A stretch of DNA of 40,750 nucleotides from an uncultured Clostridia bacterium (GTDB lineage Bacteria > Bacillota > Clostridia > Christensenellales > Borkfalkiaceae): the NCBI GenBank assembly GCA_905235795.1, contig CAJOMS010000003.1, forward strand, positions 1 through 40,750, in the 5' to 3' direction. The position numbers and the translations under genes are program-made. Shown in pieces: positions 1 to 40,750 of this stretch; position 1 is the first letter of the stretch, and every line of letters begins with the position of its first letter. The notes under the pieces are model-generated. The model was given only the letters and a program-made list of their open reading frames with translations, was not told the DNA's origin and searched no databases.

Positions 1-115
1 ATGCGCAGGCATTTTTATTCACGTTTGAAATTTTTAAACGGGGCGTAGTAGATCTCCACTACACGAGCATTTTTGAAGGCATTTGATAGGTATATTTTAA
101 CGAGGCATCTGAGCC

Positions 116-1156
116 TTGATGACCGAAGTTGCCGATGACAGAATCTTCCGTAAGGACGAGCTTGACCGAAACGAAAAGGAAAATTATGAGGCTGATGATT
201 TGATTGCCGGCGGCAACCTTAAATTTATCTCATCAATAGCAAAAGTGCCCGAAAACGCGGATTATCTCGCAAATAATCTTTCAGCCGAGGGTAAGACGCC
301 AATGTTTTTCAGCCGCGGCGGCGAGGTGATAGGCGTAATAGCCGTTGCCGATAAAATAAAAAAGGACGGTGCCATTGCGGTAGAAGAATTGAAAAATATG
401 GGCATAAAAACTATAATGCTGACCGGCGACAATGCGCGCACCGCAAACGCCGTGGCGTTAAGCGCTGGCATTGATACGGTTATTGCAGACGTATTGCCAA
501 ACGAAAAAGAAAAGGTGATAAATGATTTAAAAAAGGAAGGGAAGGTAATAATGGTTGGAGACGGAATCAACGACGCCCCCGCCCTTACCTCGGCAGACGT
601 GGGTATTGCAATCGGCGCGGGCACCGATATAGCCATTGACGCCGCAGACGTAGTGCTTATGAAAAGCAATTTGACCGATCTCCCCGCCGCGATTATGTTG
701 AGCCGCTCTACTTTAAGAATCATAAAACAAAACCTGTTTTGGGCGTTTATATATAACGTTTTAGGTATACCTTTGGCGGCAGGAGCGTTTATTTCGGCGT
801 TGGGTTGGGCGATGGATCCCATGTACGGAGCCGCCGCGATGAGTTTATCTTCGTTTTTCGTGGTAATGAACGCCCTTCGCTTGAATTTAACGAATATTTA
901 CGGCAAAGCAGATAAACCTAAAAAAACAAAAAAGGAGAATAAAAGTATGGGAAAAACCATTTATATCGAAGGAATGATGTGCGCACATTGTGAAGCGCGC
1001 GTTAAAAAGGCGCTTGAAGGTGTAAGCGGCGTTGCTTCCGCAACCGTCAGCCACGAAAAAGGTACCGCCGTGGTAGCGCTTTCCTCTCCCGTGGAAAATT
1101 CCGCCTTAAAAGCCGCTGTGGAAGCGCAGGATTACACCGTGACAAATATTAAGTAA
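116..1156 (+). CDS. copA: Copper-type P1B ATPase, C-terminal portion only (ATP-hinge domain, last TM helices, C-terminal HMA domain); 5'-truncated
   Basis: Motifs MLTGDN and MVGDGINDAPAL, TM pair FWAFIYNVLGIPLAAG, and C-terminal HMA motif GMMCAHCEARVKKAL. DKTGT and the upstream TM helices are absent. The first ~32 residues (MMTEVADD...EADDLIA) do not look like CopA. Confidence 0.85.
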   Translation: MMTEVADDRIFRKDELDRNEKENYEADDLIAGGNLKFISSIAKVPENADYLANNLSAEGKTPMFFSRGGEVIGVIAVADKIKKDGAIAVEELKNMGIKTIMLTGDNARTANAVALSAGIDTVIADVLPNEKEKVINDLKKEGKVIMVGDGINDAPALTSADVGIAIGAGTDIAIDAADVVLMKSNLTDLPAAIMLSRSTLRIIKQNLFWAFIYNVLGIPLAAGAFISALGWAMDPMYGAAAMSLSSFFVVMNALRLNLTNIYGKADKPKKTKKENKSMGKTIYIEGMMCAHCEARVKKALEGVSGVASATVSHEKGTAVVALSSPVENSALKAAVEAQDYTVTNIK

Positions 1157-1224
1157 TTTAATTTTTTACGACTAAAATATTAAGAAATCTAATTTTTAAA
1201 TTATTAAAATTAAATAGAAAATTT

Positions 1225-1251
1225 AAGCCCTGCCGCTTCGCGGCAGGGCTT
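1225..1251. terminator. Stem-loop between convergent copA and lplA
   Basis: Perfect 12-bp arms AAGCCCTGCCGC / GCGGCAGGGCTT with a 3-nt loop. The minus-strand read continues into a U-rich run (AAATTTTCTATTTAATTTT). Confidence 0.75.
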
Positions 1252-1276
1252 GATCGTGCTTAAAAAGCGAACTTAT

Positions 1277-2257
1277 TTATTTAAAAAACAGTTCGGCAAT
1301 TTCTTCGGGCTTTGCTCCTATGATGAATTTTTCCACTCCGTTCAGTGCGGCAGTAAGCTCTTCCTTTTTATACAAAACGCCGTTTAATGCGTGATTTAGG
1401 GCACTTACCTCTTTCAAAGAAAAGAAGTCGCCCGTAAAAGAAACGTTTTGCAGGGCGCCGCCTTCGATATCGAAATTGACCTTAACAAGCCCGTAAGGGA
1501 ATTTTTCCTCGGCGGAGATTTTAGCTGTTGGCGACATGCCGATATTCCAAGCAAAGGTCGAGTATTTTTCCGTGCGGAGTTTTTCTATCTCGGCAATATC
1601 CTCAGCGGTAAACTCATACCTTTCGGCTTGGGCGGAAAAATAGTCCGCCAGCCCGTCGTAAAACTGCGTGGCGGTAAGCTCTTTTACAAGGTGATTTTTT
1701 ATATTGGTAACGCGCGCGCGCGCGGATTTTATGCCCTTGCTCTCTATCTTTAATTTGTGTGGCTTTAACGCTGAGGTCAAAACCGACATATCCGTATCGA
1801 AAAGCAACGTTCCGTGGTGCATAATGCGGTTTTTATACACGCATTGCGCATTGCCGGAGATCTTCATACCGTCGATAACTACGTCGTTTCTGCCGGAAAA
1901 TTCCGCATTTATTCCCAAAGTTTTTAGGTAACCGATTATTCCCTCGGTAAAGTACCTGTAATTATCCCTTTCGCCGTCGTACTCGGCAATTATGGTGTAG
2001 CACACGTTGTTTAAGTCGTGGTAAACCGCGCCTCCGCCCGTTTGTCTGCGCACCACTTTTATGCCGTGGCTTTCGGTGTAATCGAGGTTGACCTCTTCCG
2101 CGGTGTTTTGGTTTATGCCCACGATAACTGCGGGCGCGTTGATCCAAATGTAAATAAAATACCCGTCGGTACGGCGCAGAAGAAACTCCTCGCTGGCGAG
2201 ATTGAAATACGGATCGTTAGAAATTCCTTTAATAAAATAAACTTTATCTTTGTCCAT
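1277..2257 (-). CDS. lplA: Lipoate--protein ligase
   Basis: 326 aa; LplA motifs VVRRQTGGGAVYHDLNN and NDVVIDGMKISGNAQ. Confidence 0.93.
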   Translation of the reverse strand: MDKDKVYFIKGISNDPYFNLASEEFLLRRTDGYFIYIWINAPAVIVGINQNTAEEVNLDYTESHGIKVVRRQTGGGAVYHDLNNVCYTIIAEYDGERDNYRYFTEGIIGYLKTLGINAEFSGRNDVVIDGMKISGNAQCVYKNRIMHHGTLLFDTDMSVLTSALKPHKLKIESKGIKSARARVTNIKNHLVKELTATQFYDGLADYFSAQAERYEFTAEDIAEIEKLRTEKYSTFAWNIGMSPTAKISAEEKFPYGLVKVNFDIEGGALQNVSFTGDFFSLKEVSALNHALNGVLYKKEELTAALNGVEKFIIGAKPEEIAELFFK

Positions 2258-2355
2258 ATCGTTAAGTTAACGCGCGAAATACGCGACTTTTGTTTAAACG
2301 GCGATTGCCGCAGCGAACGTTATCGCCACGGCAATCGGTTTGATTTAAGGATTTT

Positions 2356-4819
2356 TTACACGCCCTTCTTAGCGCAGCGCATGATCTCGGCGTCGGAAGT
2401 GTTGGTTTCGGAAACGTAGCCGTCCAACTTCATGATCTTGTCGTTGATGTTGTCGAGAATCCAGCTTGCCTGCGGGAAGAATTCCGCGTCGAATTCATAC
2501 GGAGGAGTGATCCAGTTCTTCGCGCCTACTACTACGACGGGAGCGTCGAGGTAATCGAAGCAGAGTTCGGAAATCTGCCATATCGTTGAGGATGGTGCCG
2601 CGTGCACAAGCGTCGGAAGCGAGCAATATCTTGCCCGTCTTTTTAACGGATTCCACCACTTTTTCGTAATTGAACGGAACGATGGAGCGCGCGTCGATGA
2701 CCTCTGCCTCAACGCCGTATTTTTCGGAAAGAGTCTTTGCGGCGTCCATAGCGCGGTAAAGCGTTGCACCGATAGTGAGAATGGTTATATCGCTGCCTAC
2801 GCGTTTTACGTCGGGTTCGCCGATGGGTATCTCGTAATAGCCTTCGGGAACGCCGCCCTGATGGAATTCTTCGCCCTTGTCGTAAATTCTCTGGCTCTCA
2901 AAGAATACCACGGGGTCGGTGCCGTTCAAAGCCGAATTCATAAGGCCCTTAGCGTCGTAAGGCGTTACGGGGAATACAACCTTCAAACCGGGGATATGAG
3001 CGGGCAAAGCTACCCAGTCCTGAGAGTGTTGAGCGCCGTATTTGGAACCTACGGATACGCGCAACGTAACGGGCATTTTGAGTATGCCGCTCGACATAGC
3101 CTGCCATTTAGCGAGCTGGTTGAATATTTCATCGCCCGCACGGCCCATAAAGTCGGCGTACATAAGCTCTACGATGACTCTGCCTCCGCACAGGCCGTAA
3201 CCTACCGCAGAAGAAACTATAGCGGCCTCGGAAATAGGCGAATTGAACAATCTGTGATACGGCAACGCCTCGGTAAGTCCTCTGTAAACGGCAAACGCAC
3301 CGCCCCAATCGCGGACGTCCTCGCCGTAAGAAATAAGGGTTGCGTCTTTATAATATCTGTCTATAATTGCCTCGAAGATACCGTCGCGAATGTTGTACGC
3401 CTTGATCTTAGAAACGGGCTTGCCGTCCTGATCGAAAGCAAAACGGCTCTTGCCGGCAATCTGTTTAACTCTGGGGTTCTCCTCCATAGGCATCTTGACT
3501 TCGGGCGTTCTTTCGGGTGCGAAAGACTCGACCTTTCCGTTGGAGAACATAATATTTTCGATATAGTAAGGATCCTTTTTGAAGTCGTGATAGGGTGAAA
3601 GTTCGGGATCGGCAGCCATTTTGCATATCTTGAACATTCTCTCCTTAACTCCGTCGAGCAATTCGTCGAATTTGGCGTTCTTTTCTACCTTGGCGTCTAC
3701 GAGGCCTTTGCGGTAAGTGATGAGCGGATCGACCTGCTGCCATGCTTCCACTTCTTCCTTAGTTCTGTAAGACATGCTGTCTGACGGGGAGTGTCCGCCG
3801 AAACGGTAGGTAACGACGTCCAAAAGAACGGGGCCTTCGCCTTTAAGCAATATTTCCTTCTTCCTTTTCATTGCATCGATAACGGCAAGAGGATTAAATC
3901 CGTCTACCCTTTCAGCGTGCAATTGAGAAGGCGATACGCCCGCGCCGAGACGTGCGAGGAAGTCGTAAGCCATGGTTTCGCCGCGCGTTTGACCGCCCAT
4001 GCCGTAACCGTTGTTGAAGAAGTTGAAAAGTATCGGCAAGCCGCCCTTCTTTTCCCACAGTTGATTCATTTGGTCCATAGCAGCGAAGTTCATGGATTCG
4101 TAAACTACGCCGCAGCCGACGGCACCGTCGCCAACGTTAGAAATAACTATGCCGGGCTTATCGTTGCATTTTTTATAGAGCGCCGCGCCCATAGCTATAG
4201 GTGCGCTGCCGCCTACCAACGCGTTGTTCGGGTAAATACCGAACGGCAGGAAGAAGACGTGCATGGAACCGCCCATGCCGCGGTGGAAACCCGTTCTCCT
4301 TGCAAATATCTCTGCCAATGCTCCGTAGAGCAAAAAGTCGGTTGCAAGGTCTTTTACGTTGCCGGTCTTGTTGCCCGTTTCAACTGCGCGCAATACTTCG
4401 CCGCCCATAAATTCTTCCATTATCTTCATGAGTTCGTCGTCGGGAAGTTTGTGTATAGACGAAAGTCCACGGGCGAGCACTTCGCTGTGGCTGCGGTGCG
4501 AACCGAAGGTTATATCGTTTTTATCAAGGATAAACGCTTGACCTACGGCAGCTGCCTCTTGCCCCATGGAAAGGTGAGCCGGACCGGGATACGAATGTTT
4601 AAACCCGTTGTACTCGCCTTGTACTTTTATGGAATAAATCATGCTTTCGAACTCGCGCAGGGTGGCGATATCCGTAAACATGGTAACTAATTCTTCTTTC
4701 TTAAAATTCTTCTTTTCCTCGGTGATAGTTTTGTTGTACTGATTCACCGGAATATCTTCAAAATGAATCGTTCCGCTCTGTCTTATAAAATTCGGATCGA
4801 TGAATTGACTCTTTGGCAT
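2356..4819 (-). CDS. Thiamine-dependent 2-oxoacid (pyruvate/acetoin-type) dehydrogenase E1, fused alpha-beta subunits, with an apparent frameshift near the 3' end
   Basis: ORF 2495..4819 carries E1alpha (GDGAVGCGVVYE...NNGYGMGGQT) followed by E1beta (SYGEDVRDWGGAFAVYRGL, ISEAAIVSSAVGYG). The expected E1beta C-terminus (ISELCFDYLDAPVVVVGAKNWITPPYE...) lies in the overlapping frame of ORF 2356..2769. Confidence 0.9.
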
Positions 4820-4887
4820 TTTCTTTTCTCCTTAAAATTTAAATTTTTTTAATTAGTCCCGTAAAACGCGCGTTTTCGGGGAAAACG

Positions 4888-6270
4888 TCATTCGCTCCAA
4901 ACGGTTTCGCGAATGATCTCGCACACCGTGGGGTGCGGGAAAACAAGCTTCTTTATATTCTCGATATCGACTTCAAGATCGATAAGAGCGGACACGGCAA
5001 CGATATATTCGCTGGCGTAAGAGCCAATGATATGCGCGCCGATAAGCGTGTTGGTTTTAGTGTTTATTACGAGTTTGCAAATACCCGAAAGGTCGGTGTT
5101 TTCGGCAACGTATCTGCCCGAATACATCATGGAAAGTTTTTGCGTCTTTACGGCAAGTCCCTTTGCCTTTGCACTCTCTTCCGTTTCGCCTACGGAACCT
5201 ATTTCCGGCGTGGTATATACTACCGAAGGTATGACGTTGTAACGCATGTGGTCGTTCTTTCCGCACATTACGTTAACGGCAACTTCCGCCTCTCTGTAAG
5301 CGGTGTGCGCAAGCATTATCTTGCCGTTTACGTCGCCTACCGCGTAAACGTTTGCAACGTTGGTTTGCATGCGGTCGTCGGTAACTATTGCGCCACGCTC
5401 GGTATTTACGCCTATATTTTCCAGCCCGAAGCCTTGCGTTACAGCCCTTCTGCCTATGGAGCAAAGCACTTTATCCGCAACTACTTTTTCGGTCTTGCCG
5501 TTCTTTTCGTAAACGACGCCGTCGTTTTCCACGGCGGTAACTTTTGCGCCAAGGCGGAAATCCACGCCCTTCTTTTCAAGCGCCTTTTGAAGTATGCCGG
5601 ATATCTCCGCGTCGGTGGGGCCGGCGATCTTTTCCATCATTTCAACCACGGTAACTTTGCTGCCTACCGAGGAGAAGTAAGACGCCATTTCAAGACCTAT
5701 AACGCCGCCGCCTATTATGGCGAGCGTTTCGGGGATCTCCTTCAAATCGAGTATTTCTTTATTGGTCATAACGTAGCCGGCGGCAAGGTTTTCCCTCAAT
5801 CCCGTAATCGGCGGAACGACGGGCATAGAGCCGGTAGCAATTACGAGGCGTTCCGCAAGGTATTGCTCGCCCTTTGCCTCTACTATATAGCCGCCCTCGC
5901 CCTTGCCGACGATCTTCGCCTCTGCCTCGACCATAGTTACCTTGGCCTTTTTAAGCTGAGATTTTACACCGGAAACGAGCGTCTTAACTACGCCGTTCTT
6001 TCTCTCTACGACGAAAGCCTGATCTACGCCGTTGCCGACTTTAACGTCAACGCCGTAATCGGCGGAATGTTTTGCGTAATCGAGCACTTTTGCCGAATAC
6101 AAAAACGTTTTGGAAGGAACGCAGCCTTCGTTAAGGCAAACGCCGCCAAAGTGTTCCTTTTCTATTACCATGGTTTTGAAACCTGCGTTACCTGCGCGCT
6201 CGGCCGCAAGATATCCGCCCGGGCCGCCGCCTATAACTAATACTTCATATTTTTCCATATTCCACCTCAA
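4888..6270 (-). CDS. lpdA: Dihydrolipoyl dehydrogenase (E3)
   Basis: 460 aa; FAD-binding GGGPGGYLAAERAG, redox disulfide GGVCLNEGCVPSKT, C-terminal HPTVCEIIRE. Confidence 0.95.
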   Translation of the reverse strand: MRWNMEKYEVLVIGGGPGGYLAAERAGNAGFKTMVIEKEHFGGVCLNEGCVPSKTFLYSAKVLDYAKHSADYGVDVKVGNGVDQAFVVERKNGVVKTLVSGVKSQLKKAKVTMVEAEAKIVGKGEGGYIVEAKGEQYLAERLVIATGSMPVVPPITGLRENLAAGYVMTNKEILDLKEIPETLAIIGGGVIGLEMASYFSSVGSKVTVVEMMEKIAGPTDAEISGILQKALEKKGVDFRLGAKVTAVENDGVVYEKNGKTEKVVADKVLCSIGRRAVTQGFGLENIGVNTERGAIVTDDRMQTNVANVYAVGDVNGKIMLAHTAYREAEVAVNVMCGKNDHMRYNVIPSVVYTTPEIGSVGETEESAKAKGLAVKTQKLSMMYSGRYVAENTDLSGICKLVINTKTNTLIGAHIIGSYASEYIVAVSALIDLEVDIENIKKLVFPHPTVCEIIRETVWSE

Positions 6271-7916
6271 TTAAAAATTACGTTGTAACTGAAATTTTCA
6301 AGATACTCTTTCAATTCTTTAAGGAACTTAGACGCGGGCGCGCCGTCAAGAGCGCGGTGGTCGTAAGTGAGTGAAAGGTTCATTGCCTGATAGGGAACTA
6401 TTTCGCCGTTTGCGCCGAGTTTTATCTTCGTTTCAAGTCCGCATACGCCGAGTATACCCGTCTGCGGGGGATTGATAACGGGCGTAAAGCTCTCTATTCC
6501 GTAAACGCCTATATTTGAAACGGTAAACGAGCCGCCCGTCATCTGATCGGGCTTTAACGTACCGGCTTGCGCCTCTTTTGCGAGTTTTTTGGAATTTGTC
6601 GCTATTTCAGACAAAGTCATCGTATCTGCGCCGAACAGTACGGGCACGTACAACCCCTTGGGTGTATCTACCGCAACGCCTATATTTGCGGAGGAGAAAT
6701 ATCTCATCGTGTCGCCGTTTATAAGGTTTGCGTTGAGCGCCTTGTGATTTTTGATCACCCTCGATACGGCGTAGATGATTATATCGTTAAAAGTGATGTT
6801 GGGCAAGCCGAGTTTTTCGGCGTTTGCCTTGATAAACGAACGCAGCGCTATAATATTCGTGCAATCGAAGGAGATATTGTGCGTAAGTTGCGCCATCGTC
6901 GAAAGGCTGGTAACCATATTTCTCGCGATTACCTTTCTCAAATTCGACATCTTCTCCTCGGTATAAGCATGAACGTCTACCGTCGCCGCAGGTGCCGCGG
7001 ATGCCGTGGGTTGTGCTGCGGGTGCCTGTTCCGCTTGAGCGGCAGGGGCTTTTACTCCGTTTGCGGCGGCAAAGCGAACGTCTTTTTCCACTATTCTGCC
7101 CTTAGGCCCCGTGGGAGCGCACGCAGAGAGGTCAACGCCCATTTTGGACGCGAGCGCCTTTGCTCTGGGAGAAGCGAATATCCTTCCTCCGTCGGTTGCG
7201 GGCGCGGCGGTGGAAGCGGGTGCAGATGATGCCATCGGCGCGGTTTGAGCTGCAGCGGGCGTTTCCTGCGCGGGCTGTGCGGCAGCGGGTTGAGCCGAGC
7301 CGGGAGCAAAACACGAAACGTCGTCGCCCTTGCTGCCTACGGCGCATACAGGCACCAAAACGGCTACCTCGTCGCCCTCGTTATAAAATTCAGCAAGAAC
7401 TTCGCCCTCTACCTCGCTTTCCTGATCGAAAGCGGCTTTATCCGTTTCATAGCTGAAAAGCACTTCGCCGACGGCAATATGCTCGCCGACTTTTTTGTGC
7501 CACTTGGTAAGTATGCATTGTTCTACCGTGATGCCCTGTTTAGGCATAAGCACGGGTTTTGCGTTAGTTTCAACGGCTTTTGCCGCGGGTGCGGCAGCCT
7601 GCGCCGTCTGTGCGGGAGCGGCCGTTTGCTCAGTTGCGGGAGCGGCAGTGCCCCCCGTAAATTCAGAAATATCCTCACCCTTGTTGCCTATAACGCAAAC
7701 GGGCACGAGAACGGCAACTTCAGCGCCTTCCTCGTATAACTGTGCGAGCACTTCGCCCTCGGCCTCGCTTTCCTGGTCGAATGCGGATTTATCCGTTTCG
7801 TAACTGAAAAGCACTTCGCCTACGGCAACGTGTTCGCCGACTTTTTTGTGCCATTTCGTGAGTATGCATTGTTCTACGGTAATACCCTGTTTTGGCATAA
7901 GTATCGGTTTAGCCAT
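6267..7916 (-). CDS. Dihydrolipoamide acyltransferase (E2) with two N-terminal lipoyl domains
   Basis: 549 aa; two lipoyl domains (ETDKSAFD, ETDKAAFD), Ala/Pro-rich linkers, E3-binding domain (ASPRAKALASKMGVDLSACAPTGPKGRIVEKDV), catalytic DHRALDGAPA. Start overlaps the lpdA end by 4 bp. Confidence 0.94.
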   Translation of the reverse strand: MAKPILMPKQGITVEQCILTKWHKKVGEHVAVGEVLFSYETDKSAFDQESEAEGEVLAQLYEEGAEVAVLVPVCVIGNKGEDISEFTGGTAAPATEQTAAPAQTAQAAAPAAKAVETNAKPVLMPKQGITVEQCILTKWHKKVGEHIAVGEVLFSYETDKAAFDQESEVEGEVLAEFYNEGDEVAVLVPVCAVGSKGDDVSCFAPGSAQPAAAQPAQETPAAAQTAPMASSAPASTAAPATDGGRIFASPRAKALASKMGVDLSACAPTGPKGRIVEKDVRFAAANGVKAPAAQAEQAPAAQPTASAAPAATVDVHAYTEEKMSNLRKVIARNMVTSLSTMAQLTHNISFDCTNIIALRSFIKANAEKLGLPNITFNDIIIYAVSRVIKNHKALNANLINGDTMRYFSSANIGVAVDTPKGLYVPVLFGADTMTLSEIATNSKKLAKEAQAGTLKPDQMTGGSFTVSNIGVYGIESFTPVINPPQTGILGVCGLETKIKLGANGEIVPYQAMNLSLTYDHRALDGAPASKFLKELKEYLENFSYNVIFN

Positions 7917-7960
7917 ATTTGTAACGTTTACCTCCGTTTAGTTTTTTAATTTAGCATTTA

Positions 7961-9223
7961 TTATATGGATTTGGCGTTGGCGAGCAGATATTTTTCCGCC
8001 TCGTCGTTCCAAAGTCCGTTGTGTCTTGCGCAAATTTCGGCAAGCGCCTTGAAGAGCGGATCCGTCTTGCCTTTTTCTTCAAAATCTTCTATCGCGGTCA
8101 TCGGCAAAGATATGTTGGTATAAACGAGTTTTTTCGCGCCCTTGATATTGGGCAGGTTCATTATCGTATCGATAACGCTGTCCAACCCGCCAACGTGCGA
8201 GATCATGATGGAAGGGTTGATTCTGCCTGCCGCAGAAAGAGCGAGAGCCTCTCTCATATCGTCCGTATTGCCGCCCGAAGTACCTGTTACTCTGTGGAAG
8301 GAATAGTGTACGTCGTAGAAGTTGAACTTAGCCGAAAAATCGGATTTAAGCGGGCCTGCAAAGAAGTTGAGGCAGCCGCCGTTACCCAAAAGTTGGTCGC
8401 CCTGTTCTACGAGGAAGGAAACGGGCGCGTAGACGAACACGTCGTCGAAACCGTTTCCGCCGTTAAGGTTCTTCATATACGCTACGGGATCTTCGACCGC
8501 AGAGGTGTTTACGTAAACGAGTTTAACACCGTTTTTGGCGGCGTCTTCCACGGTGAGAAGTTCCGCGGCTCTTTTAAGCCTTGCGTCATCTATATCCGTA
8601 ACAACCATAAGCGAAGGCTTTCTGTCGCAATGAATGCCGTAATCGACGCATTCAAGTCCCATGGGGCCGGCACCTGCGAGAATGGCTACGGCTCCGCCCT
8701 CTTTTATGCCCATAATATGCGTGTGATTGCTGTAATCGCTGTGATAATTTTCGTGATATCCCGCGATTATGCATGATACGGGTTCAGAAAGCGACGCTTT
8801 ATAGTAGCAATCGGACTCGTACGGGAGAAGGCAGTTACATTCCATAACCTCGTTGGGAATAATGATCTTCGTAGCGTCGCCGCCGATATACTTATACGAA
8901 TATCCGGGAGCGTCTGCGGAGCCCTTGTAATTCAATGCGGGCTGTATGGAATATTTTTGACCGGGCTTGAATTTATCTTGCCATTTTTTGCCTACCTGCA
9001 AAATCTCTCCGCAAAATTCATGCCCCACGATAACCGGATTTTCGGCAATATCTTCGGGCACGCGCTTGTGTGCGGAGCCTTGTTCCATAGCTTTGTAAGT
9101 GGACATACATACGCTGTCAGACACGACAGACGCCAATATCTCGTCGTCCTTTAATTCGGGAAGTTCAAATTCTTCTAATCTCAGATCTTCCTTCCCGTAA
9201 AGTCTTACGGCTTTAGTTTTCAT
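7961..9223 (-). CDS. Zinc-binding alcohol dehydrogenase-family protein, L-sorbose-1-phosphate reductase-like
   Basis: 420 aa; medium-chain dehydrogenase fold with GHEFCGEILQVG and Rossmann AILAGAGPMGLECVDYGIH. Subfamily assigned from overall pattern. Confidence 0.75.
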   Translation of the reverse strand: MKTKAVRLYGKEDLRLEEFELPELKDDEILASVVSDSVCMSTYKAMEQGSAHKRVPEDIAENPVIVGHEFCGEILQVGKKWQDKFKPGQKYSIQPALNYKGSADAPGYSYKYIGGDATKIIIPNEVMECNCLLPYESDCYYKASLSEPVSCIIAGYHENYHSDYSNHTHIMGIKEGGAVAILAGAGPMGLECVDYGIHCDRKPSLMVVTDIDDARLKRAAELLTVEDAAKNGVKLVYVNTSAVEDPVAYMKNLNGGNGFDDVFVYAPVSFLVEQGDQLLGNGGCLNFFAGPLKSDFSAKFNFYDVHYSFHRVTGTSGGNTDDMREALALSAAGRINPSIMISHVGGLDSVIDTIMNLPNIKGAKKLVYTNISLPMTAIEDFEEKGKTDPLFKALAEICARHNGLWNDEAEKYLLANAKSI

Positions 9224-9278
9224 ACTTTTACCTCCGTTATAACGTAGTGGATATCAACCACTCAAATTTTTAAATTTA

Positions 9279-10310
9279 TTATTTTGAAAGTGAACGGCGG
9301 TATTTTTCCGCCTCCCAATTGTTTATAAAGTCAACGTCTTTTTCGCTCATGGTGGAAATTCCGAGTCCCTTAGCCTTTAACGTGTTTATGACGAAAAGAT
9401 AGGCAAACAGCGTTTCTTCAAGCGTTTGCGCCTCTTTTGCGTTGGTGTTATATACCACGGTGCCGTTTTGCGCCTGCATCTTTTCGGGGGCAAAAGCCAA
9501 AACGTTGTTAAGATACACGAGCTGGTCGGGATAGAGCGGGTATTCGTCTAACATTGCCTTGGTAAGCGGCGAGCCCTTTACGAAATCCACAACCGTAGGC
9601 GTTTGAGATTCAAACTTATTTTCTCCCACGCATTTCAAGCTTACGCTGCGGTAAGCGTCCTTCAACCCGAAATAAGCTACGATCTTGCCGTTTACTTCTT
9701 CGTTGATCTTTTTAACTCTTTCAAGTTCGTCCGCGGTGACGACTAAGCCGTGGTTCTGCATAAAAATCACTTCGGGGAACTTTCCGTTTTTAGCCTCGTA
9801 TTCTTCTATTGCGTCCTTCATTTTTACGGAAAGCGTAAAGCCGGGGTCTATATACGGCATAAAAATATACCCGAAGTCCGCTCCCTTGAAAATTTCTGCG
9901 GCTATATCCTTACCGTTTAAAGAACACGTTAAAAGATTTGCGTAAACGGAATGAGTGTGTATAACGTATTTTTTAAGCACGGAGTGAAAACCTACCTCCA
10001 CGCTCGGGCGGAGGGGTTGCAGCCCTTCCGTTTGCAGAGTCGCCTCTGCCGTAACTTTTTTGTTTTCGGCCTCGTGATCTTTCCCGTCCGAAAGGTCTAC
10101 GCCGCACAAAAACTCTCGTATCATTTTAAGATCCATAGGTACGTAAGCCGTATTTTCGCTTATATCCACCAACTTAAAGCCGGAAGCCTTTATATACATA
10201 ACGTTGCCGTCTTTAACCGAAGTGTTTCCGCCGCCGCCCTGAGTGTAATCCACTCTGCCGCCGGCGTATTGCGAAATTTCTATCAGATCTTTTATTGCCT
10301 GACTGGTCAT
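9279..10310 (-). CDS. Class II aldolase/adducin-family protein
   Basis: 343 aa; GGGGNTSVK, PSVEVGFH, HTHS and MQNHGLVV, the class II aldolase catalytic and zinc-site motifs. Confidence 0.85.
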   Translation of the reverse strand: MTSQAIKDLIEISQYAGGRVDYTQGGGGNTSVKDGNVMYIKASGFKLVDISENTAYVPMDLKMIREFLCGVDLSDGKDHEAENKKVTAEATLQTEGLQPLRPSVEVGFHSVLKKYVIHTHSVYANLLTCSLNGKDIAAEIFKGADFGYIFMPYIDPGFTLSVKMKDAIEEYEAKNGKFPEVIFMQNHGLVVTADELERVKKINEEVNGKIVAYFGLKDAYRSVSLKCVGENKFESQTPTVVDFVKGSPLTKAMLDEYPLYPDQLVYLNNVLAFAPEKMQAQNGTVVYNTNAKEAQTLEETLFAYLFVINTLKAKGLGISTMSEKDVDFINNWEAEKYRRSLSK

Positions 10311-10327
10311 ATTTTATCTCCTTATCG

Positions 10328-11617
10328 TCATTCAAGGTTAAATTCCTTGTTTATCGTTTCAACTTCTTCGTCGGTTATCTTTACTACCTGACCGATAAGT
10401 CCGGAATGGATTATAGTGTTGGCGGTAAACTCGACTACTTCCAACGCGTCGAACGCCTCTATCAAAGTACCGCCTACGGCAATCACGCTATCGTTTTCGA
10501 TAAGCACAACGGGATGACTTTTATTGATCGAATCGCTTACGAGCTCAGGATCTTTTATGTTGGTGCCGTAAGGCAAACGCACGAGATCTCTTATCTTTAT
10601 GTAAGATTCCGGTATGGTGCGGCTGTCTATTTCCGTTCTGGTTATGCCGAAAGCCAAAATGTTGGTAGGCTGAGCGACCACTATGGCGTTGACGTCCGGA
10701 TGAGTTTCGTAAATCATTTTATGGAGCGACACCGAACGCGACGGACGTTTGCCCGCCTCTCTCCAACCGTGATCCACGCGAACGAGATCCTCCGGCTCAA
10801 GGTGCTTTCTGTCCTTTCCGTAAGGAGTAATGATAAAGCTGTCCCCATTCAACCTCTCCGAAAAAGTGCCCATCGTACTTGAAAACAAGTCCTGATCGTA
10901 CGCCCTGTGAATAAGCGTGCACATCTTGTTTCTTATATCTTTTTCTTTGGAAGAAATTTCCGCGGGTATAAATTCGCCAAGCTGAGTTTTGCCCTTTTCG
11001 TTGGCTAATTGAATCTGTTCTTCGGTAAGAGGATACGCCTTGCCCAACAATTTGGACGTAATATCCAACTTAGCGCACCTTTCGAGCGTTTCAAACTTCT
11101 CGAAGGCGTCGAACAGATCTTTGCCGCAGGTTACCACGCCGTGGTTTTCCATAACTACTACGTCGTACCCGTTTTTGAACTGCTCCGCAATAGCCTCGCC
11201 GAGCTTTATACTGCCGGGCACCTCATAAGCCGCTATACCTACTTTACCGCAAACGAGTTCGGTAGTGGGTATTATGCGCGTATCCGGTATCTTCCTGATA
11301 AGGCTGTAACTTACGAGCGAAGGCGAGTGTGCGTGCACGACCGCCTTTGCGTCAGGACGAGTTTTGTAAACGAGTTTATGGAAAGGCAATTCTACCGAAG
11401 GTTTATATTTGCCTATTACCGTTCCGTCCGGCTTAACGCAGCATATATCGGAAGGCGTAAGCGCGCCTTTATCTATGCCGGAAGGCGTTATCCAAATATT
11501 TCCGTCGCTGTCTATAATAGACAGATTTCCGCCGGAAGTTGTAGTCATTTGTTTGCGGTATATCCTGTTTATTGTGAGCACTATCTGCTCTGCAGGATGC
11601 ATAAATTTGTATTCCAT
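10328..11617 (-). CDS. Tandem class II aldolase/adducin-family protein (two aldolase domains, second degenerate)
   Basis: 429 aa; the N-half has TSGGNLS, SVELPFH, HAHS, ENHGVV. The C-half aligns to it but has SVSLHK, VAQP, ENDSVI at the equivalent positions. Confidence 0.85.
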   Translation of the reverse strand: MEYKFMHPAEQIVLTINRIYRKQMTTTSGGNLSIIDSDGNIWITPSGIDKGALTPSDICCVKPDGTVIGKYKPSVELPFHKLVYKTRPDAKAVVHAHSPSLVSYSLIRKIPDTRIIPTTELVCGKVGIAAYEVPGSIKLGEAIAEQFKNGYDVVVMENHGVVTCGKDLFDAFEKFETLERCAKLDITSKLLGKAYPLTEEQIQLANEKGKTQLGEFIPAEISSKEKDIRNKMCTLIHRAYDQDLFSSTMGTFSERLNGDSFIITPYGKDRKHLEPEDLVRVDHGWREAGKRPSRSVSLHKMIYETHPDVNAIVVAQPTNILAFGITRTEIDSRTIPESYIKIRDLVRLPYGTNIKDPELVSDSINKSHPVVLIENDSVIAVGGTLIEAFDALEVVEFTANTIIHSGLIGQVVKITDEEVETINKEFNLE

Positions 11618-11702
11618 TTTAAATCTCCGAATAATTTATTCCCATCATATTCCCCCGATAAAAACGGAATTGTAAGTTTATAGTTTAATTTCAGCCCTTA
11701 TT

Positions 11703-13169
11703 TCAGCCCTTAAAGCCGGCTATTTTTTCGAAAGCGGCAAAATCGGGCTTGTATTTACCTAAAGGCAAGTACTCTTTAACGTCGCCGCCGGCGGCTATCA
11801 TTTTCTTTGCCTCGTCAAGGTCTTTTACTTCGCCGAGGGCTATCATCTGCACGGCTATATTGCCTAACGCCGTAGCCTCCGAAGGGCCTGCCACGACCTT
11901 TACGCCGCAGATATCCGCCGTCATTTGGCAAAGTATGCCCGCCTTGCAACCGCCGCCTATTATGTTTACGGCGTTGAACTTCTTGCCGGTAAGCGCCTCT
12001 ATGCTCCTTAAAGTATAGCGGTATTTTAAAGCGAGGCTCTCGTAAATACACCTTGAAAATTCGCCTATCGTCTCAGGCTCTTTCTGACCGGTCTTGCGGC
12101 AGAAATTCCTTATTTTTTCGGGCATATTGCCGGGATTGTCGAAATCGGGATAATCGGGATCTATATAGCACACGCTCTCGGATTTTTCCGCCATATCGGC
12201 AAGTTCGGCAAACGAATAGTCGTAGCCTTCCTTCTGCCAAGTCCTGCGCGCCTCTTGTATTATCCAAAGCCCCATTATATTTTTAAGGAACCTTACGGAC
12301 TTGTTATAACCGCCCTCGTTGGTGAAATTTTCTTTGTAGCTCGCCTCGTTGATTATGGGTTTATCGAGTTCGACGCCCATAAGCGACCAAGTGCCGCAGG
12401 AAATATAGCAACAGTTGCTCATATCGCCCGGAACGGCAGCCACGGCTGAACCGGTATCGTGCGTGCATACCGCTATTACGGGCACGCTCTTAACGCCGAG
12501 TTCTTCGCATATTTCCGGTTTCAGTTTGCCGTAAACGTGTCCGCTTTCAACGATTCTCGGAAGTTTGGAAGTATCGAAACCTATCTTTTCAATAAGTTCG
12601 TAATTCCAATTGTGAGTGGTTTGGTCGAGCATTTGCGAAGTGGACGCTATCGTATATTCCGCAACGGTAGCGCCCGTCAAGACGTACGCCATAAGGTCGG
12701 GAATGAAAAGCATCGTCTTTGCCGCGGCAACGGCCTCTGCGTCCTCCTTTACGGAAGCGTAAAGCTGGAAAAGCGTGTTTATGCGCATTATCTGTATGCC
12801 CGTTTCCTCGTACAGTTTATCTTTGCCGCCAAGCAGCTTAAAAACTTCTTCCGTCTTACCTTCCGTGCGCATATCGCGGTAATGATACGGCGTGTTTATC
12901 AAATTGCCGTTTTTATCCAAAAAGCCGTAATCCACGCCCCAGGTGTCGATACCTATCGCGTCGAAACCGCCCGCCTGCTTAGCCTTGACTATGCCGGTCT
13001 TTATCTCGTGGATAAGCCTCAGAAAATCCCAATACAATTTCCCGTTTATCTGAACGGGATCGTTGGGGAAACGATGCACCTCGGTATATACGATCTTTCC
13101 GTCGGAAATTTCACCTATAAGCGCCCTTCCGTTCGACGCGCCGAAATCGAATGCCAGAACTTTTTTCAT
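11703..13169 (-). CDS. Rhamnulokinase-like FGGY carbohydrate kinase
   Basis: 488 aa; N-terminal LAFDFGASNGRALIG, GIDTWGVDYGFLD, CTHDTGSAVAAVP, NIIGGGCKAGILCQMTADICGVKVVAGPSEATALGN. Confidence 0.85.
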   Translation of the reverse strand: MKKVLAFDFGASNGRALIGEISDGKIVYTEVHRFPNDPVQINGKLYWDFLRLIHEIKTGIVKAKQAGGFDAIGIDTWGVDYGFLDKNGNLINTPYHYRDMRTEGKTEEVFKLLGGKDKLYEETGIQIMRINTLFQLYASVKEDAEAVAAAKTMLFIPDLMAYVLTGATVAEYTIASTSQMLDQTTHNWNYELIEKIGFDTSKLPRIVESGHVYGKLKPEICEELGVKSVPVIAVCTHDTGSAVAAVPGDMSNCCYISCGTWSLMGVELDKPIINEASYKENFTNEGGYNKSVRFLKNIMGLWIIQEARRTWQKEGYDYSFAELADMAEKSESVCYIDPDYPDFDNPGNMPEKIRNFCRKTGQKEPETIGEFSRCIYESLALKYRYTLRSIEALTGKKFNAVNIIGGGCKAGILCQMTADICGVKVVAGPSEATALGNIAVQMIALGEVKDLDEAKKMIAAGGDVKEYLPLGKYKPDFAAFEKIAGFKG

Positions 13170-13232
13170 AAATATTTCTCCTTTTTTACGTTCAAACGGG
13201 GCCGGTAATATACCAACCCCCGTAACGCGTTA

Positions 13233-14012
13233 TCAATACATTTGTTGTCCGCCGGTAACGTTTATTGCCTGACCGGTCATGTAGGAAGACATATCGGACG
13301 CGAGAAATACCATAACGTTTTCGATATCTTCGTATTCGCAGCTCCTCTTCATCGGAACTTGATTGATGTATTTTTCTCTTATCTTTTCTTCGGTAGTGCC
13401 CTGATTTGCGGCGTACTGCTTAAACAAGCTGTTTACCCACAAAGGCGAATTGAGCAAATTGCCGGGGCAGATGCTGTTTACGCGCACGCCCTGTTCTGCA
13501 AATTCAAGCGCGAGACTCTGCGTGAGGCCTACGCCGCCGAACTTACTCGACGCATAAGCGCCGTTTTTGTAAGAGCCCTTTTTGCCGGATTTGGAGTTGA
13601 TTTGAATGATGCTGCCCTTCTTGTTTGCGAGCATTACGGGAGCAACCGCCTTAACGGTGTTGAAGTAACCGTTTAAGTTTACGTCCGTAACAAGTTTGAA
13701 GGCTTCCGGCGTGAGATTGAATATATCCCCGCTCTTTACTATCGCCGCGTTGGCGATGAGAATGTCTATCGTGCCCCATTTTTCAACGACCGCGTCGGCT
13801 GCAGCCTTGCACGTTTCGTATTTGGTAACGTCTACCTGAAACGCCATACCCTCTTTTAATTTAGATGCGACGTTCTGCGCGCCCTCGATGTTTATGTCGC
13901 ATACGGCGACTTTGCAGCCCTCTTTGTCCAGCCTCATGGCGAGCGCTTCGCCCAAACCTTGGCTGGCGCCGGTAACGAGTGCAACTTTTCCTTTAAGATC
14001 TATGTTTTGCAT
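13233..14012 (-). CDS. Short-chain dehydrogenase, sorbitol-6-phosphate 2-dehydrogenase (SrlD)-like
   Basis: 259 aa; TGASQGLGEA, YASSK active site, and the SrlD-like stretch INSKSGKKGSYKNGAYASSKFGGVGLTQSLALE...NLLNSPLWVNSLFKQYA. Confidence 0.85.
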   Translation of the reverse strand: MQNIDLKGKVALVTGASQGLGEALAMRLDKEGCKVAVCDINIEGAQNVASKLKEGMAFQVDVTKYETCKAAADAVVEKWGTIDILIANAAIVKSGDIFNLTPEAFKLVTDVNLNGYFNTVKAVAPVMLANKKGSIIQINSKSGKKGSYKNGAYASSKFGGVGLTQSLALEFAEQGVRVNSICPGNLLNSPLWVNSLFKQYAANQGTTEEKIREKYINQVPMKRSCEYEDIENVMVFLASDMSSYMTGQAINVTGGQQMY

Positions 14013-14036
14013 ATCGATCGTACTCCTTAAAAATTA

Positions 14037-15335
14037 TTATTTCTTTATTACAGACGCCCTGCCTATTTCGGCAAAAGCGGCTATTCTCTCTTTAAGATCC
14101 GGATACTTTTCAACGGCCTTTTCCGCAAACATACCGTTTTCAACGCCGTTTTCCGCGGCGCGTTCGTGCCCGATAAGCGCCCACGTGCTATCTATGAGAT
14201 TGGCGTATCTCGGGTTGGCAAGCGCCTTGCATTCAAAGCGTTGCCTCGGTGAGTTTATATCCTCCCCGCTTATCTCAAAAAGCCCGTATTTCGCACATAA
14301 AGCGCGCAATCTGTCAAGCTGAGCCTCGGTGTTGCGCGTGGGCATATAAGCCACCGCCTTTATGCCTACGGCCTTGATCTCCGCAATCAGTTCGTCCAAA
14401 AAATCGTCCTCGAATTTCTGTGCGCGCTTGTCGCCGGTAACGCTGTCTCCAACGTCGCCGAGGTAAGCGTAGGCGGGTATGGCGCCGAATTCCGTCGCCT
14501 TTTTGACGAACTCTTTAACGTCGGGCATCTCCTCGTCGGCGTCTATATAAAAGAACTTGGTATCCGCCTTTAAAACGCCGAGCAAATCGTAATTGAAGCA
14601 CGGATTTTCCGCGTCGGTAAGGTAACCTTTCTGCTTGTCGCCCACCTTCAATTCAAGGTCTTTTTCTATAAAATCTATCAACGCCTGCGTTCTGCCGAAA
14701 CGTTCTTCAAGCTTTTTTGCCAAAGCGCTCATCAGATGGCGCTCGGTAATGGAGCCGCCCTCTGCCGCGCAGGACGCGTCGTAAACGTCTTTTTCAAAAT
14801 CTATATTTATGCCGAACTTGCCGAATTTCCCGTTTATCAGTTCGGTCATTTTGCGGTCGCGCAGTTCGCGTTTCGCGCGGTAGCCGGCAAGGTACTCGTT
14901 GAAAGCAGCCCTGTTCTGCTCGGGTACGCCGTGCGCCGCCATATATATGCAATCTTCCTGATCGGGGTGATTTATCTTGCCCCAATGGCGAGCGTTGAAC
15001 TTAGCCCTGACTTCAACTCCGCACGTGTAGCCCATGCCTAAAGTTTTGCACGCCTCGGAAAATTCCGCGTCGCCCGACAAACTGTCATGATCCATTATCC
15101 CGCAGGAAGTAAGCCCCGCAGAGTACGCGGCGTAAGCGGCCGCCGTGGGCGAATACGGCGAAAACGAATATATCGTGTGTATGTGGTTGTTCGCGTCGTT
15201 CTCGCGGCGAACGGGTTGCATGCCGTTTTCTTCCTCGAATTTGAGCAATATTTTTAAATTTTCAAGCCTCTCTCCCGCAGTCGGAGCGTTTAGTCCCTTT
15301 ACGAGTTCAGCTCGTTTTTGTTCGTTTGCGTTCAT
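14037..15335 (-). CDS. PHP-domain metallophosphoesterase-like protein
   Basis: 432 aa; HIHTIYSFS, IMDHDSLSG and GVEVRAKF, typical PHP metal-site motifs. Confidence 0.75.
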   Translation of the reverse strand: MNANEQKRAELVKGLNAPTAGERLENLKILLKFEEENGMQPVRRENDANNHIHTIYSFSPYSPTAAAYAAYSAGLTSCGIMDHDSLSGDAEFSEACKTLGMGYTCGVEVRAKFNARHWGKINHPDQEDCIYMAAHGVPEQNRAAFNEYLAGYRAKRELRDRKMTELINGKFGKFGINIDFEKDVYDASCAAEGGSITERHLMSALAKKLEERFGRTQALIDFIEKDLELKVGDKQKGYLTDAENPCFNYDLLGVLKADTKFFYIDADEEMPDVKEFVKKATEFGAIPAYAYLGDVGDSVTGDKRAQKFEDDFLDELIAEIKAVGIKAVAYMPTRNTEAQLDRLRALCAKYGLFEISGEDINSPRQRFECKALANPRYANLIDSTWALIGHERAAENGVENGMFAEKAVEKYPDLKERIAAFAEIGRASVIKK

Positions 15336-15414
15336 TTAAGCAAAATCTCCCGTATTTTTTAGCCTTATTAAGTATAACATATATAAATGTGTTTGTATAT
15401 AGTTGAAAATTAAC

Positions 15415-15443
15415 TTGCATAAAAGAAATTTTTGTGCTATAAT
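15415..15443 (+). promoter_or_regulatory. Probable sigma-A promoter for the DeoR-family gene
   Basis: TTGCAT (15415-15420), 17-bp spacer, TATAAT (15438-15443), 39 bp before the proposed ATG at 15483. Confidence 0.65.
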
Positions 15444-15482
15444 TCAATCATAAACGAAAACAAACGAGCAACGAGGTATGAT

Positions 15483-16244
15483 ATGTACGCCATTGAGAGG
15501 CAAGACGAGATATTTCAGATACTTAAAGAGCGCAAGTCCGTATCTGTAAACGAACTTTCAAAAGAGCTGTTCGTCAGCCCTGCGACAGTCCGTCGGGACC
15601 TGTCCGTGATGGAAAAATCGGGGTTGATACGCCGCAGTCACGGCGGGGCGATACTTACGGGCAGCTCGTCGGACGAATCGAGCATAATCATGCGCGAGCA
15701 GGAAAACGTCGTTGAAAAAAAGGAAATTGCCGCCGTTGCGGTGCGTTTAGTAAAAAATAACATATCGCTGTTTTTGGATTCTTCGAGCACGGTGGGCAAG
15801 ATAGTGCCGCTTTTGGCGAGGTTCAATTTTATTTCCATAGTAACAAACGGCTTAAAAAACGCCCTTTTGTTATCGGAAACGACCAAAGCGCGCATTTACG
15901 TGGCGTGCGGAATGATTCAGAGCCAATCGAACTCCATACTCGGCGCGGATACGGTAGAATACTGTTCCAAACTGCACACGGATATAGCGTTTATGTCCTG
16001 CAACGGCATAGATATAGACAACGGCATGACGGAAGCGAGCATAGAGCAGGCGAAAGTAAAACAGACGATGCTTAAAAATTCTTCGCTTAAAATTTTACTT
16101 GCCGACAAAAGCAAATTCGGCAAGACGTTTATGGCGCGTTCGGGCGGTTTCGGCGATATAGATTATCTGATAACCGACGTTATGCCCTCACCCGAGTACG
16201 TGGCGGCGATAGAGGCGTCCGGCTGTAAAATTCTGCTGCCGTAA
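15483..16244 (+). CDS. DeoR-family transcriptional regulator
   Basis: ORF track opens at 15432 (TTG), but the first ATG with DeoR-like N-terminus (MYAIERQDEIFQILKERKSVSVNELSKELFVSPATVRRDLSVMEKSGLIRRSHGGA) is at 15483, after a GAGG-like RBS. Confidence 0.92.
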   Translation: MYAIERQDEIFQILKERKSVSVNELSKELFVSPATVRRDLSVMEKSGLIRRSHGGAILTGSSSDESSIIMREQENVVEKKEIAAVAVRLVKNNISLFLDSSSTVGKIVPLLARFNFISIVTNGLKNALLLSETTKARIYVACGMIQSQSNSILGADTVEYCSKLHTDIAFMSCNGIDIDNGMTEASIEQAKVKQTMLKNSSLKILLADKSKFGKTFMARSGGFGDIDYLITDVMPSPEYVAAIEASGCKILLP

Positions 16245-16254
16245 CGAAAAGCTA

Positions 16255-16303
16255 AATTAAAAAAAATGCCGCCCGGACTAACGTAGTCAAGGCGGTTTTT
16301 TTA
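16255..16303. terminator. Bidirectional intrinsic terminator shared by the DeoR gene (+) and rnpB (-)
   Basis: CCGCC (16269-16273) and GGCGG (16291-16295) with an inner GACTA/TAGTC pairing. T-run on the plus strand (to 16302) and A-run 16259-16266 (T-run on the minus strand). Confidence 0.8.
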
Positions 16304-16309
16304 AAAAAG

Positions 16310-16660
16310 GATTTAAGGCAGACCTGTAAGCCGGGTTCTGTCATTTAATGCGGTTATCTATCTCGGCGCATCGTTGCCGAAGCGCTCCAGCGATGTATAC
16401 TTATACCGAAACCTTAACGCGGCGGATGTTTCGGTTCAATCTTGCTTCGGGTGGGGTTTACATGGCACGGTGCGTTACCGCTCCGTCGGTGAGCTCTTAC
16501 CTCCCCTTTCCATCCTTACAGCCAAAAAGGCTGCGGTTTATTTCTGTTGCACTTTCCTTAAAGTCGCCTTCACCGGTAATTAGCCGGCACCCTTGCCGCT
16601 TGAAGCCCGGACTTTCCTCGTCAGATTTTCTCTGCCGCAACCGCACAGTCAGCTTAAATC
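16310..16660 (-). ncRNA. rnpB: RNase P RNA, type A-like
   Basis: Minus strand reads GAGGAAAGTCCGGGC near the 5' end and GACAGAACCCGGCTTA near the 3' end, with GGCACGGTAAAC-like GTGCCATGTAAACCCCACCC inside. Ends pair as GATTTAAG/CTTAAATC (P1). Confidence 0.95.
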
Positions 16661-16666
16661 TTAGTT

Positions 16667-16695
16667 ATTATATCACTTTATTTTTTATCTGTCGA
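16667..16695 (-). promoter_or_regulatory. rnpB promoter
   Basis: Minus strand TCGACA (16690-16695), 17-bp spacer, TATAAT (16667-16672), located just before rnpB and overlapping the 3' end of ddl. Confidence 0.7.
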
Positions 16696-17835
16696 GCGAT
16701 TTGCACCTTTTAATTTAGAAGAAATATTGCCGAATACGTCTGCCGGGTGATTGAACGTACCGTTCACGTAATCCCTATGTACGCGCACGCCCTCGTCGAT
16801 AAGCTCGTTTATCATATCTTTGAAATCGGATGTTTTATCCTTGAAAAGATACATAGCCAAAGAGCCGGGCACGGTGTTTACCTCGTTGAGATAAATTTCC
16901 CCGTCGCACAGCAAATAATCTATGCGTATAACGCCGTGTACGAAAGTTTTTCGATATACATTTTCGGTTATCCTCTTTATCTCGTCGCTCACTTCCTTAT
17001 CTATATCCGCGGGGAAGATACTGCTTGCCGCGTGTTTAGCACCGCCCTCGTATTTATCTTCAAAAGATAAAAACTTTCCCGCCGAAACGGGGCGTTCGCA
17101 CTCGGAAGTGATTATTTTTCCGTTTGCCGAATACGCGGCGCAATTTATCTCTTTGAAATTTTGCAGGGCTTTTTCTATTATGATCTTTCCGTCGTACCGC
17201 AAGGCGAACTCTATCGCGCCGAAAGTCTTTTCTCTGTTTTCGGCGAGCTTTATGCCTATGCTCGAACCCAACCTCGCGGGCTTTACAATAAGCGGAAAGC
17301 CAAATTTTTGAACCTCACTGACTACGCCTTCCATATCCGCAAAATACTGCGCCTTGGTAACCGTTTTGTACGGCACCGTCTTTACGCCGATGCCGCTAAG
17401 GTATATCTTCGACGCGCATTTATCCATATACACGGACGACGCCAACATATCCGGCGACGCGCAGGGTATTCCGCATAACCTCAGCAAGCCGAACACGCTT
17501 CCGTCCTCGCCGTTTAGCCCGTGGCAACAGTTGACTGCGCAATAAATTTCGCCCGCAGACTTTAGTTTTCCCCTCTTGGATATCCACAGCTCGTTGCTGC
17601 CGACTTTAAGCACCGCCTCGTCGAGATCGCGTAAGTCGCGACTCTTGTAAAAGGAGAGGTCAAACAGCTTATCCCCCGTAAAACACGCATTATCGGTCAC
17701 ATACAGCGGCACGGGTATGTATTTTTGCCTGTCTATGCAATTTAAAGTAAGCACGCCCGTAATAACGGAAATATCCCTTTCGCTGGAAACTCCGCCGAAC
17801 ACGACCAAGATTTTTTTAGCATTGTTTTTTTCCAT
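16678..17835 (-). CDS. ddl: D-alanine--D-alanine ligase
   Basis: 385 aa; VVFGGVSSERDISVITG, HGLNGEDGSVFGLLRLCGIP, KPARLGSSIGIKLA, RIDYLLCDGEIYLNEVNTVPGS. Confidence 0.95.
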   Translation of the reverse strand: MEKNNAKKILVVFGGVSSERDISVITGVLTLNCIDRQKYIPVPLYVTDNACFTGDKLFDLSFYKSRDLRDLDEAVLKVGSNELWISKRGKLKSAGEIYCAVNCCHGLNGEDGSVFGLLRLCGIPCASPDMLASSVYMDKCASKIYLSGIGVKTVPYKTVTKAQYFADMEGVVSEVQKFGFPLIVKPARLGSSIGIKLAENREKTFGAIEFALRYDGKIIIEKALQNFKEINCAAYSANGKIITSECERPVSAGKFLSFEDKYEGGAKHAASSIFPADIDKEVSDEIKRITENVYRKTFVHGVIRIDYLLCDGEIYLNEVNTVPGSLAMYLFKDKTSDFKDMINELIDEGVRVHRDYVNGTFNHPADVFGNISSKLKGANRSTDKK

Positions 17836-17843
17836 AATTTCTC

Positions 17844-17882
17844 CTTATAAAAAAACGCCGCCCGTTTTTTTCTTAGGCGGCG
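17844..17882 (-). terminator. Intrinsic terminator between murF and ddl
   Basis: CGCCGCC (17856-17862) / GGCGGCG (17876-17882). On the minus strand the hairpin is followed by TTTTTTT and then the ddl RBS AAGGAG. Confidence 0.7.
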
Positions 17883-17915
17883 AAAAATATTTTTATTTTT
17901 AAAAACAGATTTAAC

Positions 17916-19583
17916 TCAATTATATTTATCGGGCAGGTCGTTTTCGAAGATGACTATATCTCCCTTGCACAGCGTTTGAGCAAGCACTTCTTCCGCGGCG
18001 GAAAGGTCGCTTACGGAAGTTATATCTTCGCTGTTGAACCCTGCGTCCATAAGCCCGTCGTAAATTCTTTCTATGCGGCGCTTGCCTACCAAAATAACTT
18101 TATCCACGTGTTCGGCAAGCCGTTGCCCGAATTTGAAGTTTTCGTAATCTTCGGTCTTGCCCAGCTCTACGAGCCCCGGCGTTACGGCTATTTTTCTGCC
18201 CTCGAAATGATCCAACACTTCCATAGCGGCTTTGGTGCCATCAACGTTTGCGTTAAACGAATCGTCTATAATTACCGCGCCGTTTTTGCCCTGCAATAAC
18301 TGCAATCTGTGCGGTATGGGCTTTACGGCGTTGATGCCGGCGGCTATTTCTTCTAAGCTCATGCCGATATCTGCGGCAACTGCCGCCGCGAGGCATATAT
18401 TGGTGACGTTATGCCTACCGAGCAAAACCGTACTGCACCTTGCCGATTTGCCGTTGATATGCAGCGTGAATTTGGTTCCACTGTCGGATATCTCTATTTC
18501 ATCGGCGTAAACGTCGCACCCCTCTTTCAGCCCTGCGGTCATCTTGCGCACGGGGCACTTATCGTATAGTTCCAAAGTTATGTCGTTATCGCCGGAAAAT
18601 ACGGCGAATCCGTTTTCGGCAAGCCCCTCTATAAGCTCGTATTTCGTCTGCTTTATTGCGCCGATATTGCCGAAAGTTTCAAGATGTTGCCCGGTTATTC
18701 CGTTAATTATAGCGTATTGCGGCTTTACCATATCCGCAAGTTCCTTTATATCGCCCACGTTCCTTGCGCCCATTTCGGCAATAAAAATCTGATTGGAATC
18801 TTTCAGCCTCTTTACGGTCTTGCAAATCCCCATAGGCGTGTTGAACGAGTGCGGAGTGCCCAAAACGCTGTACTTTTCGGACAAAATTGTATTTAAAATC
18901 TCTTTTACGGTAGTCTTTCCGTAGCTGCCGGTTATGCCTATTTTAATGAGGTCGGGCCTATCTTTAAGTGTGTTTTTACACTTTTTTATATATTTCTTTT
19001 TGTTGTTGTTTTCGATAGGCTGATTTATATAAAACGCCAAGATCAAAACGAACGGCAACATAACGGGAGACAGGCAAAGGATGCCGTACCTCAACCTTAC
19101 GAGCAGCGCCGTGGACGGAATGCCTATAGAAAGCAAATTTGCTATCGTCAACAACAATACGTCCAGAAAAAACGAAAGGATAATGAACGTAATATTGAGC
19201 CTGTTCATCCTTGCCGTGTGAACGAGCGGAACTTTGCTTTTCATTTTGCGGTCGCGCTCTATATAAACGATGCAAAACACCACGTAAAAAGCAAAGCCGA
19301 AATAAGTCGCTCTTTCGCTGTCCGTAAATATCATAATGGCGATATTGAAAACGAGATACGCCAGCACGCTCAAAATGGAAACGATTATCAGGCGCAACAT
19401 ATATATATTATCTCTGCGCTTCAACCATTGTAAATATCCGCGACCGTCGTAGCCGGTTTGCTGCAACGTCTGCATAAATTTATGCGCGGCAAAAAACATG
19501 ATGAGAGTGTTGAAAACAGATAACGTTATCACCGCGGGAAACGTCGACCAAATCGAATTTGCCGCTATAAGCAATGCGTTCAT
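17916..19583 (-). CDS. murF: UDP-N-acetylmuramoyl-tripeptide--D-Ala-D-Ala ligase-like Mur ligase with N-terminal membrane region
   Basis: 555 aa; GITGSYGKTTVKEILNTILSEKYSVLGTPHSFNTPMGI, EMGARNVGDIKELADMVKP, DDSFNANVDGTKAAMEVL. ~190 aa of predicted TM segments precede the ligase core. Confidence 0.88.
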   Translation of the reverse strand: MNALLIAANSIWSTFPAVITLSVFNTLIMFFAAHKFMQTLQQTGYDGRGYLQWLKRRDNIYMLRLIIVSILSVLAYLVFNIAIMIFTDSERATYFGFAFYVVFCIVYIERDRKMKSKVPLVHTARMNRLNITFIILSFFLDVLLLTIANLLSIGIPSTALLVRLRYGILCLSPVMLPFVLILAFYINQPIENNNKKKYIKKCKNTLKDRPDLIKIGITGSYGKTTVKEILNTILSEKYSVLGTPHSFNTPMGICKTVKRLKDSNQIFIAEMGARNVGDIKELADMVKPQYAIINGITGQHLETFGNIGAIKQTKYELIEGLAENGFAVFSGDNDITLELYDKCPVRKMTAGLKEGCDVYADEIEISDSGTKFTLHINGKSARCSTVLLGRHNVTNICLAAAVAADIGMSLEEIAAGINAVKPIPHRLQLLQGKNGAVIIDDSFNANVDGTKAAMEVLDHFEGRKIAVTPGLVELGKTEDYENFKFGQRLAEHVDKVILVGKRRIERIYDGLMDAGFNSEDITSVSDLSAAEEVLAQTLCKGDIVIFENDLPDKYN

Positions 19584-19623
19584 TCAGAACTCCTTTTTCA
19601 TTAAGTTTATGCGTTTATACCCT

Positions 19624-20355
19624 TTATTCAGTCTGCCCTGCCAAAAATTCTTCGGCAACGGCGTTGAAAGTAACGGGATCTTCCGAAAAGCAAAAGTGCC
19701 CGCACCCCTTCATTATAACAAGCCCGCTCCCCTTTACGCCGGCGTACAGCCTGCGCGCCATATACAGCGGCGTTTCGGTATCTTTTTCGCCGAAAACGAA
19801 CAGCACGGGAGCCGATATCTTACCCAGACAGCCTTCGAGATGTTCGTTCGTTATTTTTACGAAACTCTCTTTCATTACGGGCGACAGTGCGCGATAGTCC
19901 GACGACGAAAACTTCTCTCTCCAAACGTCCACACGGCTCGGCATAACCCTTTTCAAAAATGAATAAGTGCCCTTTTTCACGCGATATTTGAGGTTTCGGC
20001 GAGGTTTCATACCCGCGCAACCGGTTAGAATCATACAGCGCACGCACTCGGGATACTCGGCGGCAAGCTTTATTGCAATACGCCCGCCGAAAGAATGTGC
20101 AACTATGCACGCGCGCCCGCCGCAGCGCTCTTTTATTACCGCGCGGGCAAAATCGACGTAATCGTCAAGCGCATACCCGTACGAAGGTTCGGGAGTCTTG
20201 CCGAACCCCGGCAGATCCACCGCAACCGTGCGGAACCTGCGAGACAGGCTTTGCGTCTGATAATAAAAACTTTCCTTGCAAGAGAGGTAACCGTGCAAAA
20301 ACAAAACCGGTTGCCCGTTGCCTTTTTCTTCGGCAGAGTAATATGAATCTTCCAT
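19624..20355 (-). CDS. Alpha/beta hydrolase
   Basis: 243 aa; VLFLHGYLSC, VAHSFGGRIAIKLA nucleophile elbow, VFGEKDTETP, GCGHFCFSEDP. Confidence 0.88.
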   Translation of the reverse strand: MEDSYYSAEEKGNGQPVLFLHGYLSCKESFYYQTQSLSRRFRTVAVDLPGFGKTPEPSYGYALDDYVDFARAVIKERCGGRACIVAHSFGGRIAIKLAAEYPECVRCMILTGCAGMKPRRNLKYRVKKGTYSFLKRVMPSRVDVWREKFSSSDYRALSPVMKESFVKITNEHLEGCLGKISAPVLFVFGEKDTETPLYMARRLYAGVKGSGLVIMKGCGHFCFSEDPVTFNAVAEEFLAGQTE

Positions 20356-20378
20356 AACACCGCCAAAAATATTATAGG

Positions 20379-20807
20379 TTAAGTTAAGCTCAACGCCATT
20401 ACCAATGCGTCCTCTCCGTCGCTGTAGTATCCGCGTCGCTCCCCGATCTGCCTGAACCCGACCTTAAAATACAGTGACTTTGCGGGCAAATTGCCCTTGC
20501 GCACTTCCAAAAAAACGTTTTCGCACCCGCGTTCACGCGCGTGGTCGATAGCTTTTTGCAGTAGATTTAAGCCTATTCCGCGACCTCTCAGTTCTTTTCG
20601 CACGGCTATCAGGGCAATTTCCGCGTCGAAGCTGTAAAGCGCACCGACGTACCCTTCGACCTCCCCGCCTTCCTCGCAAACGAATCCGCAAAACGCGGGG
20701 TTAAGCAATGCTTCTTCGAGCATATCTGCAGTCCACGGATCCGAAAAACTCGATTTTTCTATCTCGTGAACGGCAGGCGTATCGCCCTTTACCCAAGGGC
20801 GAATCAC
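20379..20807 (-). CDS. rimI: Ribosomal protein alanine N-acetyltransferase
   Basis: 142 aa GNAT; VRKELRGRGIGLNLLQKAIDHA, VFLEVRKGNLPAKSLYFKVGFRQIGERRGYYSDGEDALVM; adjacent to tsaB. Confidence 0.92.
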   Translation of the reverse strand: MIRPWVKGDTPAVHEIEKSSFSDPWTADMLEEALLNPAFCGFVCEEGGEVEGYVGALYSFDAEIALIAVRKELRGRGIGLNLLQKAIDHARERGCENVFLEVRKGNLPAKSLYFKVGFRQIGERRGYYSDGEDALVMALSLT

Positions 20808-21406
20808 AGACCTTCCTCCGCTTGACTTTTTCTTATATACAGCGGAACCAAACTTTCAATATCGTAGGTGGCGCGGCACGTATTTGCCTCTACCGCCTTG
20901 ATTAGCCCGTTTGCAAGGTCTGCTTTTTCTGTAGCCAACCCTTCGATCTCGCTTGAAGAAACGAACACGTAGCCGTCCTCTTTTTTAAGTTCTTCGGTAG
21001 CCACGTAGGCATGCGGGTAGGCGATATTGCCGCCGCGTACGCCCTCGGCGTAAACGTGCGAGTGCTTTGCGTCAACTACGGCCATAACGTCACCCGTTTT
21101 ATCGTATGCAAGCACGTCGAAAGCGGTTACACCCAAAACTTTTTTGTTCAAAGCATAAGCGAGCCCCTTTGCGGTGGCGACGCCTATGCGTATGCCCGTA
21201 AACGAGCCGGGCCCCACGCAACAGCAAAACACGTCCACGTCCTCTTTTTTTAAGTTGGCTTGTGCTAAAACGCGCTCTATCGCGTCCATAAGCACCACGG
21301 AATGTTTTAACCCGCAATCCTCGCTGAAATATGTAAATTCACCGCTGTCGCACTTTGCAGTAACGGTCAAGTGCGTGCCGCTCGTATCGAATGCAAGATA
21401 ATTCAT
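20804..21406 (-). CDS. tsaB: tRNA t6A37 biosynthesis protein TsaB
   Basis: 200 aa; LAFDTSG start and GPGSFTGIRIGVATAKGLAYAL; 4-bp overlap with rimI. Confidence 0.93.
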   Translation of the reverse strand: MNYLAFDTSGTHLTVTAKCDSGEFTYFSEDCGLKHSVVLMDAIERVLAQANLKKEDVDVFCCCVGPGSFTGIRIGVATAKGLAYALNKKVLGVTAFDVLAYDKTGDVMAVVDAKHSHVYAEGVRGGNIAYPHAYVATEELKKEDGYVFVSSSEIEGLATEKADLANGLIKAVEANTCRATYDIESLVPLYIRKSQAEEGL

Positions 21407-21409
21407 ATA

Positions 21410-21817
21410 TTAATCCTTTATGACGATCTCTCTGGAATTTTCGCCCGTTTTGGTTATGGTTACCTCTTTTGCGTTTTCGGGCAGAACGTCTTTAATATTC
21501 ATGGGCCACTCTATGATGCAAACGCCGCCCGCGTCGAAATAATCGGTAAGGCCAAGCCCTTCGGCATCCTCGCCGGAAGATAGGCGATAGCAGTCGTAAT
21601 GGAACAGCTTTCCGCCGTAATCGTTCATATACGCGTAGGTGGGGCTGGTAACGTTTTCGGTTATTCCAAGCCCGCGCGCCACCCCTTTGGTAAACGCTGT
21701 TTTGCCGGCGCCCATGTCGCCGAAAAGCAGTACTATGTCCCCTTTTTCAAGGGTTTTCGCGAAGTTTTCGCCTATCGTTAAGGTATCTTCGGTACAGTTT
21801 GAAATATATTTTTTCAT
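21410..21817 (-). CDS. tsaE: tRNA t6A37 biosynthesis ATPase TsaE
   Basis: 135 aa; LFGDMGAGKTAFTKGVARGLGI, VTSPTYAYMNDY, FHYDCYRL, IIEWP. Confidence 0.95.
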   Translation of the reverse strand: MKKYISNCTEDTLTIGENFAKTLEKGDIVLLFGDMGAGKTAFTKGVARGLGITENVTSPTYAYMNDYGGKLFHYDCYRLSSGEDAEGLGLTDYFDAGGVCIIEWPMNIKDVLPENAKEVTITKTGENSREIVIKD

Positions 21818-22458
21818 TTATCTATCCCCGCGTTTTTGGCGGCATCTCTCAGTTCCGCCGCCCTTGCCGAAAATTCGCACCCGCAATAATTTTGCCTGTA
21901 CAATCCGTACTCTTTGGAAAGCTGTATCGAGCGCGCATACCCGCCCTTCTTTTTAAAATCGCCGGGCAAATATTTTACGGCTCGCCCCTTTTCGAGAGAA
22001 AAGCCTATCTCGTTCAATTTTTCGGCGTTTTTGTGCGGGCTTATGGTAAGTGTTGTGGCAAAAAAGTCGAAACCGTGCGCCTCGGCATAGTCACACGCGG
22101 CGGAAAGGCGCATGCGGTAACAGCCGAAACACCTTTCGCCTCCCTCGGGCAAGTCCTCTTTACCCGCGGCGTTTTTTATGAACGCTTCGGGATCGAAACC
22201 GCCGTCTATAACCTCAAAAGCCCCCGAATACACGCAAAAAACGAACCTTTTAAGTTCGTTAAGCCTATGTAAATACTCGTCCGCGTCCGTTATGTTTGGG
22301 TTGTAAAAATAGCAGGTTATATCAAAATGCCCGTTTAAAAATTCCAGACAGTAAGAAGAACACGGCGCACAGCAACAATGCAACAACAACTTTGGTTTTA
22401 CGCCTGCCGCGTCGTTTTCGGCTATTTGTTTTTCCAACATCTCGTGATAGTTCAACAT
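21814..22458 (-). CDS. queH: Epoxyqueuosine reductase QueH
   Basis: 214 aa; LLHCCCAPCSSYCLEFL, CFYNPNI, CFGCYRMRL, TTLTISPHKN, YCGCEFS. Confidence 0.92.
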   Translation of the reverse strand: MLNYHEMLEKQIAENDAAGVKPKLLLHCCCAPCSSYCLEFLNGHFDITCYFYNPNITDADEYLHRLNELKRFVFCVYSGAFEVIDGGFDPEAFIKNAAGKEDLPEGGERCFGCYRMRLSAACDYAEAHGFDFFATTLTISPHKNAEKLNEIGFSLEKGRAVKYLPGDFKKKGGYARSIQLSKEYGLYRQNYCGCEFSARAAELRDAAKNAGIDK

Positions 22459-23183
22459 TTTATACTTCCCAAAACTTCGCCTATGTTTTCTCTGAACACA
22501 AAACTCGCGTGCTTGTCGTAGGGCGTTTCGCTCCTGTTTATCAAAACGGTATGCGTCCCGCCAAAATACCCGATAAGCCCCGCCGCGGGATACACGTTCA
22601 ACGACGTTCCTCCCACTATCAACGTATCCGCCTCGGAAAGCGCGTTTACAGCCCTGTTTAAAACTCCGCCGTCAAGCCCCTCTCCGTACAGCACCACATC
22701 CGGTTTTATGACGCCGCCGCACGAGCAACGCGGCACGGTCTGCCCGCCTTCTTTTAGCTGCAAAATCTCGTTTAACGTGTGTTTTCGGCCACATTTGAGG
22801 CAGTAATTCCTGTGTATGCTACCGTGTAGCTCCTCGACGTTTTCGCTTCCCGCAAGCTGGTGCAATCCGTCTATATTTTGCGTGATGACGGCGCTGAGTT
22901 TGCCCGCCTTTTCAAGCTGCGCAAGTTTTAAATGCGCGGCGTTAGGCCTTGCGGAAAGGTAAATCATCTTATCAAAATAGAACCTGTAAAACTCCTCCGT
23001 ATGGTTAAAGAAGAAATCGTGAGAGAGTATCTCCTCCGGCGGATAGGCATATTTTTGATTATACAAACCGTCCTGAGAGCGAAAATCGGGTATTCCGCTT
23101 TCGGTCGATACCCCCGCCCCGCCGAAAAACACGATTTTATTAGAGGAATCTATTAATTTTTGCAATGCGGAAAAATCGCCCAT
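22452..23183 (-). CDS. cobB: Sir2-family NAD-dependent protein deacylase
   Basis: 243 aa; GAGVSTESGIPDFRS, ITQNIDGLHQLAG, ELHGS, zinc cysteines CLKC...CSCGG, GGTSLNVYPA. Confidence 0.95.
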   Translation of the reverse strand: MGDFSALQKLIDSSNKIVFFGGAGVSTESGIPDFRSQDGLYNQKYAYPPEEILSHDFFFNHTEEFYRFYFDKMIYLSARPNAAHLKLAQLEKAGKLSAVITQNIDGLHQLAGSENVEELHGSIHRNYCLKCGRKHTLNEILQLKEGGQTVPRCSCGGVIKPDVVLYGEGLDGGVLNRAVNALSEADTLIVGGTSLNVYPAAGLIGYFGGTHTVLINRSETPYDKHASFVFRENIGEVLGSIKC

Positions 23184-23191
23184 ATCTCCAC

Positions 23192-23818
23192 CTAAATAAG
23201 TTGTTTAGTCTTGCTTACTTCCGATGAAGACGCGGGCTTTTCAGTCTTTACGTCGTTTAAATTGTATGTACAAGGGCGATATTCCTTGTCCAAAGAATAA
23301 CCGAGCTTATAGTTGACTTTGCCCTCTTTTACGAATATCATAAGCGCCTCCACAACGTTTTCTATAACGGCGTAGTGCATTTCTTCCTTGCTGCCTTCCG
23401 CCTCTACGGAAAACTCTATCATGCCCATCATCCCTTCGGGCGGACGTTCTGCCGCCGTCTTTTCCAAAAACTGCCTGTTTTCGACCATATTGCCCACCTT
23501 GCCGAGGTAAACCGTGGCTTTAACGCTGCGCAATTTTGAAATCGGGAACTTTTTGCCCATAACCTCTACTTCGTTTTCGCCAACTGTCAGCACGGGTTCC
23601 CTCTTAACGGGATTTTCGCGCAAGGTCTTGGGCGTGAGCACGATAAACAGTATGATAAACGCGTTAAGCGCGAGCATATACCACATTTTTGCGCTTATAA
23701 ACCAAGCGTCCATCAGCCCGAATAATGTTATGAGCACGGCAAACAGGACGAAATATTTCGTCCTACGCTTTACGTTGTACTCGATGTTAGGGTAAAATTT
23801 AATCTTTTCTTTTTCCAT
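23192..23818 (-). CDS. Uncharacterised membrane protein (two N-terminal TM segments, cytosolic domain)
   Basis: 208-aa open frame in a codirectional series; hydrophobic YFVLFAVLITLFGLMDAWF and MLALNAFIILFIVLT. Confidence 0.7.
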   Translation of the reverse strand: MEKEKIKFYPNIEYNVKRRTKYFVLFAVLITLFGLMDAWFISAKMWYMLALNAFIILFIVLTPKTLRENPVKREPVLTVGENEVEVMGKKFPISKLRSVKATVYLGKVGNMVENRQFLEKTAAERPPEGMMGMIEFSVEAEGSKEEMHYAVIENVVEALMIFVKEGKVNYKLGYSLDKEYRPCTYNLNDVKTEKPASSSEVSKTKQLI

Positions 23819-23836
23819 AGTAGACCTCGTTTAAAT

Positions 23837-24757
23837 TTATACGTCGAGCCCGTCCAGCCTTTGGCGTGAAAGGGTACGGTAATCGGTTGTTATTATTCTG
23901 TCTGCACCCGCGTTGAAAAGCGTTTCCGCGTCCTCTGCCGTAGATATTTCGCCAACCACTTCAACGGGGCATTGTTCGCCCAAGGTATCGTAAAATATTT
24001 TTACGGCGTCCGCCGTTTTTCCGATGTCTGAAGCTTTATCTAATACCAGCTTGACTTTCTCAAACTTCATCAATTTAATTATAAGCGCAAGCCTCGTTGC
24101 CTTGTCGCTGCCCATCGTGCAAACGGGGAACATAGGCGTAACGCTGACTTTGCCCGAAAGCTTTTTTAAAGTCTTTAATTTCTTTTCGAGCGGGTGGGTG
24201 TTTCCGCTTGAAAAATCCGACAGGTTAAGGCACACCGCCACCGACGCCTTTTGTCTGGAAGCCTCGCGAATCTCACATAAAACGGCTTTTCTGCTTCCGC
24301 CGCCGTAGGGGTAATCGATGAGCGTCTCTATCTTTACGATCTGCGGCAGCTGCCTTTTTGCCGCAGGGATGAGGCACGGCAAGGTTACGACTTTTGCCCT
24401 TGCTTCCTGACTTAATTTTCTAAAATCGTTGCGTATATCCGCTGCCGATTCAAGCCCCGTTATAAGCCCGTCTATTTTTGCAAGCACTTTTTTTGTGCGG
24501 TACTCTTTATATTCCTTTTCGAGTTTTTTGTACTCCTCGCTCTCCTCTACGCGGATAAAGGGATTTTCATAGGTTCCGCCGAAATAATCTTCCGCCGTTT
24601 TGTCGGGCACGGCGCCGCTGAAAATCTCCGTGGGAATTTCATCCGGCAAACTTCCCGTCTCCACCTCGCCCGCGCCGTAAAATCCCGAATCGGCAGGCGA
24701 ATTGATATTAAAATATTCCGTTCCGCTATTGTCGTTTGTTTCCGTTTCAATGTCCAT
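23837..24757 (-). CDS. Uncharacterised protein, possibly a divergent DeoC/aldolase-type TIM barrel with an acidic N-terminal extension
   Basis: 306 aa; RBS AGGAGG upstream. Stretches IETLIDYPYGGGSRKAVLCEIREA and NAGADRIITTDYRTL resemble beta-strand/loop patterns of DeoC-like barrels; N-terminal ~80 aa is acidic and low complexity. Confidence 0.6.
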   Translation of the reverse strand: MDIETETNDNSGTEYFNINSPADSGFYGAGEVETGSLPDEIPTEIFSGAVPDKTAEDYFGGTYENPFIRVEESEEYKKLEKEYKEYRTKKVLAKIDGLITGLESAADIRNDFRKLSQEARAKVVTLPCLIPAAKRQLPQIVKIETLIDYPYGGGSRKAVLCEIREASRQKASVAVCLNLSDFSSGNTHPLEKKLKTLKKLSGKVSVTPMFPVCTMGSDKATRLALIIKLMKFEKVKLVLDKASDIGKTADAVKIFYDTLGEQCPVEVVGEISTAEDAETLFNAGADRIITTDYRTLSRQRLDGLDV

Positions 24758-24951
24758 AATTCACTCCTCCTGAATTGAAAATATGTACGCCGTAAACAAA
24801 CGCTACCTAATATATTGCCATAACGAAAATTTTAATACAACAAAATTTTTTGTTTTGCGACTAAATCTCCCCTCCGTTACCCGCAAAGAATTGATACAAT
24901 CAGATATATCCGCAGCCGAGAATTCGACTAAAATAAAAGGGGGGATGCAAC

Positions 24952-25365
24952 TTGGCAGACTTTATTATAGGTTTTTTATCTTTTGCCGCGGTTTTTGCCG
25001 CATGCTATTCCGCGGGCTATGCGGTTACACGCGTTAAAATTAGCAAAAAGCGCCGCGCCGCACCGAAGCCGCAACCCGCGCCCGCCGCGGAACCGACGAA
25101 GGTATATTACGTATCTCCACCGCCCAAGCCCAAAAAGAAGCAGAAAAAGAAACTTTCCGTTCCCAAAGCCGTACTCGCGCCAAAGGGCACGTACGTAATA
25201 ACGGGCGCAGATAATTGCAAGCAGAAAGAATCTTTACCAAAGAGCGGTAAAACTGCGGGAAAGTGCGACAACGCGGGCATAGACGATATGCCGGATATCA
25301 GTCCGCCTTCTCGCCCTCTCCCCACAACCTCTCGAGGTGATAAAACAAGCGCTGGTCGTCGTTGA
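24952..25365 (+). CDS. Uncharacterised single-TM protein with basic Pro/Lys-rich tail
   Basis: TTG start 7 nt after GGGGGG; one N-terminal TM (FIIGFLSFAAVFAACYSAGYAV), then PKPQPAPAAEP...PPPKPKKKQKKK. 3' end overlaps rsfS antisense. Confidence 0.5.
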   Translation: MADFIIGFLSFAAVFAACYSAGYAVTRVKISKKRRAAPKPQPAPAAEPTKVYYVSPPPKPKKKQKKKLSVPKAVLAPKGTYVITGADNCKQKESLPKSGKTAGKCDNAGIDDMPDISPPSRPLPTTSRGDKTSAGRR

Positions 25366-25636
25366 AGATGTGAACGATAACGTCGCCGTAATCGAGCACC
25401 GCCCAGCGTCCTTCCTGAACGCCCTCTCTGCGGCTAACGACCGCGCCGAGATTTTTTTCAACCTGTTCTTCAACGTTTTCGGCAAGAGCGCGCACCTGCG
25501 TTTGAGATCTGCCGCTGGCGATGACGAAATAATCGGCAAGGCTGCTTTTTTCGGAAATATTTATTTTTACTACGTCGTGTGCTTTTTTAGCGTTCAATAC
25601 GCTGCAAATTTCTTTTACAAGTTTTTCAGAATCCAT
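25298..25636 (-). CDS. rsfS: Ribosomal silencing factor RsfS
   Basis: 112 aa; DVVKINISEKSSLADYFVIASGRSQTQVRALAENVEE, GRWAVLDYGDVIVHIFNDDQRLFYHLERLW. Confidence 0.95.
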   Translation of the reverse strand: MDSEKLVKEICSVLNAKKAHDVVKINISEKSSLADYFVIASGRSQTQVRALAENVEEQVEKNLGAVVSRREGVQEGRWAVLDYGDVIVHIFNDDQRLFYHLERLWGEGEKAD

Positions 25637-25666
25637 AATTCTCCCGTTTTCCCCAAAAGGGGCAAT

Positions 25667-26791
25667 TCAATTATTTTCGTAATATTCGCAGGCAAGTTCT
25701 GTAAGGTAATACACCCCGCCCGCCTGCAACGATTGCTTCAGATGTTTGTAACCTTGCACAATGCACTCTCTGAAACCTTTTTCAAAATCTTCCTCAACCG
25801 CTTTACGCAATTTGTTTACGCCGAAATAATTTCTGTTCCTTTCGAGCAGGTCGGCTGTATATATCACCTTTTCAAGCGACGACATATTCGGTCTGCCCGT
25901 CGTGTGATATTTGATGGCGGAAAGCACGTCCTCATCCGTTATTCCTAAAACCGTGCGAGCAATATATTCGCCTAAAAAAGCGTGTACGACGGACGCGGGC
26001 ATATCTTCCGGAACGGTAAACTCCGGGAATTCCTGCAGAGACGTATATTTTGCCACGTCGTGCAGCAACGCCGCCGTTATTACTTTGTCTCTGTCCAGCC
26101 CGACTTGTCCGTTTATATTAAGCGCGCACTCTATAACGCCGGCAGTATGATACCGCCTTTTCTCCTTGAGCCGTTGCTTTACGTATTCGAACTTTTCGTC
26201 TCCCTTGTACAACTCGTGCTCTTTAATGTACTCCAATACCTTTTCGGGAACGTTTTCAGCCGCGCACCCAAGCATAAGACAGTAGCGAATGTAAGTAGAG
26301 GTCGTTCCGTCACCCGTAAACGATAGAATTTTTGCCTTATAGCCGTACTTCTTTTCAAACGCGGCGTTGCAAGTAATGAGTTTTTCGGTAAACTCGCCCC
26401 TCGATACCACGACTATTCCCGCTTTTTCGGCTATTATTTCCGGGTGGCGCCAAGTATCGAAGCTAAAAAACGAATCCCCTCCTATCAAAAAGAACGATTC
26501 GTCGTCGGGGTACAGCTCTCTGAAATGCTCCACTGTGAGGTAGGTATAACTGTTTCCTCCGCGCAGAATCTCGTAATCGCTTACTTCCACCCTTTCGTCA
26601 AACGAAAACGCGAGTTTTGCCATGTTGAACCTATGTTCCCAGCAAACCGTCGCGTCCGCCTTATGCGGAGGAACGAAGGAAGGTAAAACTATTAATTTAT
26701 CTGGTGCAAGCTCCTTTAACGCGCCGCGCACGAGTTTAACGTGTTCTTCGTGTACGGGATCGAACGTGCCGCCGTATAAAACTATTTTCAT
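25667..26791 (-). CDS. nadD: Nicotinate-nucleotide adenylyltransferase fused to YqeK-type HD hydrolase
   Basis: MKIVLYGGTFDPVHEEHVKLV (NadD) followed by YHTAGVIECALNI...ALLHDVAKYT...IKYHTTGRPNMSSLEKVIYTADLLE (HD/YqeK). The ORF track opens at 26809, six codons upstream. Confidence 0.93.
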   Translation of the reverse strand: MKIVLYGGTFDPVHEEHVKLVRGALKELAPDKLIVLPSFVPPHKADATVCWEHRFNMAKLAFSFDERVEVSDYEILRGGNSYTYLTVEHFRELYPDDESFFLIGGDSFFSFDTWRHPEIIAEKAGIVVVSRGEFTEKLITCNAAFEKKYGYKAKILSFTGDGTTSTYIRYCLMLGCAAENVPEKVLEYIKEHELYKGDEKFEYVKQRLKEKRRYHTAGVIECALNINGQVGLDRDKVITAALLHDVAKYTSLQEFPEFTVPEDMPASVVHAFLGEYIARTVLGITDEDVLSAIKYHTTGRPNMSSLEKVIYTADLLERNRNYFGVNKLRKAVEEDFEKGFRECIVQGYKHLKQSLQAGGVYYLTELACEYYENN

Positions 26792-26835
26792 TATTTTATA
26801 TTTTAACACATTAGTTATTTTTTTACAAGTTTAAT

Positions 26836-26865
26836 TTGCTTCATTCGGTAAATAATAATTATACT
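26836..26865 (+). promoter_or_regulatory. Probable promoter for the 26888 gene
   Basis: TTGCTT (26836-26841), 18-bp spacer, TATACT (26860-26865). Confidence 0.5.
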
Positions 26866-26887
26866 GTTTTATGAACGAGGTATTCGC

Positions 26888-27688
26888 ATGAAAAAACAAA
26901 TCATTCCCACCGCGCTCGACACGTTGCTCGTTTTTACGGCAACAGCCGCCGCAACGTTTACGGCTTTGCGCTATTACCTTAAAATATTATGGCTTTCGGC
27001 GGCGCTTGCGGCGTTTATTGGCTTTGCTACGGCAACGCTTTTTTTCGTAATTTCTTACGGAAAGATAACTCGGTCCGCCATGTCCTCGCGGGATGCCGAG
27101 CAAATGGCTCGGCTTTTGGATACCCTGTGCGTCCTTTCCGCAGACGAGCTAAGCGCTTACTTCAAACGGCTGCTGCGTAATGCCGGCGTGGGAACTTACG
27201 AAGATAACGGCACCTTGGTCTTGCGGAATATAAACGCGGAATTGCGTTATTACTTCACTTTTTCCGAAGTTACCGAGGGCAAGATAGTGGAATTTTACAA
27301 GCAAACGAAAGCCGGCAGAAACGTGCTCGTCGTGGGGCGCGGCTTCGATGAAAGGACAAAAAAGCTTTCCGCTCGCTTTGCGGGTAGAATAATGCTTGCG
27401 GACGGGGCGACGCTTTACCGCGCCGCGAAAAAATACGACGTATTTCCCTCAGAATTATTGAATTTAAAAGAGCCGGAAAGGGAAAAACTCGTCCTTAAAG
27501 AAGTGTTTTGCAAAAAGCGCGCAAAACGGTATTTACTCTACGGGCTGACGCTTGAATTTTTCAGTTTTTTCGTGTTTTACCCCGTTTATTACATTTTCTT
27601 CGGCGGGGCGATGATAATGCTTTCCGTCATTTGTTTCTTCTTCGGAAACGCTCCCTCGCAGGAAAAATTCAACCCGTTCAACGTATAA
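26888..27688 (+). CDS. Uncharacterised membrane protein
   Basis: 266 aa; N- and C-terminal hydrophobic pairs flanking a soluble middle domain; RBS GAGG upstream; terminator downstream. Confidence 0.75.
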   Translation: MKKQIIPTALDTLLVFTATAAATFTALRYYLKILWLSAALAAFIGFATATLFFVISYGKITRSAMSSRDAEQMARLLDTLCVLSADELSAYFKRLLRNAGVGTYEDNGTLVLRNINAELRYYFTFSEVTEGKIVEFYKQTKAGRNVLVVGRGFDERTKKLSARFAGRIMLADGATLYRAAKKYDVFPSELLNLKEPEREKLVLKEVFCKKRAKRYLLYGLTLEFFSFFVFYPVYYIFFGGAMIMLSVICFFFGNAPSQEKFNPFNV

Positions 27689-27703
27689 GGATTTTATGTA
27701 ATT

Positions 27704-27746
27704 TATAAAGCAAGCGCCCGCGAAAATCGCGGGCGCTTGCTTTATA
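27704..27746. terminator. Long perfect bidirectional hairpin between convergent genes
   Basis: TATAAAGCAAGCGCCCGCGA - AAA - TCGCGGGCGCTTGCTTTATA: 20-bp perfect arms, 3-nt loop. Confidence 0.85.
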
Positions 27747-27759
27747 CAACGTTGTCAAA

Positions 27760-28428
27760 TTATTGCGTAACTATTCTGTCTGCCGAAAAACTCTCGGCAT
27801 TGTACCTCTTTAAAATTTCGGTAAGAGCGCGGTTTTCCTGTTCTAAAAGATCTGCCTTGCGCTTTAATTCAACGTTTTCATCGCGAACCGATCTCGAAAT
27901 GTTATCTACGAGCTTGTTTATGCTCGTTTTAAGCTGTTTCATTATTATATCCGGCACCTTCACGTCGGCACCCGAGGGGCCCGCAGGTAACGCCACGCCC
28001 ATCTCCGTAGCCGTTTTGTCGATAAGCTCGGGATCGTTTTTCAAAATATTTCTGTACTTATTCTGATACCTTAAAGAAAGCTTTTCGTCCCCGCCGGAAA
28101 GTTCGGATATAACTCTCCTGACGGACTTATTTTGCCTTTTTCCGTTTAAAATCTTGTCGATCAGGAACTTTTCCTCGTCTTTGTCAAAGGCTTTCGGTCG
28201 GCTTACTGCGGGCAAATTCTTGAAATATTTGTTTTTAAGCTCCTCGTCTTGCGAACACATGCGAATGAACTCGTAATAAAAATTTCTTACCGAACCTTTC
28301 GCCCTGCCGTGCTTTTTTGCAAAATCTTCAAAAACAACGGTCAATTTTTCATTGTTTATCTTAGCCTGTTCGGCGGCAGACGCCAATTCGGCAACTTCGT
28401 CATCGGTAAAACCCATTAACGTTTTCAT
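27760..28428 (-). CDS. Putative DNA-binding protein: two helical Myb/SANT- or RsfA-like repeats plus coiled coil
   Basis: 222 aa; two similar helical segments (FTDDEVAELASAAEQA...GSVRNFYYEFIR and FDKDEEKFLIDKILNG...LSLRYQNKYRNIL), then a heptad-rich tail (NVELKRKADLLEQENRALTEILKRY). Confidence 0.6.
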   Translation of the reverse strand: MKTLMGFTDDEVAELASAAEQAKINNEKLTVVFEDFAKKHGRAKGSVRNFYYEFIRMCSQDEELKNKYFKNLPAVSRPKAFDKDEEKFLIDKILNGKRQNKSVRRVISELSGGDEKLSLRYQNKYRNILKNDPELIDKTATEMGVALPAGPSGADVKVPDIIMKQLKTSINKLVDNISRSVRDENVELKRKADLLEQENRALTEILKRYNAESFSADRIVTQ

Positions 28429-28510
28429 ATACAGAACCTCCGTTTTTTGATGATATTAATATTGACATAAAAGCGTGATTTCATACATACATTAAACAAA
28501 GAGGTGAGAA

Positions 28511-29419
28511 ATGAAACTGTACGTTCAGGCAAACGAAAATTTCGCCATGCGCGCCGACGGGGAATTTTTGGGCAATTTTAAAACAACGGCAGCAATAGAT
28601 TCCGTCGTCCCCGCTTACTTTGAAATTTTGCCGCACTTTTTCGGGGAGCCGTTTTGCTTTTATTTAAATTACCGCCCTAAATCACACAAAAACGCCGTTT
28701 TTTACACTCTGCCGCAAGGAGACGTTTTGCTGAGCGTTACCTTTTTGCCGCAAAAAAACAACGGTTTTAAACTGCTGTATCAAACGTATTTGGAACCCCT
28801 CGACGCCTTGATAACCGTGTATCGGGACGGAGCTGTAAAGCTCGTTGCCGAAAATTCACACGATGCGGAAACGGTAAACATACCTTTTGGCGCCGAAGAT
28901 TTTGCCGCCGAAGTTTTTAACGGCGATATAGCCGTCTACTCGCGGAGCGGGCAAAAATTCGCCTGCATTTTCCGTGCCGAAGATCTTTCTCTCAAATTCT
29001 TTAAAATTGTTGACGATTTGGAATTTACCCCCGTTTTTCGCACAAAAACGCGCTTGGGCGGCATAGAGCGCACCACGGCGTTTTGCGAATGGTCGCCCGA
29101 TAAAAACGGCTTTTCGGCAAGCGTGAACAATATAGAGCGCGAGAACCCGTGGGAGCCTTCCTCAGACGAAAAATTTGCCAAACGCGCTTTTTTTGAGCGA
29201 ATACAAAACAAATTGCCCGTTGACGAGATGCTCTCGCCCGACCTTTTACCCAACAAGGACCTTTTAGCCGATTTTCTCGGTTCTTTCGACCGCGTTCTTC
29301 CGGATTTCTGCACGGAAAAAGGCGTTCTGCTTTCCTATAAAGGTGAGCAAACACGCCTTGTTAAATGTTTCGATCTCGATTTTGAAAACGGTAAAATTTG
29401 CAATTTACGTGAGATTTAG
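28511..29419 (+). CDS. Uncharacterised protein
   Basis: 302-aa open frame with RBS GAGGTG; no recognisable motif. Confidence 0.65.
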   Translation: MKLYVQANENFAMRADGEFLGNFKTTAAIDSVVPAYFEILPHFFGEPFCFYLNYRPKSHKNAVFYTLPQGDVLLSVTFLPQKNNGFKLLYQTYLEPLDALITVYRDGAVKLVAENSHDAETVNIPFGAEDFAAEVFNGDIAVYSRSGQKFACIFRAEDLSLKFFKIVDDLEFTPVFRTKTRLGGIERTTAFCEWSPDKNGFSASVNNIERENPWEPSSDEKFAKRAFFERIQNKLPVDEMLSPDLLPNKDLLADFLGSFDRVLPDFCTEKGVLLSYKGEQTRLVKCFDLDFENGKICNLREI

Positions 29420-30297
29420 GCCACTTTTAAAAGTTCTGCCGTAAACTCATCGTCATTGCCGAGCATGCCGTAAGCGGAACGCGGATCCCTATCCGAAAGG
29501 AAAGCGACCGCCACGAGATAAGCTCCCACTATAACGCCGACTACCGCCGTGCATATTACTTGCGGGGTAGTCCACATTGTGCCGCTCCCGCAATATTCAA
29601 CCAACATACCGCAAAAATTATAAATTACGTGCGCGGCTGCGGCGTAAAACACGTTGCCCGTTTTCGCTACGATTATACCGCACATAGAGCCTATCAAAAA
29701 CGTATAGCCCACCTGCAAAAAGGTTCCGCCGATATTCCCGCCGAACAGATTTACGAGATGTGTGAGCGCGAATATTCCGCCGGAAAACGCTATCGTCCAG
29801 AACACCGGCCTGCGCTGTAAAAACGCCCATTTAGGGCTTTTTATTTTTTTTATTTTTATAAGGACGAGCGGAAAAATAACGCCCCTGAAGGCTATTTCTT
29901 CAAACAGTCCCACTCCCACGCACCATAGCGTGAACGACGCTATTTCAAAAAATTTTGCATCCACGTTGCAATTTCCCGAAAAATACGAAACGAAAGGAAA
30001 GTTGTTTATTGAAATTATAAGCGCAGGCAAAACGGCGAGGTAGGCTATCGCGTTAAACTGCTTAGGCCATAGTCTGAAACCGAACTGCAACGCAAAATAC
30101 ACCATGAGTACGCAGAACAACAGCCTTTCCACGCCGTCGGCAAGTAAAAACACGAATTCGTTATCGCCCTTGTAAAACCAGCCCAGAATTATGCGCGTGG
30201 GGAAAGTTACGATGCCTATTATGAAAAGCATCATTATCGCCGCCATTTGCACGGGCTCTTTAAAAACGGATTTTCTGTACGTTTGCTTTATTTTCAT
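29416..30297 (-). CDS. CPBP-family intramembrane metalloprotease (ABI family)
   Basis: 293 aa; EEIAFRGVIFPLVL, ALTHLVNLFGG, AAAHVIYNFCG; multiple TM segments. Confidence 0.88.
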   Translation of the reverse strand: MKIKQTYRKSVFKEPVQMAAIMMLFIIGIVTFPTRIILGWFYKGDNEFVFLLADGVERLLFCVLMVYFALQFGFRLWPKQFNAIAYLAVLPALIISINNFPFVSYFSGNCNVDAKFFEIASFTLWCVGVGLFEEIAFRGVIFPLVLIKIKKIKSPKWAFLQRRPVFWTIAFSGGIFALTHLVNLFGGNIGGTFLQVGYTFLIGSMCGIIVAKTGNVFYAAAAHVIYNFCGMLVEYCGSGTMWTTPQVICTAVVGVIVGAYLVAVAFLSDRDPRSAYGMLGNDDEFTAELLKVA

Positions 30298-30302
30298 ATT
30301 GA

Positions 30303-32498
30303 TTACAGCGAAGTTACGTAATTACTCAGTTCGCTCACGATAGGCGTGCTGCCCACGGTTATTTCCGTGCGCGAAGGATTGTACATATAGAATTGGAAAG
30401 GTCCGTAGCCCGCGGCGCCTATAAGTATGGGCGACAAGCCGAGGGAAGTGTCGTCAAGCGAAATTTCAAACGGTTTTTCGATATCCGAAAATAAAGATTT
30501 TTCCATATCGTCAAGTCCGCTGAAATCCACCACGCTCAAATTTCTACCGCCGCCGTAAAACGCCACGCCGCCGTGAACGTAGTGTGTTTCGCCGTCCACC
30601 AAAACCATATTCGACTCCGGATTATGCGTAAAGTAATTTTCCATTACCCTGCTTATATCGAACAGTTGGGTGTAATCGGTGCCTGCCTCGCTCACGCCGA
30701 GGTCTATAAGCGTGGTGCTGTCTAAGCCGTCGACGGTTTTCCAATCGTAAAAACGCACGTGCCCTTCCAACTTGACCTGAGATGGATAACTCGTTGCCGC
30801 CATGCCGTAAACGTGCTTGTCGTTACGCGTAAAATCGTAAAGGTATCTGCCGGCAAAGTGCGTATCCATACCTATGCAGAATATGCCGGAAGTATAAAAG
30901 TAAGTGTTGCGCACGGTTACCGTGCTGTCAAAATTGCCCGCCAACGGGTTGCCGTTTTTATCGTATTCGGGCGAAAGATATGCGTACGCCTCCGCCTTGC
31001 TGTTCTGATTGATTCTATCGGGTATATTTTCGGCATACACGAAATTATTGCTGCCCACTTTAAGTATAAACTCACGCGCGTAGGAGAGCAGACACCCGTC
31101 TATAAGAAGATTTTTATTAGACATACTTCTCACAACCGTTCTGCCGTTCATTATCTGGCAATATTGAAGGGTAACGTTATCACCGTCCACTTCCACCACC
31201 GTGCCTACGTAATCGAGATTGGAAAGGTTGTTTACGTTATTGCAATTTTTAAGCGTAACGTTGTCTATGACCACGTCGTCGCCCTGCACCATAAAGCCTA
31301 TGTTGTCCTGCCCGAAACATCTGCAGTTGTACGCCTTTACAAAATCCAAAGGCCCGCGGAATAAATCGCCCGGCGCAAGCGAGGCAATCTGCGTATCGTA
31401 ATTTTCCATTACGTCGGAAGGATACGTGAGTTCGTGCGCGTTTATCGTGTAGCCGTTGCCGTAAACGCTCTTTCTGAAAGTAACGCCCACGTGCACTACG
31501 GCGTCATCCGCAGTATGGCTGCTGTAATTGTTAGTATATTCCTTAATATCGTAAGTGCTGGTCATGGTGGTATATTCGCAAACCACCTCACCGTTTACTT
31601 CTCTGCCGAAAAGCGCGCTGTTCTTTCTCGTAGCAAGGTTCGACTTGCTTTCAAGATTAGTCCTTAACACGGTTATTTCGGGATGTTCGGCAGAAGTGCA
31701 ATACATTAGGTCGTCGTAAGAATAGACGTTTACGCCGTTAATTAACCTGAAAAACCTCGTTGCGACGGCGTTTTTGTTTTCGGCGGCAGAAACCTTCATG
31801 ACGCCGAAGTTATCGCTGTAATTTTCGAATGCGATATTTATTTCGTTGCCGTTTTCGGTTTTGTTTACGGTTACGTTGGCGCAGCCGTCTATGCCCTCTA
31901 AAGACACGTTTACGTCCTGCGCTCCGCTTGAAGGATACACCCTCGCCGTATAAGTTTCAACGTGCTTTTGCTTTACTCCGCCCACTACGTCGTACAGGCC
32001 GAAGTATCTGTAATCGTATGACTTAATGCTGCTTTCTATGGTATCTCTACCCCTTAAAATTACGAATTTAGGCCCGTTGGAAGGGCTGTTTCCGTCATCG
32101 ACGATCAGATACGCCGTAAAGGATTTTGAAATACTCGTTCCGGGAACGGTTGCCGTAATTCCGACGAACCCCTCTTTTTCGAGAAATAGTTTTCCGTTTT
32201 CTATGCGGGCAATCGGATCCTCCGCGGTGTGTTCAATTCCATCGAAGGTCTCTCCTCCCGTTATTTCCCAAGATATATTCGTGTTATCCGCCTCAAGCGG
32301 GTAAACGTTTGCAACGAGTTCTACCCCGCTTCCCCAAACGCCTGCGGTATATTCGAACGCCTCGTCCTCCTCATAGTCCCAATCGAGCGATTCGGGGGCG
32401 AGATCTACGAACAGATTTATCGTGCGGGAAAAGCCGAATACGAGAAGCATAATGATAAACGGCAATATCATGACCAGGCTCAATATGCGTTTTTTCAT
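30303..32498 (-). CDS. Exported/membrane-anchored protein with Ig-like N-region and parallel beta-helix-like region
   Basis: 731 aa; N-terminal hydrophobic segment ILSLVMILPFIIMLLVFGF. Beta-helix-like VVIDNVTLKNCNNVNNLSNLDYVGTVVEVDGDNVTLQYCQIMNG...NLLIDGCLL. ATGA overlap with the upstream permease gene. Confidence 0.7.
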   Translation of the reverse strand: MKKRILSLVMILPFIIMLLVFGFSRTINLFVDLAPESLDWDYEEDEAFEYTAGVWGSGVELVANVYPLEADNTNISWEITGGETFDGIEHTAEDPIARIENGKLFLEKEGFVGITATVPGTSISKSFTAYLIVDDGNSPSNGPKFVILRGRDTIESSIKSYDYRYFGLYDVVGGVKQKHVETYTARVYPSSGAQDVNVSLEGIDGCANVTVNKTENGNEINIAFENYSDNFGVMKVSAAENKNAVATRFFRLINGVNVYSYDDLMYCTSAEHPEITVLRTNLESKSNLATRKNSALFGREVNGEVVCEYTTMTSTYDIKEYTNNYSSHTADDAVVHVGVTFRKSVYGNGYTINAHELTYPSDVMENYDTQIASLAPGDLFRGPLDFVKAYNCRCFGQDNIGFMVQGDDVVIDNVTLKNCNNVNNLSNLDYVGTVVEVDGDNVTLQYCQIMNGRTVVRSMSNKNLLIDGCLLSYAREFILKVGSNNFVYAENIPDRINQNSKAEAYAYLSPEYDKNGNPLAGNFDSTVTVRNTYFYTSGIFCIGMDTHFAGRYLYDFTRNDKHVYGMAATSYPSQVKLEGHVRFYDWKTVDGLDSTTLIDLGVSEAGTDYTQLFDISRVMENYFTHNPESNMVLVDGETHYVHGGVAFYGGGRNLSVVDFSGLDDMEKSLFSDIEKPFEISLDDTSLGLSPILIGAAGYGPFQFYMYNPSRTEITVGSTPIVSELSNYVTSL

Positions 32499-34174
32499 AT
32501 TTTTATCCTCCTCATTCTCTCATCTAAATTGCGCGTAAGTCTGAAAAACGCGATAGCGCAATCAATCGCGCACAGGACGAACGCTATTGCAACGGCACCG
32601 TTCGCGCCGCCTATAAACTGAGTGAATTTATACAGCGCAACGAGCGTTTTATTCCCTCCGCCTACGGTAACGTACATTGCCTCAACGCCGTAAACGAAAA
32701 ACACGAAAGCGCCCAATATTACGGAAAGTATAAGCGATTTTATTACCGCGAAAGAAACGTTGCCGTTTTCGCCGCCCGCCTTTGATACGGGGTTATTTAC
32801 GTCACTTGCCACAAGATTGATTATGGAAGCCGACGTAGCCACGTAGGTTATAAGCAACACTACAAGCCCCATTACCGCGCTTACCGTACCCGTAAATATC
32901 AAAAGGAGTACGGAAAGCAGGTCTGAAACGAGCGCAATACCAAGCGCTATGCCAACTTTTACGCCTACTTGTTTTTTGTAAGGTACGGGTATCGTCTTTA
33001 CTATCATTATTCTGTTTTCTTCGCGAGAGATCACGTCGCCCGCGCAGGTATTGCACACGCACGAATACATTACAAGTATAAGTATTGCAAACGGCACTAT
33101 GAAATTGCCGCCGAGCAGTTTGTCCACCAACTCGTTCAAAATGCCTATCGTAAGATAGCAAAACAACGGCAACGTTATCAATACCGAAAAGTAAGAAAAT
33201 AGATACGAAGGATTCCTGAAAATTTCGGTAAATTCTTTGTAAATGAGAGAATTAGTAACCGAGCGAACACGGTTTTCCCCCTCTTTTGCGCCCTTGGTGC
33301 TCCTTGAGGTATGCGCCTTTAAATAAGCGAGGTAGAAGTGCGAACTGACGAAATACGCCCCTACCGCAAACGCGGCGGTAACGATAATCGCAAGCAGGAA
33401 ATACAATACTTTGCCGAAAGCGAGGAAATTACCGAGCCAATCGGCATACAACGTGTACCCCGCAATGCGCCTTAAAACGTCTGCCACGGACTTGTTGAAG
33501 ATAAATTTCATTCTGTTTCCCAACAACATATCCGAAACCACGCCGAGCAGCTTTGAATAAGCAAAGAACAACAGCAACAAAAACGCGAGGGAGACGATCA
33601 ATACCGCTATCGGGCGTTTAAGCATAAAATTCTTGACTTTTATGAAAAACGGGGCGATGATGGCGGCAAACGAAACGACGAACAGCGACGCAACCGCCAC
33701 GGCAAGTGCCGTGCATATATAATAAAGCACGCCCATGCCGCTCATTATTCCGAAAGCTATGCAAACGGGCGCCATAAAAAACAGTGAATTTATCAGTTCT
33801 TTTATCCACAGCGCCGTAAGTTTAGCCGCAAGCATGGTTACGTTTGAAATGGGCAACGGAAGTATCACTTTTGCGTCGTCGCCGCCGTATAAAACCTGCC
33901 CGCACTTAGGCACCGAGAAAATTATCTGCGCCGTTATTGCCACCGCAATAAACAGTACGAGAATTTCATTTTGCAAATTCAGCGCGACGAATTTAGATTG
34001 AAACGCAACGAACAAATATACGAATAACGCGAGAAATACGAGGCTTATCAGCGCTGAAACGATACTGCCGAGCACGTCCTTGCCCTTTCCCTTTTTCGTT
34101 CTGAAAAGTTGCGTTGCCAACTCTTTGCGGAGAAGAACGTTAAATAGTTTCATCGCCTTCACCCGTAAGTTCAA
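32495..34174 (-). CDS. ABC-2-type transporter permease
   Basis: 559 aa with many TM segments; immediately downstream of and overlapping the ATPase gene. Confidence 0.82.
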   Translation of the reverse strand: MNLRVKAMKLFNVLLRKELATQLFRTKKGKGKDVLGSIVSALISLVFLALFVYLFVAFQSKFVALNLQNEILVLFIAVAITAQIIFSVPKCGQVLYGGDDAKVILPLPISNVTMLAAKLTALWIKELINSLFFMAPVCIAFGIMSGMGVLYYICTALAVAVASLFVVSFAAIIAPFFIKVKNFMLKRPIAVLIVSLAFLLLLFFAYSKLLGVVSDMLLGNRMKFIFNKSVADVLRRIAGYTLYADWLGNFLAFGKVLYFLLAIIVTAAFAVGAYFVSSHFYLAYLKAHTSRSTKGAKEGENRVRSVTNSLIYKEFTEIFRNPSYLFSYFSVLITLPLFCYLTIGILNELVDKLLGGNFIVPFAILILVMYSCVCNTCAGDVISREENRIMIVKTIPVPYKKQVGVKVGIALGIALVSDLLSVLLLIFTGTVSAVMGLVVLLITYVATSASIINLVASDVNNPVSKAGGENGNVSFAVIKSLILSVILGAFVFFVYGVEAMYVTVGGGNKTLVALYKFTQFIGGANGAVAIAFVLCAIDCAIAFFRLTRNLDERMRRIKI

Positions 34175-34916
34175 AGAAATATTCTTCCAGCGAGCCGTGC
34201 CCGCTGTTTTTAAACGCCGCTATATCTATTACGCCGAGTTGCTTGCCGTGGTTGATGATGACTGCCTTGTTGCATATCCTTTCCACTACGTCCAAATTGT
34301 GCGAAGAAAAGAAAACCGCGTGCCCCTTTGCCGCATGGGCGGTCATGGCCTGTTTTACCTGATGCATCATAACTACGTCCAAACCCGTCAAAGGCTCGTC
34401 GAGCACCCAAACGTCCGGCTCGTGCACGAGCGACGCTATAAGGCATATTTTCTGTTTCATTCCGTGCGAATAAGAGCCTATATATTTATCAAAAGCCGAC
34501 TCTATACTGAATTGTTTCTTTAAAGAATCGATTCTTTCTTCTCTCTCGTCGCCCACGCCGAAAACGTCCGCAATAAAGTTGACGTATTGACGCCCCGTCA
34601 TCTTCTCGTAAACCGCGTGATCGTCCGAAACGAAGCCTATGCACTTTTTAGCGGCGATAGGATCCGTATTTATGTCGTGCCCGCAAACGGTTATTTTTCC
34701 GTCTTTAAAGGGCAGCTGCCCGGTAAGGCATTTGATAGTGGTGGATTTACCGGCGCCGTTTCTGCCGATAAACCCGAATATATCGCCCTCGTTTACTTTA
34801 AGATTCAAACCGTCAACGGCTTTAACGCTGCTGCCTTCGTATATTTTAACGAAGTTTTCTATTTCGACCAAAACTTTACCCGTTGTGTCTTTTACGGATA
34901 TGGTGTCATCTATCAT
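34140..34916 (-). CDS. ABC transporter ATP-binding protein
   Basis: 258 aa; Walker A GRNGAGKSTT, signature-region YSHGMKQKI, Walker B VWVLDEPLTGLD. Confidence 0.95.
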   Translation of the reverse strand: MIDDTISVKDTTGKVLVEIENFVKIYEGSSVKAVDGLNLKVNEGDIFGFIGRNGAGKSTTIKCLTGQLPFKDGKITVCGHDINTDPIAAKKCIGFVSDDHAVYEKMTGRQYVNFIADVFGVGDEREERIDSLKKQFSIESAFDKYIGSYSHGMKQKICLIASLVHEPDVWVLDEPLTGLDVVMMHQVKQAMTAHAAKGHAVFFSSHNLDVVERICNKAVIINHGKQLGVIDIAAFKNSGHGSLEEYFFELTGEGDETI

Positions 34917-34934
34917 GTTTTCTCCTTACGCGAA

Positions 34935-34953
34935 AGGGAGGTTGACCCTCCCT
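34935..34953. promoter_or_regulatory. Intercistronic stem-loop between the surface-protein gene and the ABC ATPase gene
   Basis: AGGGAGG - TTGAC - CCTCCCT (7-bp perfect arms), with no U-run on the minus strand. Confidence 0.5.
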
Positions 34954-34985
34954 CACCGCAATGCGTAATTTAATTATTCTTTAAA

Positions 34986-37958
34986 TCAATGTTTCTTGCG
35001 TTTTAAACCGAACGCCGCGCACACTGCGAGTACTCCGAATAAAGGCAACGTTGCCGAAACGGAATTTTTGCAACCTTTAAGAGTCTTGCCGCCGGTAGAA
35101 GAACTTGAACTGTCGACGGGCTGAGCGGTCTTAACGGTAATGGTGCCGGTCTTATATTCGATGTAGTAATCGCCGTACGTTTCCACGCCCTCTACCTTGA
35201 AGGTATAAACGCCGGGCGAAAGCATAGCCGTAGGCGTATTTTGCGTAACGCCGACGTAGAACTTTAAATTGAGCGCGGACGCGTTGTTGAATGCGCTGCC
35301 GTCGTAAGTGGTGCACGTAACGCTGTTTGCGCCGTAGCTTATCGTTTCGCCTTTGGTAATTTCGTAATTTTTGGCGGTTACCGTCAACAACTTCATTATT
35401 TTAAGATTTGCCGTGTAATCTTCATCGCTGAATTCGTAACGGCTCTTGAAAGTATCCGTAGCCTGTATTTTAAGTTTTACGGTATAATCGCCGGGTTCTA
35501 TCGGGTTAGCCGATAATTTTACGCCGTCCTTATAATATTCTACTGCCCATTTTGCACCTGTAGTCGAAGAAGTATCCGGCAAACTCGTGGTTGAAGGCTT
35601 GTATGAAGGATTCCTTTCCAAAGCGGCAAAATAGTCTATGCCCTTGCCGGAATACGGCGCGCTTGCGTTTTCAAAGGTGTAACTCAAAGCCTTTTTGCCT
35701 ATAGTGAGCGTAGAGGTAGCGTCAAGAATAACATTTTCTTCTATCGTGCCGTTAGAGCAATAACCTTCTGCAGTATGAGCTTTCAACTTCAACGTATATT
35801 CACCGGGCTCGATTTTATCGATTATATATCTGTAAGACGTATATTTCTTTTCCGTTCCGTTTTGATTTACCGTTACGGTTACCGTCTCGCTCGATTTTAC
35901 GACGTACGTTTGATCGTTATATTCATATATGAGATCTAACGCATAATCGGGACTTACTACCTTGTTGGTATATACGGAGAACAGATTGCCGTAAGACTCC
36001 TCTATCTGCTGATACAAGAACCCTACCGAAGTAATTTCGTTCGACGAGGAAACAGTGTAGTTGCCTATGTCGGAGGGATCTCCGTCAAATTTAACCGCCT
36101 TGGTCTCGCCGATTACGTTGCCGCACACCTTGCCGGCGTCTGCGGTTACGTTACCATTATTGGTAGCGTCGGTAACTGTAGAACTGTCGTTTGAAATTTT
36201 ACCTATAACGCCGCCTACGTAATTAGCGCCCGCAAGTGCGGTTACGTTACCTTTGTTTACTACGCCGTCTATATCAACGCCCGTGGGGTTGCTTCCGTAA
36301 AATCCTGCGCAACCTATTATGCCGCCCGCGTACGCGCCGTTTTCAAGAAGGGTTATATCGCCGTTATTTTCGCAGTCCGTAACGTAGGTTTTGATAGCGT
36401 CTCTCGCGTTGGAAACCGCGCCGAGCAAACCGCCAACGCAGGCATAACCCGTTACGTCGGCATTGTTTACCACGTTATCGAAATTGATGTTGCCGCCTTC
36501 TATATACGCGTTGCAGACCATATCGAAATAACCGACGACGCCAACTTTGGTTTTGCCTTTAATACTTCCTTCTACCGTCAGGTTTTTAACGCCTATCTCC
36601 TCAGCCATTTCGGAAACGACGCCTATAACGCCTACGCAGTATCCGTTGGGCGCGTCTATGTTCAGTTTAAGGGTGTGCCCGTCGCCGTTGATGCCGCCGC
36701 GATACGGGAAGAATTCCTGCTTGCCCAAGCCGTAAAACTCCGACTTGTTACCGTTTTCATCGCCCACGGTAAGATCGATATCTTTGCCGAGTTTAATGCT
36801 TATAGCCAAAGTATCGAGAATGGATCTGCCTTCGAGCTGACCTTCTTCGTTGGTAAACGTTGCGGGGATGGAAGAATTTATTATCCTTGCAAAGCTTTCG
36901 AACTCCTCCGCGGTATTGATCGTAACCTCACTGTAAGTGCTGCTGACCGAAGTAGATCCGTCGGATACGCTTGCGTCGTTTACCTTTCTGATGGGGAGAT
37001 AGGATATATCGGCGTATTTATACATCTTGTTAAAGCTCTCCGCCTCGAAAGCGGAAATATAAGACGCTTGCGCCCTGTCCATACCATCGAGATAGCGGTA
37101 AGAGTTGTCGTTCAATACGAACCTTATTACGGGCGAACCGTAGTTTGCCATAATGCCCTCGTCGCTTACACTGGAGGCGGTAACGGGATCCATATTTACA
37201 ACGCCGTTAAAGGTATATACGGTATTGTCGCCCTGTACCTCTGTGGTATAAGAGTTTTTAACGCTTTCCGTCTTGTCGTAATTAGTATTAAAGAATTGTA
37301 TTTCCTTTACTTTAGCGGTTTCGGCAGTGGGGATGGTAAACGTGTATTTTGCGATACAGTTAATAAGCTTAGCGCCGCCGCCGGTGGAAATACCGCCGTT
37401 GTAGCCGGTGAACATACCCCAATAAGTATAGTTATTTGCCGTCGTAAAGCCCTGTAACAAAGTTACGGTTCCCGCAAACACGCAATCTTTAATATTCAAA
37501 ACGTCCTTATTGCTCGTGCAGTTTGCTATGCCGCCTATACTGCTGTTTGCTGTAGACGACACGTCCGTCTCGACGGTAACGCGCTCTATATTGCCGGCAG
37601 CGTTGGCAGCTAGCCCCGCAACTTTGCCCGTACCCTTTACGGTACCTTTAACGGTAAGATCTTTGACCGTTGCGAGGTTTTCTTTTCTGCCCAAAGCGTT
37701 GAATACGCCTACGCTGTTATTTATCGTAACAGAGTGGTTGTTTCCGTCAAGCGTGCCGTAAAAACTGTTTACGTATTTGCCGTCGGGAAGTACGATATCC
37801 GCATCCAGAATGTAATTTCCCGTTTTGCCGTTCAAATTAAGAAATCCTTCGGCCGTGGTGATCGACGTATCTTCATCCGCAAAAGCCACCGTGTTAAACG
37901 CAAAAACGCAACACAGAGCAAGCGTCAAAGAAAACGCCGCAATCAATAATTTTTTCAT
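34986..37958 (-). CDS. Large surface protein with GLUG-like repeats and a C-terminal Cys-TM-basic tail
   Basis: 990 aa; signal peptide KKLLIAAFSLTLALCCVFAFNTVAFADE, repeated YVGGVIGKISN / CVGGLLGAVSN / AGGIIGCAG units, C-terminus KGCKNSVSATLPLFGVLAVCAAFGLKRKKH. Confidence 0.85.
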   Translation of the reverse strand: MKKLLIAAFSLTLALCCVFAFNTVAFADEDTSITTAEGFLNLNGKTGNYILDADIVLPDGKYVNSFYGTLDGNNHSVTINNSVGVFNALGRKENLATVKDLTVKGTVKGTGKVAGLAANAAGNIERVTVETDVSSTANSSIGGIANCTSNKDVLNIKDCVFAGTVTLLQGFTTANNYTYWGMFTGYNGGISTGGGAKLINCIAKYTFTIPTAETAKVKEIQFFNTNYDKTESVKNSYTTEVQGDNTVYTFNGVVNMDPVTASSVSDEGIMANYGSPVIRFVLNDNSYRYLDGMDRAQASYISAFEAESFNKMYKYADISYLPIRKVNDASVSDGSTSVSSTYSEVTINTAEEFESFARIINSSIPATFTNEEGQLEGRSILDTLAISIKLGKDIDLTVGDENGNKSEFYGLGKQEFFPYRGGINGDGHTLKLNIDAPNGYCVGVIGVVSEMAEEIGVKNLTVEGSIKGKTKVGVVGYFDMVCNAYIEGGNINFDNVVNNADVTGYACVGGLLGAVSNARDAIKTYVTDCENNGDITLLENGAYAGGIIGCAGFYGSNPTGVDIDGVVNKGNVTALAGANYVGGVIGKISNDSSTVTDATNNGNVTADAGKVCGNVIGETKAVKFDGDPSDIGNYTVSSSNEITSVGFLYQQIEESYGNLFSVYTNKVVSPDYALDLIYEYNDQTYVVKSSETVTVTVNQNGTEKKYTSYRYIIDKIEPGEYTLKLKAHTAEGYCSNGTIEENVILDATSTLTIGKKALSYTFENASAPYSGKGIDYFAALERNPSYKPSTTSLPDTSSTTGAKWAVEYYKDGVKLSANPIEPGDYTVKLKIQATDTFKSRYEFSDEDYTANLKIMKLLTVTAKNYEITKGETISYGANSVTCTTYDGSAFNNASALNLKFYVGVTQNTPTAMLSPGVYTFKVEGVETYGDYYIEYKTGTITVKTAQPVDSSSSSTGGKTLKGCKNSVSATLPLFGVLAVCAAFGLKRKKH

Positions 37959-38027
37959 GATTCTAACTCCTTCTATTTATTTACGCGCGTAGCGCTATAT
38001 GCGCGCGTATATATACTGATATATACA

Positions 38028-38057
38028 ATTATAATAAATTTTCCACACGATTGTCAA
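38028..38057 (-). promoter_or_regulatory. Strong sigma-A-type promoter of the 990-aa surface-protein gene
   Basis: Minus strand TTGACA (38052-38057), 18-bp spacer, TATAAT (38028-38033): perfect hexamers, about 70 bp from the ATG. Confidence 0.75.
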
Positions 38058-38124
38058 TACATTCGGCAATATGTTTTTAATACTGCGCAAACAGTCGGGC
38101 GTTTAAGCTGAAAACGACGTGTCG

Positions 38125-39264
38125 TTACGATCTCATAAAATAATAAATAAGCAAGATAACACCCGCAACGACTATTGCGCCGATTACGCCCGCGATAGAC
38201 GCTTTTGCCGGCGAAACGGGCGATTTTCCTATGATTTTTCCCGTAGTGCCGTTTGCGTAGATTGTGTAATGCTTTTTCTTATAATTATAATTTATCACGT
38301 AGACCGGCAACATAACGTATTTATATTTAACGTTACTGTGGCGGGTATGTACGTTTACGTAATCTACCACGTCGCAATGGCAACGGGCGATTATCATATC
38401 TCTCAATTCTTTATCCATAACGTCTTTCGCGTTGCCCCAGCAAGTTTGCAGGTCTTTTTCGTAACGTCGCGCGAAATATCCCGTTAAAAACTTGTTTTCA
38501 AAAACCTTTATCCCGCTCCAATCGAACGGCGCGAGTTTATTCAGGTTTACCCCTTCGCCCTCTCTGCCGGCGTTGATGAGTACGTCGTCGAAAAAATGAG
38601 ATAACGTGCCGCTTACGTGCCTCCAAACGGTATAAGTTTCTGTGCGCGTGCCGTCCTTCGTTTGAACGGTGCGGGTATAAGTATCGCCCACGCGCCCCTC
38701 GTAAACGGATTCCGTCTGACTGTCGAAAGTAAAGAAGGGCATATACACGCCTTTTATTTTATCTACGCGGGTAGTCCTTTTAAATTCGCCGGGGGCGAAA
38801 AGTTTTTTCTTGCTCCAATTTCTGAAATTTTCCGCTACCTGCTCTTTAGATATGGTAAACGGCAATACCGCATTGGGCCTTATACCTTCCAAATCTTCTA
38901 CCGCCGTTACGTGAGAAGTGCCGCAAAACGGACATAAAACGGCTGTTTGACCCTTTTCCGCAACTATCTGCGCCCCGCAGTTATCGCATTGAAAAACCAA
39001 AGTTTCGGAACTCCACTTTTCGTTTTTCTTAAGCGCGTTTTCTATATCGAGTTCCTCGACTTCAACAGATTTCAAAAAATCTTCCGTATAACCGCAATAC
39101 GTACATTTAAGTTTTTGCGTATCGGGATCGAAAATCATATTCGAACCGCAACTTTTGCACTTTACGCTATCGGATGAAACGTTTGTACCGACGTTTTCGG
39201 CAGATATCGCGTCTTTTTTCGGCTTTAATTCGTCATTGTCCGGCCGTTCGTCGTTATCTTTCAT
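38125..39264 (-). CDS. Zinc-ribbon protein with C-terminal TM segment
   Basis: 379 aa; CKSCGSNMIFDPDTQKLKCTYCG and CDNCGAQIVAEKGQTAVLCPFCG; C-terminal ASIAGVIGAIVVAGVILLIYYF. Confidence 0.8.
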   Translation of the reverse strand: MKDNDERPDNDELKPKKDAISAENVGTNVSSDSVKCKSCGSNMIFDPDTQKLKCTYCGYTEDFLKSVEVEELDIENALKKNEKWSSETLVFQCDNCGAQIVAEKGQTAVLCPFCGTSHVTAVEDLEGIRPNAVLPFTISKEQVAENFRNWSKKKLFAPGEFKRTTRVDKIKGVYMPFFTFDSQTESVYEGRVGDTYTRTVQTKDGTRTETYTVWRHVSGTLSHFFDDVLINAGREGEGVNLNKLAPFDWSGIKVFENKFLTGYFARRYEKDLQTCWGNAKDVMDKELRDMIIARCHCDVVDYVNVHTRHSNVKYKYVMLPVYVINYNYKKKHYTIYANGTTGKIIGKSPVSPAKASIAGVIGAIVVAGVILLIYYFMRS

Positions 39265-39293
39265 TATATTAACCTCTTAGCCATATTAAATTC

Positions 39294-39326
39294 AAGTGCC
39301 GCAATTCCATGTGAATTGCGGCACTT
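39294..39326. terminator. Stem-loop after the DUF1858 gene
   Basis: AAGTGCCGCAATTC - CATGT - GAATTGCGGCACTT, 14-bp perfect arms; only a weak U-tract on the minus strand. Confidence 0.6.
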
Positions 39327-39328
39327 AG

Positions 39329-39523
39329 TTATTGAGCTTTGTTCAACTCGTCGAGCATCGCGTCAAGATCGGCGCCGTGAACTTCTGCAGCTTGTCCAAC
39401 CGTTTCACCGTGAGCTATCGCACAGCCCAAGCAGTGCATACCGTAGCTCATTAATATTTCGCCGGCGTTGGGATTGATTTTGATAGCGTCTGCAATGACG
39501 GTATCTTTTGTTATTTTTTCCAT
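39329..39523 (-). CDS. DUF1858-domain (redox disulfide, HCP-associated) protein
   Basis: 64 aa; ILMSYGMHCLGCAIAHGETVGQAAEVHGAD. Confidence 0.88.
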   Translation of the reverse strand: MEKITKDTVIADAIKINPNAGEILMSYGMHCLGCAIAHGETVGQAAEVHGADLDAMLDELNKAQ

Positions 39524-39604
39524 TATATTTCACCTCTGAAAATTTATTTCGTTATATATTTTGCGCAGGATCGGTAAAATTACCCGCCTAAAACGCACAT
39601 TATC

Positions 39605-40648
39605 TTAAAGTTTGTTTCCGCAATTCGGGCAGAACTTAGCACCCGCTTCGACCTGATTTCCGCAATTCGTGCAGAATTTTTTGGTGGGCATAGCAGCGCC
39701 GCATTCATGGCAGAACTTTGCTCCGACAGGAACCGTAGCTCCGCAAGCGCCGCATTTTGCACCGTCTGTCGGTTGCGCGGCGGGTTGCGCGGGTTGTGCC
39801 TTAAAAGCTTCGCCCACTATCTGGCCCATACCTACGCCTGCTCCCATACCTACGCCTGCGCCCATAAACGCGCCGCCCATACCTTCGTTCTTTGCGGCGT
39901 CCTTCATAGCTTCGGCGGCGGATACTTTTAATAAAACGTCCGTCTTATCGCCCAAAATGCCGAGGCGGCTGCGTTCGTCCATAGCCTTTTCAACTTCGGG
40001 CGGAACGGAAATATTTTCTATAACAAACTGCGTCAACTGCAAGCCGAGTTCGTTAAACGCCGTTTGCACGGTATTTTTAACTTCTTTTTGGAATTCGAGC
40101 GTATTGCCCGCAAGATCGTAAACGGAAAGCGAGCTTTCGCCCAACACGTCCGTAAGCGAAGATATTACCAAAGATTTAAGATATTCAACGATATCTTCCG
40201 TTTTAAACGTGGAATTCGTGCCGAAAAGTCCCTTTAACAATGCGCCGCAGTCGTCGACTTTAAAAGAAAACTGACCGAAACCGCGCAAACGGATATTGCC
40301 GAGGTCGGGGTCTCTCCTTATTATCGGGTTCTGCGTGCCCCACTTGTTGCCCGTAAACTGCTTGGTGTTTATAAAATAAACTTCGAGCGTGATCGGGTTC
40401 TGGAAGGCGTATTGCCATGCAGCAAGTTTGGAAAGCAGCGGGAAGGTATGTGTTTCAAGCTTGTAAAATCCCGGCTCGAAAACCTCTGCGACCTGTCCTT
40501 TGTACACGAAAACCGCCATTTGCGACTCGCGCACGGTCAGCGTACTTTTGTTGTTTACCTCTCTGCCGCTGTTTTTAAACGGATATTTATATACTATCAA
40601 ATTGTGAGCGTTGTCCGCCCATTCTATATTTAATCTGAAAAGTGCCAT
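39605..40648 (-). CDS. SPFH-domain / virion-core-like (YdjI-type) protein with C-terminal double zinc ribbon
   Basis: 347 aa; SPFH-like core, Gly/Met-rich linker GGAFMGAGVGMGAGVGMGQ, C-terminal CGACGATVPVGAKFCHECGAA and CTNCGNQVEAGAKFCPNCGNKL. Confidence 0.87.
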   Translation of the reverse strand: MALFRLNIEWADNAHNLIVYKYPFKNSGREVNNKSTLTVRESQMAVFVYKGQVAEVFEPGFYKLETHTFPLLSKLAAWQYAFQNPITLEVYFINTKQFTGNKWGTQNPIIRRDPDLGNIRLRGFGQFSFKVDDCGALLKGLFGTNSTFKTEDIVEYLKSLVISSLTDVLGESSLSVYDLAGNTLEFQKEVKNTVQTAFNELGLQLTQFVIENISVPPEVEKAMDERSRLGILGDKTDVLLKVSAAEAMKDAAKNEGMGGAFMGAGVGMGAGVGMGQIVGEAFKAQPAQPAAQPTDGAKCGACGATVPVGAKFCHECGAAMPTKKFCTNCGNQVEAGAKFCPNCGNKL

Positions 40649-40750
40649 TATTTCTCCTGTTACAATTATTTTTGACCGAGAAAGCGCTTAGTTTATATTT
40701 ACGCTTTCAAAAGTTCATTACCTAAGTTATAATGGAAAGGTAATTAAGGT

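Follow-up and report, generated by a model that had tools for sequence, protein, structure and literature searches.

A tandem class II aldolase gene in a sugar catabolic gene cluster

The window analysed here is a stretch of 40,750 nucleotides from the genome of an uncultured Clostridia bacterium. Its reverse strand, to which all coordinates below refer unless the forward strand is given, carries a stop-free open reading frame of 429 aa (10328..11617) whose two halves lie in the same frame and each match PF00596 (Pfam Aldolase_II, class II aldolase/adducin), for a total of 251 bits. When the halves were scored separately at genome scale, the N-half reached 165.9 bits (E 7e-49) and the C-half 90.0 bits (E 1.5e-25), against a cut-off of 22.2 bits. 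Such an E value for the C-half rules out a match by chance. Both halves therefore belong to the class II aldolase/adducin superfamily, and the description of the gene as a two-domain tandem aldolase, first made in an earlier note from the sequence alone, was borne out. Enzymes of the FucA/RhaD type are single-domain proteins of ~215–275 aa, a format from which this protein departs. It fell short of the NCBIfam equivalog cut-offs for OtnC (175 of 250 bits), FucA_Meth (157 of 250), TIGR01086 fucA (107 of 400), and PRK03634 rhamnulose-1-P aldolase (85 of 170 bits). No specific NCBIfam cut-off seen was reached, and the protein can be identified just as a class II aldolase of a generic kind. Two antisense open reading frames with TTG starts overlap the gene (10295..10882 and 11009..11683, forward strand; 195 and 224 aa) and are probably a by-product of codon composition.

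The gene sits in a run of genes related to sugar metabolism. Directly upstream lies an FGGY sugar kinase (11703..13169) that is rhamnulokinase-like (TIGR02627 rhamnulokinase, 495 bits for a cut-off of 528). Only 17 bases downstream lies a second class II aldolase (9279..10310; 343 aa, PF00596), which is RhaE-like and shows the Glu and His set in its translation; its best NCBIfam matches were models of bifunctional aldolase/short-chain dehydrogenases. A short-chain dehydrogenase (SDR) is encoded at 13233..14012 (sorbitol-6-phosphate dehydrogenase model NF009050, 322 bits, above the cut-off of 307), and together the RhaE-like aldolase and this separate dehydrogenase look like RhaEW in two genes. 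Synteny also identified as conserved neighbours a zinc-type alcohol dehydrogenase (7961..9223; PF08240, PF00107) and, in several families, a PHP-domain protein (about 430 residues; 14037..15335; PF02811). The divergent DeoR-family gene (15432..16244, forward strand; PF00455, PF08220) likely encodes the regulator of the operon. The same gene run includes a complete 2-oxoacid dehydrogenase complex (E1, E2, and E3) with a lipoate ligase (1277..7916). Most of the operon set of the window recurs in a distant genus (L103-L105). The 2-oxoacid dehydrogenase complex was seen to travel with part of the gene set in that genus and in locus L120.

The C-half has lost the metal site and kept the fold

Alignment with E. 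coli FucA placed the complete set of metal and base residues in the N-half (about residues 1–190; 11048..11617). Glu76, in the motif PSVELPFH (residues 73–80; 11378..11401), corresponds to FucA Glu73; His95 and His97, in HAH (residues 95–97; 11327..11335), to the metal ligands His92 and His94; and His159, in NHG (residues 158–160; 11138..11146), to the metal ligand His155. The metal/phosphate half-site is intact in this half, and its residues E76, H95, H97, H159, N31, S74, and H80 were invariant in all 49 non-redundant homologues (see below).

In the C-half (about residues 223–429; 10331..10951), the equivalents of Glu73, His92, His94, and His155 are Ser295, in PSRSVSLH (residues 292–299; 10721..10744), Val314 and Gln316, in VAQ (residues 314–316; 10670..10678), and Asp376, in NDS (residues 375–377; 10487..10495). 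These are the very substitutions that the earlier note had read by eye. It had also supposed that the fold was kept and had proposed structure prediction as a check. An AlphaFold model built for the isolated C-half (pLDDT 73, pTM 0.74) had as its best PDB matches in Foldseek 2irp, 2opi, and FucA 1fua, with E values of about 1e-12 to 1e-10 and TM scores of about 0.67–0.72. Since the best matches were class II aldolases, the fold is retained.

The loss is old and common to a whole family

Tandem homologues were present in 43 of the 396 sampled genomes of the order, in 55 of the 391 of the class (with a slight overlap between the two sets), and, its own genome not counted, in 8 genomes from the phylum sample. 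The gene was nearly always single-copy. We recovered 81 full-length tandem sequences, from Clostridia and other Bacillota, of which 49 were left at 80% non-redundancy. All 49 N-halves carried the EHHH tetrad, that is, the one-Glu, three-His metal/base site typical of FucA/RhaD-type enzymes. No C-half did. The C-halves showed 20 different tetrads, and the position of His92 was never His, being Ile, Val, Leu, or Ser in all 49 sequences. The C-half is hence unable to form a metal/base site of the usual kind; the loss of catalytic residues claimed for this one protein extends to the family. We looked among these variable tetrads for a new conserved pocket and found no support for one.

A sequencing error or a pseudogene was considered and rejected: the loss is common to the 49 homologues, their reading frames are unbroken, and dN/dS values are low. 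The latter were about 0.05 to 0.07 in both halves against the close homologues for which dS was measurable (L003, L004, and L005), with synonymous sites saturated. By this measure, both halves are strongly constrained, and the C-half is under strong selection with no sign of decay. We found no stand-alone C-half genes; on the fetched loci, no short open reading frame scored better with the C-half profile than with that of the N-half.

In a tree, the N-halves and the C-halves each formed one group with 99% support, which indicates that their division was one old event. The joining of the two groups into one was neither shown nor rejected (AU p 0.41), so that both an internal duplication and a fusion of two aldolases fit the tree. 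Incidentally, another genome of the order has, at locus L153, a pair of class II aldolase genes that are separate but adjacent (L153:9630-10259 and L153:10260-10922) and follow an FGGY-like kinase. The first is degenerate, with Asp at the third His position and without the GN motif, and the second is intact. This pair, a different and unrelated-looking case, may represent the divided-site idea realized independently with two genes.

The C-half keeps the parts that FucA and RhaD lend to a neighbouring subunit

The active site of FucA lies between subunits, one of which provides the metal ligands, Glu73, and the phosphate site (PMC11274987, PMC11841055), while the neighbour gives Tyr113', Met114', Val202', and Phe206' (PMC11274987). 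The adjacent monomer contributes Tyr113' in FucA and Glu171' in RhaD, residues that are key to protonation (PMC6202814) and act as acid/base on a substrate oxygen (PMC6202814, PMC11841055). The earlier note compared just the residues that serve a subunit's own metal site and left such inter-subunit residues aside.

The C-half has an equivalent of the Tyr113'/Glu171' loop, IPESYI (residues 335–340; 10598..10615), and a C-terminal tail (residues 422–426; 10340..10354) in which Ile422 and Phe426 correspond to Val202' and Phe206'. Pro336, Glu337, Tyr339, and Phe426 were identical in 49/49 C-halves. As a matter of fact, the most conserved residues of the C-half (Pro336-Glu337-Ser-Tyr339, Ile422, and Phe426) coincide with the donated parts of FucA and RhaD, and few parts of the protein vary as much as the loop of the N-half. 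At donated positions, conservation was higher in the C-half, by a mean of 2.2 bits over the N-half (permutation p 0.0001), and at own-site positions it was higher in the N-half (permutation p 0.0004), both tests taking columns as independent and leaving sequences unweighted. When windows of six columns were scanned along the alignment, conservation of the C-half exceeded that of the N-half most at FucA 108–113.

Profile alignments paired Phe426 with FucA Phe206 and RhaD Phe263. The register of Glu337 shifted with the alignment: it fell at FucA 110 in one and at FucA 115 in another, and a profile alignment placed it one residue off RhaD Glu171. We infer that Glu337 and/or Tyr339 would be the donated acid, the loop register differing by a few residues between alignments. 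A full-length AlphaFold model, built with ten sequences (pLDDT 67, pTM 0.47, low confidence in the loop), was uninformative on the N–C interface.

Single-domain relatives carry both contributions in one chain

The control consisted of 56 sequences (23 of them non-redundant) from the nearest single-domain relatives found, the L126/L011-type aldolases of Clostridia. In 56/56 of them, a single chain combines EHHH with the loop Glu. In the same alignment, the N-halves had EHHH in 49/49 and lacked the loop Glu in 48/49, the exception being L064, which has Glu at the loop column; the C-halves had the loop Glu in 49/49 and EHHH in none. This complementary pattern points to a duplication that divided one composite site between two specialized domains. 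The tail Phe position was mostly Arg in the single-domain relatives and Phe in FucA and RhaD.

A probable divided active site

Taken with the conservation data, these observations make it probable that the protein is a FucA/RhaD-type aldolase, duplicated and fused, whose halves have each kept one of the two contributions to a single inter-subunit site. Single-domain class II aldolases of this kind form tetramers, and each of their sites combines the metal/base/phosphate face of one subunit with the acid-carrying loop and the C-terminal tail of the next. The N-half would have kept the metal face and lost the loop residue, and the C-half would have kept the loop (Glu337/Tyr339) and the tail (Phe426) and lost the metal face. 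Two chains would then most likely form a pseudo-tetramer, presumably arranged N-C-N-C, with two complete sites made of an N-half metal face and a C-half loop, and with two dead C–N interfaces.

The earlier note was right about the retained fold and the lost metal site of its pseudo-enzyme domain. It was the role it gave to the C-half, regulatory or merely oligomerizing, that found no support as the main reading, given that the invariant parts of this half are a loop and a tail that in class II aldolases serve a neighbour's site. For this reason, the C-half probably acts as a catalytic partner, completing the site of the N-half, and is less likely to be a bystander. It is likewise likely, with slightly less assurance than for the division itself, that the tandem proteins are a widespread and hitherto undescribed family of obligately composite enzymes in gut and other Bacillota, going back to one ancient duplication, and that the metal-less half is needed for catalysis through the acid loop and the tail.

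Three other explanations were weighed. The C-half could be just a structural or oligomerization module, stabilizing or tethering an N-half whose site is complete alone or with another N-half. A kept fold with the metal set gone is what this would predict, and adducin offers a precedent, being a class II aldolase domain turned protein-binding tetrameric module (PMC12599920). However, a site built from N-halves only would be without the donated acid, as it would have no donated Glu/Tyr (the loop Glu being found in 1/49 N-halves), and it would have no donated Phe either. Moreover, the strongest constraint on the C-half bears on the catalytic loop and the tail and is not spread over the surface. 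We thus consider this explanation unlikely.

A second possibility, which we hold to be more doubtful still, is that the C-half pocket was repurposed as a regulatory site for a ligand such as phosphate or a sugar phosphate. Degenerate phosphate-site motifs do persist (GTFS, PSR), with Arg294 in 37/49 and Ser293 in 36/49 sequences. Yet the former metal/base positions, with their many tetrads, are less conserved than the donated loop, and the repurposed binding pocket that the earlier note had offered was unsupported as a main reading. A regulatory site could hold within single clades, and would be compatible with a divided active site. Finally, it is very improbable that the C-half works as an enzyme of its own, be it metal-free or with other metal ligands: it does have the conserved C-specific residues Asp390 and Arg294, but Asp390 is not among the pocket columns, His never occurs at the His92 position, and the family has no set of replacement ligands in common.

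Predicted reaction

Gene context associated the tandem gene with 6-deoxyhexose pathways. In one clade (L045, L052, L057, L058, and L062), it lies between an L-fucose isomerase gene and an FGGY kinase gene, the identity of FucI being confirmed for L045 and L057. It is clustered with L-rhamnose isomerase in L120, adjoins lactaldehyde reductase (FucO) in L009, and adjoins a RhaEW-like fusion in L054. In the genome under study, L-rhamnose isomerase (RhaA) is encoded on another contig, and no L-fucose isomerase was detected in the assembly, which is about 90% complete. Thus, FucI, RhaA, FGGY kinases, and FucO are all found near homologues, and a kinase is adjacent in the window.

With FucI, RhaA, a rhamnulokinase-like kinase, and lactaldehyde reductase as neighbours, we predict cleavage of a 6-deoxyhexulose-1-phosphate. 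DHAP and L-lactaldehyde would be the products, most likely from L-fuculose-1-phosphate and/or L-rhamnulose-1-phosphate. This choice of substrate is tentative, because another RhaE-like aldolase, itself intact, is already present in the operon.

Significance and comparison with known systems

That duplicated domains can lose alternate sites is well known. The tandem aldolase would be a clean natural case of a homomeric active site that duplication allowed to split into two complementary half-sites, and single-domain forms with the site undivided persist in the same class of bacteria. The case suggests that, before a "pseudoenzyme" half is called inactive or regulatory, the residues it lends to a partner should be checked. 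The divided site is directly testable through point mutants in the "dead" half, and the protein is a candidate L-fucose/L-rhamnose aldolase for Clostridia genomes. In the open-access literature searched, we found no account of a class II aldolase with tandem domains and divided half-sites, and no solved structure matching both halves was found.

Among known systems, E. coli FucA resembles both parts of the protein: the N-half keeps its metal ligands, Glu73, Asn29, and Ser71, and the C-half keeps its donated-loop and Phe206' positions. One clade also has FucI and an FGGY kinase next to the tandem gene. Unlike the tandem protein, with its two fused specialized halves, FucA has one domain and forms a homotetramer in which each chain gives both halves of the site. 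E. coli RhaD is likewise single-domain; the loop Glu of the C-half is close to its Glu171' and the tail Phe aligns with its Phe263, but the overall similarity to the C-half is very weak (5 bits, in the C-terminal region only). RhaEW, a bifunctional rhamnulose-1-phosphate aldolase/lactaldehyde dehydrogenase (PMC3870299), is a class II aldolase of the same pathway, and a RhaE-like aldolase and an SDR share the operon of the tandem gene; its fusion partner, however, is a dehydrogenase and not a second aldolase. The aldolase domain of adducin/Hts also uses the class II fold in a tetramer, for protein binding, but it is eukaryotic, binds actin or Mud, and is not fused to an active aldolase domain (PMC12599920). 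The nearest single-domain group found, the L126/L011-type aldolases of Clostridia, carries EHHH and the loop Glu together and, unlike the tandem protein, is neither fused nor divided.
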